Part shown: one piece after another, positions 1 to 64,000 of the stretch
Layout of the letters: every line of letters starts with the position of its first letter
How positions within the stretch are numbered: the stretch's first letter is position 1
DNA from: Geomonas silvestris
GTDB lineage: Bacteria; Desulfobacterota; Desulfuromonadia; Geobacterales; Geobacteraceae
DNA length: 64,000 nucleotides
NCBI RefSeq assembly: GCF_014193515.1
Contig: NZ_BLXX01000003.1
Span: forward strand, 62,001-126,000
Direction of reading: 5' to 3'
Notes under the pieces: generated by a model
Database searches by the model: none
Told to the model about the DNA's origin: nothing
Seen by the model: the letters and a program-made list of their open reading frames with translations, nothing else
Position numbers and translations under genes: made by a program

Positions 1-1008
1 AGCGGCGCCGTCCTCACCGTGATGACGGCGAGCTTCGCCGACCCCTTCGGCTACGGCCGGATCATCAAGGGGGCCGACGGCAAGGTCCTGAGGATCACCG
101 AGCAGAAGGACGCCACCCCCGAGGAGCGCGCCATTCGCGAGGTGAACGCCGGTGTCTACTGCGTGGAGCGCGCCTTCCTGCAGCGGGCGGTGGCGGAGCT
201 GGGGAACGACAACGCCCAGGGTGAGTACTACCTGACCGACGTGGTGCGTCAGGCCGGAGCCGAGGGGCTCACCTGCCTGAGCTATCCCGTCCCCGACGCC
301 GAGGAGATCACCGGGGTGAACGACCGGGTGCAGTTGGCCGAGGTGGCCCGCGTGCTGCGCAGCCGGATCAACCGCGAACTGATGGTGGCCGGCGTCACCA
401 TGATCGACCCGCAGGCCGTCTACATCGACCGCGGGGTCTCCATCGGCCGCGACACCGTGGTCTATCCCGGCGTCACCATCACCGGAACCACCGTGATCGG
501 GGAGCGCTGCGTGATCCAGCAGGGAGCGATCATCGAGTCCTCGCAGATCGCCGACGGCGTCGTGGTCAAGGCGGGGAGCGTCGTGGAAGAGGCCGTGGTG
601 CACGAGGAGGTTTCCATCGGACCGATGGCGCACTTAAGGGCGGGTAGCGAGCTCTCGGCCCACGTGAAGATCGGCAACTTCGTGGAGACCAAGAAGGTCT
701 TCATCGGCGAGGGGTCCAAGGCCTCGCACCTCACCTACCTGGGGGACGCCACCATCGGCCGCGACGTCAACATCGGCTGCGGCACCATCACCTGCAACTA
801 CGACGGCGTGCGCAAGCACCAGACCATCATCGAGGACGAGGTCTTCGTGGGGAGCGACGTGCAACTGGTGGCACCGGTCACGGTGGGGCGGAACTCGCTC
901 ATCGCCGCCGGGACCACGGTCACCAAGAACGTGCCGCCCGACTCGCTGGCCCTCTCCCGGGTGCCCCAGGTGAACAAGGAAGGGTGGAAAAAGAAAAAAA
1001 AGGCCTAA
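1..1008 (+). CDS. glmU: GlmU, bifunctional UDP-GlcNAc pyrophosphorylase / GlcN-1-P acetyltransferase (5' truncated)
   Basis: The reading frame is open from the first base, so the start lies upstream of the window. The visible 335 residues begin late in the N-terminal uridylyltransferase domain (VLTVMTASFADPFGYGRI, then the NAGVYC stretch). They continue through the linker into the left-handed beta-helix acetyltransferase domain, with hexapeptide repeats such as IDRGVSIG and IGRDVNIGCGTITCNYDG. The C-terminus is a run of lysines (KKKKKA). GlmU makes UDP-GlcNAc for peptidoglycan and LPS in the cytoplasm. glmS, which supplies glucosamine-6-P to the same pathway, follows on the same strand, separated by a repeat element. 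Confidence 0.95.
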   Translation, partial: SGAVLTVMTASFADPFGYGRIIKGADGKVLRITEQKDATPEERAIREVNAGVYCVERAFLQRAVAELGNDNAQGEYYLTDVVRQAGAEGLTCLSYPVPDAEEITGVNDRVQLAEVARVLRSRINRELMVAGVTMIDPQAVYIDRGVSIGRDTVVYPGVTITGTTVIGERCVIQQGAIIESSQIADGVVVKAGSVVEEAVVHEEVSIGPMAHLRAGSELSAHVKIGNFVETKKVFIGEGSKASHLTYLGDATIGRDVNIGCGTITCNYDGVRKHQTIIEDEVFVGSDVQLVAPVTVGRNSLIAAGTTVTKNVPPDSLALSRVPQVNKEGWKKKKKA

Positions 1009-1013
1009 CAGGG

Positions 1014-1157
1014 GTCTAGGTTCTAAGTTCTATGTTCTAGGTTAAAAGCCGAGATTGTAGTATGATGGCACGTTCCCCTACGTGCCACCATGGGCGAGCC
1101 CAGGTGCCCGACGGGGGGCGCAGTTCACTTAGAACGTAGAACATAGAACGTAGAACG
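1014..1157. repeat. Heptamer inverted repeat, family A copy 1
   Basis: The left arm (1014-1043) is a run of heptamers of the form TTCTANG. The right arm (1128-1157) is the inverted run TAGAACN. Within the heptamers only the seventh base varies freely. The arms are about 84 bp apart, and the spacer holds a small hairpin (TGGCACGT/ACGTGCCA, 1065-1086). The same arms recur at 23141-23266 and 37981-38100 with unrelated spacers. The copy lies in the glmU-glmS gap and ends 19 bp before the glmS start, so it would be in the glmS leader if the two genes are co-transcribed. Confidence 0.8.
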
Positions 1158-1176
1158 GATTTTTTGAGAGGATTTT

Positions 1177-3006
<1,830 letters not shown>

Positions 3007-3035
3007 GTAGGGACACGAGAGAAGTAGGTAGGTGA

Positions 3036-3066
3036 GGGGGGAGGGCTTCGGCTTTCCCCCCTTTTT
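3036..3066 (+). terminator. Intrinsic terminator after glmS
   Basis: An 11-bp stem with two G-U pairs (3036-3046 with 3051-3061) closes a TTCG tetraloop and is followed by five Ts. It lies 30 bp after the glmS stop codon. Confidence 0.9.
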
Positions 3067-3240
3067 ATTTGATGCCCGGGATTCCCAGGGGCGCGCTACC
3101 GGCAAAGGCAGTCGCGGCAAGTAGCAGGTCGGTCATTTAGTGGAGGAAGGTGCTCGTGCGCTCCCCCCCTTTCCAACGTGGGGAACCTGAGGTCACCTGC
3201 AGTGTAGGCTTCCTCGGAATCAGGTCAATACGCTGTCTAT

Positions 3241-3681
3241 CGCGATGCACACGCCGTAGAGAGCGATTCACACGGTGTAACTCGCGGTTCACGCGGCGTA
3301 ACTCGCGGTTCATACGGCGTAACTCGCGGTTCACGCGGTGTAACTCGCGGTTCATACGGCGTAACTCGCGGTTCATACGGCGTAACTCGCGGTTCATACG
3401 GCGTAACTCGCGGTTCATACGGCGTAACTCGCGGTTCATACGGCGTAACTCGCGGTTCACACCGTGTAACTCGCGGTTCACGCGGTGTAACTCACAGTTC
3501 ACGCGGTGTAACCCGCGGTTCACACGGCGTATATCGCGGTTCACACAGTGTAACTCGCGGTTCACACGGTGTAACCCGCGGTTCACGCGGTGTAACCCGC
3601 GGTTCACACGGCGTAACTCGCGGTTTACGCGGTGTACATCCCGATTCACACGGCGTATATCGCAGTTTATATCGAAAGACT
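3241..3681. repeat. 21-bp tandem repeat array, 20 units plus a degenerate end
   Basis: Twenty consecutive 21-bp units run from 3241 to 3660 with no insertion or deletion, followed by a decayed unit to 3681. The consensus is CGCGGTTCATACGGCGTAACT split by unit, with most changes at a few positions. Units at 3346-3450 are identical, and the units degenerate toward both ends, as expected for expansion from the centre. All frames that lack a stop in the unit stay open. The minus strand would give a heptad V/M-N-R-E-L-R-R repeat and the plus strand RGS(Y/R/H)GVT. No ribosome binding site supports either, so it is left as non-coding. Confidence 0.9.
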
Positions 3682-3736
3682 GTCAGCACAGTCGGAAGCC
3701 ATGGGGCATAATCAGGCTTCCATTGCACAGAGCACT

Positions 3737-3768
3737 AAAAAAGCCCCCGACTAAATCTGCAGGGGGCG
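3737..3768 (-). terminator. Intrinsic terminator for the minus-strand corrinoid/kinase unit
   Basis: Read on the minus strand: stem GCCCCC / GGGGGC with a 13-nt loop, then six Ts. It lies about 80 bp downstream of the hybrid kinase stop. An additional GC-only hairpin (3762-3783) overlaps its upstream arm. Confidence 0.75.
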
Positions 3769-3859
3769 GGCGCCCCCGCCCCCGGAGACCGGGAGGTAGT
3801 TCCAGGTGGCACCGTTGTCGCGCGAATAGATCGGTGTCCCCCTTCGGTCATCTGACCAG
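3751..3859 (-). pseudogene. 3' remnant of an Asp-box (BNR repeat) protein gene
   Basis: In one minus-strand frame the translation reads TWSDDRRGTPIYSRDNGATW and continues NYLPVSG to a TAG at 3751-3753. SRDNGATW fits the Asp-box S-x-D-x-G-x-T-W exactly, and WSDDR..PIY is the usual lead-in of such beta-propeller blades. Upstream the frame runs into the 3' end of the hybrid kinase gene (stop at 3848-3850), so only about 30 codons of the original gene remain. It seems to be a deletion or recombination scar. It might extend a little further under the kinase C-terminus. Confidence 0.5.
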
Positions 3860-6472
3860 GTGCGCCAGCGCCTGGCGGATCGCCTCGCGGAGCGTGCCCA
3901 TGGTGTAGGGCTTGCGCAGGAAAACCTGGGGCCACTGCAGGTGGTCGCCGCACATCACCTGGCTTTGGTCGTAGCCGCTGGTCAGGATGGCGGGGAGATC
4001 CGGGTCCAAGTTGCGCAGGGCTGCGAGGGTGGACCAACCGTCCAGACCGGGCATGGTCAGGTCGCTCACCACCAGGCAGATAGCTCCCGGGTTCTGCCGG
4101 TACAGCTCGAGCGCCTCCGCACCGTCCCTGGCCTCGAGGACGGCGAAACCCGAGACCCCCAGCATGGCACTGGTGGTCTTGCGGACCGCCGGCTCGTCCT
4201 CGACCAGGAGTACCGTCCCCCCGGAGAGCGCCTGCGGCTGCTCGCCCGCGCTTTTAGGATGGGGGGCGTATTCGAGCTGCGGCAGGTAGACCCGGAAGGT
4301 GCTCCCCTTACCTGGCTCGCTCTCGACGGTCACCGCCCCGTGGTGGGTGCGCACCACCCCGAGCACGATGGCGAGCCCCAACCCGCGGCCGGTGAACTTT
4401 TTGGAGAAGAAGGGATCGAAAAGCTCGCCGATGTCCGCATCGCTGATCCCGCACCCCTGGTCGACGATCTCCAGGGCGCAGAACCGGATCCCCTCCTCGG
4501 GTTCCCAATCCAGCGGAAAGCGGTTCGCGGTCCCAATCTGGGCGGCGTCGACCGACTTAAGGCTTAGCCTGACCTCCCCGGTTCCCCCCGCCAGTGCCTC
4601 CCAGCCGTTGGTCACCAGGCTCGCCAGGAGCTGCTGCAACTGCTGCTCGTTGCCGCTCACCCAGGCCGGGGCACCGTCCATTTCGACGACCAGCGCGACC
4701 CCCGGCGGCAGGCCGTTTTGCAGCGCCGCCGTGCTGTGCCGGCAGAGCTCGGCCAGGTCCAGCTTCTCGTGGCGCCCAGGGGCCTGCCCCAGGTAGGTGA
4801 GCATGAGGGTGCTGACCTCGGCGGCGCGCGAGGCCGCCTTCAAAGCCTCGCCGAGGTTCTCCGCCGGCGGCTTGCCGGGGGGGATACTCAAAAGGGCGAG
4901 CTCGAGGTTCCCCAGCACCGCGCCCAAAAGGTTGTTGTACTTGTGGGCGATGGCCGCCGCCATACGGCCCAGGCTTTGGGCCTTGTGGGCCAACTGCAGC
5001 CTCTTCTCCAGATCGCGCCTCGCCTCCTCGGAGCGGACCCGCTCGGTGATGTCGTGGATGATGGTGTGCAGCAGGGTTCGGCCGCCAACCCGGATCGCGG
5101 TGGAGTAGATCTCGACGTTGCGCAGCTCCCCGCTGGCGAGCCGGTGCCGGAACAGGAAGTGGTCCTCGCCCCCGAGGGCACGGGCCAGCTCTTCCTTGAT
5201 CCTGGGCTGGGGGAGGTCGTTCAACTGGTCGATGCGCTTCTCGGTGAGGGCGCCAGGGGGGTAGCCGTAGAAGGCGGCGGCGGCCTCGTTGGCATCCAGG
5301 ATCTCCCCGGTGCCGGGATCGATGAGGAGCTGGACCGCGCTGCTTTTTTGGAAGAGGTCGTGGTAGATCTGCTCGCTTTCGCGCAGCGCCTCTTCGTTCA
5401 GCATGAGCCGGTGCGAGAGGGCGATCAGGTTTTCCAGGTTGAGCGCGTTGTTGAGCACCACGGCGCAGACCACCACGGTCTCCCGGGCCACCTGGAGGTA
5501 CTGTTCGAGGTGGTCCGGCAGGGCGATCCGGTCCACGCAGATCACCCCCAGGGCCTGCCCCTCCCACTCCACCCGGAGCAGGAACCCGGCACCGGAGGGG
5601 AGCAGCTGGCTGGGGGCCTCGAGTGCGAGTGCGGCTGCCTTCAGGCGGTTGTCCTGGGCCGGGTCGCCGGGGCCGGTACGCACCACCTCGCCGGCGGCCC
5701 CGTCGCCGATCGGGACCCAGGCCACCTCGCCGGCCGCGAACATCATCTGGTAGAGCTGCAGGATCTCGCCCAGCACCGTCTCCTTCCCGGTGGTCTGGAC
5801 GATCAGCTTGAGGAGGTCGAGCACCATGGCGTAGTCCGCGTTGCGGCGCCGGACGAGTTCCAGGCGCTCCCCCGCAGCGGTCTCGCGCCGCTCGGCGCGC
5901 CAGGTGAGCACCAGCCGCTCGCAGCGCAGCGCAAGCTGGTCCAGCCCCAGCAGCACGGTCTGGTGCGGCAGCCGGAGTTGGGAGGCGAAGGCGCTGAGCT
6001 CGCGGTCGGCCTCGGGGAGGACCCCCGTGTCGAGGTGCAGGATCCCGGCGACCGACTCGCCGAAGAGTTCCGCGGCCGTCTCGCCGGCGAGCCCCTGTTC
6101 GGCGAGGCGCTCACGCCACTGGCCAAGCCACCCCGAGGTCACCAGGTACAGCCCCTGTTCCTGGTAGCGCGCGACGGCGAAGTCCCCGGCCAGGGGGGAG
6201 AGGCAGTGCGCGAGGCGGGTGACCCGAAAGACGGGGGCGCCAGACGGCTCTCCGAGCCTCTCCAGGCAGCACCCGGCGAACAGCTCGACCCGGTCCACCT
6301 CAAGCGCCTCGGGTATGAGCCGCACCAGTTCGTCCCAGGCAAGGGGGGGGCGGCCGCAGCGCGCGGGGTAGCTTAAAAAGACCACCTCGGCGGGGTCGAA
6401 GCCGCGTGCCACGTGCTCGAGCTCGGTTGCCAGCCGGGCGCAGGCCACGATTGCCAGGCGTCGCTCACGCAT
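3848..6472 (-). CDS. Hybrid sensor histidine kinase with N-terminal DUF1638-like domain
   Basis: 874 residues with no transmembrane segment seen. Residues 1-205 resemble DUF1638 (the YLVTSGWL stretch and a conserved CC pair), a domain found beside corrinoid methyltransferase genes. A GAF-like region (about 215-345) follows, then a PAS domain (365-485), a HisKA with the acceptor His in AIAHKYNNLLGAV, an HATPase (GCGISD, GRGLGLAIVLG) and a C-terminal receiver (VLLVEDEPAV, Asp in VVSDLTMPGLDG, Lys in FLRKPY). The usual HDFNN of this kinase class is HKYNN here. Its start overlaps the UroD-like gene by 8 bp. I infer that it senses the state of the corrinoid/methyltransferase pair encoded upstream. 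Confidence 0.85.
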   Translation of the reverse strand: MRERRLAIVACARLATELEHVARGFDPAEVVFLSYPARCGRPPLAWDELVRLIPEALEVDRVELFAGCCLERLGEPSGAPVFRVTRLAHCLSPLAGDFAVARYQEQGLYLVTSGWLGQWRERLAEQGLAGETAAELFGESVAGILHLDTGVLPEADRELSAFASQLRLPHQTVLLGLDQLALRCERLVLTWRAERRETAAGERLELVRRRNADYAMVLDLLKLIVQTTGKETVLGEILQLYQMMFAAGEVAWVPIGDGAAGEVVRTGPGDPAQDNRLKAAALALEAPSQLLPSGAGFLLRVEWEGQALGVICVDRIALPDHLEQYLQVARETVVVCAVVLNNALNLENLIALSHRLMLNEEALRESEQIYHDLFQKSSAVQLLIDPGTGEILDANEAAAAFYGYPPGALTEKRIDQLNDLPQPRIKEELARALGGEDHFLFRHRLASGELRNVEIYSTAIRVGGRTLLHTIIHDITERVRSEEARRDLEKRLQLAHKAQSLGRMAAAIAHKYNNLLGAVLGNLELALLSIPPGKPPAENLGEALKAASRAAEVSTLMLTYLGQAPGRHEKLDLAELCRHSTAALQNGLPPGVALVVEMDGAPAWVSGNEQQLQQLLASLVTNGWEALAGGTGEVRLSLKSVDAAQIGTANRFPLDWEPEEGIRFCALEIVDQGCGISDADIGELFDPFFSKKFTGRGLGLAIVLGVVRTHHGAVTVESEPGKGSTFRVYLPQLEYAPHPKSAGEQPQALSGGTVLLVEDEPAVRKTTSAMLGVSGFAVLEARDGAEALELYRQNPGAICLVVSDLTMPGLDGWSTLAALRNLDPDLPAILTSGYDQSQVMCGDHLQWPQVFLRKPYTMGTLREAIRQALAHLVR

Positions 6473-7520
6473 CGGGGGACACCTCCTTGGCGATCGGGTA
6501 GCTGCCGTAGCGCCGCACCGTTTCCGAGATCGCCTCCAGCACGGTTTCCGGCACCTGCCAGGGGATCTCGCCGTGGTTGTCGGCCAGGATGAACCCGCCG
6601 CCGGGGGCGCCGGCGGCGATGGCCCGGCGCACCTGGAGTTCCGCCTCGCGGGGAGACCAGCCGCCCATCTCCAGGCCGTTCAGGTTGCCCAGGATGGCGA
6701 GCCGCCCGGCGAGCGCCGCCTTGAGCTCCGCCAGGTCCTCGCGGGCGCTCACCCCGATGGCCGCAGTGCCGGTGCCGGCCACCTGGTCGAGGAGCGTCCC
6801 GACGCGGCCGGAGGCAAGGTGCGTGGCGGTGGGGCCCTTGATGCGGGGGAGGGTGGCGCGGGCGACGGCGCCTCCCAGCTGCAGGTAGTCACTGGCGGGG
6901 GTGATCTCGGGAGAGGAGAGGGGGTCGAAATAGCAGATGGCGTTGGCCCCGGCGGCGAGCTGGGCGTTCGCCCAGGCCACGCAGAACTCGGTGTTGAGGC
7001 GCATCAGCTCCCAGAACAGCTCGCGGTGCAGGTAGATGAGTTCCAGGTAGTTCTCGAACCCCAGTTGCAGGACCGGGAGCGAGAACGGGGACATGACGGT
7101 GCCGATGATGGGGACGCTCCCCTGGGAGCGCGCCTTGAGGCCGGCCAGTACCGCGAGGACCCTCATGAGCCCCGGGGCCCCCTCGATGCGCGGCGGCGCG
7201 AGTCCCGGGATGCTCGCAATAGCGGTGATGCAGGGGGCGGCCGCGTTGGGGGGGCCGTCTTCCCGGAAGGCGGTCTCCCCGCCCCAGGCCTCGGACTCGA
7301 CCGCGGCGTAGAGGAACCCGTACAGGCAGTCGTGGCCGTAGCGCTTTCTGAGCCTTAGTTGCGCCTCGACCACCAGCTCGGGGGAGTGGTAGTACTCCCG
7401 GATCCCCACGCCGAGCTCGCGGGCCCCGTGCATGGTGAGGAGCAGGAAGAAGGGGACCCGGTCCGGTTCGCGGTGTCCCAGGGTGCAGAGCACCCGCTCG
7501 AGGGGGGTCATCTCTATCAT
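6465..7520 (-). CDS. UroD-family (MtaA/CmuA-type) methyltransferase-like protein
   Basis: 351 residues. The start MIEMTPLERVLCTLGHREPDRVPFF is the classical N-terminus of the uroporphyrinogen decarboxylase / cobalamin methyltransferase family. Family members with methyltransferase activity use a zinc held by H-x-C and a distant Cys. Here the H-x-C position reads THLASG and the C-terminal Cys region reads ILADNHGEIPW, so both Cys ligands appear to be missing. It may bind the methyl-corrinoid partner without ordinary catalysis, or use other ligands. Its ATG overlaps the stop of the corrinoid gene (ATGA), so the two are translationally coupled. Confidence 0.85.
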   Translation of the reverse strand: MIEMTPLERVLCTLGHREPDRVPFFLLLTMHGARELGVGIREYYHSPELVVEAQLRLRKRYGHDCLYGFLYAAVESEAWGGETAFREDGPPNAAAPCITAIASIPGLAPPRIEGAPGLMRVLAVLAGLKARSQGSVPIIGTVMSPFSLPVLQLGFENYLELIYLHRELFWELMRLNTEFCVAWANAQLAAGANAICYFDPLSSPEITPASDYLQLGGAVARATLPRIKGPTATHLASGRVGTLLDQVAGTGTAAIGVSAREDLAELKAALAGRLAILGNLNGLEMGGWSPREAELQVRRAIAAGAPGGGFILADNHGEIPWQVPETVLEAISETVRRYGSYPIAKEVSPDA

Positions 7521-8164
7521 GGGAGCTCCGCGATGAGTCGGCGCAAAAGGGGGACCACCCCTGAGGCGGTAGCGCTGGTGCCGTCGGCACCCACCTCCCA
7601 CCAGAGGTCGGGGTGCAGGCGGAAGGGGGCTCCCCCCACCACCAGCCGGGTCCCGGGGAGGTCGCGGTCCAGGCACTCCTTGAGCTCGCGCACCCTGAGG
7701 GCAGCGGGAAGCATGAGGGTCGAGACCAGCAGGATCCGGATGCCGTCGTTTTGGGCACGCCGGACCAGGTCGTCGACCCCGATCAGGCCGTAATCGGCCA
7801 GGCGGAAGCCGCTGGCGCGCACCACGGAACTCACGATCCGTTTGCCTAAGGGGTGGAAGTCGTCCAGGACCGCGACGGCCATGGCCGGGTGGCTGGTGTC
7901 GGGGAGTTGCTGCGGGGGGAGGATCTCGTCCAGGAGTTCTTCGCTGATCCGGCCGCTCATGTAGACCTGGGAAAGGGCGACCTCGCCGCGCTCCCATCCC
8001 GTTCCGACCCGCTCCAGTGCCGGGGCGAGTACGGTCTCGGCGAAGGCGAGCGGCACGAGGGCGCTGCGCTGGAAACAGTCCCGCGCGGCGTTGCGGTCCA
8101 GCTCCAAGAGGGCAGCGACCAGCAGGTTGATGAGCTCTCCGGTTTCCAGGGGACAAGATGGCAT
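7517..8164 (-). CDS. B12-binding corrinoid protein (MtbC/MtaC-like)
   Basis: 215 residues. The first ~85 form a helical methionine-synthase-cap-like domain (ETGELINLLVAALLELD...ISEELLDEIL). A Rossmann B12 domain follows with DFHPLG, matching the D-x-H-x-x-G signature whose His ligates cobalt, plus VSTLM and VVGGAPF for the nucleotide tail. The ATG at 8164 is preferred because GAGG lies just upstream; an in-frame TTG at 8182 would add six residues. It would carry a methyl or other group on cobalamin for the UroD-like partner. First gene of the corrinoid / UroD-like / kinase unit. Confidence 0.9.
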   Translation of the reverse strand: MPSCPLETGELINLLVAALLELDRNAARDCFQRSALVPLAFAETVLAPALERVGTGWERGEVALSQVYMSGRISEELLDEILPPQQLPDTSHPAMAVAVLDDFHPLGKRIVSSVVRASGFRLADYGLIGVDDLVRRAQNDGIRILLVSTLMLPAALRVRELKECLDRDLPGTRLVVGGAPFRLHPDLWWEVGADGTSATASGVVPLLRRLIAELP

Positions 8165-8227
8165 GGCGCCTCGCAGATGCAACGGGCTGAAACGCTGGAA
8201 CTGGTTTCAAAAGCTTGCAAAGCGGTG

Positions 8228-8275
8228 GTCGGTTACAGCATATACTCCTTTCGCCAGGCTTTGTCCAGCACCGAC
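8228..8275 (-). promoter_or_regulatory. Possible structured leader upstream of the corrinoid gene
   Basis: GTCGGT at 8228-8233 pairs perfectly with ACCGAC at 8270-8275 around a 36-nt interior with two similar GGCGAAA-GGAGT-like strings in and beside it. It lies about 65 nt before the corrinoid gene start. I do not recognise a cobalamin riboswitch box or any other known riboswitch. The remaining sequence of the 8165-8601 gap holds no convincing gene. Confidence 0.25.
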
Positions 8276-8488
8276 TCCGTTTCGCCGGGCTCCGGAAAAA
8301 CTTTCAGAGATCAGACGGTTAGCTGTCGGAGCGGTATGGACATCCGCGGCCACGTGCGGGCTCGTGCGGTTGCAGGATAAATCTTACTTGGGTGCCGGGA
8401 GGGTGCGGGGACAGCCAGGGAAGCCGCTCGAGGCGCGGCAGAGAAGCGGAGGTTTGGCGGGAGGCGCAGGGGGGCGGCAGACGAAGAA

Positions 8489-8516
8489 GGCCCGGGTGCC
8501 AGTGCGGCCCCGGGCC
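8489..8516 (-). terminator. GC-rich hairpin downstream of the OmpR-type regulator
   Basis: An 8-bp perfect stem GGCCCGGG / CCCGGGCC with a 12-nt loop, 85 nt after the regulator's stop codon on the minus strand. The following T-tract is weak (TTCTTC), so it is only a possible terminator separating the regulator from the corrinoid unit. Confidence 0.4.
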
Positions 8517-8601
8517 CTCGAAAAGGCGGAATGCGTGCGGCTCCGGAGAGCCTCAGGCGGCGCTGCGTCTTCTGGTGCTTCGGCAGCGGGTGGAAGCGGA
8601 A

Positions 8602-9291
8602 TCAGGCGCCGTCGCCGGCCAGCAGGATGTACCCCATGTTGTGGCGGGCACGCAGCGGCAGGGTGGTCCCCGGGTCCGCCTTCTGCACCTTGGTGCGCAG
8701 CCTGGAGATCAGCACCTCGATACGTGCGTTCGAGGAGATCTCGTCGGGCTGGCCCAGGGCTGCGAAGATCTGCTGGCGCGAGACGTTCTGCCCCAGGTGC
8801 GCGAACAAAAGCTCCAGGAGGATGCACTCCTGCGCGGTCAGCGACACGGTCACCCCGTTGGGGGTCTGCAGGCTCGAGGTCTGGGCGCTGAAGCTCCACG
8901 GCGTGCCGACCGGGGGCGCCAGGCGCCGGCCCAGGTTCTTGATGGCCGCCGCGAGTTCGGCGATCTCCACCGGTTTCACGAAGTAGTAGTCCGCTCCGCT
9001 CTCGAGACCCAGGATGCGCTCTTCGGTCATGCTGCGCCCGGTGAGGATGATGATCCCCAGCGTCGGGTTGTCCCTCATGCGTGCCGCGATCTCCAGTCCC
9101 CCCTCCTTGGGGAGTCCCAGGTCGAGCAGGATGATGTGCGCCGGCCGCTCGGCAAGGGCGGCGTTGAGCTCGGCCCCGTCGCCGACCCCCCGCAGATCAA
9201 AACCAAAGTACGACAGTCCTTTCATGAGGTGGTCGCGCAGTTCCAGGTCGTCTTCGACAATGACAATTGACAACGTGTTCTCAAGCTTCAT
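8602..9291 (-). CDS. OmpR/PhoB-family response regulator
   Basis: 229 residues. Receiver domain at about 8-120 (IVIVEDDLE acidic pair, Asp in LLDLGLPKEGG, Thr/Ser in ILTGRS, Lys in YFVKPVE). A winged-helix DNA-binding domain at about 135-225 follows (SLTAQECILLELL, ARIEVLISRLRTKV, LRARHNMGYIL). It is a transcription factor controlled by phosphorylation. No cognate kinase is directly adjacent. The hybrid kinase 2 kb downstream on the same strand is a candidate partner but carries its own receiver. The ATG is preceded by only a weak ribosome binding site. Confidence 0.9.
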   Translation of the reverse strand: MKLENTLSIVIVEDDLELRDHLMKGLSYFGFDLRGVGDGAELNAALAERPAHIILLDLGLPKEGGLEIAARMRDNPTLGIIILTGRSMTEERILGLESGADYYFVKPVEIAELAAAIKNLGRRLAPPVGTPWSFSAQTSSLQTPNGVTVSLTAQECILLELLFAHLGQNVSRQQIFAALGQPDEISSNARIEVLISRLRTKVQKADPGTTLPLRARHNMGYILLAGDGA

Positions 9292-9809
9292 GGGGATGTC
9301 CGCTCCAGTCGTGAGTTGCAGTTGTTCCCGAGGAAAACGGCAATAATATACGTCATTTCGCGCACTACCTATAACAAAAAATACTTACAGTTCCTAAACC
9401 GTTTTCAGGGGTGCAAAGTGCCGAAAGAAAGTGTAAGTCTGCTTCACTTTACTCCGTAAGGAAATAATTGCAACAGCCAAAATGCGCCCGACACTCCTCA
9501 GGTAAAATCCCGTGGGGCTCGGGGGAAAAGCCAGAAAATTCGGAAGCTTCTCTCAGTGTACGCCGCGCCGCCACATGAAAGCCGCCCTCCGGCGGCCGCA
9601 GAGCCCGGTGCGTCGGTCAGAAAAATCTCACAATTCCCGAAGGATAGCCACCTCCGCCGCAGCCGGCCTGCCGACCCTGCGGCAGCTCAGCGCCGGGAGA
9701 GGCCGGCGGGAAGGGGGAGGCGCCGCACCGGGGGGCTTGCCCTGCAGGGGAAAGGTTGCTATCGTTCTGGGCTTGAGGGGGCCCCGAGCCCCGCCAAGGA
9801 GGTCATGAG
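9292..9809. other. Intergenic region between divergent regulator genes
   Basis: 518 bp with no convincing gene. The part next to the OmpR-type regulator (about 9340-9480) is clearly more AT-rich than the rest of the window and probably holds its promoter. The right end has an excellent AAGGAGGT ribosome binding site (9796-9803), which decides the TTG start of the next gene. Confidence 0.5.
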
Positions 9810-10496
9810 TTGGAACCGACGATTCTACTGGTCGACGATGTGCGACTTTTCCTGGAGATGCAGAAAGAGTTCCTCGAGAGCGCGGCAGTGCGCGTGGTTA
9901 CCGCCCGCAACGGGCGAGAGGCGCTGGAGTGCATCGGCAAACGGCGCCCGGACCTGGTGTTCATGGACATCGAGATGCCCGAGATGGACGGGATCGAGTG
10001 CTGCCGCACCATCAAGTCCACCCCCCAACTGGCGGACCTCCCGGTGGTGATGATCACCGCCAAGGGGGACGAGGTGAGTCAAAAGCGCTGCCACGACGCC
10101 GGCTGCGACGACTTCCTGACCAAGCCGTTGAACCGTACCAGGTTCCTGGAGGCGGCGGGGCGCTTTTTGCGCGGGCTGGACCGGCGCGCCAGGCGCAGTG
10201 CCGTCTCCCTCCCGGTCACGGTCCGCTGCCGCGGCAGCGAGGTCGCCGGGTGGGTCATGAACCTCAGTGCCGGCGGTGCCTTCGTGGCCGCCCCCTGCCT
10301 GGCGGAGGTGGGGCGCAGCGTCGAGCTCACCTTCCAGCTGCCGGGGGGGGCGCTCCAGGAGTTCCGGGCCAAAGTGGTCTGGACCCAGGCCGCGGAAGGT
10401 TCCAAGGCCGGGTTCGGGGTCTCCTTCGTCCTGTTGCCAGATCAGATCCGCAGAACTCTCGAGGGCTACCTGAAGACCGGGGGCCACCTCGCCTAG
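9810..10496 (+). CDS. Response regulator with C-terminal PilZ (c-di-GMP-binding) domain
   Basis: 228 residues with a TTG start, chosen because AAGGAGGT lies six bases upstream and the frame begins directly with the receiver strand ILLVDD. Receiver at about 1-120 (Asp in VFMDIEMPEMDG, Thr in MITAKGD, Lys in FLTKPL). The PilZ domain (about 125-225) shows the RRARR arginine motif and NLSAGGAF, matching RxxxR and (D/N)xSxxG. It links a phosphorelay to c-di-GMP, typically in motility or surface attachment. It converges on the aminotransferase gene and overlaps it by 4 bp. Confidence 0.9.
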   Translation: MEPTILLVDDVRLFLEMQKEFLESAAVRVVTARNGREALECIGKRRPDLVFMDIEMPEMDGIECCRTIKSTPQLADLPVVMITAKGDEVSQKRCHDAGCDDFLTKPLNRTRFLEAAGRFLRGLDRRARRSAVSLPVTVRCRGSEVAGWVMNLSAGGAFVAAPCLAEVGRSVELTFQLPGGALQEFRAKVVWTQAAEGSKAGFGVSFVLLPDQIRRTLEGYLKTGGHLA

Positions 10497-11665
10497 GGGG
10501 GCGGCACGCCCCGGAAACGCTCCACCGCCTCCGGGATGCGCTCCTCGGTGATGTTGCCGAAGGCAAGCCGCAGGTAGCGCTCCAGTCCCGGACCGAAAAC
10601 CTCACCCGGCAGGAGCAGCATCGCGTGCTGCTGCGCCAGGCGCCGGGCCACCTCCCGCCCCGACTCCCCCGCGAAGGGGTGCCGCACCCAGCCGAAGAAG
10701 GGACCGCTCGCCACCAGGGTGAACGGGTTCCCTCCCCGGGCGAACTCCGCCTGGAACACCTCGTGCCGGCGCTCCATCATCACCCGGTTTCCCGCCACCC
10801 ACTCCCCAAGGTTCTCCACCCCGAAGCGCACCGCATGCTGGGTCAACCGCGGCTGACAGACCGCCATGGTGTCCTGCGCCTTGAGCGCGTGCCCCAGGAA
10901 CTCCTCGGAGGCGACCAGCATCCCGGCCCGGTAGCCGGTGAGGGCGTAGGTCTTGCCGAAGGAGGCAATCTGGATGAAGTGGTCCATCCAGCGCGGCTTC
11001 TCGAAGAGGTGGTGGGGTCGCCTGCCGCCGGTTATGAAGCTGTGGTAGGTCTCGTCCAGGATGAGGGCGATGTCGTGGCGGGCGGCGAGCTCGTAGAGCC
11101 TCTCCACCAGCTCGGGGGGGATGACGGCGCCGGTCGGGTTGCTCGGGGTGACCAGGAGGATGGCGCGGGTGCGCGGGCCGATCAGGGAGGCGATCCGGTC
11201 CGGGTCGGGGAGGCCGCGGCGCTCCTCCTCGAAGGGGGCGAAGACGCAGCGGATCCCGAGCATGGCGAGCGCCATGGGGTGGTCGAAGTAGGCGGGGAGC
11301 TGCACGATCACCTCGTCGCCGGCGCGGCACAGGGTGACCATGGCGAGCCAGAAGGCCTGGCTCGCACCGACGCTCAGCAGGACCTGGCGCGGGTTCAGCT
11401 CGGCCCCGTACTGGAGCCGGTAGCCGGCGCAGATCGCCTCGCGCACCTCGACGAGCCCCTCGTCCGGGGTGTAGCGCGAGGTGAGCGGGTCCTTTAGAAG
11501 CCCGGCCAGGTGCTCCACCAGGGCGGGTGCCGGCGGGTAGTCGGGGACCGCCTGGCAGAGGTCGATGAGCGGCAGGGCGGGATCGGCGGCGGCAAGCCAC
11601 CCCCTCACCTCGGAGATGGGGGGTGGATGCACCCCGCGGATCAGGTCGGAGACGGGAAACTGCAT
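10493..11665 (-). CDS. PLP-dependent aminotransferase, class I/II
   Basis: 390 residues of fold type I. The PLP-binding Lys is in SFGKTYALTGYRAG. Other family marks are TPSNPTGAV, LDETYHSF and the C-terminal Arg in YLRLAFGN. These proteins act in the cytoplasm on amino acids such as aspartate or aromatic amino acids, or in methionine salvage. The substrate cannot be read from sequence. AGGGGT precedes the ATG. It stands alone, convergent with the receiver-PilZ gene and downstream of pilT on the same strand. Confidence 0.88.
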   Translation of the reverse strand: MQFPVSDLIRGVHPPPISEVRGWLAAADPALPLIDLCQAVPDYPPAPALVEHLAGLLKDPLTSRYTPDEGLVEVREAICAGYRLQYGAELNPRQVLLSVGASQAFWLAMVTLCRAGDEVIVQLPAYFDHPMALAMLGIRCVFAPFEEERRGLPDPDRIASLIGPRTRAILLVTPSNPTGAVIPPELVERLYELAARHDIALILDETYHSFITGGRRPHHLFEKPRWMDHFIQIASFGKTYALTGYRAGMLVASEEFLGHALKAQDTMAVCQPRLTQHAVRFGVENLGEWVAGNRVMMERRHEVFQAEFARGGNPFTLVASGPFFGWVRHPFAGESGREVARRLAQQHAMLLLPGEVFGPGLERYLRLAFGNITEERIPEAVERFRGVPPP

Positions 11666-11738
11666 GTGGTACCCCTGCGGGCCCGGAGGCCGGGCTCAGG
11701 TGGCGGTGGAACTCCCTTAAGGTGCTGCGGCAGACACC

Positions 11739-11763
11739 GGCTCACCCGGGTCCCGGGTGAGCC
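11739..11763. terminator. Perfect GC hairpin after pilT
   Basis: Twelve bases GGCTCACCCGGG, one T, then the exact reverse complement, 12 nt past the pilT stop on the minus strand. There is no clear T-tract on either side, so it may be an mRNA-stabilising or attenuating hairpin and not a true terminator. Confidence 0.5.
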
Positions 11764-11774
11764 GCTTCTCAACC

Positions 11775-12851
11775 TCAACCTTGACCTCCCTCCTTCGACG
11801 GGAGGTGCTGCTCGAAGAGCTTCTTGTCGTTGCAGCAGCGGTAGGCCTCCTCGGGGGAGATCCGCTTGGTCTTCAAGAGGTCGAGGATGTGCTGGTCCAT
11901 GAGCTGCATGCCGTCTTTGCGGCCGGTCTGCATGATGGAGGGGATCTGGAAGGTCTTCCCCTCGCGGATCAGGTTCCCGATGGCCGGGGTCCCCACCATG
12001 ATCTCCAGCGCCGCCACGCGCCCCTTGCCGTCGGCGCTCTTCAGGAGCTGCTGGCAGATCACCCCCCTGAGCGCCTCGGAGAGGACGGCGCGCACCTGCT
12101 CCTGGGCGTCCTTGGGGAAGACGTCCACGATGCGGTCCACGGTCTTCGCGGCCGAGGCGGTGTGCAGGGTCCCGAAGACCAGGTGGCCGGTCTCGGCGGC
12201 GCTCATGGCGAGGTGGATGGTCTCCAGGTCGCGCATCTCCCCCACCAGGATGACGTCCGGGTCCTCGCGCAGGGCGGCCCTGAGCGCCGTGGTGAAGCTC
12301 TCCGAGTGCTCGCCGATCTGACGCTGGTTGAACAGCGACATCTTGTTCTCGTGGATGAACTCGAGCGGGTCCTCGAGGGTGATGATGTGCTCCGAGCGGG
12401 TCGAGTTGATCAGGTCGATCATGGCGGCGAGCGTGGTGGACTTCCCCGAGCCGGTCGGGCCGGTGACCAGCACGAGCCCCTTCTTGAGGGAGGTCAGGCC
12501 GCGCACCGCGTCGGGGAGCCCCAGCTCGTCGGCCGAGAGGATCTTGGTCGGGATGATCCTGAACACCGCCGAGATGCCGCGGTGCTGCATCATGAGGTTT
12601 CCGCGGAAGCGGGCGAGCCCCGGAACGGAGTAGGCGAAGTCGAGGTCGTGGTGCTCCTCGAAGTGCTCGCGCTGCGCCTGGGTCAGGATCTCGAAGAGGA
12701 TCGCCTTCAGCTCCTCGTGCCCCAGCGCCTTGAAGTTCTGCCGTTCCATCTCGCCGCGCAGCCTGAAGATCGGCGGTGCCCCGGTGGAGAGGTGCAGGTC
12801 CGAGGCCCCCTTGTCGCTCATCAGTTTGAACAGCGCATCAATTCGTGCCAT
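11775..12851 (-). CDS. pilT: PilT, type IV pilus retraction ATPase
   Basis: 358 residues. PAS-like N-terminal domain, then the RecA-like ATPase core with Walker A GPTGSGKSTTL, the Asp box region ITLEDPLEFIH, Walker B VILVGEMRD, the His box (LVFGTLHT) and the PilT AIRNLIR-like motif AIGNLIREGK. It drives pilus disassembly at the inner membrane. GGAGA precedes the ATG. It sits 12 bp downstream of the GspE-like pseudo-ATPase gene, in the same operon, suggesting the two act together. Confidence 0.95.
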   Translation of the reverse strand: MARIDALFKLMSDKGASDLHLSTGAPPIFRLRGEMERQNFKALGHEELKAILFEILTQAQREHFEEHHDLDFAYSVPGLARFRGNLMMQHRGISAVFRIIPTKILSADELGLPDAVRGLTSLKKGLVLVTGPTGSGKSTTLAAMIDLINSTRSEHIITLEDPLEFIHENKMSLFNQRQIGEHSESFTTALRAALREDPDVILVGEMRDLETIHLAMSAAETGHLVFGTLHTASAAKTVDRIVDVFPKDAQEQVRAVLSEALRGVICQQLLKSADGKGRVAALEIMVGTPAIGNLIREGKTFQIPSIMQTGRKDGMQLMDQHILDLLKTKRISPEEAYRCCNDKKLFEQHLPSKEGGQG

Positions 12852-12863
12852 GGCTGGTCTCCG

Positions 12864-14522
12864 TCATAAAAGGATCGCGGCGACGTACTCGCCCGGGGAG
12901 ATCTCGCCGCGCTCCAAGAGCTGGGCCCCCTCCTCGGTGATGCCGCGATACCCGTTATCTTTCATGTAGCTTATGATGTCGGAACTCTTGCGGATGGTCT
13001 CGAAGATCTCGAGAAAAGCCGCGTCGAAGCGGATCACGTCCACCAGGTAGCGCCTGCCGCTTAGGCCGGTGAAGTCGCACTCCGGGCAGCCGCTCGGGCG
13101 GAAGTAGTCGCCCCGGTGCGGCGGGAGCCTCAGGGCGGCGAGCTCCTCGGCGGTCGGCTGGTAGCGTTCCTTGCAGGAGGGGCACAAGAGGTGCACCCCC
13201 TTGCAGGAGAGCACCCCCTTGAGCTGGCTGGGGACCAGGAAGTTCTTCTGGTGCAGGTAGAGGAGCTGCTTGAGCACCTCCCCCTTGCTGCCGTGGGAGA
13301 GCCCGGCGAGCACCCTCTTGCCGCGCAGCACCGCCTTGCTGGCCGCGATGAAGGAGGCCGTGTCGCTCACGTCGTCCAGCACCAGGAGGTCCGGCTCGTG
13401 ATCGAGAAGCGCCGCGATGGTGCCGGCCGCCCCGTCGGCGACGCCGGCGCCGGCCGGGATGCGCGGGAAGCGCTTCTTGCCCCGGCCCAGCCGCTCGCCC
13501 ACGAGGAGCACGGTCTTCCCGGCGGTGTCGCAGCTCTCCAGCACCAGGTCGATGAGCCGGCAGCGCTCCTCGGGGTCGCGCTGGGCGACGAGGAGGAGCC
13601 CGTCGGGCGCCTGCAGGAGCTCCTCCAGGTCGCGGAACTTGGCGGGGGAGAGCTGCAGGTCGGCAAGCCCCTCAAGCCTCGGGGCGGAGATCTGCAGCTT
13701 GATGGTCACGTACTCGCCGCCGTCGCCCGCTAAAAGCAGCACCTGGAAGGGGATCCGCTTCCCCTGCCAGAGAAAGCTCAAGACCCCGGAGCAGGCGAGT
13801 CCCGGCTCGGCGGGGAGCTTGGCGAGCTTGCGGATGCGGCCGGTGAGCTTCGCGTAGTGGGCGGGCTCGAGCCGCCCCAGTTCGCTCGTCTGGCCGGTGC
13901 TGCGGGCGACCAGCAGCACCCGGTCGCCCAAGGGCTGCAGGGCGAGGCTCGCGTACTTCTGCTGCACGATGCGCAAGAGCAGGTGGTTCAGTAACAGCGC
14001 GCAGCTCAGGTCGGCGTTGATCGCCTCGACGACCTTGGCCGGGAAGAGGGCCGAGCTGAAACCGAGGTCTGCCACCCCCTGGTCCGGACCGTAGGCCAGT
14101 TCCTGCATCTCGCGGATCTCGCGGATGAGCCCCACCGAGATGGTGATCTGGCAGCCGGTCACCCGGCGCAGCGCCTCGATCGCCTCCTGGTTCAAGGGGT
14201 CGGCCATGGCGACCGAGAGCTCGTTACCCGAAAGGAAGAGGGGGAAAAGCTGGTAGCGCCGGGCCAGTTGGGCGGGGACCCGCTCCACCGCCGCGGCGTC
14301 CAGGTTGTCCTTTTTGAGGCGGACGTAGGGGATGTTCAGCTGGTGGGCCAGCGCCCAGTCGATGTCCTCCTGGGTCACCACACCCTGGCGGACCAGGGCC
14401 TCCCCGACGCGGCAGCCGGAAACCTGCTGCTCCTCGAGCGCGGCCTTCAGTTCCTGTTCCGTGATGATCTGCGATCTGAAGAGGACGGCTCCAATGGAGC
14501 CCTCCTTGACAAGCCCGTTCAT
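12864..14522 (-). CDS. GspE/PilB-like protein with degenerate ATPase site (pseudo-ATPase)
   Basis: 552 residues from the ATG at 14522 (GGAGG upstream; an in-frame GTG at 14528 overlaps that site region). The N-terminus is two MshEN-type repeats (GEALVRQGVVTQEDIDWALA). The rest aligns with GspE/PilB ATPases, but the Walker A (GPTGSGKTT in the family) reads APDGLLLVAQRDPEERCR (about 305-322) and the Walker B reads LLVLDDVSDTASF in place of GEIRD. The zinc-binding four cysteines are intact (CPSC at 447-450, CPEC at 479-482, followed by FTGLSGRR). Likely a non-hydrolysing partner in the pilus or secretion motor. Co-transcribed with pilT. Confidence 0.85.
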   Translation of the reverse strand: MNGLVKEGSIGAVLFRSQIITEQELKAALEEQQVSGCRVGEALVRQGVVTQEDIDWALAHQLNIPYVRLKKDNLDAAAVERVPAQLARRYQLFPLFLSGNELSVAMADPLNQEAIEALRRVTGCQITISVGLIREIREMQELAYGPDQGVADLGFSSALFPAKVVEAINADLSCALLLNHLLLRIVQQKYASLALQPLGDRVLLVARSTGQTSELGRLEPAHYAKLTGRIRKLAKLPAEPGLACSGVLSFLWQGKRIPFQVLLLAGDGGEYVTIKLQISAPRLEGLADLQLSPAKFRDLEELLQAPDGLLLVAQRDPEERCRLIDLVLESCDTAGKTVLLVGERLGRGKKRFPRIPAGAGVADGAAGTIAALLDHEPDLLVLDDVSDTASFIAASKAVLRGKRVLAGLSHGSKGEVLKQLLYLHQKNFLVPSQLKGVLSCKGVHLLCPSCKERYQPTAEELAALRLPPHRGDYFRPSGCPECDFTGLSGRRYLVDVIRFDAAFLEIFETIRKSSDIISYMKDNGYRGITEEGAQLLERGEISPGEYVAAILL

Positions 14523-14630
14523 AGCCACACCTCCAGGGATAGTCAGACGGACGGCAAAGGGGAAATGTACCCGAAAAAGGAAGTGTCGACAACCTTTACT
14601 TTGACAGCCGCTTCATGGTAGTTTGGGCCG

Positions 14631-14828
14631 AATTGACAGTTGACAATGGACAATTGGCAATGGTCGTCCCCCCCTCCACGAGGCAGGTGAGGACGTCTCC
14701 TTTTTTTATGTCACTGCACACCACCCGTTTATCAGGCAGCAGTCACCACTTCCCTTCTGAAACCAGCAGCCGACCCCGTCGAGCTAAAAATTCATCGTCA
14801 ATTGCCAATCGTCCATTGTCAATTGGGG
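14631..14828. repeat. Heptamer inverted repeat, family B full copy
   Basis: The left arm (14631-14665) is built of TTGACAN-type heptamers. The right arm (14796-14828) is the inverted TCAATTG-type run. The arms are about 130 bp apart. The copy fills most of the 14523-14841 gap and ends 13 bp before the next gene. Same design and period as family A but a different heptamer. No gene is seen in the gap. Confidence 0.75.
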
Positions 14829-14841
14829 TATAGGAGAACGC

Positions 14842-15846
14842 ATGCAACGTAAAGCCATCGCCCTTTTGTCCGGGGGGCTCGATTCCACCCTCGCCGTCAA
14901 GGTGCTCCTCGACCAGGGGATCGCCGTGGAGGCGCTCAACTTCACCTCCCCCTTCTGCACCTGCACCGGGAAGAACGCCGGCTGCAAGTCCGAGGCGGTC
15001 CGGGTGGCCGAAGAGTTCAAGATCCCCATCAAGGTGATGCACAAGGGTGCCGAGTACCTGGAGATCCTCAGAAACCCCAAGCACGGCTACGGCAAGGGGA
15101 TGAACCCCTGCATCGACTGCCGCATCTACCTGTTGCAGAAGGCCAAGGAGTACATGCACGAGGTCGGCGCCGACTTCGTCTTCACCGGCGAGGTGCTCGG
15201 GCAGCGCCCCATGAGCCAGCGTCGCGACACCCTGAGGGTGATCGAGCGCGAAAGCGGCCTGGAGGGGTACCTCTTGCGCCCGCTCTCCGCGAAGCACTTC
15301 AACCCGACCATCCCCGAGCAGGAGGGGTGGGTGGACCGCGAGAAGCTCCTCGCCATCCAGGGGCGCTCGCGCAAGGACCAGATGGAGCTTGCCGCCGAGC
15401 TCGACGTGAAGAACTACCCCTGCCCGGCGGGGGGGTGCCTTTTGACCGACCTCTGCTTCGTGGGTAAGGTGCGCGACGTCTTCGAGCACTCGGACGAGCT
15501 GAACCTGAGGGATTTCCGGCTCCTCAAGGTGGGGCGCCACTTCCGCATCGGGAACCGCACCAAGGTGCTGGTGGGGAGAAACGAGGCAGAGAACGCCCTC
15601 CTGGAGAGCCAGGTGCAGTCCGGCGAGGCGACCCTGCGCTGGGCCGACGGCCCGAGCCCCCTGGCCGCCCTCACGGGCGAGACGACCGAGGAGCTCTTGG
15701 CCCTGGCCGGCCAGGTGCTGTTGCGCTACACCAAGGCGCCGGCGGGCGAGAGCGCCGAGCTCGAGCTGAAGGTGGCGGGGGAGGAGCGCCGGATCAGCGT
15801 GGTGCATGCGCTCGACGAGGCCGCCGTGGAGAAGCTCAGGCTGTAA
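14842..15846 (+). CDS. PP-loop ATP pyrophosphatase with C-terminal NFACT-R-like domain (tRNA thiolation-type)
   Basis: 334 residues. The PP-loop SGGLDST is at the N-terminus, as in MnmA/ThiI enzymes that adenylate tRNA before sulfur insertion. Several cysteines are arranged in motifs: CTC, NPCIDCR, and CPAGGCLLTD. The C-terminal third (LLKVGRHFRIGNRTKVLVGRNEAEN) matches the NFACT-R/DUF814 domain, which in other proteins contacts RNA. Such proteins are often annotated as thiouridylases, but the target nucleotide is not established from sequence. The ATG follows AGGAGA. A possible terminator lies about 50 bp after the stop. Confidence 0.75.
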   Translation: MQRKAIALLSGGLDSTLAVKVLLDQGIAVEALNFTSPFCTCTGKNAGCKSEAVRVAEEFKIPIKVMHKGAEYLEILRNPKHGYGKGMNPCIDCRIYLLQKAKEYMHEVGADFVFTGEVLGQRPMSQRRDTLRVIERESGLEGYLLRPLSAKHFNPTIPEQEGWVDREKLLAIQGRSRKDQMELAAELDVKNYPCPAGGCLLTDLCFVGKVRDVFEHSDELNLRDFRLLKVGRHFRIGNRTKVLVGRNEAENALLESQVQSGEATLRWADGPSPLAALTGETTEELLALAGQVLLRYTKAPAGESAELELKVAGEERRISVVHALDEAAVEKLRL

Positions 15847-15895
15847 CCGGCTCAAGAAGCCTTTTAGCCACAAAAGGCGCAAAATTCACAAAATG

Positions 15896-15966
15896 AAAAC
15901 CTCTGAAACGGGTTCGGACTCTGTCGCTTACGCACAGGGCCGGACAAGTTTGCAGAGGTTTTTTTG
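15896..15966. terminator. Possible bidirectional terminator between convergent genes
   Basis: AAAACCTCTG (15896-15905) pairs with CAGAGGTTTT (15953-15962), followed by more Ts on the plus strand; the leading A run becomes a T-tract on the minus strand. The loop is long (47 nt). It separates the PP-loop gene from the convergent hybrid kinase. Confidence 0.55.
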
Positions 15967-16007
15967 TGTCGTTGGTACCTTTTCGTGGCAAGAACGTTTT
16001 TTCCATT

Positions 16008-18623
16008 TCACGCCGCGTCCAGCACGTCGCGCACCCGGCTCAAAAGGTCCGACGGGGTCAGCGGCTTGGAGATGAAGTTCACCTCCTTGGTGAACATCCC
16101 CTGCGAGCGGATGTACTCCTCGGAATAGCCGCTCATGAACAGTGCCCGAACCCGGGGGTCGAGCATCCTGATCTCCCGGTACAGGTCGAGCCCCCCCTTC
16201 CCGGGCATGATCACGTCCACCAAAAGCAGGTTCACCTCGCCGCTGAACCGGGCAAAACGCCTGAGCCCCTCCTCTGAATCCCCCGCCTCGAGCACCTGGT
16301 ACTTTTCGCCGCGCAGCACCTCGCCGACGATGGCCCGCACCTCCGGGTTGTCCTCCACCAAAAGCACCGTCTTGCCGCCGCCGGCGGACTGGGGGGCCGC
16401 CTGCACCAGGCGCGGCACCACCGGCTGGGTGAGCGGCAGGTAGATCCGGAAGCTGCTCCCCTGGCCCGGCGCGCTCTCCACCTCGATGAACCCCTTGTGC
16501 TGCTCGACGATGCCGTGCACGATGGAGAGCCCCAGCCCCGGGCGCCCCCCCAGCCCGTGGGTGGTGAAAAACGGCTCGAAAATCCGTTCCCGGGTGGCCT
16601 GATCGAGCCCCACCCCGGTGTCGGAGACGCTCAGGAGGGCGAAACGGCCGCGCCTGCCGTAGCCGTGCTGCCGGACGAAGTCGGCCTCCAGCTGCAGCTC
16701 CTCGGTCCGGATGGTGAGGGTGCCGCCGCCGGGCATGGCGTCCCGGGCGTTCACCGCGAGGTTCATGAGTACCTGTTCCAGGTGGGCGGAGTCGGCGAAG
16801 AGCCTGAGCGGCTCCGGGGCAAGGGTGGTGCTGACCGTGATCCCTTCCCCGAGCACCCGGCTCAAGAGCCGGTCCACCCGCTGCGCGATGTCGTTGAGAT
16901 CCAGGTGGCTTGGGTGCATCGCCTGGTTCTTGCTGTAGGCCAAAAGCCCCCGGGTCAGGACGGCCGCCTTCTCCGCGGAGGCTACCACCTGGGCCGAGAA
17001 CTTCGCGTTCAGGTCCCCCTCGCCGCTGTTCATCTGGATCAGGTTCGCATAGCCGATGATGGCGGTGAGGATGTTGTTGAAGTCGTGTGCCACGCCGCCG
17101 GTCAGCGTCCCGAGCGACTCCATCTTCTGGGCGTGCCTAAGCGCCTCCTCCAGCGCCCGCCGTTCGGTGACGTCCTCCTTGAGCGCGATGAAGTGGCTGA
17201 TCACGCCGCGATCGTCGAGGATCGGCGCCACCATGGCGAGTTCCCGGTAGAGCTCGCCGTTTTTCTTCTTGTTCTGGAACTCGCCGCGCCACTCCTGCCC
17301 GGAGGTCACCGCGCCCCAGAGTTCCTGGTAGAGCTCGTCGGGGGTGCTGCCGGACTTGAGCAGCCGCGGGTTCTGCCCCACCGCCTCGGCGCTCGAGTAG
17401 CCGGTCACCTCGACGAACTTGCGGTTCACGTACTCGATGGTTCCCGCCGTATCGGTGATGACCACGATGCTCGGGCTCTGCTCCACGGCAAGCGACAGGG
17501 TGCGCAGCCGGTCCTCGGAGCGCTTGCGGGCCGTGATCTCCTCCACGGTCTGGATCGCCGCGATGACCTCGCCGCTGCCGTTTTTCACCGGCGCCGAACT
17601 GAAGAGCAGGTAGCCGTCCAACCCGTAGCGGTTGCGCCCCCACCCTTCGCCGTGCATCCCGCCGGGGATGAGCGTCGAGCGGAACCAGAGCGGGTTGTAG
17701 CGGTTGTCCGCCTCGCGGTAGTCGCCGTCCAGCACCAGGTCCGCCGGGGTCGGGTTTTCCTCGAGGTTGAACCCGGACCACTGGCGCCGCGTGCCGATCA
17801 CCTGGTCGGCCGCAAGCCCGGTCAGCTCCTCGCAGGCCCGGTTCCAGATGATCACCTCGTGCCGCTGGTTCAGGACGAAGGCGGGGACCGCCAGGTTCTG
17901 CACCAGGTTTTCCGAGAACTCTTTCTGCTCCGCCAAAAGCGCTTCCATCCGCTTGCGGTCGGTGATGTCGAGCAGCGTCCCGACCACCCCGGCCAGCTCC
18001 CCGGTCCTATCCAGGAACGAGGCCTTGTAGAAGATCACCTCGCGGCTCGACCCGTCGGCGTGCACGATCCGGTTCTCGTACTGCTGCACCCCGCCGACCA
18101 GCTGGAGCTCGCGGTCGGCGCGGTAGTAGATCTTGGCGATCTCGGGGGGGAAGACCTCGAAGACCGACCTGCCGATCAAGGCGGCGCGCTCGCGCCCGAG
18201 GTAGCTTTCGTAGGCGCGGTTCACGCCGAGGTAGCGGCCGGCCAGGTCGCGGTAGAAGATGGGGACGGGGAGGGAATCGAGGATGGCGCTTACCTGGTGC
18301 AGCTCCGCCTGCGCCCGGGCGAGCCGGGCCAGGTGCGAGCGTACCGCGCCCGCCAGGCGGGAGAGCTCGTCGCAGGGGAGGGGGGCGTCTGCGGCACTCT
18401 CGGCAGGGCCGAGTTCGGCTGCCAGAGGGGCGAGCAAAGCGGTGAGCCGGCGGCTTGCCAGGTAACCCACGCAGAGGGCCGCTCCCCAAGAGAGGGCGAG
18501 GAGCGCCGGGAAGAGCAGCGATCCCCGTGAGAAGGCGGCGAGCATGCCGGCAGACACGAGCAGGAGCGCGCTCAAAAGGGCCCAGAGAAGGGTCAGTTTT
18601 CCAGCTAAGGTCCGCATCAGCAT
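16008..18623 (-). CDS. Membrane hybrid sensor histidine kinase (PAS x3, HisKA, HATPase, receiver)
   Basis: 871 residues. The ATG at 18623 is chosen because GGAGG lies five bases upstream; an in-frame GTG at 18629 overlaps that site. Two hydrophobic helices at about 5-60 are joined by a very short loop, so there is almost no periplasmic sensor. Three PAS domains cover about 110-490, followed by HisKA with GGVAHDFNNILTA, HATPase (DTGVGLD, GRPGLGLSIVHG) and a C-terminal receiver (VLLVEDNPEV, LLVDVIMPGKGG). It probably senses a cytoplasmic or redox signal. The HD-GYP regulator gene lies 70 bp upstream on the same strand and is a likely output. Confidence 0.9.
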   Translation of the reverse strand: MLMRTLAGKLTLLWALLSALLLVSAGMLAAFSRGSLLFPALLALSWGAALCVGYLASRRLTALLAPLAAELGPAESAADAPLPCDELSRLAGAVRSHLARLARAQAELHQVSAILDSLPVPIFYRDLAGRYLGVNRAYESYLGRERAALIGRSVFEVFPPEIAKIYYRADRELQLVGGVQQYENRIVHADGSSREVIFYKASFLDRTGELAGVVGTLLDITDRKRMEALLAEQKEFSENLVQNLAVPAFVLNQRHEVIIWNRACEELTGLAADQVIGTRRQWSGFNLEENPTPADLVLDGDYREADNRYNPLWFRSTLIPGGMHGEGWGRNRYGLDGYLLFSSAPVKNGSGEVIAAIQTVEEITARKRSEDRLRTLSLAVEQSPSIVVITDTAGTIEYVNRKFVEVTGYSSAEAVGQNPRLLKSGSTPDELYQELWGAVTSGQEWRGEFQNKKKNGELYRELAMVAPILDDRGVISHFIALKEDVTERRALEEALRHAQKMESLGTLTGGVAHDFNNILTAIIGYANLIQMNSGEGDLNAKFSAQVVASAEKAAVLTRGLLAYSKNQAMHPSHLDLNDIAQRVDRLLSRVLGEGITVSTTLAPEPLRLFADSAHLEQVLMNLAVNARDAMPGGGTLTIRTEELQLEADFVRQHGYGRRGRFALLSVSDTGVGLDQATRERIFEPFFTTHGLGGRPGLGLSIVHGIVEQHKGFIEVESAPGQGSSFRIYLPLTQPVVPRLVQAAPQSAGGGKTVLLVEDNPEVRAIVGEVLRGEKYQVLEAGDSEEGLRRFARFSGEVNLLLVDVIMPGKGGLDLYREIRMLDPRVRALFMSGYSEEYIRSQGMFTKEVNFISKPLTPSDLLSRVRDVLDAA

Positions 18624-18693
18624 GGCCACCTCCGGGTGCCGGAACGGCGCGCTAGCGAGGGGGAGCGGAGCAGGCGCGACACGGGGAACCCCT

Positions 18694-19779
18694 TCAGCTG
18701 GCGGGCTCTTCCTGCTGCGAGGCGAAGATCTCTTCGAAATCCGACGCGCCCTTCAGGAAGCTCTCGAGGATGCAGGGGTCGAAATGCTCGGGCAGGGTGC
18801 GGCCGTCCCCCTTGGTGATGATCTCCACGGTGCGCTCGTGGGTGAGGGACGGCTTGTAGACCCGGACGCTGCGCAAGGCGTCGTACTGGTCGGCCAGCAT
18901 GACGATGCGCCCCTCGAGCGGGGTCTCGATACCCTTGGTGCCGTGGGGGTAGCCGCTGCCGTCCCAGCGCTCGTGGTGGGTGAGCGCGATGGAGGCGGCG
19001 AGCTGCAGCACCTTGTGGCTCGATCCCGCCAGGATGCGCCCGCCGATCAGGGTATGGCTCTTCATGATGTCGAACTCGCTCGGGGTGAGCGGTCCCGCCT
19101 TGAGCAGGATGGCGTCCGGGATGCCGATCTTGCCGACGTCGTGCATGGCGGCGGCGAGGCCGATGGTCTCCACGAAATCCGCGGGCATGTGCATGATCTC
19201 GGAGATGCGCCGGGCGTAGAGCCCGATGCGGGAGATGTGCTTGCCGGTGTCCTCGTCGCGCAATTCGGCTGCGGCGGTGAGCCTCTCGATGGTCTCGCGG
19301 CTCATGGAGCGCATCTGCTCCAGCGCGTCCCCCAGCTCGCGGGTGCGCTGCTCGACCGTGCGTTCCAGCTCGATCTTGTAGTTCTTCTCGATGAGGACCA
19401 GCCGCTTGTAGTTGATCCCCTTCTCGACGGCGTGGATCAGGTAGGGGGGCTTGAACGGCTTGATGATGAAGTCGAAGGCGCCCTTCTTGATCGCCGACAC
19501 CGCCATCTCGAGCTCGGCGTAGGCGGTCATCAGGATCACCGGGATGTCCCGGTCGTTTTCGTGGATCTTCTCGAGGAGTTCGATGCCGGTGATGCGCGGC
19601 ATGTTGACGTCGGTCAAGACGACGTCGGGGGGGGAGCGCCGTAGTTCGGCCAGGGCATCGAACCCGTTGGAGAAGGGGCGCACCTCGAAGCCGCTCACGG
19701 TGAGCAGCATCGCCACGCTCTCCAGAACGTACGGGTCGTCATCGACGACGATGACCAGCCCTGATGCAGTTGTTTCCAT
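18694..19779 (-). CDS. Response regulator with HD-GYP c-di-GMP phosphodiesterase domain
   Basis: 361 residues from the ATG at 19779 (GGGAGAG upstream). Receiver at about 10-125 (VVDDDPYV, Asp in [12 protein letters not shown], Lys in IIKPFKPP), a coiled linker, then HD-GYP with [10 protein letters not shown] and [11 protein letters not shown], so the metal ligands are intact. It should hydrolyse c-di-GMP when phosphorylated. It is paired with the downstream hybrid kinase. A weak sigma-28-like pair (TCAAGTTT, 12 bp, GCCGAAGC) lies at 19821-19848 upstream, but I do not rely on it. Confidence 0.92.
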
Positions 19780-19869
19780 AGGGTACTCTCCCAGCAAGCC
19801 CGGTTTGTGTGTCAGTCACCGCTTCGGCACGACACGCCATAAACTTGAGGGAGAGTTTGTTAGGTAGAT

Positions 19870-20844
19870 CTAAGGGTTAGCTCCTGTCGGAGGGGGAGCG
19901 ACAGGCGTAGGAGCGCCTCCGGCGGCGGGGGTTTCAGACCCCTTAGGGGCTTCGGAGGGGGGCGGTGCCGGATTGGCGTTTTCCGTCGGGGCCGGTGCCT
20001 CGGCGGGGGGCTCGCCGGGAGCCGCACCGGGGGCGGTGCGCGCGCTGCTCACGTTATTGAGCACCGCAGCCTGCTGGATGCTCTGGTCCACCTTCTTCTG
20101 CAGGCGTCCGACGTTGGGCATCTCGGCCAGGGCCGTCTGGTACTCGGCCTGGGAGAGCACCCCCTTGTTGGCCAGAAGCCGCAGGATCATGTTGGAGCGC
20201 TGCAGCACCCGGTCCAGGTTCTTGTACGGGTTGTAGGCGACCCGCGGCCCGGGGAGCATGGCGGCCAGGAAGGCGCATTCGCGCGGGGTGAGCGCCGAGG
20301 GGTGTTTGCCGAAGTAGTAGCGGGAGCCGTGGCCGATGCCGTAGACCATGGGGCCCAGTTCGATCACGTTCAGGTAGAGCTCGATGATGCGCCCCTTGGA
20401 GAGCTCCTGCTCCATTCTTTTGGCGAGGTAGACCTCTTTCACCTTGCGGGTGAGCGTCTTCTCGCGGGAGAGGTAGAGGTTCTTCGCCACCTGCTGCGTG
20501 ATGGTGGAGGCGCCGCGGGCCAGGCTCTTCTTCTCCAGGTCGTACTTGATGGCGTTCTTGATCGCCTTCACGTCGATCCCCTCGTGCTTGTAGAAGCTCG
20601 CGTCCTCGGCGAGGATCACCGCCCACTTCATCTCCGAGGGGATGCTGGGAGACGGCGTCCAGTAGCGGTTGGCCGGCCCGACCACGAAGGGGTGGTAGTC
20701 ACCCTGCCAGTCCTTGACCTGGATGGTGACGTTGGTCTTGCGGTTTCTCAGCTCGGCTACCGGGGGGAGCAGGTAGAGCGACACGGCAACGTAGGCGAGG
20801 TAGGCGACGAGCGCCAGGGCGCCCCAGAGGAGGTACTTTTTCAC
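19870..20844 (-). CDS. mtgA: MtgA, monofunctional biosynthetic peptidoglycan transglycosylase
   Basis: 324 residues with a GTG start (AAGGG nine bases upstream). One N-terminal transmembrane helix is followed by a GT51 domain with the usual motifs: EDASFYKHEG (catalytic Glu), GASTITQQ, KNLYLSREKT, KVKEVYLA, ELYLN. It polymerises lipid II glycan chains outside the inner membrane. The C-terminal ~60 residues are almost only Ala, Pro, Gly and Glu, unlike the compact family end. Downstream of pdxA on the same strand. Confidence 0.92.
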   Translation of the reverse strand: MKKYLLWGALALVAYLAYVAVSLYLLPPVAELRNRKTNVTIQVKDWQGDYHPFVVGPANRYWTPSPSIPSEMKWAVILAEDASFYKHEGIDVKAIKNAIKYDLEKKSLARGASTITQQVAKNLYLSREKTLTRKVKEVYLAKRMEQELSKGRIIELYLNVIELGPMVYGIGHGSRYYFGKHPSALTPRECAFLAAMLPGPRVAYNPYKNLDRVLQRSNMILRLLANKGVLSQAEYQTALAEMPNVGRLQKKVDQSIQQAAVLNNVSSARTAPGAAPGEPPAEAPAPTENANPAPPPSEAPKGSETPAAGGAPTPVAPPPTGANP

Positions 20845-20902
20845 GTGGTTTACCCTTTCGTGTGAGCTGGTGCACGCTCGAGGCGCGCTGCCGGTGATTC
20901 GT

Positions 20903-20933
20903 CATCAGACCGACCGAACCGATCCGACCGATG
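20903..20933. repeat. Short GACCGAT-type repeat
   Basis: A short run of GACCGA/ACCGAT units between pdxA and mtgA. Similar strings occur at 36980-37020 and 47905-47926. Too short to show structure beyond repetition of the 6-9 bp unit. Confidence 0.4.
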
Positions 20934-20950
20934 AGTAAAGCCGTGGGGTG

Positions 20951-21961
20951 CTACCCCCGGGCCGGGGCCGCGCCCATGGCGGCCATCTGGGCGGCCATGA
21001 CCAGGGCGGCCTTCATGCTCTGCGCCGAGGCCTTGCCGGTGCCGGCCAGGTCGTAGGCGGTGCCGTGGTCCACCGAGGTTCTGATGATGGGGAGCCCCAA
21101 GGTCACGTTGACCCCGTCGTCGAAGTGCAGAAGTTTCAGGGGGATGAGCCCCTGATCGTGGTACATGCAGACCACGGCGTCGTAGCCGCCGGAGACCGCG
21201 AAGTGGAACAGGGTGTCGGCGGACAGGGGGCCGACCGCGTCGATCCCCTCGGCACGGGCGGCAGCGATGGCCGGCGCGATCACGGTGCGCTCCTCGTCGC
21301 CGAAGAGCCCCCCCTCGCCGCAGTGCGGGTTGAGAGCGAGTACCGCCAGGCGCGGGGCAGGACAGAAATAGCGCGCCAGGGCGCGGTCGGTGATGCGGAT
21401 AGTCTCGAGCACCCGCTCGCGGGTCACCAGCGCGGGGACCTGCGCCAGCGCCTCGTGGATGGTGACCAGGGTCACCCGAAGGCGCTCGCCGGCCAGCATC
21501 ATGACCACCTGGTCGGTGCCCGTGAGCTGCGCCAAGAGCTCGGTGTGCCCCGGGAAGTGGTGCCCGGCCCGGTTCAGCGCCTCCTTGTTGATCGGTGCGG
21601 TAGCCATCGCCTTCGCCGCGCCGGAAAGGCAGAGCTGCGCCGCCTCGCAGATGTAGCGGTAGGCCGCGTCGCCGCCGGCGGCGCTGGGGCTGCCGAAGGT
21701 CATCTCCTCGGAGGCGAGGCGGGTCAGCTCGCGCAGGTAGACGACCCCCGGCTCGCGCCTGAGCGGCCCGGTCTCCTGTACCGTTTCGAGGGTAAGCGGC
21801 AGCTTCGTGATGGCGAGCGCGCGCTCCAGTGCGCCGCGGTCCCCCAGTACCAGCGGGCGGCAGAGCCGGTTCAGTTCCGGGTCGGCGAGCGCCTGCACGA
21901 TGATTTCCGGTCCGACCCCGCTTGGGTCCCCCATGGTTACGGCGATCAACGGTCTTTCCAT
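20951..21961 (-). CDS. pdxA: PdxA, 4-hydroxythreonine-4-phosphate dehydrogenase
   Basis: 336 residues from the ATG at 21961 (GGAG five bases upstream; longer in-frame versions translate a repeat element and are not used). MGDPSGVGPEI is the family N-terminus. The metal-binding histidines are seen in HHFPGHTE and in CMYHDQGLIPLK, and the end has RTSVDHGTAYDLAGTGKA. It oxidises 4-phosphohydroxy-threonine in pyridoxal-5-phosphate synthesis in the cytoplasm. Upstream lie a GC-rich repeat copy and a terminator, so it probably has its own promoter there. Confidence 0.95.
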   Translation of the reverse strand: MERPLIAVTMGDPSGVGPEIIVQALADPELNRLCRPLVLGDRGALERALAITKLPLTLETVQETGPLRREPGVVYLRELTRLASEEMTFGSPSAAGGDAAYRYICEAAQLCLSGAAKAMATAPINKEALNRAGHHFPGHTELLAQLTGTDQVVMMLAGERLRVTLVTIHEALAQVPALVTRERVLETIRITDRALARYFCPAPRLAVLALNPHCGEGGLFGDEERTVIAPAIAAARAEGIDAVGPLSADTLFHFAVSGGYDAVVCMYHDQGLIPLKLLHFDDGVNVTLGLPIIRTSVDHGTAYDLAGTGKASAQSMKAALVMAAQMAAMGAAPARG

Positions 21962-22003
21962 GTCAGCTCCACGAAAACTGTTTTTCCCCGAGGGTTTGGC
22001 CTG

Positions 22004-22118
22004 GGTCACCTCTCCTCTTGCGGGAGAGGGGCAGGGTGAGGGGGAAGGTGCCACTTTAGCGCAGCTGGCAGCTTCACCCACCCCCTATCCCCCTCCCGTC
22101 GAGGGAGGGGGGACCTGA
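22004..22118. repeat. GC-rich ~115-bp palindromic element, copy A
   Basis: It starts GGTCACC and ends GGGACCT, so its ends are roughly inverted. Inside are CTCC/GGGAG hairpins around a conserved middle with CAGCTGGCAGCTTCACCC. The reverse complement of 27703-27815 matches it along its whole length with few differences, and a fragment is at 57243-57275. It lies just upstream of pdxA. Probably a MITE or REP-like element. No coding capacity. Confidence 0.75.
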
Positions 22119-22144
22119 GATCCTCGCTAGGACCCATCACGAAA

Positions 22145-22165
22145 AAAGGGGCCTCGAGGCCCCTT
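22145..22165 (-). terminator. Intrinsic terminator between the lipoprotein gene and pdxA
   Basis: On the minus strand, AAGGGGCC / GGCCCCTT with a TCGA loop, then a run of Ts. It is about 230 bp after the lipoprotein stop. The 22166-22397 stretch between them holds only a heptamer half-repeat and no believable gene. Confidence 0.75.
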
Positions 22166-22370
22166 CCAAAGAGATACACGCGTACTTGGTAGGCGACGGT
22201 CCGGCTTCAGGCAGGCATAGCAACATATCAAATACGGCACGATCAAACAAGCACGCTGCCAGCGACCGCGAAAAGCCAGCGGCGAACCCGCCAACCAAGG
22301 CCCTACAACCCAACTTCCAACGGCCCAGCCGCAACGACAGGTGCCGCAGCCACCAGGGCCGGAACTCGCT

Positions 22371-22394
22371 GTCCAATCGTCAACCGTCAATGGG
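22371..22394. repeat. Heptamer family B half copy
   Basis: Three consecutive heptamers TGTCCAA, TCGTCAA, CCGTCAA resemble the right arm of the family B repeat at 14796-14828. No left arm is seen within 250 bp. It abuts the 3' end of the lipoprotein gene. Confidence 0.45.
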
Positions 22395-22397
22395 TTT

Positions 22398-23120
22398 TCA
22401 CAGCGGCAAAAGCGTGCGGTACTCCTTGCCGGTTTCCCGCTCGCGCCACTGCAGTCTGAGCTCCCGGGCGCTCTTCGCCTCGCCGGGGAAGAAGAGGAAA
22501 CCGTTGGCCAGGTGCTTGTCGGGGATCGCCTTCGCTTCCAGCCCTTTTTCCCGCAGGTCCTGGGAGATCCGGTACTCGCGCTCCCGCGAGCTCCCCTCGG
22601 AGGTCCCGCCGATGACGGCCCCGCCGGCCGCACCCACCGCGGCCCCCTTGCCCAGGTAGGCGGCTACGTTACCGCCCGATACGATCCCCAGGGCGGTGGC
22701 CAGGATACCCCCGGCGGCGGCGCCGATGAGAGCCCCTTTGCCGGTCCCCTTGCCGAAGAAGGAGGCGAACTGGGTGGACTGCTCCAGCCTGTCGAAGGCG
22801 ACCGTGTTGGGGACCACCGGCCAGTAGTTGCCGGCGGCGTCCACCAGGAAGGTCTGGCTCGTGCTGATCTCCAGCTCGTAGCCACTCTTGTTGTCCAGCA
22901 CGAGCTGCACCGGCAAAAGCCCAGCGCCTCTGATGTCGAATCCGAAGGCCTGCTTCGCGTGCTTCTTGTCGGCGTAGGCCTCGCCCCCCACGGCGACGCC
23001 TGCCACCTCGCGGTGGTTCGCGTACCCCTCCGGCGGGCGGAACGGCTGGTACTGGCTCTTGTGCGAGGTGCAACCGGAAAGCGCGATCAGGAGAACCAGC
23101 AACGATGCTACCTGTTTCAT
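22398..23120 (-). CDS. Lipoprotein with glycine-zipper segment
   Basis: 240 residues from the ATG at 23120 (GGAGG upstream; the ATG at 23132 is part of that site). Signal peptide with lipobox LIALSGC, so it is anchored by acylation. A beta-rich domain follows (about 40-130), then a long glycine-zipper stretch of GxxxG repeats (GALIGAAAGGILATALG, GAAVGAAGGAVIGG) of the kind that spans or inserts in membranes. A basic C-terminal part ends it. I do not recognise a named family. Flanked by repeats on both sides. Confidence 0.8.
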   Translation of the reverse strand: MKQVASLLVLLIALSGCTSHKSQYQPFRPPEGYANHREVAGVAVGGEAYADKKHAKQAFGFDIRGAGLLPVQLVLDNKSGYELEISTSQTFLVDAAGNYWPVVPNTVAFDRLEQSTQFASFFGKGTGKGALIGAAAGGILATALGIVSGGNVAAYLGKGAAVGAAGGAVIGGTSEGSSREREYRISQDLREKGLEAKAIPDKHLANGFLFFPGEAKSARELRLQWRERETGKEYRTLLPL

Positions 23121-23140
23121 GGCTACCTCCATAAAAATCA

Positions 23141-23266
23141 GGTTCTACGTTCTAAGTTCTAGGTTCCAAGCTCAAGTCCAAGTCCAAGGCCAGGTCGGTT
23201 CACGTTCCAGTTCGGGTCCTAGGGCTTAACCTAGAACGTAGAACATAGAACCTAGAACCTAGAACC
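23141..23266. repeat. Heptamer inverted repeat, family A copy 2
   Basis: Left arm 23141-23170 (GGTTCTA, CGTTCTA, AGTTCTA, GGTTCCA). Right arm 23225-23266 with five TAGAACN heptamers. The spacer is 54 bp. The copy fills the space between the helicase gene and the lipoprotein gene and would be at the 3' end of the helicase transcript. Confidence 0.8.
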
Positions 23267-23288
23267 GGCTTTACTATACACACTTTCG

Positions 23289-23336
23289 AGTCCCTCTCAA
23301 GGCTAGTCCCTCTCAAGGCTAGTCCCTCTCAAGGCC
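23289..23336. repeat. Three tandem 16-bp units at the helicase stop codon
   Basis: The unit AGTCCCTCTCAAGGCT occurs three times in a row (23289, 23305, 23321). The last unit encodes the final residues LERD of the helicase. Its stop codon (23319-23321) spans the junction with the second unit, so the gene end has been duplicated twice downstream. Confidence 0.8.
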
Positions 23337-25658
23337 GGCAAAGCGCACCAGGAGCTTCTTGTAGCCGACGGCGAACTGCACGATGACCTTCTGGCTGTCC
23401 CCCTCACCCTCGATCTTCCTGATCACCCCGGAGCCGAACTGCGGATGGCGCACTCGCATCCCCAGGCGCACTCCGTCGCCCTCGTCCTCGGGAACCTGGC
23501 GCACCTCGTTGAACTCGGGCTCCAGCTCCTCCTCGAAGATCGAGGCCAGGTTGTGGATCGGCTGGGCGTAGCTCGGCTGGCTCGCGGCCGGGGCCTCGGG
23601 ACGCCGGTACTCCTCCTCGTCGGCATGGTACCCGCCCACCGGCTCAAAGCCGCCGCGCTGGCCGTACCCCGAGCCGTAGCCGCTGCCGTAGCCCCCCCCG
23701 AGACCCGAACCGTAGCCGCTCCCCTGCGCCGGGACCCCGAAGAGGTCGCCGGTATCGAGCAGCTCGGCGGGGATGTCGCGGATGAAGCGCGCCGGCGGGT
23801 TGGCCTGCTCCTGCCCGAAGATGTGGCGCCTTTTCACGTTCAAAAGGAAGAGGCGCTCCTTGGCGCGGGTCATCCCGACGTAGCACAGGCGGCGCTCCTC
23901 CTCCATCTGCACCGGGTCCTCCAGGGCGCGCACGTGCGGGAAGAGCCGCTCCTCCATGCCGATCATGAAGACTACCGGGAACTCGAGACCCTTGGCGGAG
24001 TGCAGGGTCATCAGGGTCACCGAGGACTTCTTGGCCTCTCCCTCCTCCTCGAGGTCCGAGACCAGCGCGACCTGCTCGAGGAAGGCCGCCACCCCCTTCT
24101 CACCCTCGCCCTGCTCGAAGACCTGCATGGCGGTGACGAGCTCCTGGAGGTTGGCCAGGCGGTCCTGGGACTCCTCGGTCTTGGCCTCCTTAAGGCGCAG
24201 GAGGTAGCCGGAATCCTGCATCACCGCCGCCGCCAGCTCGGCGAGCGGCAGCGTGTCGGCGAGCCCGCGGTAGCGGCGCAGCTCGTCCACGAAGGCCTTC
24301 ACCTTGCCGCGCGCGCCGGTCGCGAGCAGCGTCCCCTCCACCGACTCCAGCATGGCGCGGTAGAAGGAGAGCCCCTTCTCGTGGGCGAGATCGGAGATGC
24401 GCTGCACCGTTGCGTTGCCGATGCCGCGCGGCGGGGTGTTGATGATCCGCTTCAGCGCCACGTCGTCGGAGGGGTTGTCGAGCACCTTCAGGTAGGCGAG
24501 GATGTCCTTAACCTCCAGGCGGGCGTAGAAGCGCACGCCGCCCACCATGTGGTAGGCGATGCCGGAGGAGACCAGGGCGTCCTCGATGACGCGGGACTGG
24601 GCGTTGGTGCGGTAGAAGACCGCGACGCCGGAAAGCGCGCCGCCGCGCGAGAGGTAGCGCTCGGTCTCGCGGCAGACCAGGCGCGCCTCCTCCCACTCGT
24701 TGGGGAGGGTGCGGTACACGATGCTCTCGCCGGCGGCGTTGTCGGTCCAGAGCTTCTTCGGTTTGCGCCCCCGGTTCTTTTCCACCACGCTCCAGGCGGC
24801 CTCCAGGATCGTCTTCGACGAGCGGTAGTTCTGCTCCAGCTTCACCACCTTGACGTTGGGGAAGTCCTTTTCGAACTCGAGGATGTTGCGGATGTCGGCC
24901 CCGCGCCAGCCGTAGATGGACTGGTCGTCGTCCCCCACCACGCAGAGGTTCTGGCGCTCCCCCGCCAAAAGCTGGATCAGCCGGTACTGCACGGCGTTGG
25001 TGTCCTGGTACTCGTCGACCAAAAGGTAGCGGTAGCGCTCGCGGTACTTCTCCAGCACCACCGGGTGCTCGGTGAAAAGCCGCACGGTGACCAGCAGGAG
25101 GTCCCCGAAATCAAGGGCGTTGCAGCGCTTGAGGCGCTCCTGGTACAGGGCGTAGACCCGGGCCAGGGTGGCCTCCCAGGGGGTGCCGGTGGAGACCTCG
25201 TCGGGGGTGAGCCCGGCGTTTTTGAACTCGTCGATGGCGCTGGAGAGGCTCTTCACCGGGTAGCGCTTCTCGTCCAGGTTGAGCGTTGCGGCGCACTCCT
25301 TCAAAAGCCGCTCGCAGTCCTTGTCGTCGTAGATGGCGAACTTGCGGTCGTACCCCAGGTGGTGGATATCCTGGCGCAGAAAACGGGCGCACGAGGAGTG
25401 GAAGGTCGAGATGAAGGGGAGCTCGCCGCTCCCCAGGACCTGCTCTACGCGCTCGCGCATCTCGCCGGCCGCCTTGTTGGTGAAGGTGACGGCCAGGATC
25501 TGCCAGGCGGGGACGCCGCGCTCGCGGATCAGGTAGGCGATGCGGTGCACGATGACGCGGGTCTTGCCGGAACCGGCGCCGGCCAGGACCAGCATCGGGC
25601 CGTCGCCGTGCAGCACCGCTTCTTTTTGGGGCGGATTGAGGTTGTGGAGCAGGTTCAT
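23319..25658 (-). CDS. UvrD/PcrA/Rep-family ATP-dependent DNA helicase
   Basis: 779 residues from the ATG at 25658 (AAGGA five bases upstream). All SF1A motifs are present: NPPQKEAV Q-motif, Walker A AGAGSGKTRV, TFTNKAAGEMRERV, VDEYQDTN, GDDDQSIYGWRGA, LEQNYRS, TLHSAKGLEFPVVF and RRLCYVGMTRAKE. A glycine/serine/tyrosine-rich linker (GSGYGSGLGGGYGSG) precedes the C-terminal VRHPQFGSGVI Tudor-like domain known from PcrA/UvrD. It unwinds 3'-5' in repair and removes replication blocks. The GY-rich linker is longer than in E. coli UvrD. It stands alone between repeats and the dctA-like gene. Confidence 0.93.
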   Translation of the reverse strand: MNLLHNLNPPQKEAVLHGDGPMLVLAGAGSGKTRVIVHRIAYLIRERGVPAWQILAVTFTNKAAGEMRERVEQVLGSGELPFISTFHSSCARFLRQDIHHLGYDRKFAIYDDKDCERLLKECAATLNLDEKRYPVKSLSSAIDEFKNAGLTPDEVSTGTPWEATLARVYALYQERLKRCNALDFGDLLLVTVRLFTEHPVVLEKYRERYRYLLVDEYQDTNAVQYRLIQLLAGERQNLCVVGDDDQSIYGWRGADIRNILEFEKDFPNVKVVKLEQNYRSSKTILEAAWSVVEKNRGRKPKKLWTDNAAGESIVYRTLPNEWEEARLVCRETERYLSRGGALSGVAVFYRTNAQSRVIEDALVSSGIAYHMVGGVRFYARLEVKDILAYLKVLDNPSDDVALKRIINTPPRGIGNATVQRISDLAHEKGLSFYRAMLESVEGTLLATGARGKVKAFVDELRRYRGLADTLPLAELAAAVMQDSGYLLRLKEAKTEESQDRLANLQELVTAMQVFEQGEGEKGVAAFLEQVALVSDLEEEGEAKKSSVTLMTLHSAKGLEFPVVFMIGMEERLFPHVRALEDPVQMEEERRLCYVGMTRAKERLFLLNVKRRHIFGQEQANPPARFIRDIPAELLDTGDLFGVPAQGSGYGSGLGGGYGSGYGSGYGQRGGFEPVGGYHADEEEYRRPEAPAASQPSYAQPIHNLASIFEEELEPEFNEVRQVPEDEGDGVRLGMRVRHPQFGSGVIRKIEGEGDSQKVIVQFAVGYKKLLVRFAGLERD

Positions 25659-25793
25659 GGGATCCTTCGGTTGGACGGGGTTGGGTGCAGGAAGTGCGGC
25701 CCCCATTTATACCACCTCGGCAGGTTCAGGTCAAAAGGAATGCCGGGAAAGGCGTACGGGGCGCACCCCTCAGCTTCCGGGACCTCCGGGGAA

Positions 25794-25834
25794 CAAAAAA
25801 AGGGGAATGCCGGTCTGGTGTCGGCATTCCCCTT
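25794..25834 (-). terminator. Intrinsic terminator of the DAACS transporter gene
   Basis: On the minus strand, a 13-bp stem (AAGGGGAATGCCG and its complement, 9-nt loop) followed by seven Ts, 37 bp past the stop codon. Confidence 0.92.
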
Positions 25835-25870
25835 ATTGCATTTCAAGAGGTCGTTATCTTCGTGTAAGCC

Positions 25871-27172
25871 TTACTCTGCCGCGGCTACCGGCAGCAGGTC
25901 ATCGTCTTCCTCGAGCTCGTCGGCCTCCTCGGCGCCGGCCTCGGCCAGGCCACCTTCCCACTTGGCTACCACGGCGGTCGCGATGGAGTTGCCGATCACG
26001 TTGGTCGCGGTGCGCCCCATGTCGAGGAACTGGTCGATCCCCATGATGAGCAAGAGCCCCGCCTCGGGGAGGTTGAACATCGGGAGCGTCGCGGCAACGA
26101 CGACCAGCGAGGCGCGGGCCACGCCGGCCATCCCCTTGCTGGTGATCATGAGGACCAGGAGGATGGTGATCTGCTTGGAGATGGAGAGTTCGATGTTGAA
26201 GGCCTGGGCCACGAAGATGATAGCGAAGGCCTGGTAGATCATGGAGCCGTCCAGGTTGAAGGAGTAGCCAAGGGGGAGCACGAAGCCGGAGATCTTGTCG
26301 GAGACGCCGAACTTCTTCAACTGCTCGAGGGTCTTAGGATAGGCAGCCTCGGAGCTCGCAGTGGAGAAGGCGAGCAGCATCGGCTCCTGGATCATCTTCA
26401 AGAGGCCGAAGATCCGGCCGCGCAGCACCACGAAGCCGCCGATGAAGAGCAAGGTCCAGAGGGCGGCGAGCGCCACGTAGAAACCGGTGATGAACTTGCC
26501 GTAGGTGAGCAGGACGCCCAGGCCCTGCACGGTGATGACCGAGGCGATGGCGGCGAAAACCCCCACCGGTGCAAACCACATCACGTAGTCGGTCACCCGC
26601 AGCATCACGTGCCCGAGCTCGTCCACGAACTTCAGGATGGTCTTGGCACCTTTGCCTTCTTTCAGGGACCCGATGGCGAAGCCGAAGAACACCGAGAACA
26701 CCAGGATCTGCAGGATCTCGTTCTGCGCCATGGCGTCGAAGAAGCTCTTCGGGAAGACATGGGTGATGAAGTCCTTCAGGTTCAACGAGGAGGTCTTCAG
26801 GTTGGTGGCGGCGCCGGCTGCCGGCAGGGTCAGGTTCATGGCGTGACCCGGCTGCAGGATATCGACGAAGAACATCCCGATGAACAGCGAAGCGAGCGAG
26901 GCGCAGATGAACCAGAGCATCGCCTTCATGCCGATGCGGCCGACGGCCTTGGAATCACCCATGCCGGCGATGCCTGCCACCAGGGTGGCGAAGACCAGCG
27001 GGCCGATGATCATCTTGATCAGCCTCAGGAAGATATCGGTGAGGATCGAGAAATAGCCGGCGATCTCCTTGGCGGCGTCGGGACTGGGCGCGTTGACATT
27101 GCAGGCATAGCCAACCCCGATACCGAGCAGCATCCCGGCCATGATACACAGTGTGAGCTTGTTCGTTTTCAT
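25871..27172 (-). CDS. Dicarboxylate/amino acid:cation symporter (DAACS family, DctA/GltP-like)
   Basis: 433 residues with about eight transmembrane helices and two re-entrant loops. The family signatures are STASSEAAYPKTL (serine-rich hairpin), GYSFNLDGSMIYQ (NMDGT region) and the C-terminal DMGRTATNVIGNS substrate-binding motif. It imports C4-dicarboxylates or glutamate/aspartate with cations across the inner membrane. The C-terminal tail is very acidic (GAEEADELEEDDD). AAGGAGAGGA precedes the ATG. A consensus sigma-54 promoter lies about 250 bp upstream, and the adjacent two-component genes encode an NtrC-type activator. Confidence 0.92.
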   Translation of the reverse strand: MKTNKLTLCIMAGMLLGIGVGYACNVNAPSPDAAKEIAGYFSILTDIFLRLIKMIIGPLVFATLVAGIAGMGDSKAVGRIGMKAMLWFICASLASLFIGMFFVDILQPGHAMNLTLPAAGAATNLKTSSLNLKDFITHVFPKSFFDAMAQNEILQILVFSVFFGFAIGSLKEGKGAKTILKFVDELGHVMLRVTDYVMWFAPVGVFAAIASVITVQGLGVLLTYGKFITGFYVALAALWTLLFIGGFVVLRGRIFGLLKMIQEPMLLAFSTASSEAAYPKTLEQLKKFGVSDKISGFVLPLGYSFNLDGSMIYQAFAIIFVAQAFNIELSISKQITILLVLMITSKGMAGVARASLVVVAATLPMFNLPEAGLLLIMGIDQFLDMGRTATNVIGNSIATAVVAKWEGGLAEAGAEEADELEEDDDLLPVAAAE

Positions 27173-27418
27173 CAGTGATCCTCTCCTTCTTCTCCGTGGG
27201 GTGACATAAAAGGGGCCGGGTGGACAGCTGCCGGCATGGTGAATTCGAGTGTGGGCAGCGCGGGTAAAAACCCTGGCTCGCTGGACGGCTGGTCGGCCGG
27301 GCCGGTTCCTGGTGGCGCCCCTGTGGAAGCGACTAGTCCCCCGCGGGGCGCCGCCGCTTCCACAGTTCTTCCGGTACTACAGCATTATGGGGAATACTGC
27401 AGATGACCCCGCACGTTC

Positions 27419-27435
27419 AGCAAGCAGGGTGCCAA
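27419..27435 (-). promoter_or_regulatory. Sigma-54 promoter of the DAACS transporter gene
   Basis: On the minus strand, TTGGCAC-CCTGC-TTGCT, an almost perfect -24/-12 element with the correct spacing. The start of transcription would be near 27408, leaving a leader of about 235 nt before the ATG at 27172. Confidence 0.8.
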
Positions 27436-27512
27436 GCGGCAAGGCTACAGCTAAGTAATTGTAAGGACAAAGAAAGGGGGCATTTGGGCCGGATCGGCAC
27501 CCCGCGAAGGGG

Positions 27513-27626
27513 TATAACCTGGAGGCGCAAATGGGGGCGGGTGGGGCGGTAAGTAGAGCAATAACGGATGGTTGGGTTGGGTTGCAGGAGGTTATAGAGG
27601 TCGGGCGGGTTATAAGAGTTCGGGCG
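27513..27626. promoter_or_regulatory. Candidate enhancer repeats upstream of the sigma-54 promoter
   Basis: The heptamer GGTTATA occurs at 27590 and 27608 inside an 18/19-bp imperfect direct repeat (GGTTATAGAGGTCGGGCG-like) and, inverted as TATAACC, at 27513. They lie about 90 to 190 bp upstream of the -12 element, the distance usual for NtrC-family activator sites. No gene is visible in the 27173-27887 gap. Confidence 0.4.
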
Positions 27627-27690
27627 AGGGCAAGGGACAGGCTAGGTGTCGACCCCACGCTCCCCCCTTTTTCAACGGTTCATCGCGGGA

Positions 27691-27834
27691 TTCCGGGAAC
27701 CACACATCCCCCCTCCCTTGACGGGAGGGGGCCGGGGGGTGGGTGAAGCTGCCAGCTGCGCCGAGGTGGCGCCTTCCCCCTCACCCTGTCCCTCCGCAAG
27801 GGGAGAGGGGACCTAATGGACGACGTTCCCGGAA
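27691..27834. repeat. GC-rich palindromic element, copy B, inside a perfect 10-bp inverted repeat
   Basis: The core 27703-27815 matches the reverse complement of 22004-22118. It is flanked by TTCCGGGAAC (27691-27700) and its exact reverse complement GTTCCCGGAA (27825-27834), so the whole block can fold as one hairpin. It ends about 50 bp downstream of the response regulator gene's 3' end. Confidence 0.75.
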
Positions 27835-27887
27835 GATTGACCTTTTTCAGAGGGGAGAGGGCGAGCCACAGACGCACCGCGGCCCCA

Positions 27888-29324
27888 TCACTCCCCGGCG
27901 TCCTCCCGGCTCCCCAGCTTCTTGAGCCTTTTGCTCAAGGCGGGCTGGGAGACGCCGATCAGGCGCGCGGCGATCGACTGGTTGCCGCCGGCACGCTGCA
28001 GGGCCTCCAGTACCAAGAGGTCGATGATCTCGTGCAGCGGGGGGAGCGGCTCGCTGGGGACGAAGACGCCGGCACCGGCGGGGCTCACCCGCTCGGGGGG
28101 GCGGAACCCCTGCTTGTCCATGGCGCGCTTGAAGCTGTCCATGGAGAGCATCCGGCTTTCGTGCAGGGTCATCGCGTCGTACACCATGGAACGGAGCTCG
28201 CGCACGTTCCCGGGGAAGGGGTAGTTCGCCAAAAGCACCGGAAGCTCCTTGGGGACCGTGGGCTTCTTCTTCCCGAGCTCGTTAGCCGCCTGCTCCAGGA
28301 AGTGCTCCAAAAGAACCGGGACGTCCGCCGGGCGCTCCCGCAAGGGGGGGATGTGCACGTGGTGCGCGCAGAGGCGGTAGTAGAGGTCCCGGCGGAACTG
28401 CCCGCCCGCCTGCTTCCCCGCCAGGTCGCGGTGGGTCGCCACCACCACGCGGGCGTTCATCCTTTTGGGGAGATCGCTCCCCAGCGGGAAGTACTCGCCC
28501 TCTTGCAACAGGCGCAGGAGTTTCACCTGTGAGGGGATCGAGAGGTCGCCGATCTCGTCGAGGAAGAGCGTCCCGTCCGCCGCGAGCTCGATCATGCCGC
28601 GCCGGGGGAGGTCCGCGCCGGTGAAGGCGCCCCGGGTGTGTCCGAACAGGGTGTCGCTGAACACGTTGTCGTCCAGGCCCGCCACGTTGATGGAGACCAT
28701 CTTCTCGCGATGCCGGCTCAGGCGGTGGATGGTGCGCGCCACCAGCTCCTTCCCGACGCCGCTCTCCCCGGTGATCAACACCGGCTGGCTGCTCTTCGAC
28801 ACCGCCTCGATATAGCGGAAGATGGAGCGCATCGCCGGGTCGACGGTCACGATATCCGCGAAGACCTCGGGGTGGTCCAGGCGGTCCGACAGAAAGCGCG
28901 ATTGGATCTCGCGGTTCTCGCGCTGCAGCTCGATCATCCGGATGGCCCGCTGCACCCCCTGCACCAGCCGCTCCTCCTCCACCGTCTTCACGAAGAAGTC
29001 GAAGCCGCCGCGCTTCATGCACTCAACCGCGGTCTCCACCTGGTTCAGCCCCGAGATGACGATCACCGGGATCTCCGGGTACTGCTCCACGATCTGGCTC
29101 AAGAGCTCCTCTCCGGAGAGGTTCGGCATGTTCAGGTCCAAAAGCACCAGCCCGATCTCGCCGCGCTCCAGGATCCCCATGACCTGCCGGCTGTCGCTGC
29201 AGCGCTGCACGTTGTTGATGCCGCCGGAGAGCCCGAGGGTCATGCTGAGGCTTCTGAGCCAGGCCTCTTCGTCGTCGACCAGCAGCACTGCAAAGGATGG
29301 GTAGAGGTTCTCGATCATGCGCAT
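27888..29324 (-). CDS. Sigma-54-dependent response regulator (NtrC/DctD family)
   Basis: 478 residues. Receiver at about 10-125 (LLVDDEEAW, Asp in LLDLNMPNLSG, Lys in FVKTVEE). AAA+ core with Walker A GESGVGKE, the sigma-54 contact loop GAFTGAD, Walker B GTLFLDEIGDL and PPLRERPADV. A C-terminal FIS-type helix-turn-helix follows (GGNQSIAARLIGVSQPALSKRLKKL). All parts needed to activate a sigma-54 promoter are intact. Its start overlaps the kinase stop (TGATG), so they are coupled. The consensus sigma-54 promoter of the adjacent transporter gene is its obvious target. Confidence 0.93.
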   Translation of the reverse strand: MRMIENLYPSFAVLLVDDEEAWLRSLSMTLGLSGGINNVQRCSDSRQVMGILERGEIGLVLLDLNMPNLSGEELLSQIVEQYPEIPVIVISGLNQVETAVECMKRGGFDFFVKTVEEERLVQGVQRAIRMIELQRENREIQSRFLSDRLDHPEVFADIVTVDPAMRSIFRYIEAVSKSSQPVLITGESGVGKELVARTIHRLSRHREKMVSINVAGLDDNVFSDTLFGHTRGAFTGADLPRRGMIELAADGTLFLDEIGDLSIPSQVKLLRLLQEGEYFPLGSDLPKRMNARVVVATHRDLAGKQAGGQFRRDLYYRLCAHHVHIPPLRERPADVPVLLEHFLEQAANELGKKKPTVPKELPVLLANYPFPGNVRELRSMVYDAMTLHESRMLSMDSFKRAMDKQGFRPPERVSPAGAGVFVPSEPLPPLHEIIDLLVLEALQRAGGNQSIAARLIGVSQPALSKRLKKLGSREDAGE

Positions 29325-31057
29325 CAGGCTCCTTGTGCCGGGAGGGCCACCACGACGGTGGTCCCCGCGCCGGGTTCCGAGCGGAATTCCAGCCGCCCCT
29401 GGTGATCTTTCACGATACCCGCCGAGACGGAGAGCCCCAGGCCGGTGCCGCCCGAGTCGCGCTTGGTGGTGAAAAAGGGATCGGTCAGGTGCGAGAGGTG
29501 CTCGCGGGGGATCCCCACCCCCTCGTCGTGCACCGTCACCACGACCTCGTCGCCGCGCGGGCCCAGCGAGGTGGCGACCTCGATCCCCTTCTCCGGGTCC
29601 GGCAGGGCCTGGCAGGCGTTGAGTATCAGGTTCACCACCACCTGCTCGATGCGCTGCGTGTTCCCCTTCACCCGCGGCAGCTCCGGCGTGCAGTCCAGGG
29701 TAAAGCGGCGCGTCGCCTTCTTGATCGAGTTCTCCACCAGGCGCACCGAGGCGGCAACGACCGCGTTCAGGTCGACCGACTCGTCCAGCGCCGAATCGTC
29801 CTTGCGGGCGAAATCCTTCAGGTCGTCCACGATCCGCTTGATGCGGCGGGCCCCTTCGTGCATCTCGTCAAACATGCGCGGCGCCTCATCGCGCAGCTGC
29901 GAGTAGCGCAGCCCCCCCACCATGAAGTCGCCCGAGTCCTGGAAGCGGTCCTCGAGGCTCTCCTGGGCCACCTGGAAGGTCTTCTTCAGGACCGGGAGGT
30001 TGAAGAGGATGAGGCCGGTCGGGTTGTTGATCTCGTGCGCCACCCCGGAGACCAGGATCCCCAAGGAGGCCATCTTGTCGGCCTGGATCAGCTGCTGCTG
30101 GCGCTTTTGCAGCTCGGCGGTGTGCTGCGCGATCCTTTTTTGCAGGGTGCGCGACCAGACCACGGTGACCACCAGGACGAGGAAGAGCGGTACGACCACG
30201 ATGGCCGCGTACTTCGCGAGCTTTTTGAAGGGGAGCGGCTGCGGGTCCAAAACGCCCAGCCATTTGTCGTAGATCTTTTGGTAGCGCCCGGTGTTCTTCA
30301 GGATGGCGAGCCCCTCGCTGAAGCGGGAGATCATCTCGGCGTTTCCCTTCTTCACCGCGTAACCGTAGTAGCCGGAGCCGAACGGCCCTCCCACCGGGAC
30401 GATGTTGGAGAGTCCCAGCTCCTTCCCCAGGTAGAGCCCGGGAAGGTTACCCACCAGCGCGTAGTCGTGTTGCCCCGAGGCGAGCAGCCTGAGCGCCGCG
30501 GCGTGCGTGTCCACCAGGATGAGCTTCGCGCCGATCTTGTGCACCAAAAGGTAGTCGTGCATGCTGCCGCCCTTTTGCACGACCACTTCCTTACCGCGCA
30601 GCTCCTCGAGGTTCGTGATGGGAGCGGCGCCGCGCCTGGCGAAAACCGAGGTGTTGACGATGTTGTGCGGCGGCGAAAAGTCGAAATCCTTGGAGCGCGC
30701 CTCGGAGTAGGTGAGCCCCTGCAGGACGTCGACGCTCCCGTCCAAAAGGCCGCTGCGGGCGTCGTTCCAGTTGCCCAAGCGGAACTCGACCTTGAACCCC
30801 ATCACCTCGGCGATGGCCTGGGAGAGTTCCACGTTGAAGCCGCTCGGCTTACCGTTTTGGTCCAGGAACTCGTAGGGGGGAAAGTTCTGGTCGCCGCCGA
30901 TGATTACTGTTTTTCTGGAGGAACCGGCAGCGCTTTCGGCAGCTTGCGCGCCAGCCGGCAGAACAGCAAGAAGCGCGACAAGGGCGACGAGGCTGCCCAG
31001 GGCGAAGCGGATGCGCGCCGTGAGGAGGCGGGGAAGATTGTCTCGGGAAGGCAGCAT
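29324..31057 (-). CDS. Sensor histidine kinase with periplasmic SBP_bac_3 (amino-acid-binding-like) sensor
   Basis: 577 residues. A signal anchor (about 18-40) and a periplasmic family-3 solute-binding domain (about 48-270: GGDQNFPPYEFLDQNGKPSGF, VDVLQGLTYSEAR, VQKGGSMHDYL) are followed by a transmembrane helix (283-305). The kinase core has GVAHEINNPTGLI, DEGVGIPREHL and GGTGLGLSVS. Classical DctB has a Cache/PAS-type sensor, so the ligand here is perhaps an amino acid. The ATG at 31057 is used; a TTG precedes it. It pairs with the NtrC-family regulator and probably controls the transporter gene. Confidence 0.9.
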   Translation of the reverse strand: MLPSRDNLPRLLTARIRFALGSLVALVALLAVLPAGAQAAESAAGSSRKTVIIGGDQNFPPYEFLDQNGKPSGFNVELSQAIAEVMGFKVEFRLGNWNDARSGLLDGSVDVLQGLTYSEARSKDFDFSPPHNIVNTSVFARRGAAPITNLEELRGKEVVVQKGGSMHDYLLVHKIGAKLILVDTHAAALRLLASGQHDYALVGNLPGLYLGKELGLSNIVPVGGPFGSGYYGYAVKKGNAEMISRFSEGLAILKNTGRYQKIYDKWLGVLDPQPLPFKKLAKYAAIVVVPLFLVLVVTVVWSRTLQKRIAQHTAELQKRQQQLIQADKMASLGILVSGVAHEINNPTGLILFNLPVLKKTFQVAQESLEDRFQDSGDFMVGGLRYSQLRDEAPRMFDEMHEGARRIKRIVDDLKDFARKDDSALDESVDLNAVVAASVRLVENSIKKATRRFTLDCTPELPRVKGNTQRIEQVVVNLILNACQALPDPEKGIEVATSLGPRGDEVVVTVHDEGVGIPREHLSHLTDPFFTTKRDSGGTGLGLSVSAGIVKDHQGRLEFRSEPGAGTTVVVALPAQGA

Positions 31058-31584
31058 CAAAATAACTCGTGTTGGTGAGATCTGTCAAAAAACGGCAATT
31101 CGGCTTTGGCAAGGATACTCCAGGAGTCTCTCAATGGTCAAGAAACCCGCTTCAGTGAGTCTTCTTTCCGGAGAAAGCTGTTGCGGCCGTATGGTTGACA
31201 GATGACGAAGGCTGTTATTAAGATTAACGAAAGCTAATATATTCGCTGTGAGTGAGGTATCTCCTCTTCAGAGATAGTCGACACGGCTATGAATAGCAAA
31301 AAAATTCACATGTGAATAATTTTGCTTTTTCCTGTAACAGCCTGCAGTGCAAAGGAAAAGCGCGCTATCCCCGTGGCGACGGGTAAACATTTTCACATCA
31401 GGGAAGACGGAAAAAACGGTCAGGGTTTCCCGTTCTGTGTGATTCCGTATGGTTAGCGAATTGGTCCGCTGGGCACGGTTTTTGGTTAGCAAGTGGTGGC
31501 CGTGGCAGGAAACCGCTGGTACGTGGTTCGCTATCTGGGAGGAAACCGTTCCGTGGTTTGCTCTGGCGAGGTGAAGAGAGACAG
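31058..31584. other. Intergenic region with a palindromic operator-like site
   Basis: 527 bp without a gene, AT-rich between 31190 and 31330, so it probably holds the divergent promoters. ATTCACATGTGAAT (31304-31317) is a perfect 14-bp palindrome in an A/T-rich setting and could be a regulator site. The right part (31445-31560) has four degenerate TGGTTNGC strings of unclear meaning. Confidence 0.4.
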
Positions 31585-32214
31585 ATGCTCGTGATAGCTG
31601 AACGGAAACATAAGTGGCAATGGTCGGCGCTCTGGTCCCGGCTGGAGAGCAAGACTGCGACCAACCACGATCTTGCCGGGCTGCTGGCGCGGGTCATGAT
31701 CCCCCTGCTCCTGCCGGCATTGGCACCGTTTTTCCTCAGCTCGGAAGGGGCCTTGAGCGAGTGGGCGACCCAGACCGCGCTCTTCTGGATTGCCCCTCTT
31801 GCCAGCCTGGCCTGCTGTCTGGTCGCCTGTCGGGTCAAGCCGCTCAGCAGGCATCTCGCCGGGAAGCTCGGCACCGTGGTCGTCTCGGTGCTGGTCGGGG
31901 TGCTGCTCGGTTACGCCTCGGTTGGCTACTTCGACCTCGCCAATGCGCTCACCGGCAGTTACCGTCCGGTCTACGTATCGGGGCCGGTGATCGCGAAGAC
32001 AGACGCTACAAGTTCTCTCACCCCGCGGCACTACCTCCACGTCGTGTACGAGGGGCGCGAGGTCAACCTGCACGTCCCGGCCAAGGTTTACCACTCCTTC
32101 AGCCTGGGGCAACGCTACGGTCAGACCATGTACCCGGGCGGCTTCGGCTATTTCTACCGCTGGAATTTCGGAGCGCGCTCGCCCGAGGCCGCACCGGCCG
32201 CTGTCGCCGGGTAA
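31585..32214 (+). CDS. Hypothetical membrane protein
   Basis: 209 residues from the ATG at 31585 (GAAGAGAG upstream). Three hydrophobic segments are seen (about 38-55, 68-85, 97-120). A C-terminal part of about 85 residues follows and looks soluble and beta-rich (YRPVYVSGPV...HYLHVVYEGREVNLHVPAKVYHSF). I do not recognise a family. It is transcribed toward the octaheme reductase gene but separated from it by more than 400 bp. Confidence 0.65.
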   Translation: MLVIAERKHKWQWSALWSRLESKTATNHDLAGLLARVMIPLLLPALAPFFLSSEGALSEWATQTALFWIAPLASLACCLVACRVKPLSRHLAGKLGTVVVSVLVGVLLGYASVGYFDLANALTGSYRPVYVSGPVIAKTDATSSLTPRHYLHVVYEGREVNLHVPAKVYHSFSLGQRYGQTMYPGGFGYFYRWNFGARSPEAAPAAVAG

Positions 32215-32638
32215 ACCGGCTTCCCTCTCCCCCGCCGCTTTCAGGTGCCCCTCAAGGCAACTCTCCCGCATCCCTGCCACGCGCAGATTGAAAACTGCAC
32301 GCCGCCCCCACCGCACCTCATTCACCCTCACAGGAAATTCAGCACTCCGGTTAGCGTACGTCAAGCACTCTCTCAGATTAATCGCACATTGCCAACCTTT
32401 CGCCTCACTCTACACTGTGTCGGATGGCACGCGTTCTTCACCTAACGACGCCGCGATTCTGATCCAGAGTTTGCTCGGCCTGCTTACCTGGTTTTGACTT
32501 TGGTCATTTTTTTCTTCCTTTGATACGACTACAATAGCTCTGTTTTGTTCCGTGAGCCGTTTTTTATTATTGGATTCGAGGTTCGGGAAACGGCGCAGCC
32601 CTTCCTGGACGACTACCCATGCAATTGAGGAGGAAACG
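32215..32638. other. Leader/promoter region of the octaheme reductase gene
   Basis: 424 bp without a credible gene. The stretch 32490-32560 is AT-rich and includes TTGACT and TACAAT strings, but their spacing does not fit a sigma-70 promoter. No clear FNR or NtrC-type site was found. A strong GAGGAGG ribosome binding site precedes the ATG at 32639. Confidence 0.4.
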
Positions 32639-34252
32639 ATGCTGAAGAGGAACCTGGTCCTTGCTGCAGCTCTGGGCACTGGTGTGCTAACCGCACTGGC
32701 GCTCCCGACGCTCACCACCGCCGCAAAGACGAAACCGGCCCCGAAAGCGGTCAACGACGGACGCGCCAAGTGTTACGAGTGCCACGAGGAGGTGAAGGCG
32801 CTCAAGGAAGGGTCGAAACATGCCGCCCTCTCCTGCAAGACCTGCCATGACAAGCTCGACGAGCACCTGAAAGACTCCTCCAAGGCGCCGGTGACCCGTC
32901 TGGACCACGCGGTCTGCGGCACCTGCCACAAGAGCCAGTACGACAGCTTCTTCGAAGTGCACTACGATCCGAACGGCGCCCGCAAGGAGAAGGGCGTTCC
33001 GGGCGGGCGTTCCCCGATGCAGGACAAGCTTCTGGCCGGCCACGGCTTCACCTTCGAGCACACCGAGCCGCGCGGCCACGCCCACATGGTTGTCGACCAG
33101 TTCGCCTCCGACCGTTTCCAGGGCGGCCGCTACCAGTTCAAGGGCGGCTGGGCAAACTACGACAAGGTCGGCAAGACCTGGGACATCCTGGAAGACAAGG
33201 GTCCGAACACCAAGATCCCCGAGTCCGCGATGGCCGGCAACCCGACCTGCATGCAGTGCAAGACCTCGGACCTCACCCTCAAGTGGAAGTTCCTGGGTGA
33301 CAAGGGTGGCAAGTTCGACCGCACCTCCAACGTGAACGACGTGGCGAAGGCCGTCGACAATCCTCTCGGCTGCATCACCTGCCACGACCCGCACGGCACC
33401 CAGCCCCGCGTGATCAGGGACGCCCTGATCCAGGCTGTTCAGAGCAACACCAGCGGCAACATCTTCTCCAAGGGTGGCAAGACCGACCTGAAGGTCGTCG
33501 ACTTCCGCGGTTTCCGCAAGATCGGCGTGATGGAGAAGACCGACTCCCGCATGATGTGCGCCCAGTGCCACGTGGAGTACAACTGCAACGCAGGCGGCCA
33601 GTGGAGCGACGGCAAACCGGTCAAGTACGACGACTCCCGCACCAACCATTTCCCGCTGAAAAACGCCAAGGAGATCCTGGCGCACTACAAGAAGCTCGAC
33701 TTCTACGACTTCAAGCACGCGATTACCGGCGCGCGTCTGATCAAGCTCCAGCACCCGGAGAGCGAGACCTACGCGGGCAGCACCCACGACAAGGCCGGCG
33801 TCCAGTGCCACCAGTGCCACATGCCGACCAAGAAAGGCAAAGACGGCAAGAAGTTCTCCAGCCACTCCGTGATCCGTCCGGTGAACGACGTCCAGGCGGC
33901 CTGCCTCGGCTGCCACCCGAAGGACAGCGCGGCCAAGAAGAAGTACCAGATCGAGACCATCCGCAACTACACCAAGGGTAAGATGCGCAAGGCCGAGTAC
34001 TGGCTGGGGAACCTCATTGACACCTACGCCGCGGCGCAGCGCCAGGGTGTGCCCGAGACCGTGCTGGCACAGGCCCGCGAGAAGCACGAAGAGGCCCACG
34101 TCCTCTGGGAGTACTGGACCGCCGAGAACAGCGACGGCTTCCACAACCCGGCCCTCGCCCGCGACAGCCTGACCGCTTCCATCAGCGCCTCCAAGGCGGG
34201 CGTGAAGGTCCTGAACGACGCGATGCTGGTCAAGAAGGACGAGAAGAAGTAA
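32639..34252 (+). CDS. Octaheme c-type nitrite reductase (ONR, TvNiR-like)
   Basis: 537 residues with a signal peptide. Eight heme-binding motifs: CYECH 45, CKTCH 66, CGTCH 93, CMQCK 204, CITCH 245, CAQCH 307, CHQCH 390, CLGCH 422. The fourth, CxxCK, gives a lysine-ligated active-site heme, as in octaheme nitrite reductases; pentaheme NrfA has CxxCK first. Y314-N-C316 directly after the sixth motif matches the Tyr-x-Cys pair that forms a thioether crosslink in the Thioalkalivibrio enzyme, and H372 in KLQHPESET fits the catalytic His. It would reduce nitrite (also hydroxylamine, sulfite) to ammonia in the periplasm. No dedicated electron-donor gene is adjacent. Confidence 0.88.
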   Translation: MLKRNLVLAAALGTGVLTALALPTLTTAAKTKPAPKAVNDGRAKCYECHEEVKALKEGSKHAALSCKTCHDKLDEHLKDSSKAPVTRLDHAVCGTCHKSQYDSFFEVHYDPNGARKEKGVPGGRSPMQDKLLAGHGFTFEHTEPRGHAHMVVDQFASDRFQGGRYQFKGGWANYDKVGKTWDILEDKGPNTKIPESAMAGNPTCMQCKTSDLTLKWKFLGDKGGKFDRTSNVNDVAKAVDNPLGCITCHDPHGTQPRVIRDALIQAVQSNTSGNIFSKGGKTDLKVVDFRGFRKIGVMEKTDSRMMCAQCHVEYNCNAGGQWSDGKPVKYDDSRTNHFPLKNAKEILAHYKKLDFYDFKHAITGARLIKLQHPESETYAGSTHDKAGVQCHQCHMPTKKGKDGKKFSSHSVIRPVNDVQAACLGCHPKDSAAKKKYQIETIRNYTKGKMRKAEYWLGNLIDTYAAAQRQGVPETVLAQAREKHEEAHVLWEYWTAENSDGFHNPALARDSLTASISASKAGVKVLNDAMLVKKDEKK

Positions 34253-34269
34253 CCAGGGGAACATCCAGA

Positions 34270-34307
34270 AAAGCGCCCCGGCCGGTATCGGTCGGGGCGC
34301 TTTTTTT
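34270..34307 (+). terminator. Intrinsic terminator of the octaheme reductase gene
   Basis: AGCGCCCC pairs with GGGGCGCT around a 14-nt loop that can pair further, followed by seven Ts, 18 bp after the stop codon. Confidence 0.92.
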
Positions 34308-34418
34308 GTGGCTGCGGGAGCTGAGGGTTACAGGGGCCCCGCGCGCATACTGCGGCTTGGTTCAGGTGGGGAAGATCGACTCGGCAGGCTCGAAGCGTGG
34401 GTCATGCTCCCGGGAAAG

Positions 34419-36914
34419 CTACCCCAGTGGCCCGAAGAACGCGGCCATCTGGCGGCAGAGTTCCTCTTCGGGCTCTTTTTTCACCTGCACGCCGTGCAGC
34501 GCGGTCAGGAAGATCTTCCCGTAGTTCTTGGTGAGCACGCGGGAGTCCAGGATGAGCACCGCACCGCGGTCCTCCTTGCTCCGGATCAGCCTGCCGAACC
34601 CCTGCTTGAACTTGATCACCGCCTGCGGCACGGTGTAGCTCATGAAGGGATCACCCCCCTTGGCGGCGATATGCTCGTTGCGCGCCTCGAGGATCGGCTC
34701 GGTTGGGACCCGGAAGGGGAGCCGGGTGATCACCACCAGCTCGAGCCCCTTCCCCTGCACGTCGACCCCCTCCCAGAAGGAGTCGGTGCCGAAGAGCACC
34801 GGGTTGGGTGCCGTGCGGAAGCGGGACAAGAGGAGGTGCCGGTTCGTTTCGCCCTGGCGCATGGCGGTGAGCCCCGCGGCCTTGAGCGGCTCGGCGAGGC
34901 GGTTCGCCACCCGCGTCAAAAGGTCGTACGAGGTGAAGAGCACGAAGGCGCGCCCCTGGGAGATCTTCAGCGCCTGCAACAGGTGGCTGCAGAGTCTCGC
35001 CTCGAACTGCGGCGAGGCCGGCTCGGGCATGTCGGAGGGGGCGCCGACGAAGGCCTGGTGGGCGTAGTCGAAGGGGGAGGGGAGCAACAGCTCGCTCACC
35101 CGCTCCTTGGGGAGCATGGCGATCCCGGTGCGGCGCTTCAAAAAGTCGAACTTCTCGCCGACAGCCAGGGTCGCCGAGGTGAGCACGATGGTCTTGAAGC
35201 GGTCCAGGATGACCTTCTTGATCGATTCGGCCACCTCGAGCGGCGAGGAGCAGAGCTTCACCAGCGGCCCTTTCCTAAGCTCGAACCAGTGGCAGTAATC
35301 CTCCTGCTGGCTGGTGAAGAAGTGCAGCGCCTCGACGGCGGTCTCGATGCGCCCCTTGGCGCCCCGCAGGTCGGTGAGCGGGCCGGCGAGCTTCTCCAGC
35401 ACCTTGTCCGAGAGCTTTTCACACGACTTCAAAAAGGTCTGCATCAAGAGCGCGTAGTCCGAGAGCTCCTTGCACATGGTCTCGATCTCTGCGGCTACCT
35501 TCTTCCAAAGCGGCGAGCCGTGGACCTCCGGCGTTACCCGCAGTTTCTGCTCGATCCCCACGTGTTTCAGCCTTTCCACCAGCGCGTCGCCGATGGCGTC
35601 CATGCCGCGGGCCACCGCGTCGTTGATGGCCACCCGCTTCGGGATCAGTCTCCCCTCGAGGACCTCGGCGATCTCCAGGTAGAGGTCGTCCTGCGCCTCG
35701 GGGACCGCGGAGGAGAGCTGGGTGGAAAGCTGCGGCAGGATGCCGCGGTGCGCCTTGCGGGGGTGCTGCAGCTTGCCCAGAAGCTTCATGAGCCCCAGGC
35801 GGGAGACCTGGCTGGAGAGGAAGTTGGTGGCGACGTCCTCCAGGTGATGCCCCTCGTCAAAAACCAGACGCGTGAAGGGGGGGAGGATGGCGGTGGCGTC
35901 GTAGCCGGTCTCCTGGCGCACGGCCAAGTCGGCAAGCAACAGCGCGTGATTCACCACCAGGACGTCGGCGCCGGCGGCCTCGCGGCGGGCCTTGTAGAAG
36001 AAACAGCGGGTGTAGAAGGGGCACTTGACCCGGCCGCACTGGTCCGACTCGCAGGCGAGCTCCTCCCAGACCTCGTCCTTGGGGATGAAAGAGAGGTCGC
36101 TGCGGCAGCCGTCTTCGGTCTGCTTGCTCCAAAGGGCGATGGCGTCCAGTTCTTCGGCAGTCTCGTCCTTGAAGAGGGAGGCGTCGGCGGCGTTGGTCTG
36201 CAGCTTGCGCAGACAGAGGTAGTTGCCGCGCCCCTTGACCAGCACCGCGCGGAACTCGATATCCAGGTGCTCTTGCAGGAAGGGGATGTCCTTCTGGATC
36301 AGCTGTTCCTGGAGGTTGATGGTGTTGGTGGAGACGACTACGCGTTCCTTGTTGCGCACCGACCAGAGGACCGCCGGCAAAAGGTAGGCGAGCGATTTTC
36401 CGGTGCCGGTGCCGGCCTCGACGACGGCGACCTTCTCGTCGTTGAAGGCCTCGGCGAGGGTGAGCGCCATGCGGGTCTGTTCGGGGCGGTGCTCGTAGCC
36501 GGAAAGTGCCTGGGCCAGCACCCCGTCCGGGGCGTAGAAGCGCTCCACCTCGGGGAAGGCCAGGCGTTCCACCACCTTGCGCGCGAAGGCGGATACCGCC
36601 TGGTAGCAGCGTTCCGCCTTGTTGTCGATGATGTAGAAGCCGACCCCCTGGTTGCCCATGAGCGAGGCGATTTCGATGTCCGCTTGCGAGGGGGTCAAGT
36701 GACCGGAGGGGTGGTTGTGGATCACTACGTCGCCGAAAGAGGCGGCGATCATGATGGCGGCGACGGCGTCGCGGTTGCCGCGGGCCAGCGGTTCGACGTC
36801 CACCACCAAGAGGGCGTCGTCGGTGCGTCCCAGGAAGAAAACCTCGTTGCCGCCGGCATCGGCGATTGCTGCGCGGAGCTGCTGAATTGCGTGGTCAGAA
36901 AAAGAGTTAAGCAT
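34419..36914 (-). CDS. DinG/XPD-type helicase fused to an N-terminal RadC-like JAMM domain
   Basis: 831 residues from the ATG at 36914 (GAGGG upstream). Residues 1-115 are a JAB/MPN domain with an intact JAMM set: E24, H66-x-H68, S76 and D79 in HNHPSGHLTPSQAD, closest to RadC. The rest is a DinG family SF2 helicase: Walker A EAGTGTGKSLAY, STNTINLQEQL, four Cys for an Fe-S cluster (NYLC, ACESDQC, KCPF, TRCFF), DEGH box, and the C-terminal motifs SFWEGVD and QGFGRLIRS. DinG resolves R-loops and other structures. The fused domain would add a metalloprotease or nuclease-like activity. Confidence 0.92.
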   Translation of the reverse strand: MLNSFSDHAIQQLRAAIADAGGNEVFFLGRTDDALLVVDVEPLARGNRDAVAAIMIAASFGDVVIHNHPSGHLTPSQADIEIASLMGNQGVGFYIIDNKAERCYQAVSAFARKVVERLAFPEVERFYAPDGVLAQALSGYEHRPEQTRMALTLAEAFNDEKVAVVEAGTGTGKSLAYLLPAVLWSVRNKERVVVSTNTINLQEQLIQKDIPFLQEHLDIEFRAVLVKGRGNYLCLRKLQTNAADASLFKDETAEELDAIALWSKQTEDGCRSDLSFIPKDEVWEELACESDQCGRVKCPFYTRCFFYKARREAAGADVLVVNHALLLADLAVRQETGYDATAILPPFTRLVFDEGHHLEDVATNFLSSQVSRLGLMKLLGKLQHPRKAHRGILPQLSTQLSSAVPEAQDDLYLEIAEVLEGRLIPKRVAINDAVARGMDAIGDALVERLKHVGIEQKLRVTPEVHGSPLWKKVAAEIETMCKELSDYALLMQTFLKSCEKLSDKVLEKLAGPLTDLRGAKGRIETAVEALHFFTSQQEDYCHWFELRKGPLVKLCSSPLEVAESIKKVILDRFKTIVLTSATLAVGEKFDFLKRRTGIAMLPKERVSELLLPSPFDYAHQAFVGAPSDMPEPASPQFEARLCSHLLQALKISQGRAFVLFTSYDLLTRVANRLAEPLKAAGLTAMRQGETNRHLLLSRFRTAPNPVLFGTDSFWEGVDVQGKGLELVVITRLPFRVPTEPILEARNEHIAAKGGDPFMSYTVPQAVIKFKQGFGRLIRSKEDRGAVLILDSRVLTKNYGKIFLTALHGVQVKKEPEEELCRQMAAFFGPLG

Positions 36915-36979
36915 GACGCCCTCGAAGATACAGGCTTTGCCGGGGGGAGGCAATAGAAAAGGGGCTGGGGGACCCGCGC

Positions 36980-37020
36980 CTGATGGGACTGATCCGCCCC
37001 ATCGGACTGATCGGACGGGG
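36980..37020. repeat. Short GGACTGATC-type repeat
   Basis: Contains GGGACTGATC and CGGACTGATCGGACGG, related to strings at 20903-20933 and 47905-47926. It lies in the divergent gap between the helicase and the radical SAM gene. Confidence 0.4.
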
Positions 37021-37079
37021 TGCCCCTATCGCCTTTGGCGCCGGACTGTGCTACTGTGCGCCCGGGGGATTACACGACA

Positions 37080-38003
37080 ATGCAGCGCTACAACAGTTTT
37101 TCCGAAGAGCTGAAGCGGGTCTTCGGCTGCAAGGTGCAGCGGCTTTCGGTCGATGCCGGGTTCACCTGCCCGAACCGCGACGGCAGTGTGGGGACCGGCG
37201 GCTGCATTTTCTGCGGCGGCCGGGGCTCGGGGTCCTACGGCATCCTCGAGGAGGCCTCGGTGGCCGCCCAGATGGAACACTCCAAGGAGGTCATGGTCCG
37301 CAAGTACAAGGCCACGCGCTTTATCGCCTACTTCCAGTCCTTCTCAAACACCTACGCGCCGGTGGAAAAGCTGAGGCAGCTCTACGACGAGGCGCTTTCG
37401 GTGCCGGACGTGGTGGGGCTCATCGTCGGCACCCGCCCCGACTGCCTCCCGGAGGAGACGCTGGACCTCTTGCAGGAGTACGCCGAGCGCTCCTATTTCT
37501 GGCTCGAGCTCGGGCTGCAGTCGCACCTGGATCGGACCCTTGCCGCCATCGGGCGCGGCCACGACCTGGACTCCTTCAACCGGGCGCTCGAGGGGTGTCA
37601 AAAGCGCGGCATCCGGGTCTGTGCGCACGTCATTTTGGGGTTGCCCGGCGAGAGTCGGGAGGAGATGCTGGCGGGTGCGGAGTTTTTGAATACTGCCAAG
37701 GTGGACGGGGTGAAACTGCACCTGTTGCACGTGATGCGCGGCACCCGGTTGGCGGAAGAGTACCAGGCGGGGAGGGTGCCCATGCTGGACCGCGACGGTT
37801 ACGTGGGGCTGGTCTGCGACTTCCTGGAGCGCCTCGACCCGAACATCGTGGTGCACCGGCTGACCGGCGACGGCAACCGGGCGGACCTGATAGCGCCCCA
37901 GTGGTCGCTTAAGAAGTTCGAGGTGCTTAACTGCATCGACCACGAACTGGAGCGGCGGGGGAGCAGGCAGGGCCAAAAACAGGTTCTAGGTTCTACGTTC
38001 TAG
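37080..38003 (+). CDS. YhcC-type radical SAM protein (TIGR01212 family)
   Basis: 307 residues from the ATG at 37080 (GGGGGA upstream). The N-terminus MQRYNSFSEELKRVFGCKVQRLSVDAG is characteristic of the family. The radical SAM cysteines are in CPNRDGSVGTGGCIFC, with the long gap between the first Cys and the CxxC pair typical of TIGR01212. A TIM-barrel core follows (LELGLQSHLD, AHVILGLPGE). The reaction is not known. The last residues (VLGSTF) and the stop are supplied by a heptamer repeat that begins at 37981, so the native C-terminus may have been replaced. Confidence 0.88.
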   Translation: MQRYNSFSEELKRVFGCKVQRLSVDAGFTCPNRDGSVGTGGCIFCGGRGSGSYGILEEASVAAQMEHSKEVMVRKYKATRFIAYFQSFSNTYAPVEKLRQLYDEALSVPDVVGLIVGTRPDCLPEETLDLLQEYAERSYFWLELGLQSHLDRTLAAIGRGHDLDSFNRALEGCQKRGIRVCAHVILGLPGESREEMLAGAEFLNTAKVDGVKLHLLHVMRGTRLAEEYQAGRVPMLDRDGYVGLVCDFLERLDPNIVVHRLTGDGNRADLIAPQWSLKKFEVLNCIDHELERRGSRQGQKQVLGSTF

Positions 38004-38100
38004 GTTCTACGTTAAACCGAAACGTGGTGCTTCAAACTCTTCGACCATGACGACCACTTGGCGCGCCGTTAACTTAGAACGTAGAACATAGAACGTAGCA
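37981..38100. repeat. Heptamer inverted repeat, family A copy 3
   Basis: The left arm 37981-38015 overlaps the end of the radical SAM gene. The right arm is 38071-38100. The spacer is about 55 bp. The right arm is nearly identical to that of copy 1. It lies between convergent genes. Confidence 0.8.
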
Positions 38101-38106
38101 CCGCAG

Positions 38107-39342
38107 TTAAAACGGGTACCCCAGCCCGACGAACACCGCCGGACCTTCCTTGCCAATGCCCACGTCGATGCGGCCGATGATGTTCGGACTCACCACGGCC
38201 CTGAACCCGATCCCCGGGTTGAACTCGAAACTACTGGTATCGCCCTCGTCCAGGGACTTCATCACGCTCCCCAGGTCGATGAAGGGAGCGAGCTCCCAGT
38301 CGGCCCGCACCCCGAACACCTCCCAACGAAACAGCCTGATGCGCTCCTCAAGGTTGCACAACAAGTAGCTGTTGTCGATGAACCGGTTCCGGCCGTAGCC
38401 GCGCAGGGTGCTCTCGCCACCCAGGATACTGCGCTCCAGGAACGGGACGTCATTTCCCAGGGTCTGGTTGTAGCCGATCCTGCCTACCGTGATGAAGCGC
38501 GCGTCCAGCAGCGGGTAGTACCCTTTGAGCTCCGCCTCGTAGTGCCGGTAGTTCGCACTGCTGCCAAAGGCGGTCAGGCTCGACTCGATACTGGCCTTCG
38601 CCCTGATCCCGGTGGTCGGGATCACCTGGTTGTCCATGGTGCTGTACACCAGGGCGAGCTGCTGGGCGTGCGCCGCGAAACCGTCGGCTCCCGGGATGTT
38701 CGCAAAACGCGGTACGTCGCGCAGAAAGGGGAGTTTCTTCACGGCGCCGGTACCGATCTCGACATCTTTGTAACGCTCGCCAAAGACCAGCTGGGTGTTG
38801 GGGAGGATCGGATAACCGGCCGAGGCGGTGAAGCCGATCTCCTGGTCGGTGTAGTTGGACTCGTCCTTCGAAGCGCTGCGCGACTGGAAGCCGAAGAAGC
38901 GCGCCGAACCGTCCCGGAAACCGAAGACGAAGAGGTTCAATTCCAGCTTGCGGTCGAACAGGTCCTGGTCGCGCAGCTTGATCTCGTAGTCCTCGTTGAT
39001 GCGCCCGGACTTGGCGAGGTTCACCTCGACGCTGCGCAACGGCGAAGGGTAAAAGGCCCCGTAGAGGGTTCCGGTCACCCCGAAATTCTCGTTGTAGTTG
39101 ACCTGCGGCGCGAAAAGCGTCGTGACCTCGTCTTTCTGGTTATGCAATAAGAAGGCGGTGAGCCCGCCGTAGGTGATCCCCTCGTTGGGGCTGGAGGCGA
39201 TCACCGGGAGCGGAATGGTCACGACTTTGACGGTCTCCTGATCCGTGCGGACCAAGGGAAGGTTCGCCGCAGGGATGAAGCTGGTGCAGCCGGCAAGACA
39301 CGCCATCAGAAACAGTATGAGAAAGAAAATGCTGGTGCGCAT
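38107..39342 (-). CDS. Outer-membrane beta-barrel of the Omp85/surface-antigen type with a lipobox
   Basis: 411 residues. The N-terminus MRTSIFFLILFLMACLAGC is a lipoprotein signal with lipobox CLAGC. The body is a series of amphipathic beta-strands ending in FVGLGYPF, an outer-membrane barrel signature. GGESTLRGYGRNRF resembles the VRGY/F L6-loop motif of BamA/TamA proteins. No POTRA domain fits before the barrel. It could be a small transport or assembly pore. GGAGAACC precedes the ATG. Monocistronic, facing the flagellar block. Confidence 0.8.
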   Translation of the reverse strand: MRTSIFFLILFLMACLAGCTSFIPAANLPLVRTDQETVKVVTIPLPVIASSPNEGITYGGLTAFLLHNQKDEVTTLFAPQVNYNENFGVTGTLYGAFYPSPLRSVEVNLAKSGRINEDYEIKLRDQDLFDRKLELNLFVFGFRDGSARFFGFQSRSASKDESNYTDQEIGFTASAGYPILPNTQLVFGERYKDVEIGTGAVKKLPFLRDVPRFANIPGADGFAAHAQQLALVYSTMDNQVIPTTGIRAKASIESSLTAFGSSANYRHYEAELKGYYPLLDARFITVGRIGYNQTLGNDVPFLERSILGGESTLRGYGRNRFIDNSYLLCNLEERIRLFRWEVFGVRADWELAPFIDLGSVMKSLDEGDTSSFEFNPGIGFRAVVSPNIIGRIDVGIGKEGPAVFVGLGYPF

Positions 39343-39446
39343 GGTTCTCCATCCGATCTTAAAAATGGCAAAGATAACTACTCTCAGGCATTTTTACAAC
39401 CACAAAAAGCGCCTCCGGTCCGCTCCGGCGCCGCGCCGGCTTGCCG

Positions 39447-39460
39447 GTCAAAAACTTGAC
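39447..39460. promoter_or_regulatory. Inverted repeat, candidate enhancer for the flagellar sigma-54 promoter
   Basis: GTCAA-AAAC-TTGAC, a perfect 5-bp inverted repeat about 125 bp upstream of the sigma-54 element before flhA, the usual distance for an NtrC-family activator such as a FleQ/FgrR-type regulator. Only position and symmetry support it. Confidence 0.3.
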
Positions 39461-39581
39461 TGGCATCAGACAAAAATGACGTGACCCCCGCCGGATTTCC
39501 GCCTGTTCCCCCGCGTCCCTGAAGTCGCTCCCTGCGCGGTTTCACTGGCAAAATCATCGCCTTTGAAAAACCTGCCGACCG

Positions 39582-39598
39582 CTGGCATACCGGTTGCA
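39582..39598 (+). promoter_or_regulatory. Sigma-54 promoter of the flagellar block
   Basis: TGGCAT-ACCGG-TTGCA, a -24/-12 element with correct spacing, 48 bp before the flhA start. Transcription would begin near 39610. A GAGAAGGAACGG ribosome binding site follows. Confidence 0.8.
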
Positions 39599-39645
39599 CA
39601 ACTCCCTGCGCAAGTTATCCCACGCGGAGAGAAGGAACGGTACCT

Positions 39646-41727
39646 ATGGCCAGCAGCGCAGTGGAGACCCTCGAGGTCCCTACTCCCAGCAAGAACGCGG
39701 ACATCTACATGGCGCTTGCCCTGATAGGGATTCTTGCGCTGATGATCGTCCCCTTGCCGGCCATCCTGCTGGACATCTTCCTCGCCGCCAACATCACCAT
39801 CGCCCTGGTCATCCTGCTGGTCTGCCTCTACACGGTGCAGCCGCTCGATTTCTCGGTGTTCCCCTCGATCCTCCTGGTCACCACGCTGTTCCGCCTGGCG
39901 CTCAACATCGCCTCGACCCGCCTCATCCTTTTGCACGGCTCGGAAGGGGTGGAGGCCGCCGGCGGGGTCATCAAGGCCTTCGGCCAGTTCGTGGTGGGGG
40001 GCAACTACGTGGTGGGCGCGGTCATCTTCCTGATCCTGGTCATCATCAACTTCGTGGTCATCACCAAGGGGGCCGGCCGCGTCGCCGAGGTCGCCGCCCG
40101 CTTCACCCTGGACGCCATGCCGGGCAAGCAGATGGCCATCGACGCCGACCTCTCCAACGGGATCCTCACCGACAAGGAAGCCAAGGCCCGCCGCAAGAAG
40201 GTCTCCCGCGAGGCCGACTTCTACGGTTCCATGGACGGTGCCTCCAAGTTCGTACGCGGGGACGCGGTCGCCGGCATCATGATCGTTTTGGTGAACATCG
40301 TCGGCGGCTTCGTGATCGGCGTCTGGCAGAAGGGGATGCCGCTTGACCAGGCGCTCTCCAACTACACGCTTTTGACCATCGGGGAAGGGCTGGTAGCCCA
40401 GGTCCCGGCGCTCATCATCTCCACCGCGGCCGGCGTCATCGTGACCCGCTCCGCCGACGAGAACAACTTCGGACACGAGATCTCCGGTCAGCTCCTGAAC
40501 TACCCCAAGGCGTTCCTGGTCACTTCCGGGGTGCTCTTCGCCTTCGCCATCATCCCCGGCTTCCCGCACTTCGCCTTCCTGCTCCTCTCGGGCACCTCGT
40601 ACCTGGTGAGCAGAATGGCACGCGAGAAGGTGGAAGAGGTGGAGGATTCGGTGGCGCTTACCCAGGCAAGCGACGAGGACCAGGACAAGATCAGCACGAT
40701 CCGGCCGCTGGACATGCTGGAGCTGGAAGTGGGCTACGGCCTGGTCCCCATGGTGGACGCAAGCCAGCAGGGGGAGCTTCTGGACCGGATCCGTTCGATC
40801 CGCAAGCAGTTCGCCGACCGGATGGGCTTCATCGTCCCGCCGATCCACATCCACGACAACCTGCAGCTCAAACCCTACGAGTACAACATCCTCATCAACG
40901 GCGCCAAGGTGGGGGGGGGCGAACTCTCCGGCCAGTACCTCGCCATGGACTCCGGCGGGGCCGCCGGCCAACTGGAGGGGATCAAGACCACCGAGCCGGT
41001 ATTCGGGCTCCCTGCGGTCTGGATCAAGGGGAAGGACCGGGAGCAGGCGCAGGTTTCGGGGTACACCGTGGTGGACAACACCACCATCCTGGCCACCCAC
41101 ATCTCCGAGATCACCAAGAAGCACGGCCACGAGCTGGTGGGACGCCAGGAGCTGCAGCAGCTTCTCGACGGCGTCGCGGCGACGCTCCCCAAGGTGGTCG
41201 AGGAGCTGGTCCCCTCGCTGCTCTCCCTGGGTACCGTGCTGCGCGTCGTGAAGAACCTCCTGAAGGAAGGGGTCTCGATCCGCGACTTCCGCTCCATACT
41301 GGAGACCCTGGCCGATTACGGCGGGGTGACCAAGGACCCGGAGATGCTCACCGAGTTCGTGCGCCAAAGCCTCGGGCGCTACATCGTGGAACAGTACCAG
41401 CGCGAGGACGACACCCTCTGCGTCATCACCATGGACCGGGACGTCGAGGAGACCATCGTCGACGCGGTCCAGCTCTCCGAGCAGGGGAGCTTCCTGGCCA
41501 TCGAACCCAACACGGCGCAGGCGATCCTGGCCAGCATCCGGCGCCAGGCCGAGCGCTTCGACGGCGCGGGCGCGCTGCCGGTCCTGATGGCCTCGCCGAC
41601 CATCCGTCGACACGTGAAGAAACTCACCGAACGGTATATGCCGAACCTGGCGGTGATCTCCCACAACGAGATCCCCCCCAACATAAAAATCCAATCCTTA
41701 GGCGTGGTGGTGCTCAATGCTAGTTAA
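39646..41727 (+). CDS. flhA: FlhA, flagellar export gate protein
   Basis: 693 residues. About eight transmembrane helices fill the first 320 residues, including the conserved FHIPEP region variant (LVTTLFRLALNIASTRLILLHG, GAGRVAEVAARFTLDAMPGKQMAIDADL). The large cytoplasmic domain (about 345-693) forms the nonameric ring that docks export chaperones (GYGLVPMVD, RQQGELLDRI-like stretch). It is part of the proton-driven type III export apparatus. First gene after the sigma-54 promoter, and it overlaps flhF by 11 bp. Confidence 0.97.
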   Translation: MASSAVETLEVPTPSKNADIYMALALIGILALMIVPLPAILLDIFLAANITIALVILLVCLYTVQPLDFSVFPSILLVTTLFRLALNIASTRLILLHGSEGVEAAGGVIKAFGQFVVGGNYVVGAVIFLILVIINFVVITKGAGRVAEVAARFTLDAMPGKQMAIDADLSNGILTDKEAKARRKKVSREADFYGSMDGASKFVRGDAVAGIMIVLVNIVGGFVIGVWQKGMPLDQALSNYTLLTIGEGLVAQVPALIISTAAGVIVTRSADENNFGHEISGQLLNYPKAFLVTSGVLFAFAIIPGFPHFAFLLLSGTSYLVSRMAREKVEEVEDSVALTQASDEDQDKISTIRPLDMLELEVGYGLVPMVDASQQGELLDRIRSIRKQFADRMGFIVPPIHIHDNLQLKPYEYNILINGAKVGGGELSGQYLAMDSGGAAGQLEGIKTTEPVFGLPAVWIKGKDREQAQVSGYTVVDNTTILATHISEITKKHGHELVGRQELQQLLDGVAATLPKVVEELVPSLLSLGTVLRVVKNLLKEGVSIRDFRSILETLADYGGVTKDPEMLTEFVRQSLGRYIVEQYQREDDTLCVITMDRDVEETIVDAVQLSEQGSFLAIEPNTAQAILASIRRQAERFDGAGALPVLMASPTIRRHVKKLTERYMPNLAVISHNEIPPNIKIQSLGVVVLNAS

Positions 41728-43228
41728 AACGTTTCAAGCGGGCGAGATGGTGGAAGCCCTCAAAATGGTGAAGGCCGAGATGGGCCTCGACGCTATGATC
41801 CTCTCCTCCAAGAAGGAGCGCAAGAAGGGGATCCTCGGTTTCTTCTCCAAGCCGTACTTCGAGGTGACCGCCGCCCTGGAACCCAGACCGGTCCAGCGTC
41901 CCAACCCCTACCGCGAGACGCCGGAACCGGCGGCACCGCCGGCACGCGAACTCTCCACCAAGGAGGAGTTCCAAAATTCCATGCTGCTCCCCCTGGCCCG
42001 CGAGGTGCGCGAGCTCAAGCAGCGCCTGGAGGCCCTCACCAAGAAGGAAGCCGCGCAGCAGGCCGGACTGCAGGGCGTGCAGCCGGCGGCCCAGCCGGCG
42101 GCAGTCGCCCCCCCCGCGGAGCTGCCGCGCACCTTCGGCAAGGAGGATCTCGAGGAGATCAAGAAGCTGCTGTTCAGCGCGGTGGCGGGCAAACAGGAGG
42201 CCAAGCCGGTCAGCTTCCCGACGGTCGGCGCAGCACAGAGCGCCCAGCCGCAGGCGGCGCCGGCCTTCGACGCCCAGGCCCTGCGCGAGCAGCTGGCCGG
42301 CCTGCAGATCCCGAGCTTCCGGGAGCCGGTACCCGCCACGCCCGAGCCGGAAGCCGCCGAGGAGCGGATCTTCAGGGCCGAGCCGGCAAGCGTCCTGGAA
42401 ATCGAGGCGGCCGCCGCCCCGGAGGCCGCAGCGGCAGCCGGGAGCGCCCCCCTTGCTAAGCTGGCGCAGAGCCTGCGCGACGAGGAACTCTCGGCCGAGG
42501 TCGTGGAGATGCTGGTCGCCCCGCTGCGCGAGGCGGCCGCCGCAGGCGCCGAACTGGCGGACCTTAGGGCCCAGCTCGCCGAGAACCTGGCCGGCCAGAT
42601 CAAGTGCTCGGGTGCCCTGCGCATGAAGAAGAACGGCCCGCGCATCATGGCCATCGTCGGCCCGACCGGGGTCGGCAAGACCACCACCATCGCGAAGCTC
42701 GCCGCCATGCACGCCCTGAACCGCGGCGCCTCGGTGGCCATGGTCACGGCCGACATCTTCCGGGTGGGTGCCATCGAGCAGCTGAAGACCTACGCGAAGA
42801 TCATGGACCTGCCGCTCGAGGTCGCCGCCACCGACCAGGAGCTCGCCAACGTGCTGGCTGCCCACGCGGACAAGGACCTGATCCTCATCGACACCACCGG
42901 CAGAAGCCACAAGGATTCGGAGCGGCTCGCCGAACTGAGGTCCTACCTCACCTGCCACCCGGGGATCGAGATCTGCCTGTGCATGTCGGCCACCACCCGC
43001 AGCCGCGAACTGGACGAGATCGTGGCTACCTTCGGCGAGCTCCCCGTCTCGCGCGTCTTGTTCACCAAGCTGGACGAGAGCGAGAGCTACGGCAGCATCG
43101 TCAACGCGCACCTAAAGCACAAGCTCCCCGTCTCCTACCTGACCACCGGTCAGAAAGTACCCGAGGATATCGAAGTGGCAACCGGAAAGAAACTCGCCTC
43201 GCTGGTGGTCAAGGAGTCCGCTCGATGA
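41717..43228 (+). CDS. flhF: FlhF, SRP-type GTPase for flagellar placement
   Basis: 503 residues. N-terminal basic region (MLVKTFQAGEMVEALKMVKAEMGLDAMILSSK), an Ala/Pro/Gln-rich linker of about 200 residues, then NG domain with G1 VGPTGVGKTTTIAKLA, TADIFRVGAIEQLKTYA, DTTGRSHKD and TKLDES. The family marks the cell pole for flagellar assembly. Polar flagellation is therefore likely. It overlaps flhA upstream and flhG downstream (ATGA), so all three are coupled. Confidence 0.96.
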   Translation: MLVKTFQAGEMVEALKMVKAEMGLDAMILSSKKERKKGILGFFSKPYFEVTAALEPRPVQRPNPYRETPEPAAPPARELSTKEEFQNSMLLPLAREVRELKQRLEALTKKEAAQQAGLQGVQPAAQPAAVAPPAELPRTFGKEDLEEIKKLLFSAVAGKQEAKPVSFPTVGAAQSAQPQAAPAFDAQALREQLAGLQIPSFREPVPATPEPEAAEERIFRAEPASVLEIEAAAAPEAAAAAGSAPLAKLAQSLRDEELSAEVVEMLVAPLREAAAAGAELADLRAQLAENLAGQIKCSGALRMKKNGPRIMAIVGPTGVGKTTTIAKLAAMHALNRGASVAMVTADIFRVGAIEQLKTYAKIMDLPLEVAATDQELANVLAAHADKDLILIDTTGRSHKDSERLAELRSYLTCHPGIEICLCMSATTRSRELDEIVATFGELPVSRVLFTKLDESESYGSIVNAHLKHKLPVSYLTTGQKVPEDIEVATGKKLASLVVKESAR

Positions 43229-44145
43229 CCGCGGCACGCACTACAGATCAAGCGGACATGCTGCGCCAGCTGGCCGGCAGCGCCAAGAAACGCCGGTCCG
43301 GAGAGCCCAGGCCCGAGCGGCGCACGGGGAGCCGGGTCATCTCGGTCACCGGCGGCAAGGACGACGCCGGCAAGTCGACGGTGGCGATCAACCTGGCCGA
43401 GGCACTGGCCGACCGCGGAGAGCGGGTGCTGGTGGTCGATGCCGACCGGGGGCAGGGCGATCTCTGCATGCGGTTCGGGATCCTCCCCACCTGCTCGCTG
43501 AACCAGGTGCTCTCAAACGAGCACAGCCTCGAGGAGCTGGTGGTGGACCTGGGGGGCGGGGTGCAGCTTTTGCCGGCCGGGACCGTGGTGCAGCAGTACC
43601 AGTCGCTTTCGCCCAGCGAGCGGCTGGGGCTGTTCCAGGCGATGGAGCGGCTCGAGGAGCGCTTCGACTTCGTGCTGATCGACGCCGGCGCCGGCATTCC
43701 GGCCAACGTCACCGGGTTTGCCAGCGCCGCCCGCGAGGTGATGCTGGTGATGACCCCGGAGCCGATCTCGATCACCGATGCCTACACCATGGTGAAAACC
43801 CTGTCCGGGCGCTACGGCGCCCTGAAGTTCAGGTTTTTGGTCAACCGGTGCCGAGACGCCGAAGAGGGGGCAGCGCTCTTCAGAAAACTCTCGGCGATCA
43901 CCGGGAAATTCCTGGAGGTCTCCCTGGAGTACGCAGGGTGCATCCTCCACGACGAACTACTCGTCGAATCCGGCAAGCGGCGCGGAACGCTCAGCCGCCT
44001 GTTCCCCGATGCCACGGTCACGCAGCACTTCCAGACCCTGGCTCAGCAACTGACGACAGAGGGACCTGCCGGCGCCGTTGCCGCGCCGCTGGACCCGCCG
44101 GCCGCACGACGCAAGGAGTGGAGAAATCATGAACTGTCTTCTTAA
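43225..44145 (+). CDS. flhG: FlhG (FleN/YlxH), MinD-like ATPase controlling flagellar number
   Basis: 306 residues from the ATG at 43225 (AAGGAG upstream). Near the N-terminus DQADMLRQL matches the DQAxxLR motif that activates FlhF. The deviant Walker A reads GGKDDAGKSTVAINLA: the signature and catalytic lysines are kept, but the usual KGGVGK glycines are Asp-Asp. VVDADRGQGDL and DAGAGI follow as in the family. It regulates FlhF and flagellar gene activators at the membrane. The 3' end overlaps fliA by 17 bp. Confidence 0.95.
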   Translation: MTAARTTDQADMLRQLAGSAKKRRSGEPRPERRTGSRVISVTGGKDDAGKSTVAINLAEALADRGERVLVVDADRGQGDLCMRFGILPTCSLNQVLSNEHSLEELVVDLGGGVQLLPAGTVVQQYQSLSPSERLGLFQAMERLEERFDFVLIDAGAGIPANVTGFASAAREVMLVMTPEPISITDAYTMVKTLSGRYGALKFRFLVNRCRDAEEGAALFRKLSAITGKFLEVSLEYAGCILHDELLVESGKRRGTLSRLFPDATVTQHFQTLAQQLTTEGPAGAVAAPLDPPAARRKEWRNHELSS

Positions 44146-44881
44146 GGCGTATGAGCAGGAAGCGCACCGCGCCGTGCCGCTCACCAGGGACGAACTGGTG
44201 GTATCCCACCTGCCGCTGGTCAAGTTCATTGTGGACAGGATCGCCTCTTCGCTCCCCCCCCACCTGGACCGGGACGATCTGAGGAGCGCGGCGGTCATCG
44301 GGCTCATCTCGGCGGCGGAGCGCTTCGATCCCGCGCGCGGGGTGCAGTTCAAGACCTTCGCCGAGCAGCGCATCCGCGGCACCATCATGGACGAGCTGAG
44401 GGCCCAGGACTGGCTGACCAGGAGCCTCAGGGACAAGTTCAAGCGCCTGGAGCGCGAGTTCTCCCAGCTCGAGCAGCGCCTGGGGCGCAACCCCTCCTCC
44501 GACGAGGTGGCGCTCGCCATGGGGCTGGAGCTCAAGGACTACTTCCGGCTTCTGGAGGAGATCCACCTGCTCTCCTTCGTGAGCCTCGACGACGCCTGGC
44601 ACGACGAGGATGGCGCCCCGTTCGGACTTCTGGACGTCCTGGAGGACCGCAGCACGGAGAGCCCGCAGAGCCAGCTGATCGCGCGCCAGACCGTGGAGCG
44701 CCTGGCCGAGGCGATCGACGCCCTCCCCGAGAAGGAGCGCATCGTGATCACCCTCTACTACTACGAGGAGCTGAACCTGAAGGAGATCGGCGCGGTGCTC
44801 GACCTCACCGAGAGCCGGATTTCGCAGCTGCACAGCCAGGCCATCATCAGGCTGCGCGGCAAGATGAAGCGCGTGGCCTAG
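44129..44881 (+). CDS. fliA: FliA, flagellar sigma factor (sigma-28)
   Basis: 250 residues from the ATG at 44129 (AAGGAG upstream, inside flhG). Sigma-70 regions 2 (RDDLRSAAVIGLISAAERFDPARGVQFKTFAEQRIRGTIMDELR), 3 and 4 (LPEKERIVITLYYYEELNLKEIGAVLDLTESRISQLHSQA) are present and region 1 is absent, as in FliA. It transcribes late genes such as fliC, and the site at 53464 fits its consensus. Its anti-sigma factor FlgM is encoded later in the same block. Confidence 0.96.
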   Translation: MNCLLKAYEQEAHRAVPLTRDELVVSHLPLVKFIVDRIASSLPPHLDRDDLRSAAVIGLISAAERFDPARGVQFKTFAEQRIRGTIMDELRAQDWLTRSLRDKFKRLEREFSQLEQRLGRNPSSDEVALAMGLELKDYFRLLEEIHLLSFVSLDDAWHDEDGAPFGLLDVLEDRSTESPQSQLIARQTVERLAEAIDALPEKERIVITLYYYEELNLKEIGAVLDLTESRISQLHSQAIIRLRGKMKRVA

Positions 44882-44890
44882 GAGAACACC

Positions 44891-45607
44891 ATGAATAGCG
44901 GCATGTATGCGGCCCTTTCGGGCAACCTGACGGCACAGAGGCGGCTCGAGGTGGTTTCCAACAACCTGGCCAATGCGAATACCTCCGGTTTCAAGGCGGA
45001 CCAGATCCAGTTCGAAAGCCTGCTCGCCAACGCCCAGAACCCGGGCAGCCAGGACCCCGCGCTCTCCAGCGAGCGTTTTTCCACCGATTTCGCCCCCGGC
45101 GCGCTGCAGCGAAGCGACAACGTCTTCGATGTCGCCCTGGACGGCGAGGGGTTCTTCGTGGTGAACACCCCGGACGGGCTGGCCTACACCCGGCAGGGGA
45201 ACTTCCACCGCGGGGCCGGCGGCAAGCTGGTTACCGCCGAAGGGTACGAGGTGCAGGGGCAGGGTGGGGCGATCACGGTTTCCGGCAAGCAGGTACTGAT
45301 TGACGGCAAGGGGGTGGTGAACGTGGACGGCAATGCCGTGGCGACCCTCTCCACCGTCGATTTCCCGAAGCCCTACCAGATGACCAAGCTCGGCGCCGGC
45401 CTGTTCAAGCCGGCCGATCCCCAGGCGGTCCCGAGCGCGGCCAACGCGCAGGTGAAGCAGGGGTACCTGGAGGGGTCCAACGTGAAGGTGATGGTGGAGA
45501 TGGCCCGCATGATCGAGGCGAACCGCTACTTCGAACTGTGCACCAAGGCGGTGAAGACCTACGACGACCTGGCCACCAAGGCCGTCACCGAGCTGGGCAA
45601 AATTTAA
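44891..45607 (+). CDS. flgF: FlgF, proximal rod protein
   Basis: 238 residues. N-terminal rod motif NSGMYAALSGNLTAQRRLEVVSNNLANANTSGFK and C-terminal helix (MVEMARMIEANRYFELCTKAVKTYDDLATKAV) that bundle in the rod core. Shorter than FlgG and lacking its distal-rod stretch, so FlgF is the better call. The ribosome binding site AGGAG includes the fliA stop. Confidence 0.9.
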   Translation: MNSGMYAALSGNLTAQRRLEVVSNNLANANTSGFKADQIQFESLLANAQNPGSQDPALSSERFSTDFAPGALQRSDNVFDVALDGEGFFVVNTPDGLAYTRQGNFHRGAGGKLVTAEGYEVQGQGGAITVSGKQVLIDGKGVVNVDGNAVATLSTVDFPKPYQMTKLGAGLFKPADPQAVPSAANAQVKQGYLEGSNVKVMVEMARMIEANRYFELCTKAVKTYDDLATKAVTELGKI

Positions 45608-45658
45608 CATCCGACCGGTCGGCAGGATTCGGACCGCTAACAAAGGAGAGGACCAACC

Positions 45659-46447
45659 ATGATCAGGGCTTTATGGACCGCAGCATCCGGGATGCAGGCG
45701 CAGCAGATGAACATCGACGTGGTTGCCAACAACCTGGCCAACGTGAGCACCGCCGGCTTCAAGAAGAGCCGCGCCGACTTCCAGGATCTCATGTACCAGA
45801 CCGTGAAGACCACCGGCGCGCCGGCGACCAACACCACCACCAACCCGACCGGGATCCAGGTGGGTCTCGGGGTGAAGCCCGCCTCGGTCACCAAGATCTT
45901 CTCCGCCGGCAACATCACCCAGACCGGCAACGAGCTGGACGTCGCCATCCAGGGCGATGGCTTCATCCAGGTGCAGCAGGCCGACGGCACCACCGCCTAC
46001 ACCCGGGCCGGCACCCTGAAGAAAGACGGCCAGGGGCGGGTGACCACCGCGGACGGCTCGCCGATCCTGCCGGAGATCACCATCCCCAGTAACGCGACCA
46101 AGATCAGCATCGGAAGCGACGGCACGGTCTCGGTACAGCAGGCCGGCCAGACCGCCGCCACCACGGTGGGCACCCTGCAGCTCGCCTCTTTCGCCAACCC
46201 CTCGGGCCTCAACGCCATCGGCAAGAACCTCTTCCTCCCCACCGACTCCTCGGGGGCGGCCACCACCGGGACCGCCGGCCAAAACGGCCTGGGAACCCTG
46301 GAGCAGGGGTACGTCGAGATGAGCAACGTGAGTATCATGGAGGAGATGGTGAACATGATCGTGGGGCAGCGCGCCTACGAGATCAACTCGAAGGCGGTGC
46401 AGGCCTCCGACGACATGCTGCAGCAGGCAGCAAGCCTCAAACGCTAA
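45659..46447 (+). CDS. flgG: FlgG, distal rod protein
   Basis: 262 residues, the usual FlgG length. Starts [47 protein letters not shown], which is diagnostic, and ends with [43 protein letters not shown]. It forms the drive shaft between rod and hook. AAGGAGAGG precedes the ATG. Confidence 0.97.
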
Positions 46448-46448
46448 C

Positions 46449-47192
46449 ATGAGAGCCCTCCTGGCTGGCCTGATACTCCTCGCCCTGGCGCTCCCGGCGT
46501 ACGCGGCACCCGCCGCGCCGGCCCCGGCGGCCGCCCCGGCAGTCGCTGCGGGGAGCGTGGTGACCGAAGAGGAGCTGCGCCAGGTGATCCGCGAGTTCCT
46601 GGTCAAGAAGACCGAGCACCTAAGCGCGCAGGTCGTGGTGAAGAAGATCGGGGTCAGCGGGGATCTGAAACTCCCCGCCGGCAAGGCGAGCTTCGAGGTG
46701 GTGGCCCCCAACCGCTGGGAAGGGTACGGCAGCACCTCGCTCGCGCTTATCGTGCGGGTGGACGACCAGGTGAAGAAGAACCTCACCGTGCAGGTCGAGG
46801 TCGAGGCGCTGGCCGAGATGGTGGTGGCGACCCGGACCCTGGAGCGCGGCGAGGTGGTGAGTGCCGCCGACGTGGCCCTGGACCGCCGCGACCTGGCCCA
46901 CGTGCAGGGGCGTTTCAGCCGCACCCCGGACGAGGTCGTGGGGCTCAGGGTGAAGAGCGCGATCCGCGCCAACGCGCCCCTGCGGGGGGACTACCTGGAG
47001 CGGGTCCCGGTCGTGAAGAGCGGCCAGCTGGTCACCATCGTGGCCGAGAACGACGTGGTCAGGATCACCGCCACCGGCCGCGCCAAGCTTTCCGGCGCCG
47101 TGGGGGACACCATCTCGGTGCAGAACCTGTCCTCGCAGAAGGAGATCGCCGCGCGGGTGGTAGACGCGACGACGGTAAAGGTGGATTTCTGA
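46449..47192 (+). CDS. flgA: FlgA, P-ring assembly chaperone
   Basis: 247 residues. Signal peptide (MRALLAGLILLALALPAYA), an Ala/Pro-rich segment, a middle domain, then the C-terminal SAF-like domain (VATRTLERGEVVSAADVALDRRDL...). FlgA acts in the periplasm to assemble FlgI into the P ring. The start is 1 bp after the flgG stop, and its stop overlaps the flgH start. Confidence 0.92.
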   Translation: MRALLAGLILLALALPAYAAPAAPAPAAAPAVAAGSVVTEEELRQVIREFLVKKTEHLSAQVVVKKIGVSGDLKLPAGKASFEVVAPNRWEGYGSTSLALIVRVDDQVKKNLTVQVEVEALAEMVVATRTLERGEVVSAADVALDRRDLAHVQGRFSRTPDEVVGLRVKSAIRANAPLRGDYLERVPVVKSGQLVTIVAENDVVRITATGRAKLSGAVGDTISVQNLSSQKEIAARVVDATTVKVDF

Positions 47193-47887
47193 TGTACCGT
47201 ACCGCACGTTTTCCCCAGATTCTCGCCGCAGCCGCGCTCCTGGCGCCGCTGTGGCTTTCCGGCTGTTCGCACCAAAGTACCGAGGTGAGGACCCCGGCCT
47301 TCGACGAGCAGATCCCCCGGCCCCAGATGAACTACGCCTCGGGGAGCCTCTGGCAGGCCTCCTCCACGGGGCTTGCCGAGGACCTGAAGGCGCGCCGCAG
47401 GGGCGACATCGTCACGGTGGTGATCTCCGAGAACGCCTCGGCGAGCAAGCAGGCGAGCACCGCGACCTCCCGGGCCAGTTCGCTGAGCGCCGGGATGCCG
47501 AACCTGCTGGGGCTCGAGAAGACCCCGATCAAGAGCTGGTTTGACCTCGCGAACCTCTTGAACGCGAGCTTCTCCACGAAGTTCGACGGCTCCGGCTCCA
47601 CGAGCCGCGCCGAGACCCTGACGGCGACCATCTCCACCAAGGTGATGGAGGTGCTCCCCAACGGGAACCTGATGATCGAGGGGCGCCGCAACGTCAAGGT
47701 GAACAACGAGGACCAGATCATCGTCTTGACCGGCACGGTACGAAGCCGCGACGTGAACGCCGACAACACGGTGAACTCGGCGCTCATCGCCGACGCCCGC
47801 ATCAACTACACCGGCAAGGGCGTGATCAGCGACCGGCAGAAGCCGGGGTGGCTGATGAACATCATCGACAGCGTCTGGCCGTTCTAG
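47192..47887 (+). CDS. flgH: FlgH, L-ring lipoprotein
   Basis: 231 residues. Lipoprotein signal with lipobox LWLSGC, then the FlgH family stretches SLWQ, RRGDIVTVVISENASASKQAST, VLPNGNLMIEGRRNVKVNNE and SGTVR-like LTGTVRSRDV. It forms the outer-membrane bushing of the rod. The ATG overlaps the flgA stop by one base. The short gap to flgI holds a GGACCGATC-like string at 47905-47926. Confidence 0.96.
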   Translation: MYRTARFPQILAAAALLAPLWLSGCSHQSTEVRTPAFDEQIPRPQMNYASGSLWQASSTGLAEDLKARRRGDIVTVVISENASASKQASTATSRASSLSAGMPNLLGLEKTPIKSWFDLANLLNASFSTKFDGSGSTSRAETLTATISTKVMEVLPNGNLMIEGRRNVKVNNEDQIIVLTGTVRSRDVNADNTVNSALIADARINYTGKGVISDRQKPGWLMNIIDSVWPF

Positions 47888-47904
47888 CTAACGGGCAAGG
47901 ACGA

Positions 47905-47926
47905 GCGGACCGATCTGTCCGATCAA
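47905..47926. repeat. Short GGACCGATC-type repeat in the flgH-flgI gap
   Basis: CGGACCGATCTGTCCGATC is a near palindrome and is related to 20903-20933 and 36980-37020. It lies in the 55-bp gap before flgI. Confidence 0.35.
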
Positions 47927-47942
47927 AGAGCACAAGGTCACC

Positions 47943-49043
47943 ATGAAAACTCTGCGTACCGCATACCTCATAGCCCTGTTCCTGCTCGCGCTCCCCCAGC
48001 TCAGCCTGGCGGCCCGCATCAAGGACATCGCCGCCTTCGACGGCGTCAGGGAGAACCAGCTGATCGGCTACGGCCTGGTGGTCGGCCTGAACGGCTCCGG
48101 CGACACCGACCAGACCAAGTTCCCGGTGCAGTCCCTGGTGGGCGCCCTGGAACGGATGGGGGTCACCATCGGCCGCACCGAGCTGACGGTCAAGAACATC
48201 GCCGCCGTCATGGTGACCGCCCAGCTCCCCCCCTTCGCCAAGCAGGGTAACCGGCTCGACGTTCTGGTCTCCTCGCTGGGCGACGCCAAGAGCCTCGCGG
48301 GCGGCACGCTCCTCATGGCACCCTTGAAGGGCGCCGACAACCAGGTGTACGCGGTCGCCCAGGGTGCCATCCTCACCAACTCGTTTTCCTACGGCGGCCA
48401 GGCGACCAGCGCGGTGAAGAACCACCCCACCGCAGGCACGGTACCGGGGGGGGCGCTCGTCGAGCGGGAACTCCCCAACGTGCTCGCCGACAAGAGCGTC
48501 CTGAAGCTCAACCTGCACCAGTCCGACTTCACCACCGCCGCCCGGGTGGCGCGCACCATCAACGAGCGCTTCCAGGGCGGCGTCGCGGCGCTCACCGACC
48601 CCGGCAGCGTGCAGATCATGGTCCCCGACCCCTACCGCGGCCGGGTGGTCGAGTTCGTGGCCGACCTGGAACGGCTCGAGGTGAACCCGGATGTCACCGC
48701 ACGGGTGGTGATGAACGAGCGGACCGGCACCATCGTCATGGGCGAGAACGTGCGCATCTCCACGGTAGCGGTCTCGCACGGCAACCTCACCGTGGTCGTC
48801 AAGGAGACCCCCCGGGTCTCCCAGCCCGGGCCGTTTTCCAACGGCACCACCACCACGGTCCCCCGGACCGAGGTCAAGGTCGCCGAGGAGCGCGTGAACC
48901 TCTCCCTGATCCGGGAGGGGGCCAACTTAAGCGACGTGGTCCGGGGGCTCAACACGCTCGGCGTCACCCCGAGGGACCTCCTTGGGATCATGCAGGCCAT
49001 CAAGGCCGCGGGCGCGCTGAACGCCGATCTGAGCGTGATGTAA
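47943..49043 (+). CDS. flgI: FlgI, P-ring protein
   Basis: 366 residues. Sec signal (about 1-22), then the very conserved ARIKDIAAFDGVRENQLIGYGLVVGLNGSGD start of the mature protein. The C-terminal end LIREGANLSDVVRGLNTLGVTPRDLLGIMQAIKAAGAL is also diagnostic. It is the periplasmic ring around the rod in peptidoglycan and is assembled with FlgA. Confidence 0.97.
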   Translation: MKTLRTAYLIALFLLALPQLSLAARIKDIAAFDGVRENQLIGYGLVVGLNGSGDTDQTKFPVQSLVGALERMGVTIGRTELTVKNIAAVMVTAQLPPFAKQGNRLDVLVSSLGDAKSLAGGTLLMAPLKGADNQVYAVAQGAILTNSFSYGGQATSAVKNHPTAGTVPGGALVERELPNVLADKSVLKLNLHQSDFTTAARVARTINERFQGGVAALTDPGSVQIMVPDPYRGRVVEFVADLERLEVNPDVTARVVMNERTGTIVMGENVRISTVAVSHGNLTVVVKETPRVSQPGPFSNGTTTTVPRTEVKVAEERVNLSLIREGANLSDVVRGLNTLGVTPRDLLGIMQAIKAAGALNADLSVM

Positions 49044-49057
49044 GGGAGAACCAGGAG

Positions 49058-49405
49058 ATGGAGATCAACAGTTTGTCGGGCGCGGGCATTGCCGGAGCGC
49101 CCCAACAGAACCAGGCGCTCAAGTCCGCCGGCCGGGCCGCCGATAAGGATCCGGCGGCGGTCAGGAAGGTGACCCAGGAGTTCGAGGCGATGTTCCTGGG
49201 GATGATGCTCAAATCGATGCGGGACACCGTCGGCAAGGACAAGATGACCGGCGGCGGGCGCGGCGAGGAGACCTTCCAGTCGCTGTTGGACCAGGAGTAC
49301 GCGGCGACGGCCGCCAAAAGCGGCGGCGTCGGCCTGGCCAGGAGCCTGGAGCAGGAGCTTACCCGCGGCAACCAAGCCGGGAAGGTGATCAAACATGAGA
49401 ATTGA
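49058..49405 (+). CDS. FlgJ-type rod-binding protein, N-terminal domain only
   Basis: 115 residues. Matches the rod-binding domain of FlgJ (VTQEFEAMFLGMMLKSMRDTV...GGGRGEETFQSLLDQEYA) but has no muramidase domain. A separate peptidoglycan hydrolase must open the wall. This short form is common outside gamma-proteobacteria. AGGAG precedes the ATG, and its end overlaps flgM by 11 bp. Confidence 0.9.
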   Translation: MEINSLSGAGIAGAPQQNQALKSAGRAADKDPAAVRKVTQEFEAMFLGMMLKSMRDTVGKDKMTGGGRGEETFQSLLDQEYAATAAKSGGVGLARSLEQELTRGNQAGKVIKHEN

Positions 49406-49703
49406 GGGATCGGGCCCCCCCTATCTGGTCGACATCGGGCGCACCGCACCGGCCGGTTCGGTCGCATCCACTACCCCGGTGCAGGGAGCGGCCCAGACGC
49501 CGGCCGCCGCCAAGCCGGCGAGCCAGGAGCGGGTGGTCTTCTCCGCGAAGCTCAGGGAGATCGCCAGCCTGAAGCAGCAGCTCGCGGCACTCCCCGAGGT
49601 TCGCCCGGAGAAGGTGGCTCTCGCCAAGCAGCAGCTGCAGTCCGGACTGCCGGACGGGCGCTCGGTGGCCCAGAGCCTTATGGAAGCGCACGGGGTAGGG
49701 TAA
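49395..49703 (+). CDS. flgM: FlgM, anti-sigma-28 factor
   Basis: 102 residues. Disordered N-terminal half rich in Ala/Pro/Thr and a C-terminal helical part (VVFSAKLREIASLKQQLAALPEVRPEKVALAKQQLQSGLPDGRSVAQSLMEA) that matches the FlgM sigma-binding region. FlgM holds FliA inactive until export after hook completion. Its presence with fliA in one block supports a two-step sigma-54 / sigma-28 hierarchy. Confidence 0.9.
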   Translation: MRIEGSGPPYLVDIGRTAPAGSVASTTPVQGAAQTPAAAKPASQERVVFSAKLREIASLKQQLAALPEVRPEKVALAKQQLQSGLPDGRSVAQSLMEAHGVG

Positions 49704-49741
49704 GCCCCCGGTAGACCCCCAACGTAACAGGAGAATCTCAG

Positions 49742-50239
49742 ATGCCGGATACCCAAGAAAAACTGATCGCCCTTTTGACCCAAAAACAGCAGCTGCTGGA
49801 GCGGGTGATCCCCTACCTGGAGGAGGAACGCGGCTGCATCCTGGAGTCGAACCTGGAGCGGCTTGCCGAGGTGACGGAGAAAACGAGCGCGCTTTTGAAC
49901 GAGCTCCAGGAGCTCACCCGCCGCTGCCGGGGCCAGGTCGCCCAACTCGCCGGCGAACTCGGGATGCCCGAGGCGAAGAGCCTCTCGCCGCTCGTCGCCC
50001 GGCTCGCCGAGCCGCAGCGGGAGGCGCTGCACGGCCTGCAGGCGGCGCTTATGCAGATGGGAGAGCGTTTCGACCAGCTGCTGCGCGGCAACGGTGACCT
50101 CTTGAGCGGCGCGCTGGGCACCGTGAACCGGTCCCTCGAGTTCTTCGGCCGCCTCTTGAACCGCAACGCCACCTACGGCGGGGCCGGCCGGATCATCGAC
50201 GGCGCCGCCCGATCCAGAATCGTATGCAGGGAGATATGA
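49742..50239 (+). CDS. flgN: FlgN-family export chaperone
   Basis: 165 residues, largely alpha-helical with heptads (LIALLTQKQQLLERVIPYLEEERGCILESNLERLAEVTEKTSALLNEL). FlgN chaperones the hook-filament junction proteins FlgK and FlgL, whose genes follow immediately. The sequence is variable in this family, so position supports the call strongly. AGGAGA precedes the ATG. Confidence 0.88.
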   Translation: MPDTQEKLIALLTQKQQLLERVIPYLEEERGCILESNLERLAEVTEKTSALLNELQELTRRCRGQVAQLAGELGMPEAKSLSPLVARLAEPQREALHGLQAALMQMGERFDQLLRGNGDLLSGALGTVNRSLEFFGRLLNRNATYGGAGRIIDGAARSRIVCREI

Positions 50240-50240
50240 C

Positions 50241-51668
50241 ATGAGCGTCAGCAACCTCTTGGACATCGCCAGTACCGGCCTCAACGCGCAGCAGATGGCT
50301 CTCAACGTTGCCGGCGAGAACGTCACCAACGTGAACACCGCCGGCTACTCGCGCCAGAGCGTGGTCTTTGACTCGGTGCAGAGCACCACGACCCACGGCT
50401 TCCCCCTGGGGAACGGCGTCCTGGTCGCCGCGATCCAGCGCAACTACGACAGCTTCCTGCAGTCGCAGATGATGGCCGCCAACTCGGCCAGCGGCAACGC
50501 CACCACCAGCAACTCCGCCATGGGGATGGTGCAGCCCCTGTTCAGCGACCTGACCGCCTCGGGGCTCGGCACCTCGCTGCAGTCCTTCTTCAACTCCTGG
50601 CAGGACCTCGCCGCCAACGCAGGGGGGATACCGGAACGCCAGGTCGTCCTTTCCAGCGCGCAGCAACTGGTCACCGATTTCAACAACATCAGCAACAACC
50701 TGACCGACGTCAAGGACAGCATGGACACGTCGCTCAAGGGGGTGGTCACCGACATAAACGACCAGCTGCAGCAGATCGCCAAGTTAAACGGCACCATCAA
50801 GCAGGCCGAGATCTCCGGAGCCACCGCGAACGAGCTCAGGGACCAGCGCGACCTGCTCTTGCGCCAGCTCTCCGGAAACGTCGGGGTGGACACCCAGGAA
50901 CAACCGGACGGGACCTTCAACGTGAGCCTGAAAAACGGCGAGCTCCTGGTGACCGGTACCACGGCCGGCAAGCTCATGCTGCAGCCCCAGGCCCTCCCTC
51001 CCAACTACTCGGACATCGTGGCCATCCCCCCGGGAACCGGGGCGGCGACCACGGTCACCGGCACCATCGGCGGTCCCAACAACAGCCTGGGCAAGCTCGG
51101 CGCCACCATCCAGATGCGCGACGTGACGGTGAACAGCTATCTGGCAACCCTGGACCAGCTGGCCTCCACCGTGGCCACCGAGGTGAACAACGTCTTCACC
51201 ACCGGTTACGACCTCAACGGCGTCACCGGGGGCTCGCTGTTCTCTCCGGCGCCGCCGGCCACCGTGACCGCCGCCAACCTCTCCCTGAGCATCAGCAACC
51301 CTTCCGACATCGCCGCCGCTGATACCGCCCCGGCGACCGGAGGCACCGGGAACAACGTGATCGGCCTGAAGATCGCCGCCCTCTACGACGCGAAGCTCAC
51401 GCTTCCCGGCGGCAGCATGACCATGGCCGAGTTCTACGACTCGCTGGTCGGCAAGGTCGGCGTCGATGCCCAGGCGTCCCAGCGCGCCGAAACCTCGAGC
51501 ACCGGCACCTTGAACCAGATGAACAACCTCCGCGAATCCAACTCCGGGGTGTCGCTCGACGAGGAACTGAGCAACCTGGTGAAGTACCAGAAGGCCTACC
51601 AGGGCGCCGCCAAATTGGTCAACGTGGCCAACGACATGCTCGACGCGGTGCTCGGCCTGGTTCGCTAG
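50241..51668 (+). CDS. flgK: FlgK, hook-filament junction protein 1
   Basis: 475 residues. N-terminal rod/hook motif MSVSNLLDIASTGLNAQQMALNVAGENVTNVNTAGYSRQ and C-terminal helix SGVSLDEELSNLVKYQKAYQGAAKLVNVANDMLDAVLGLVR are typical of FlgK (HAP1). The middle region is shorter than in enterobacteria. It follows flgN after one base. Confidence 0.96.
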   Translation: MSVSNLLDIASTGLNAQQMALNVAGENVTNVNTAGYSRQSVVFDSVQSTTTHGFPLGNGVLVAAIQRNYDSFLQSQMMAANSASGNATTSNSAMGMVQPLFSDLTASGLGTSLQSFFNSWQDLAANAGGIPERQVVLSSAQQLVTDFNNISNNLTDVKDSMDTSLKGVVTDINDQLQQIAKLNGTIKQAEISGATANELRDQRDLLLRQLSGNVGVDTQEQPDGTFNVSLKNGELLVTGTTAGKLMLQPQALPPNYSDIVAIPPGTGAATTVTGTIGGPNNSLGKLGATIQMRDVTVNSYLATLDQLASTVATEVNNVFTTGYDLNGVTGGSLFSPAPPATVTAANLSLSISNPSDIAAADTAPATGGTGNNVIGLKIAALYDAKLTLPGGSMTMAEFYDSLVGKVGVDAQASQRAETSSTGTLNQMNNLRESNSGVSLDEELSNLVKYQKAYQGAAKLVNVANDMLDAVLGLVR

Positions 51669-51751
51669 GTGGGGCACCGGGGATAGCCGAAACTAAAGGT
51701 GGACTCGCCGCAGGCTTGCCAGGTGCGGGGGACCCGAAGAAGGAGTACATC

Positions 51752-52657
51752 ATGCGCGTAACCCAGAACACGACCGCGAACCTGGTGCTGCAAAGCCTCC
51801 AGAGTATTGTGCAGCGCCAGACCCAGCTCGAGCAGTATGCCTCGACCGGTTCCAAGATCAGCCTGCCGAGCGACGACCCGGTCGCCACACAGCAGATCCT
51901 CAAACTGAAGGCCCAGAACACCGCCCAGAACCAGTACGACCGCAACATCTCCAACGCCACGGCGCTTTTAACCATGAGCGATTCGGCCATGTCGGCGATG
52001 AGCGACGTGCTCGTCAGGGCCAAGGAACTCGCCCTCGCCACCTCGAACGGCACCAACTCGGACGAGTCCATGGCTGCCGCCCAGAAGGAGATGCAGCAGC
52101 TCAAGTCCCAGATGATCACCCTGGGCAACAGCCAGTTGAACGGCAAGTACCTCTTCGGCGGCTACCGCAACGACACCCCGCCCTTCGATACGACCACCGG
52201 GGCGTTCCAGCCTGCCACCATAGACGCGACCCAGCTGGAGATCTCCCAGGGAACCCTGATGACGGTCGACTACTCGGGTGCCACCCTGGTCTCGGGCGGG
52301 CTCCCCGCCGGCAGCACCGGGGTCGACATCATGAAGAGCTTCGACAACATGATCGCCGCCATGAACCCGCCCAGCAGCTCCGCCGGGGTGCAGGCCGAGC
52401 TCGGCAACCTGGACAAGGCCGCCTCGCAGGTCCTGGTGGGGCGCTCCATCATGGGGGCCAACCTGAACCGCCTGACCAACCTCTCCGAGGTCGCCGCCGA
52501 CAAGAAGATCGCCACCGACAAGGTGCTTTCCAACCTGCAGGACGTCGACTTCACCCAGGTGATGAGCGATCTGTCCAAGCAGCAAATCGCGTACTCCGCG
52601 GCGGTCGCCGCCTCGGCCAAGATCTCGCAGATCTCGCTGCTCGACTACCTTAGGTAG
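51752..52657 (+). CDS. flgL: FlgL, hook-filament junction protein 3
   Basis: 301 residues from the ATG at 51752 (AAGGAG seven bases upstream). MRVTQNTTANLVLQSLQSIVQRQTQLEQYASTGSKISLPSDDPVATQQILKLK is a flagellin-like N-terminus of the FlgL kind. The C-terminal helix contains QDVDFTQVMSDLSKQQIAYSAAVAASAKISQISLLDYL. It joins FlgK to the filament. Confidence 0.95.
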   Translation: MRVTQNTTANLVLQSLQSIVQRQTQLEQYASTGSKISLPSDDPVATQQILKLKAQNTAQNQYDRNISNATALLTMSDSAMSAMSDVLVRAKELALATSNGTNSDESMAAAQKEMQQLKSQMITLGNSQLNGKYLFGGYRNDTPPFDTTTGAFQPATIDATQLEISQGTLMTVDYSGATLVSGGLPAGSTGVDIMKSFDNMIAAMNPPSSSAGVQAELGNLDKAASQVLVGRSIMGANLNRLTNLSEVAADKKIATDKVLSNLQDVDFTQVMSDLSKQQIAYSAAVAASAKISQISLLDYLR

Positions 52658-52667
52658 CGGGGGGAAC

Positions 52668-52907
52668 ATGCTCGTACTGTCCAGAAAAGTCGGAGAGGTC
52701 ATCGCCATCGGCGACAAGATCAACATCACCGTGGTCGAGGTGAAGGGGAACCAGGTGCGTCTCGGGATCGAGGCACCCCAGGACCTGCGCATCTATCGCC
52801 AGGAGGTGATCGTCACGGTGCAACAGGAAAACCAGCAGGCCTCCGACTGGAACCTGGCCGATCTGCAAAATGCCGTGCAACTGCTCGGCGGCGGCGAGAA
52901 GGGGTGA
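52668..52907 (+). CDS. csrA: CsrA, carbon storage / translational regulator
   Basis: 79 residues. MLVLSRKVGEVIAIGDKINITVVEVKGNQVRLGIEAP carries the RNA-binding beta-strands, and the IYRQEV motif follows. Its C-terminal tail (about 30 residues past the core) is long, as in bacteria that have FliW. CsrA represses mRNAs with GGA in hairpin loops. Its stop overlaps the reading frame of fliW, and the fliC leader just downstream carries two ACGGA sites. Confidence 0.96.
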   Translation: MLVLSRKVGEVIAIGDKINITVVEVKGNQVRLGIEAPQDLRIYRQEVIVTVQQENQQASDWNLADLQNAVQLLGGGEKG

Positions 52908-52912
52908 ACACG

Positions 52913-53401
52913 ATGCAAGTGCAGACAGCACGTTTCGGTGCTCTGGAAATCGAAGAGAGCAAGGTCGTAGAGATGCCGCAGGGGATGCTCGGTTTTGCCG
53001 GCACCCGGTTCGTACTGCTTACCCCGCCAAACCTCGGTCCGTTCTGCTGGCTTCAGTCGGTAGGCCAGCCCGAACTCGCCTTCGTGGTGACCGACGCGAA
53101 GCACTGGTTTCCCCGGATGGAGTTCCGGCTCACGGCAGAGGAGTGCAGCTCGCTCGAGCTGGGCGAGGCCGGCGCGGTGGTCTTCCTGCTGGTCGTCACC
53201 ATGGCCAAGGATCCCAAGCAGATCACGGCGAACCTGCGCGGCCCCATCGCGCTCAACCCCGAGCGGCAGATCGCCCGGCAGATCGTCTTCGAAGGGGAAA
53301 CCTACCCGACGCGCCAGCCGCTCTTCGCTCCCCAGGAGAGCGTGAAAGGGGGACGGCGCAGCGGCAAGAAGCCGGCACCGGGGGCCGTGCAGCCTGCCTG
53401 A
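52913..53401 (+). CDS. fliW: FliW, flagellar assembly factor and CsrA antagonist
   Basis: 162 residues from the ATG at 52913, which has AAGGGG at the right spacing; a GTG at 52904 in frame overlaps the csrA stop and is possible. MQVQTARFGALEIEESKVVEMPQGMLGFAGTRFVLL is the FliW N-terminus (F-G-x-x-x-I-...GLxGF), and PERQIARQIV is at the C-terminus. FliW binds either flagellin or CsrA and so couples flagellin export to its translation. The gene order csrA-fliW-fliC supports this role here. Confidence 0.94.
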   Translation: MQVQTARFGALEIEESKVVEMPQGMLGFAGTRFVLLTPPNLGPFCWLQSVGQPELAFVVTDAKHWFPRMEFRLTAEECSSLELGEAGAVVFLLVVTMAKDPKQITANLRGPIALNPERQIARQIVFEGETYPTRQPLFAPQESVKGGRRSGKKPAPGAVQPA

Positions 53402-53463
53402 CGGGCCAGCAGGCGCCCGGCGCAGCGCGCCGGAAAGAATTTTTCGTCCGAGCATTTTTTCTC

Positions 53464-53490
53464 TAAAGTTTGAGCCGCAAAAACCGAATA
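53464..53490 (+). promoter_or_regulatory. Sigma-28 promoter of fliC
   Basis: TAAAGTTT, 11 bp, ACCGAATA. The -35 is the exact FliA consensus, the spacing is right, and the -10 shares its CCGA core with GCCGATAA. It gives a leader of about 145 nt before the fliC ATG. Confidence 0.75.
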
Positions 53491-53604
53491 GTTCACCAGA
53501 TGCCGGATGCGGCGCAAGGGTAACCCCCGCGGCGCAGAGGGCAAGCCCTGAACAACTTCACTCCAGGACCTGATCAAGCGTCACTGGTCGATCGTCAACC
53601 CATA

Positions 53605-53635
53605 GGGCACGGAAGCCCGCAACCACTCACGGAGG
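53605..53635 (+). promoter_or_regulatory. Two CsrA-site candidates in the fliC leader
   Basis: Site 1: GGGC-ACGGAA-GCCC (53605-53618), an ANGGA motif in the loop of a 4-bp GC stem. Site 2: ACGGA at 53629-53633 running into the Shine-Dalgarno GGAGG (53631-53635). Two spaced sites, one on the ribosome binding site, is the layout used by CsrA to repress flagellin translation. Confidence 0.65.
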
Positions 53636-53643
53636 AATTCACC

Positions 53644-54471
53644 ATGGCTTTAACTGTCAACACCAACGTAGCGTCCCTCAATGCCCAGCGTAACCTCTCC
53701 AAAACCCAGGTAGCCCTCAACCAGTCGCTGCAGCGTCTGTCTTCCGGTCTCCGGATCAACAGCGCCGCTGACGACGCAGCCGGTCTCGCCATCTCCGAAG
53801 GGATGAAGGCGCAGGTCAAGTCGATGAACCAGGCTATCCGCAACGCTAACGACGGCGTGTCGTTGGTGCAGACCGCGGAAGGCGCCCTCAACGAGGTCAG
53901 CAACATCCTGAGCCGTATGCGCGAACTCTCCACCCAGGCAGCGACCAACACCGTTGCCCAGTCGCAGCGTTCCTACATCGCGGCAGAATTCACCCAGCTG
54001 GCTTCGGAGATCACCCGCATCGCCTCCGCCACCAACTTCAACGGCATCAAGCTGACCGGTGGTGCTGCCACCTCGATCAAGATCCAGGTCGGCACCGGCA
54101 CTTCTGCATTCGACACCATCACCGTCCAGCTGAAGTCGATGACCGCAACCGGCCTGAGCGTCGGCACCGCGTTCGGCACCGGCTCCGGCCAGTCCGCACA
54201 GGACATGCTGGCCAAGATCGACGGCGCCATCTCCAAGGTTTCCGCACAGCGCGCTAACCTGGGTGCCGTCCAGAACCGCTTCCAGTCCATCATCAACAAC
54301 CTGCAGGTAGCCGCCGAGAACACCTCCGCAGCGCAGTCCCGCATCGCCGATGCCGACGTCGCTTCCGAGACCGCAGCCATGACCCGCGCTCAGATCCTGA
54401 ACCAGGCCGGCATCTCGGTTCTGTCGCAGGCCAACCAGCTGCCGCAGGCAGCCCTCAAACTCTTGGGCTAA
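53644..54471 (+). CDS. fliC: FliC, flagellin
   Basis: 275 residues. MALTVNTNVASLNAQRNLSKTQVALNQSLQRLSSGLRINSAADDAAGLAISEGMKAQ is the flagellin D0/D1 N-terminus, and the C-terminal ADADVASETAAMTRAQILNQAGISVLSQANQLPQAALKLLG is complete. Only about 50 residues lie between the two conserved parts, so there is almost no D2/D3 domain. Its codon use and lower GC3 variation look like those of a highly expressed gene. Ser/Thr residues in the short middle are likely glycosylation sites given the sugar cluster nearby. Strong terminator after it. Confidence 0.97.
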   Translation: MALTVNTNVASLNAQRNLSKTQVALNQSLQRLSSGLRINSAADDAAGLAISEGMKAQVKSMNQAIRNANDGVSLVQTAEGALNEVSNILSRMRELSTQAATNTVAQSQRSYIAAEFTQLASEITRIASATNFNGIKLTGGAATSIKIQVGTGTSAFDTITVQLKSMTATGLSVGTAFGTGSGQSAQDMLAKIDGAISKVSAQRANLGAVQNRFQSIINNLQVAAENTSAAQSRIADADVASETAAMTRAQILNQAGISVLSQANQLPQAALKLLG

Positions 54472-54495
54472 GAGTAACGTTAGTTGGTACGACCC

Positions 54496-54524
54496 AAAGG
54501 GGGGGCTTCGGCCCCTCCTTTTTT
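54496..54524 (+). terminator. Intrinsic terminator of fliC
   Basis: AAAGGGGGGGC, TTCG, GCCCCTCCTTT with one G-T pair, then more Ts, 25 bp after the stop codon. Confidence 0.93.
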
Positions 54525-54656
54525 GCTAAGGAAGGTTAGTGAAGGACCGTCGCCGGCAGCCGAGCCGTCTCCAGGGACGACGCGGCGTAAGGTTGGGCGC
54601 TGATAATGCCCGGAGTCAGGGCAGACAACGCGTTTTTTTCAGAGGAGGCAGGAGCC

Positions 54657-56102
54657 ATGTCTACTATTTCTTTTTCCGGTTTGGCGACAGGCATTGACAC
54701 CGCATCGATCATCAGCCAGTTGGTGGCGCTCGAGCGCCGTCCCGAAACCCTTCTGAAAAACCAGCAGACGACCAACACCACCAAGATCTCCGATCTGCAG
54801 AAGATCGAAGATTACCTCAGCACCCTGCAAAACGTCGTCAAGGGCTTCAACTCCCCGGCGACCTTCGCCGCAACCAAGGCGTCCGTCCTCGACAGTTCGG
54901 TGCTTACCGCCAGCACCGCGAGCGGTGCCACCCCCGGTACCCACACGGTGGAGGTGATTTCCCTGGCCCACAACCAGCGCCAGGTTTCCGACGGAGTGGC
55001 AAGCGCCACCAGCAAGATCTTCAGCACCGGGAGCTTCACCATCAATAACGGCTCCGGCACCACCACCACGGTAAATATCGCCGAAGGGCAGAACACCCTG
55101 CAGGGGCTCGCCTCGGCCATCAACTCCTCGGGTGCCAACGTCTCCGCCTCGGTCATCAACGACGGCGCCAACTACCGCCTCGTCGTCAATGGCAACGACA
55201 CCAAAAACTACGCTTTCGACTTCAGCGGCCTGTCAACCGACCCCGTCGGCGGGACCGGCGCGCTGGTACCCAACCTGCCGCAGGCGGGACCCACCTACCA
55301 GGCCGGCACCGACGCCAGCTTCAAGGTCGACGGCGTCTCGATGACCAAGCAGTCCAACACGGTCACCGACGCCATCCAGGGGATCACGCTCAACCTGGCC
55401 AAGGAAGGTTCCAGCACCAACATCACGGTGACCACCGACACCGACAGCATCACCACCAAACTCAACAACTTTGTCACGGCTTACAACAACGTGATTTCCT
55501 TTATAAACTCGGAGTCCACCTACAACGCCACCAGCAAGACCGCCGGGATACTCTCGGGCGACTCCACGGTGCGCGGCATCAAGCAGCAACTTCAGTCGCT
55601 GCTGACCTCCCCGGTGGTCGGAACCAGCGGCACCTTCAACTCTCTGGCGTCCATCGGTATCAAATCCGACTCCAAGACCGGCACCCTGTCCCTCGACTCG
55701 GCGAAATTGACCAGCAACCTCACCAACCACTACAACGACGTGGTCGATTACTTCGCCCACAACGGCGGTACTTCTGCGACCACACTGGCCCGGAACAAGT
55801 ACGGCATCGCGCAGCAGTTCAACCTGGTCATCGAAACCATGGTGCACGCCTACACGGCTGACGGAGTTGCCAGCAACGGACTGTTGGAGATCGCCAAGCA
55901 TACCCTGACGCTGAAGAACAAACAGCTCGACGATGCCATTGCCACCCAGGAAGACCGGATAACCGCACTGCAGGCAAACCTCGAGGCGCAGTATGCAGCC
56001 ATGGAGAAAACGGTTTCAAACCTCAAAGCCCAGGGGAACCTGGTCACTTCCTTCTTCGCATCGAACAGTTCGAGCAGCAGTAGCAGTAATAGCAGTAACT
56101 GA
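54657..56102 (+). CDS. fliD: FliD, filament cap protein
   Basis: 481 residues from the ATG at 54657 (GGAGGCAGGAG upstream; longer starts give no family match). MSTISFSGLATGIDTASIISQLVALERRPETLL is the FliD N-terminus. A TSASASGATPGTHTVEVISLAHNQR-type domain follows, and FVTAYNNVISFINSES plus a C-terminal coiled coil are as expected. The end is a serine/asparagine run (SSSSSSSNSSN). It caps the growing filament. The 132 bp before it hold no clear sigma-28 site. Confidence 0.94.
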   Translation: MSTISFSGLATGIDTASIISQLVALERRPETLLKNQQTTNTTKISDLQKIEDYLSTLQNVVKGFNSPATFAATKASVLDSSVLTASTASGATPGTHTVEVISLAHNQRQVSDGVASATSKIFSTGSFTINNGSGTTTTVNIAEGQNTLQGLASAINSSGANVSASVINDGANYRLVVNGNDTKNYAFDFSGLSTDPVGGTGALVPNLPQAGPTYQAGTDASFKVDGVSMTKQSNTVTDAIQGITLNLAKEGSSTNITVTTDTDSITTKLNNFVTAYNNVISFINSESTYNATSKTAGILSGDSTVRGIKQQLQSLLTSPVVGTSGTFNSLASIGIKSDSKTGTLSLDSAKLTSNLTNHYNDVVDYFAHNGGTSATTLARNKYGIAQQFNLVIETMVHAYTADGVASNGLLEIAKHTLTLKNKQLDDAIATQEDRITALQANLEAQYAAMEKTVSNLKAQGNLVTSFFASNSSSSSSSNSSN

Positions 56103-56277
56103 TGGGGTTCGGCCCGCTTCCTGCAGTGATTCCTGCGGTGTCGGGGGTCGCTGGCGGCGGACCGACAACCGCGAGGTGCGCCGGACGCATCCGGTCAAAG
56201 CCCGCGGTTCCAGATCAAACGACAGCCCTTGTTACGGCTCAAAGGCTGCACGGGCAGATTCTCAGGAGGACTACATC

Positions 56278-56706
56278 ATGTACGCGGCGGTTAACCAATA
56301 CCAGAACATGCAGGTCACCACGGCCTCGCCCGAGGGAATCCTCCTCATGCTGTGCGATGGCGCGGTAAAATTCTCCCGCCAGGCCCTCGATAACATGAAT
56401 CGGGGAGACATCAACGGCAAGGGTATCTACATCGGCAAGGCCCTCGGCATCGTGACGGAACTGATGAACACCCTGAACCACGATACCGGCGGCGAAATAG
56501 CAGGAAACCTGGAGCGCCTCTACCTGTACGTCATCGGCGAGTTGACCGGCGCCAACCTGAAAAACGACGCGAAATCCCTGGAAAATGCCATCAAGATCAT
56601 GACCAACCTGCGCGATACCTGGACCGATGCCGTGGAGATCGTCAGGAACGAGCGTTGCGCCAACAAGGCGGAACACAAGCTCCAGGCCGCGGGGAGCCGG
56701 CGGTGA
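56278..56706 (+). CDS. fliS: FliS, flagellin export chaperone
   Basis: 142 residues from the ATG at 56278 (AGGAGGA upstream). MYAAVNQYQNMQVTTASPEGILLMLCDGAVKFSRQAL is the FliS signature, followed by the four-helix bundle. It keeps flagellin unfolded for export. The 175 bp between fliD and fliS show no clear promoter. Its stop overlaps the next start (GTGA). Confidence 0.95.
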   Translation: MYAAVNQYQNMQVTTASPEGILLMLCDGAVKFSRQALDNMNRGDINGKGIYIGKALGIVTELMNTLNHDTGGEIAGNLERLYLYVIGELTGANLKNDAKSLENAIKIMTNLRDTWTDAVEIVRNERCANKAEHKLQAAGSRR

Positions 56707-57098
56707 CCGGGGGCTCCGGCGCGCTTTTCGACGAGGGGCGCAAGCTGTACGAGATGCTGCTCGCAGAGGCTACGGACCTGCTCAGGAACCTGGGGAGGCT
56801 CGATCCCGAGGGGGTAGCCGAGGTGCTCGAGCGGCGTCAGAGTCTCGTCGACGCTCTTCAAGATTTTGACGCCCGGTTCCGGCCGGTGGCCGACAGCCCC
56901 GGCGGCGCAGAGTTCCGCGCCTTCCGCGAGGAGATCACCAGGGAGATCCTGGCGGTCGACGGGCTGGTCATCGGTCTGGCGCAGGACAAGCAGCAGTGCA
57001 TCAGGGCGAAGAGCTCTTCCATCGCCAAATCGGCCAGCGTGGGGAGGGCGTACGACGCGCACTTCGGCACACGTTCGCACCTGAGAACTTCGATGTAA
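56703..57098 (+). CDS. FliT-like flagellar chaperone
   Basis: 131 residues from the GTG at 56703, which overlaps the fliS stop and has GGGGAG upstream. All-helical (LFDEGRKLYEMLLAEATDLLRNL...VAEVLERRQSLVDALQDFDARF), and in the usual FliT place behind fliS. The sequence itself is not conserved enough to prove FliT. Its likely role is as chaperone of FliD. Confidence 0.7.
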   Translation: MTGGSGALFDEGRKLYEMLLAEATDLLRNLGRLDPEGVAEVLERRQSLVDALQDFDARFRPVADSPGGAEFRAFREEITREILAVDGLVIGLAQDKQQCIRAKSSSIAKSASVGRAYDAHFGTRSHLRTSM

Positions 57099-57128
57099 CG
57101 CAGAAAGAGACTATTGCCCAAACAGAGG

Positions 57129-57164
57129 AAAAGGGGTCACCTGCAGAGCAGGGAGCCCCTTTTT
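57129..57164 (+). terminator. Intrinsic terminator of the fliS-fliT genes
   Basis: AAAAGGGG pairs with CCCCTTTT, with an inner ACCTGC / GCAGGG-type extension, followed by a T run, about 30 bp after the fliT stop. Confidence 0.85.
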
Positions 57165-57242
57165 ACGTTGTGGCGGCATTTAGAGCATCGATATCGAGTC
57201 AAACAACGAGGTCCTTGGCAAACCACCTCGGTCGGAAAAAAA

Positions 57243-57275
57243 CTCCCTCGCCACTCCGGGAGAGGGGGGACCTGG
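57243..57275. repeat. Fragment of the GC-rich palindromic element
   Basis: CTCCCTCGCC, ACTCC, GGGAGAGGGGGGACCT resembles one end of the elements at 22004-22118 and 27703-27815. It lies between the two convergent terminators. Confidence 0.5.
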
Positions 57276-57303
57276 TAACAGGACTGGTAGGCATAGCTAC
57301 AAA

Positions 57304-57338
57304 AAAAGGGGCCACCTGCGCGGCAGGTGACCCCTTTT
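57304..57338 (-). terminator. Intrinsic terminator of the minus-strand sugar/Maf genes
   Basis: AAAAGGGGCCACCTG pairs with CAGGTGACCCCTTTT (one C-A mismatch), followed on the minus strand by a T run, about 54 bp after the Maf gene stop. It is symmetric enough to act on both strands. Confidence 0.85.
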
Positions 57339-57391
57339 CTCGTGTTGGCCGGCAGGTAAGCCGGTTGTCCCGTCAGGCAGCTCGCGCGCCG

Positions 57392-59923
57392 TCACCCCTG
57401 ACAGGCGACGGCACCCGCGGACGGCTCCAGCTCGGCGAGGAGCTTCTGCGCGGCTCCGTTCAACGGGTCTTTTTCCAGCACCCTCTGGAACAGTTCGGCT
57501 GCGGCCTCGACGATCCCCGCTTCGCGGCACATGAGGCCCAGCGAGATGAGCGCCCCCGCGTCGTCAGGGACGAGCGAGATGTAGTGGCGCAGGGCATTGA
57601 AGGCGTCCTCGAACCGTCCCACCGCCTTCAGCAGCTCGGCGTAGACGGTCAGGTAAATGGGGGAGAAGCCGACGAGGCACTCGAGGGCCATCAGGGCGTT
57701 GTCGGGGTCGTTCTCGGCCAGTGAGAGGTGCACCACCTGCAGCAGGGCGTCCTCGGTCAGCTGGTGGGGCGGGTCGGTGAAGAGCTGCTGGTAGTGGCCG
57801 ATCGCCTCGGCGGTTTCCCCCTTGAGCTCAGCCAAGAGCCCCTGCACGAAGTGGAGGTAGGGGAGCGCCTTGTCCGGATCGGGATGTCCAGCCAACCCGG
57901 TGGCCATACTCTCCAACTCGGAGACCTTCTGTCGCTTGAAGAGGAGCAGCACCTTACTCCGGGCATGCGCCAGATCGTGCGCCCTTTCCAGGAGCATGAT
58001 GTGGGTGGTGCGCTCTTCGGTCATGACACGGGTGAACTCCTGCTCCAAACGATCCAAAACACCCCGTTGTGTTTCGGTCAGCAAGGGCACCTTGTCGGGG
58101 TTTCGCTGGCGCCAGAGCTGTACACGACCGCATTGCAGGTCTATTTCCCACTGGGCGGCCAGCAGATCGAAATCGGGTTTTTTGCCGTCCTCCTCGATGC
58201 GTGCGTCGATCCGTTGCACGAGGTCGTCCATACGGTTGATGAGGAACAGGGCGCCTTCCTCGTAAGCCTCGTAATACTCGCGAGTCGCGACCTCGACCTG
58301 TTCGTCGGTCATCTCTTCGGCCATCGTCGTTTTGAGGCTCAGCAGGAATCTCTTGATGCCGCACTGTTTGACAAGTATGGAGAATTCATCGAAATTCTGA
58401 TCGAGTCTCTTTTCGATCTTGTCCATCCGTATTTTGTGCCGGAAGTCGCGCTTTCTGCCGTTGCGGCCGAACAGGCCGTCTGTGCATCTTAGGGCTTCGC
58501 GCGACAGGGTGAGTATGCCCTGGAACTTGCTGCGCGCCCGCTGTATTTCCTTTTTGATGCGGCGGTAATGCACCAGGCGCGTGGCTGCCGTCGATTCGGG
58601 CATGCGGGACCGGATCACGGAGGATGGCGGGGCAGCGCCATCGGCCAGGTCGAGTTCGTCGAGCGGTTTGTAGCCGATGAAGGGGACCACGGCGGCGTTA
58701 CGTGAGCAGTTGTAGACGCCGATGCCCCGTTTCTCCAGTTCCTGCGCCTGTAAGGTAAGGATGCCGATGGACGCGCTGAAGCTGTAATTGGTTTCGGCCT
58801 GCCATCCTCCATAGGTCTCTATACGGGATGAGGTCTGGCCGAGGTCCGGGCCGACCTTACTCTCGTTGCTGCCCGCCGCGTGGGTCTGTCCCGCGGAGGA
58901 GAAACAGTTGTCGACGCCTGCCAGGACAATCGTGGTGCAGCCCATGTGCATGCAGAGGGAAATCGAGAAGTTGCTGACAGTGGGACCGTGGTACAGGAGC
59001 GTGTCGCTGTTCAACGGGGTGTGCCAGGGGAAAAGCGGGCCCGAGTACAGGTAGTCACCCCGCCACTGCCCTACCAACTGGGGAACCACATGGTAGCTGC
59101 CGACGAAAAGCGGCGGTTCCGGGAGGTCGGCAAATAACAGCATCTCCCTGCTGATTTCGAAGCTCAGGATGGTCGGGTCGACGGAGGCGACGATGTGCGG
59201 GACGATCCCCGCCTCCCGCAGGGTCCGGCAGATGCGGGAGACCGCGATGATGAGGATGCGGTCGCGGTTCTGCTTGACCCACGGCAGCACCTCGGTCAGG
59301 GAAGGGCCCCCCGCCAGGACGATCGCGGTCCGGCCGGCGAAGGCGTTCGGCAAGACCTGGCTGAAGGGGACCTGGTTCTCGGTCAGGTTCTCCCACTGGC
59401 GCGAAATGAACGGAAAGTTGTTCGCGGAAAGTACGATCTTCTGCAGCAAGTTCTTGAGCGCCAGGTTGAGATCCCAGGAAAGCTCGCGGTATTCGATCAG
59501 ATTGGCGTCGCGCGACCCTACCGATTCGTGCACCTTGACCGCATCGAGGAAGGCGTAGCTCGTCAGCTGGTGCGCCTCGGTATGCCCCATGAAGTCGTCC
59601 AGCGACAGGACCGAGATCTCGGAGGGGAGTTCCTCCCACCCCGGGAGCTGGCCGAGAACCTCGAGGATGGAAGGCAACTCTACGAAAACGTAGCGCGACC
59701 CGCTGGGTACGCCGCATTTCGCTATGTACTGGGGCAACAACCCCGAGTCCGTGCCGATAATCACGTTGAGCTGAAACTCCTGGAACAGCTTCTCGCCGTA
59801 CAACGAGCTGTAGAGCGCGTCCGAGCCGATTCTGGAGAAGGCGTTGCGGTTGATGGAGTACAAATAACGATCGCCGAAGGCGTTGGTGACGAAGTGCCCC
59901 AGGTTGTTTTCGATATCACGCAT
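57392..59923 (-). CDS. Maf-type (DUF115 / MptE-like) flagellin glycosyltransferase with C-terminal TPRs
   Basis: 843 residues. The central domain has IVLAGGPSL, the glycine-rich motif of the motility accessory factor family, plus VSRICRTLREAGIVPHIVASVDP and VLAGVDNCF. The N-terminal part matches the Maf N-domain. A helical region follows, then TPR-like helices from about 690 (ALPYLHFVQGLLAELKGETAEAIGHYQQLF and repeats). Maf proteins transfer nonulosonic acids onto flagellin Ser/Thr. The sugar genes upstream fit this, and fliC is about 3 kb away. AAGGG precedes the ATG. Confidence 0.85.
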   Translation of the reverse strand: MRDIENNLGHFVTNAFGDRYLYSINRNAFSRIGSDALYSSLYGEKLFQEFQLNVIIGTDSGLLPQYIAKCGVPSGSRYVFVELPSILEVLGQLPGWEELPSEISVLSLDDFMGHTEAHQLTSYAFLDAVKVHESVGSRDANLIEYRELSWDLNLALKNLLQKIVLSANNFPFISRQWENLTENQVPFSQVLPNAFAGRTAIVLAGGPSLTEVLPWVKQNRDRILIIAVSRICRTLREAGIVPHIVASVDPTILSFEISREMLLFADLPEPPLFVGSYHVVPQLVGQWRGDYLYSGPLFPWHTPLNSDTLLYHGPTVSNFSISLCMHMGCTTIVLAGVDNCFSSAGQTHAAGSNESKVGPDLGQTSSRIETYGGWQAETNYSFSASIGILTLQAQELEKRGIGVYNCSRNAAVVPFIGYKPLDELDLADGAAPPSSVIRSRMPESTAATRLVHYRRIKKEIQRARSKFQGILTLSREALRCTDGLFGRNGRKRDFRHKIRMDKIEKRLDQNFDEFSILVKQCGIKRFLLSLKTTMAEEMTDEQVEVATREYYEAYEEGALFLINRMDDLVQRIDARIEEDGKKPDFDLLAAQWEIDLQCGRVQLWRQRNPDKVPLLTETQRGVLDRLEQEFTRVMTEERTTHIMLLERAHDLAHARSKVLLLFKRQKVSELESMATGLAGHPDPDKALPYLHFVQGLLAELKGETAEAIGHYQQLFTDPPHQLTEDALLQVVHLSLAENDPDNALMALECLVGFSPIYLTVYAELLKAVGRFEDAFNALRHYISLVPDDAGALISLGLMCREAGIVEAAAELFQRVLEKDPLNGAAQKLLAELEPSAGAVACQG

Positions 59924-59977
59924 AATTTATCCCTTAGCTGCTCTGATACGGCCCCCCGAAGGAAGGCGCCCCCACGA

Positions 59978-61366
59978 TCAACTCTGCCGGAAACCCCGGA
60001 AGGAGCTGTCGCTCTCCAGGTAAAGTTTCCGTGCCTGTTCGATGGTCGCGGACTGCTTCCGGGAGAAGTACTTTTCCAGCAGGATCGAGTTGGCGTCGAA
60101 AAGGGCCGCGTGGAACTCCTGGTCCGTCATGTCGGTGAAATTGACGGCGACCAGATCCGAGTTCAGGTGCTTGTTCTTGTAGAAATCCTCGCAATCCGCG
60201 ATCAGCCCCTGCTCCAGGGCGTGGTAGTACAGGGGGGAGCCGGGATAGGGGGTTACCGGGCGGATGGTCCTCATCTGTGCGCCGTCGTCGTACTGCAAGA
60301 GGAAATCCACCCCTTTTTGCAGGGTTTCCCGGGTCTCCCCGATATTGCCGAAGATGATGTTGTATCCGGGGCTGATGCCGGCGTTCAGCGTCGCCTCGAT
60401 CCCCTGGACGATCTGTTTCGTCGTGAGAGCCTTTTTCATGTTCTTCAGGATCTGGTCGTCGAAGGCCTCGATGCCGTAGTTGATGAACACGCAACCTGCC
60501 CGCTTCATCAGGGCGAGCACGTGGGGGTGCGCGTAGTTGAGCCTGCCGTTGCAGTCCCATTTCACGTCGAGGTTGGCGGCGAGAAAGCCCTCGCACAGTT
60601 CGGTCACCCGCGCTTCGGAAGACATGAGCAGCTCGTCGGAAAAGGCGATGTAGGTGATCCCGTAGTCGCGCTTGAGCAGCCTGATCTCCTCGATGATGCT
60701 CTCGGTGCTGCGCGGCCGGAACCCTTCGTCCATCCGGTAGCAGAAGTTGCAGGTGAAGGGGCATCCCCGCCCCGAGAGAACCGGCATGATGAAATCGCCG
60801 TTATTCGAATGGGGCATCCTGAGCAGGCGGTAGTACTCGATGGGGAACAGGTCGTAGGCCGGAAAGGGGATGCTGTCGATGTCGGCGATGAGAGGTCTGC
60901 GCTCGTTGACCAGGATCTGCCCGCCGTCGCGGTAGGCGATGCCGCGGATACCGGCTAGGGGGGAGCCCGACCCCACGGCCTCGAGCAGCTCGACGACGGT
61001 CTCTTCCCCCTCGCCAATGACGGTGATGTCCGCCCCCGTCTTGTCCATGAAGAACTTCGGTTCGGGAGCCGGTCCGTGCCCACCGATGAGGTAGAGGGGG
61101 CGCCGCTTGGACCGGTTGATCGCTTCGGAGAGGGAGAGGGCTTTGCGGTACTGGTAGTATCCGGCGATGAAGCTCAGGCAGACCACGTCGAAGGGGTGTG
61201 CGTCGAGATAGCCGGTCAGGTGCTCGTCGGGGTAGTGGTGGAGGTCCTGATTGTAAATGACCACCTCGTGCCCGTGGATTCTGAGCACGCTGGCGATGTA
61301 CGCCAGCCCCTGGGGAAACCAGTGGATATAGGAATCGTTGTCGTAAACTACCAGCAGGATGCGCAT
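59978..61366 (-). CDS. B12-binding radical SAM protein (class B type)
   Basis: 462 residues from the ATG at 61366 (GGGAG upstream; an ATG at 61378 is possible). An N-terminal cobalamin-binding Rossmann domain (ILLVVYDNDSYIHWFPQGLAYIASVLR) is followed by the radical SAM core with CPFTCNFC and FEAFDDQ-like YGIEAFDDQILKNMKKAL. A C-terminal helical tail ends it. Such proteins methylate or otherwise modify unreactive carbons. Placed between the nonulosonic acid genes and maf, it may alter the sugar or the flagellin, but the substrate is unknown. Confidence 0.85.
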   Translation of the reverse strand: MRILLVVYDNDSYIHWFPQGLAYIASVLRIHGHEVVIYNQDLHHYPDEHLTGYLDAHPFDVVCLSFIAGYYQYRKALSLSEAINRSKRRPLYLIGGHGPAPEPKFFMDKTGADITVIGEGEETVVELLEAVGSGSPLAGIRGIAYRDGGQILVNERRPLIADIDSIPFPAYDLFPIEYYRLLRMPHSNNGDFIMPVLSGRGCPFTCNFCYRMDEGFRPRSTESIIEEIRLLKRDYGITYIAFSDELLMSSEARVTELCEGFLAANLDVKWDCNGRLNYAHPHVLALMKRAGCVFINYGIEAFDDQILKNMKKALTTKQIVQGIEATLNAGISPGYNIIFGNIGETRETLQKGVDFLLQYDDGAQMRTIRPVTPYPGSPLYYHALEQGLIADCEDFYKNKHLNSDLVAVNFTDMTDQEFHAALFDANSILLEKYFSRKQSATIEQARKLYLESDSSFRGFRQS

Positions 61367-61403
61367 TGTGTCTCCCATTGTTTGTCGTCGGAAATGGCGG
61401 CTC

Positions 61404-62093
61404 TTAGCGGTTGGCGCTCAAGCGGAACTCGCAGAGGGCGAAATCATCTTCGGTGTCGATATCGACGGAGTGCTCCTTGCTCATGATGCAGCCGGCGGTT
61501 TCCGGCCCGATGAAGGAGCGGCGCTCCAAAAGCCACGCGGTTCGAGCCACGTAGACCGCACCGTTCAAGGCATAGACTTCGGGAAGGTCCTGTCGGCGGG
61601 AAAAGCCGGGAGGCTCGGGGAGCAGGGGGCTCAGCCGGGACTCGCGGTTCAGGGTGAACATCCAGAAAGGGCTCTTTTCGGGTGCCGTTACCGTCACGCA
61701 AGAGGGAGCTGCACCGCCGACGCAGGCCTCGATGCAGCGGTCGATGTCCTCGGCGCTCCGAAACGGCGAGGTGGGCTGCAGGAGCACCACGTAGTCGTAG
61801 CCCGGCACCTGCTCGAGGGCGTGCAGCACCGGTTCGATGCCGGGGGTCTCGTCGCGGGCCAGTTCGGCCGGGCGCACGAAGGGAACCTCGCAGCCGACCT
61901 CCCGGGCCACCCGGATGATCTCCGCGTCGTCGGAGCTGAGGATCAGGCGGTCGATGTAGCGCGACTCCCTGGCCGCCTCGACGCTCCAGGCGAGGAGCGG
62001 CTTCCCCCCCAGGGGGCGGATGTTCTTCCCCGGCACCCCCTTCGACCCTCCGCGGGCCGGGATGACGGCCAGTACCTTCTGGTCATTTACCAT
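61404..62093 (-). CDS. CMP-nonulosonic acid (legionaminic/neuraminic-type) cytidylyltransferase
   Basis: 229 residues. VIPARGGSKGVPGKNIRPLGGKPLLAWSVEAA is the NeuA/LegF/PseF N-terminus, and LLQPTSPFRSAEDID and LNGAVYV are further family motifs. It activates the nine-carbon sugar with CTP to CMP-sugar, the donor for Maf. The PtmE-like neighbour points to legionaminic acid rather than pseudaminic acid. It overlaps the PtmE-like gene by 11 bp. Confidence 0.9.
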   Translation of the reverse strand: MVNDQKVLAVIPARGGSKGVPGKNIRPLGGKPLLAWSVEAARESRYIDRLILSSDDAEIIRVAREVGCEVPFVRPAELARDETPGIEPVLHALEQVPGYDYVVLLQPTSPFRSAEDIDRCIEACVGGAAPSCVTVTAPEKSPFWMFTLNRESRLSPLLPEPPGFSRRQDLPEVYALNGAVYVARTAWLLERRSFIGPETAGCIMSKEHSVDIDTEDDFALCEFRLSANR

Positions 62094-63138
62094 TGAACAC
62101 CTTCGGGTAGTCGAGGTCGGCCCGCTCGAAGTCGTCCATGCGGCCGATGTCGAGCCAGTACTCGTGGATCGGGAACACGGCCGTGGTCCGCTTCTGGTGG
62201 ATGAGCCCCTTGAAGACGTCGGGCATGTCGAGGCGCTCGTTACTGGGGATCTGCTCCAGCGCCTCGGGGCTCAAGACGTAGATCCCGGCGTTGACGAAGA
62301 AGCGCTGCACCGGCTTCTCCTCGATGCTGGTCAGGCGGTGCTTGTCGAGCTTCACCACGCCGTAGGGGATGTGGTGGTCGTACTCGCGCACGCACATGGT
62401 CGCCGATGCCCGGTGCTCGGAGTGGAATTCCAGGAGCTGCTGGAAGTTCACCCTGGTCAAAAGGTCGCCGTTCATGACCAAAAGGGGCTGGGTCGGCTTC
62501 TCGGGGAGGAGCCCCAGCGGCCCGGCCGTGCCGAGCTGCTTTTCCTCGTGCAGGTAATCGATCTCGACCCCCCAGCGCGAGCCGTCGCCGAAGTAGTGCT
62601 TGATCATCTCGGCGCGGTAGTTGACCGCGATGTAGAAGCGCCTGAAACCGTACTCGGCGAAGCTCTGCAGGATCGTTTCCAGGATCGGCTTGCTCCCCAC
62701 CTTCAAAAGCGGCTTCGGGCAGTCGTTGGTCAGCGGGCGCAGCCGGTTCCCCAGGCCCCCCGCCATCAGGATGACGACGTTCTCCCGGGCGCTCGGCTGG
62801 ATCAGCTTGTTGAAAAGCTCCAGGCCGGTCACCAGCCCCTGGCTGTCGACGACCGGTATCTGCCGGATCTTGGTGGCTTTCATGATGGCGAGGATGCTCT
62901 CGCGGCTGTCGTTTAAGTCGGCGGCGATCGGGTTGTCGTTCATCACGAGCTCGACCGGGCTGTTCAGATCGATCCCCTTCAGGATGGCGCGCCGCACGTC
63001 GCCGTCGGTCAGAGTCCCCAAGAGCTTGCGCTGCGGGCTCACGACCAGGGCGATCTGCAGTCCCGTCTCGTCGATGCTGCGGATCACCTCGATGATCGGC
63101 GTTTGCGGTGCTACCAGTATGCTTTCCCAGTTGCTCAT
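62083..63138 (-). CDS. CBS-domain sugar nucleotidyltransferase (PtmE-like)
   Basis: 351 residues. Two CBS domains (about 1-115: LVVSPQRKLLGTLTDGDVRRAIL and IRQIPVVDSQGLVTGLE) precede a nucleotidyltransferase core (VVILMAGGLGNRLRPLTNDCPKPLLKVGSKPIL). This fusion is typical of PtmE, the glucosamine-1-P guanylyltransferase that starts legionaminic acid synthesis in Campylobacter. Substrate is inferred from that family. Its ATG overlaps the acetyltransferase stop and its end overlaps the cytidylyltransferase. Confidence 0.88.
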   Translation of the reverse strand: MSNWESILVAPQTPIIEVIRSIDETGLQIALVVSPQRKLLGTLTDGDVRRAILKGIDLNSPVELVMNDNPIAADLNDSRESILAIMKATKIRQIPVVDSQGLVTGLELFNKLIQPSARENVVILMAGGLGNRLRPLTNDCPKPLLKVGSKPILETILQSFAEYGFRRFYIAVNYRAEMIKHYFGDGSRWGVEIDYLHEEKQLGTAGPLGLLPEKPTQPLLVMNGDLLTRVNFQQLLEFHSEHRASATMCVREYDHHIPYGVVKLDKHRLTSIEEKPVQRFFVNAGIYVLSPEALEQIPSNERLDMPDVFKGLIHQKRTTAVFPIHEYWLDIGRMDDFERADLDYPKVFNGK

Positions 63139-63773
63139 CGTTGTGCCTCTCGTGCGGGGACCCCGAACACCGTGACCCCTTCCTTGACGTTGCGCAGCAC
63201 CAGCGCACCTGCGCCCACCGTGCTGCCCCGGGCGATGCTCACGCCCTGTATGACCGTGGCCCCCGTACCGATGTGGACCTCGTCCTCGACGACGACCCCC
63301 CCGGAGAGGGTGACTCCCGGCGCGAGGTGTACGTGGCTGCCGATCCGGCAGTCGTGGTCCACCGAGGCGCGGGTGTTGACGATTGAATTGGCGCCGATGC
63401 GCGCCCCGACCTGCACGACGGCTCCCGCCATGACCTGCGCTCCCATTCCCAGCTCAACGTCGCGCGCCAGGACTGCCGCCGGATGCACCACGCTCGCGAA
63501 ACGGTAGCCCAGGGCCAGGTACTCCTTGAAGAGAGCGGCGCGGCGGGTAAGCGAGCCGACCGAGCCGATGCCGTTCACCAGTTCCACCTCGTCGCAGCCG
63601 AAGCGGCCGGCCTCCCGGTCGCCACCGAGGACCGGTACCCCCAGGATCAGCTCCCCCTTGAGCTTCTCTTCGGCGTCGAGGATTCCCACGACCTGGCGCG
63701 AGCAGAGCAAGAGTGCGTCCAAAAGGACCCGTGCGTGCCCTCCGGCGCCGAGTATCACGACAGGAAGGCTCAC
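63135..63773 (-). CDS. NeuD/LegH-type sugar O- or N-acetyltransferase
   Basis: 212 residues with a GTG start (GAGG upstream) that overlaps the stop of the synthase gene (GTGA). An N-terminal PglD-like Rossmann part (LPVVILGAGGHARVLLDALL) is followed by a left-handed beta-helix with hexapeptide repeats (VGARIGANSIVNTRASVDHDCRIG). The catalytic His is in VDHDC. It acetylates an amino sugar or nonulosonic acid. Confidence 0.88.
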   Translation of the reverse strand: MSLPVVILGAGGHARVLLDALLLCSRQVVGILDAEEKLKGELILGVPVLGGDREAGRFGCDEVELVNGIGSVGSLTRRAALFKEYLALGYRFASVVHPAAVLARDVELGMGAQVMAGAVVQVGARIGANSIVNTRASVDHDCRIGSHVHLAPGVTLSGGVVVEDEVHIGTGATVIQGVSIARGSTVGAGALVLRNVKEGVTVFGVPAREAQR

Positions 63774-64000
63774 CGGATCACCTCGTCGGGTTGCAGCGCG
63801 GCGGCGCAGGACTGGCCGAGGTACTCCCAGTAGTAGAAGGGGGAGACCCCGGTCCCCGGCCGCTTCACCGCCAGGTTCTCGGTGCTGAACGGTTCCCCGG
63901 CCTCGATGGCGCGCCCGGCCACCAGGGACTTCCTGGCGATGGGGAGGTTCTGCACCTCGCTGGCAGCCGGCGCCTTCCGGGACGATCCCAACGCCTGCTC
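63770..64000 (-). CDS. Nonulosonic acid synthase (NeuB/LegI/PtmC-type), C-terminal part, 5' end outside the window
   Basis: The frame is open to the window end, so only the C-terminal 76 residues are seen. LGSSRKAP, then RKSLVAGRAIEAGEPFSTENLAVKRPGTGVSPFYYWEYLG is the SAF (antifreeze-like) domain of sialic/legionaminic acid synthases. It condenses a hexose derivative with phosphoenolpyruvate. The stop overlaps the acetyltransferase start. Confidence 0.88.
   Translation of the reverse strand, partial: EQALGSSRKAPAASEVQNLPIARKSLVAGRAIEAGEPFSTENLAVKRPGTGVSPFYYWEYLGQSCAAALQPDEVIR

Follow-up and report, generated by a model that had tools for sequence, protein, structure and literature searches.

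Overlapping genes that encode a hybrid histidine kinase alongside a corrinoid protein and a UroD-type protein raise the question of whether such a unit feeds metabolism or senses something. In the 64-kb window (the whole stretch of Geomonas silvestris DNA that was analyzed), three such genes lie on the minus strand: one for a corrinoid (B12-binding) protein of 215 aa (7517..8164, ATG start at 8164), with a helical cap and a Rossmann B12 domain; one for a UroD-fold, MtaA-like protein of 351 aa (6465..7520); and one for a hybrid sensor histidine kinase of 874 aa (3848..6472) with the domain order DUF1638, GAF-like, PAS, H-box/HATPase, and receiver. The corrinoid stop overlaps the UroD start by 4 bp (7517..7520) and the UroD stop overlaps the kinase start by 8 bp (6465..6472); coordinates, strand, and overlaps were re-derived and agree with the initial annotation, which had suggested that the unit may be sensory rather than a metabolic pathway. 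Its remark that no methyl-accepting enzyme or tetrahydrofolate gene lies near the trio also holds, as no pterin-binding, MTHFR, or MTTB gene was found in the window, such genes being matched on other contigs of the same genome or absent.

The corrinoid protein scores above the Pfam cut-offs for PF02607 (B12-binding_2, 42.7 bits) and PF02310 (B12-binding, 51.1 bits), both measured on a 221-aa version starting at an upstream TTG. The D-x-H-x-x-G motif was rightly described as intact (D-F-H-P-L-G) and is present in 89/89 full-length corrinoid proteins checked from loci carrying this module. With its helical cap and its B12 domain bearing this motif, the protein has the makeup of methyltransferase corrinoid proteins, and its top-scoring solved relatives are such proteins and a related putative protein; it stays below the NCBIfam cut-offs of the named subfamilies, the best being pyl_corrinoid (50.3 versus 215.3 bits). 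That the unit senses light through cobalamin photochemistry, as CarH and photocobilins do, is extremely unlikely: W-x9-EH, the spacing that we take to be the CarH-type signature, occurs in 0/89 corrinoid proteins, a result on which this was rejected as the leading idea. CarH and photocobilin systems also give no role to a UroD or DUF1638 protein, and the methyltransferase corrinoid model outscores the CarH model (50.3 versus 32.3 bits, both below their own cut-offs). What speaks for light sensing is that the corrinoid protein distantly matches 8j2y, a GGDEF-named B12 structure and presumably a photocobilin. In addition, the accessible text of PMC11796333, from which the EH motif names of the cobalamin domain in light sensors are taken, describes photocobilins in which a B12 domain is coupled to GGDEF or another output.

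The initial annotation's UroD-like partner is borne out by a PF01208 score of 167 bits, and its predicted model (pLDDT 95.2) has the TIM-barrel fold of MtaA over the whole protein (closest fold 4ay7; Z 40.3, rmsd 2.1, 330 aligned). It does not reach the NCBIfam cut-offs for mtaA_cmuA (83 versus 235.4 bits) or hemE (40.8 versus 302.95 bits). In MtaA, H-x-C ... C are the zinc ligands; the window protein has HLA where MtaA has HxC, and the HxC motif was found in 0/96 module UroDs and 0/10 from sister branches (0/106) versus 26/26 metabolic paralogues. The Cys of the C-terminal segment is present in 1/96 module UroDs, whereas all 26 paralogues carry both it and HxC. Some UroD-type methyltransferases use other metal ligands, so this loss is no proof that catalysis has been lost. 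In a quick tree, which kept every third public locus and carries a long-branch warning, 46 module UroDs, 10 signaling UroDs of sister branches, and one orphan form a single group with support 95, and the HemE paralogues form a separate branch. The orphan (L181) comes from the window's own genome, where it adjoins a polyphosphate kinase gene and has no signaling gene. Across 43 loci, mean pairwise identity was 62.5% for UroD, 49.9% for the corrinoid protein, 31.2% for DUF1638, 29.7% for the GAF-like domain, and 26.1% for the kinase. UroD is therefore the most constrained part, as would be expected if all modules had a common ligand; its identity value implies one such ligand, which could be identified biochemically.

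Gene order was then compared in a set of 58 genomes, the window's own included. An orthologous UroD (520 bits or more) was found in 19/58 genomes, and a DUF1638-type N-domain in the same 19. The trio was intact and in order at 18/18 orthologous loci besides the window; at none of them was it split with the kinase elsewhere, the kinase/DUF1638 protein being present at all 18. Among the UroD matches of middle score in this set, 11 loci were examined, representing sister branches in which DUF1638 is a separate gene; 7 of the 11 have corrinoid, UroD, and DUF1638 gene calls, and the next gene is a kinase at 7/7. The trio is also in order at one sister-branch locus, and one sister branch has a version with an HD-domain output (HD_5).

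Public loci, retrieved by UroD or DUF1638 similarity and many of them from metagenome bins, gave the same picture. Among the best 80 of 279 relatives found via UroD, 7 of which are loci already in the genome set, a corrinoid gene lies directly upstream of UroD at 78, and at 75 the gene directly downstream encodes a protein with DUF1638, a GAF-like domain, or both; the remaining five comprise three contig ends, L120, where the corrinoid frame is broken, and L097, where a corrinoid-UroD pair with no signaling gene is followed by unrelated genes. Of these 75 downstream proteins, 44 carry a kinase and 9 a GGDEF cyclase, and 22 have no recognized or complete output. At eight loci the GAF-like protein is free-standing; the next recognized downstream gene is a kinase at two of these and a receiver at one, and a kinase lies directly upstream at four others. 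A GAF-like protein without DUF1638 was found at 9/75 loci, so DUF1638 is neither the sole reader nor indispensable. This absence, the few outputs found downstream of free-standing GAF-like proteins, and the lack of a signaling gene at L181 and L097 were counted against a sensory reading. As a control, a signaling gene was a direct neighbor at 0/20 hand-chosen paralogous UroD loci (14 MtaA-type, 6 HemE). The carriers, assigned from names in public records, belong to Desulfobacterota, Pseudomonadota, Bacteroidota, Chloroflexota, Nitrospirota, and several other phyla, with one archaeal bin among the carriers. Judged from sequence, this comparison shows the corrinoid, UroD-fold, and DUF1638/GAF-like proteins to be genetically locked together, with the third partner carrying or preceding interchangeable outputs.

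A metabolic partner was sought among unassigned neighbors, taken as frames of at least 130 aa without a match to the profiles in flanks of up to 8 kb (many contigs end sooner). Across the 71 loci compared, 14 gene clusters were present at no fewer than three; 10 lie inside already assigned frames, presumably read antisense or out of frame, and the other four occur at 6, 3, 3, and 3 loci, so that no nonsignaling gene recurs at more than 6/71. The cluster at six loci looks by eye like an ABC ATPase. These counts bear on the first idea for the locus, a metabolic pathway with its own regulator, in which UroD and the corrinoid protein would act as a functional methyltransferase I pair, with the kinase merely regulating the operon. 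Both families are known from methyl transfer, and an arrangement of this kind is proposed, in the accessible part of PMC9768040, for the mec dichloromethane cassette. With no recurring metabolic neighbor, that idea is weakened, and we regard it as unlikely, given also the absence of MTHFR and pterin-binding genes from the window, GGDEF and HD-domain outputs that do not directly control an operon, the fusion of DUF1638 into a signaling protein, and a UroD without zinc ligands. A module that reports the supply of free cobamide through the apo versus holo state of the corrinoid protein is very unlikely; the lower-ligand motif and the corrinoid protein that bears it are indeed nearly always present, but such a function leaves the strongly conserved UroD unexplained, and besides the ABC ATPase-like gene no transport or B12-synthesis gene was prominent by eye among the recurring genes.

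The domain makeup given for the kinase (PAS/GAF/HisKA/HATPase/receiver) held in part. The PAS domain (5033..5377, minus strand as for all kinase domains; residues about 366 to 480; PF13426, 36.7 bits over residues 383 to 477), the HATPase_c domain (PF02518, 71.1 bits), and the C-terminal receiver (3878..4213; residues 754 to 865; PF00072, 57.7 bits; SDLTMP and KP motifs) exceed their Pfam cut-offs. HisKA (PF00512) was not matched in the window kinase at 1e-3 and is matched by some relatives, several over and several under the cut-off; an H-box, AIAHKYNN, is present at residue 507 in the segment that also holds the N, G1, and G2 boxes of the HATPase (4277..5014), and the hybrid-kinase motifs H-box, N, G1, G2, receiver Asp, and Lys fall at 507, 622, 671, 697, 803, and 854. 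GAF received no Pfam call in the window kinase, and one relative (L075) just passes the cut-off; however, in the AlphaFold model of the N-region (pLDDT 94.2) residues 206 to 354 (5411..5857) match GAF structures with Z up to 13.8 (3mf0; rmsd 2.1, 146 aligned), among them DevS GAF-B (2vjw; Z 13.4, rmsd 3.0, 122 aligned). Foldseek and VIA-align matches of this model are taken up by the GAF half and not by DUF1638, to which it is joined by a long helix (residues 178 to 225).

The resemblance of the kinase N-terminus to DUF1638 was confirmed by profile search, with PF07796 at 37 bits against a Pfam cut-off of 27 (41.1 bits in the genome search). The domain spans residues about 6 to 192 (5897..6457), Pfam's own stretch being residues 58 to 180, and contains Cys11, Cys39, Cys69, and Cys90, which are conserved in 61 to 64 of 65 module members. 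Three of them match canonical DUF1638 cysteines (C11 in 35/37 rows with 2 gaps, C69 and C90 in 37/37 each), and the C39 column in canonical DUF1638 holds His in 16/37 rows and other residues in 21/37. Because cysteines are kept family-wide, they suggest a site for a metal or an Fe-S cluster; the four may lie close together, to judge from their placement at strands 1 to 4 or immediately behind them.

Such a site would also suit a redox or oxygen sensor without methyl turnover, in which the signal would arise on the corrinoid protein as cob(I) is oxidized to cob(II), with a possible contribution from the DUF1638 cysteines. Besides the three family-wide cysteines, the absence of the HxC zinc ligands from UroD fits this explanation, as does the presence among the carriers of magnetotactic bacteria, cable bacteria, and Beggiatoa relatives, which live at oxic-anoxic boundaries. 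A RACo-like reductive-activator gene at one sister-branch locus (L175) and the link of DUF1638 to B12 reactivation reported in the accessible part of PMC5764234 point the same way. Still, a redox sensor has no obvious need for UroD, the best conserved part across loci, and no RACo gene was found in two carriers (G035 and G044, each an assembly of hundreds of contigs); we hold this explanation to be rather unlikely. RACo as an obligatory partner was rejected: it is present in 52/58 genomes, module carriers or not, and missing from those two carriers, so its presence is uninformative.

The initial view of the locus as sensory rather than metabolic is thus supported by the conserved trio, the swappable outputs, UroDs without the HxC...C ligands of metabolic paralogues, and the lack of a recurring metabolic neighbor. 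On these comparisons of genes and proteins, we assign a probability of roughly 0.55 to the trio being a dedicated signal-input module, that is, methyltransferase machinery recruited as a sensor. Also in its favor are the single tree group of signaling UroDs, the control with paralogous UroD loci, the constraint on UroD, the D-x-H-x-x-G motif in every corrinoid protein checked, and a genetic link of DUF1638 to B12 reactivation in Phaeobacter (PMC5764234). As MtaA sits over the cobalt of its corrinoid protein, the UroD protein may bind one conserved small molecule and sit in the same manner over the cobalt of its own partner. It would then methylate or otherwise alter the corrinoid cobalt state, while keeping the methyl group out of metabolism. 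In the kinase, the DUF1638-GAF region would dock the corrinoid protein and read its state, possibly via a cysteine-ligated metal or Fe-S site, and the change would travel down the helix to the GAF domain, the PAS domain, the kinase core, and the receiver. For the variable sensed, methylation state is preferred, with redox state a close second. The wider claim of a B12-dependent chemosensor class, in which UroD-fold and corrinoid proteins form a ligand-sensing head and DUF1638-GAF reads the cobalt methyl or redox state for kinases, diguanylate cyclases, or HD-domain phosphodiesterases, we put at even odds.

To our knowledge, known B12-dependent signaling consists of riboswitches or light-sensing B12 domains. 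A sensor made from the components of methyl transfer would put B12 to a different use. DUF1638 would then have a role open to testing, in docking or reading a corrinoid protein, and a function could be attached to genes that many anaerobes and inhabitants of gradients carry together. No description of the trio was found in the open PMC literature (subscription papers and preprints being outside that scope), including the accessible portions of PMC5764234, PMC12478193, PMC11796333, PMC9768040, and PMC3306737.

Several known systems share parts with this one. MtaA (4ay7), a methylcobalamin:coenzyme M methyltransferase that works with a corrinoid protein, has the fold of the window UroD throughout, but the latter lacks the HxC...C zinc ligands and has a signaling neighborhood. 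The mec cassette (MecA-D), as far as PMC9768040 could be consulted, likewise encodes a histidine kinase, a corrinoid protein, and a UroD-superfamily protein together, along with a receiver, in one metabolic cluster. Its kinase has a PocR domain, and methyltransferases I and II are encoded in the same cluster along with a transporter; compared by description, that text mentions no DUF1638-GAF kinase like that of the trio. Photocobilins and CarH, in the accessible text of PMC11796333, also use a cobalamin-binding domain as signal input, some with a GGDEF output; they are single proteins with adenosylcobalamin photochemistry and an EH signature, whereas the trio comprises three proteins, with a methyltransferase-type corrinoid protein without that signature and with UroD and DUF1638 partners. 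In Phaeobacter inhibens, the DUF1638 gene PGA1_c13340 adjoins a corrinoid protein gene and, like a RamA-like protein, is important for B12-dependent methionine synthesis, according to the part of PMC5764234 available. The window DUF1638 has a fourth cysteine, at a column with no fixed residue in the 37 canonical rows (PGA1_c13340 is outside those rows), and whereas the Phaeobacter protein is standalone and metabolic, the window domain is fused to GAF and signaling domains.

The three genes lie on the minus strand and encode a corrinoid protein (7517-8164, both B12 domains above the Pfam cut-off), a UroD-fold protein (6465-7520, Pfam UroD above cut-off), and a hybrid histidine kinase spanning 3848-6472 whose DUF1638, PAS, HATPase, and receiver domains each exceed the cut-off; the coordinates, common strand, and overlaps of 4 bp (corrinoid/UroD) and 8 bp (UroD/kinase) described in the initial annotation were confirmed. 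Its assignment of the kinase N-terminus to DUF1638 held in the profile search, as did the PAS, HATPase, and receiver parts of its PAS/GAF/HisKA/HATPase/receiver architecture; GAF and HisKA are not called by Pfam, though motif inspection located an H-box and a structural model of residues 1-359 (pLDDT 94.2) shows a GAF fold at residues 206-354. Downstream of the kinase gene is a 21-bp tandem repeat array (3263-3657, 18.8 copies, 87% matches). An OmpR-type response regulator gene (8602-9291) precedes the trio in the same orientation; it is also found at the closest relative's locus (L023) and is absent as upstream neighbor from the remaining genus loci read. About 8 kb from the trio, a second hybrid kinase gene (16008-18629) stands beside a receiver-HD_5 gene (18694-19779) on the same strand; at four other loci (L100, L103, L114, and L150), a kinase gene and a receiver-HD_5 gene come directly after a trio of a related family.

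A query with the kinase N-region gave matches in 25 of 58 genomes, the window's own included, and an orthologous UroD (at least 520 bits) was found in 19, the identical 19 that have a long-frame DUF1638-type N-domain. We read 19 loci outside the window (those of the 18 other orthologous-UroD carriers and of G018, a sister-branch genome), and the trio was intact at all 19 in the order corrinoid, UroD, DUF1638; at L025, L026, and L027, the gene caller shortened genes, and fuller matches came from other searches. At 16 of these loci the third gene fuses DUF1638 to a kinase, and at L036 it fuses DUF1638 to GGDEF; L042 has a separate DUF1638 gene and then a kinase gene, as does one of two trios at L037, the other ending in a DUF1638-GAF protein with no recognized output.

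Beyond these genomes, a phylum-wide search found DUF1638 in 101 of 394 genomes, and 20 loci, mostly picked for long or divergent DUF1638 frames, were followed up. Four were further trios: two with kinases (L077 and L080), one with a PAS-only third part and a kinase gene nearby (L079), and one with an HD_5-domain fusion (L075), which we take to be of the HD-GYP type. No such trio was present at the other 16, two of which (L073 and L090) have corrinoid and UroD genes in a different order around a kinase-free DUF1638 protein, fused at L073 to a hydantoinase-like region. Scanning GTDB genomes with the UroD alignment gave 279 relatives, and among the best 80 of these (7 being loci already read), the corrinoid gene is directly upstream of UroD at 78, and at 75 the adjacent downstream gene encodes a protein with DUF1638, a GAF-like region, or both (with DUF1638 in 66 and without it in 9). 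The output in that protein is a kinase in 44 cases, GGDEF in 9, and not recognized or complete in 22, some of which are broken by contig ends or frame breaks. The remaining five loci are three contig ends, a corrinoid-UroD pair without a signaling gene (L097), and a broken corrinoid frame located after UroD (L120). Carriers, mostly metagenome bins but including the strains Geomonas limicola and, as a complete chromosome, Desulfonema magnum, belong to Desulfobacterota, Pseudomonadota, Bacteroidota, Chloroflexota, and Nitrospirota (phylum assigned here from record names), with SAR324, Riflebacteria, Verrucomicrobia, Neomarinimicrobiota, Coprothermobacterota, a Tindallia bin, and a Methanomicrobiales bin as further carriers.

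A free-standing GAF-like protein takes the place of the DUF1638 fusion at eight loci (L102, L124, L132, L137, L144, L155, L158, and L171); the next recognized downstream gene is a kinase in two and a receiver in one, and at four others (L132, L137, L144, and L155) a kinase lies just upstream of the corrinoid gene. All eight except L171 carry a C-terminal PICxxCKxIRxD...C motif, zinc-ribbon-like in appearance, and some kinase-less DUF1638 proteins have a similar tail. Among cable bacteria and one Desulfobulbaceae bin, L096 and L105 have two module-type UroD genes per cluster, and at L120 UroD precedes the corrinoid gene within the cluster.

Other UroD paralogues had no signaling gene recognized by our profiles as direct neighbor at any of 20 control loci of the same order, hand-picked from UroD search rows (14 MtaA-type, 6 HemE). 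In a quick tree of 89 UroDs, which carried long-branch warnings, 46 module members formed one branch (support 100) and grouped with 10 sister signaling-linked UroDs and an orphan (support 95), separate from the metabolic and HemE sets. Reading 11 further loci for lower-scoring UroDs, we found genes for all three parts (corrinoid, UroD, and DUF1638) and a kinase as the gene after them at seven (L173, L174, L175, L177, L178, L180, and L182), some with UroD frames shortened by the gene caller; L176 (DUF1638 uncalled) and L179 (neither corrinoid nor DUF1638 called) have kinases a few kb off, and at L183 UroD was uncalled. The eleventh locus is that of the orphan, a long-branch UroD of the signaling group in the window's own genome (L181:7366-8418), which lies between polyphosphate kinase and hydrogenase small-subunit genes.

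Each of the 26 metabolic paralogues carries both HxC and the C-terminal-motif cysteine. Among module UroDs, HxC occurs in 0 of 96 and a C-terminal-segment cysteine in 1 of 96 (0 of 10 for each in sister UroDs); in the module these positions mostly read H-x-A-S-G and D-N/Q-H-G-E-I-P-W/F, although the module UroD shares the fold of MtaA (Z 40.3). All 79 module UroDs compared at these positions keep E76, D63, D198, and E317. The D-x-H-x-x-G motif, reported intact in the window's corrinoid protein, is present in all 89 corrinoid proteins checked, none of which has the CarH signature. Mean identity across 43 loci with all parts is 62.5% for UroD, 49.9% for the corrinoid protein, 31.2% for DUF1638, 29.7% for the GAF-like region, and 26.1% for the kinase. 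Four DUF1638 cysteines, conserved in 61 to 64 of 65 module members, lie at or just past the first four strands of the predicted structure and may form a metal or Fe-S site; three correspond to the cysteines that canonical DUF1638 proteins conserve, and the fourth falls at a column that is variable there (histidine in 16 of 37). Genetic evidence from Phaeobacter ties DUF1638 to B12 reactivation (PMC5764234), and in Ruegeria on N-osmolytes DUF1638 was reported as more abundant, as was RamA (PMC12478193).

Comparison of the loci shows that the three-part input is conserved and its signaling outputs interchangeable, favoring the earlier proposal of a sensory unit over one that feeds metabolism. 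The window's genome has a separate locus (L041) where HxC-type UroDs occur alongside RACo and a standalone DUF1638, and its pterin-binding and MTHFR genes are on contigs other than the window's; metabolic methyl transfer thus has its own genes. We regard the trio as very probably a dedicated sensory module (probability about 0.85). In the form that we consider slightly more likely than not, UroD would bind a shared ligand and change the cobalt of the corrinoid, the DUF1638-GAF region would read this altered cobalt, and the signal would travel along long helices to the output domain. Counted against it are the 9 of 75 loci missing DUF1638, the orphan L181, and the pair-only locus L097. Redox sensing by the module ranks next; a RACo-like reductive activator gene ahead of the sister-branch cluster at L175 (5836-7056) may hint at how the module maintains the redox state of its corrinoid.

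Our searches of the open PMC library found no description of a corrinoid-UroD-DUF1638/GAF signaling unit. The nearest published likeness that they gave to the proposed sensory module is the mec cassette, in which a kinase, a corrinoid protein, and a UroD-type protein likewise adjoin, but in a cluster that is catabolic (PMC9768040).
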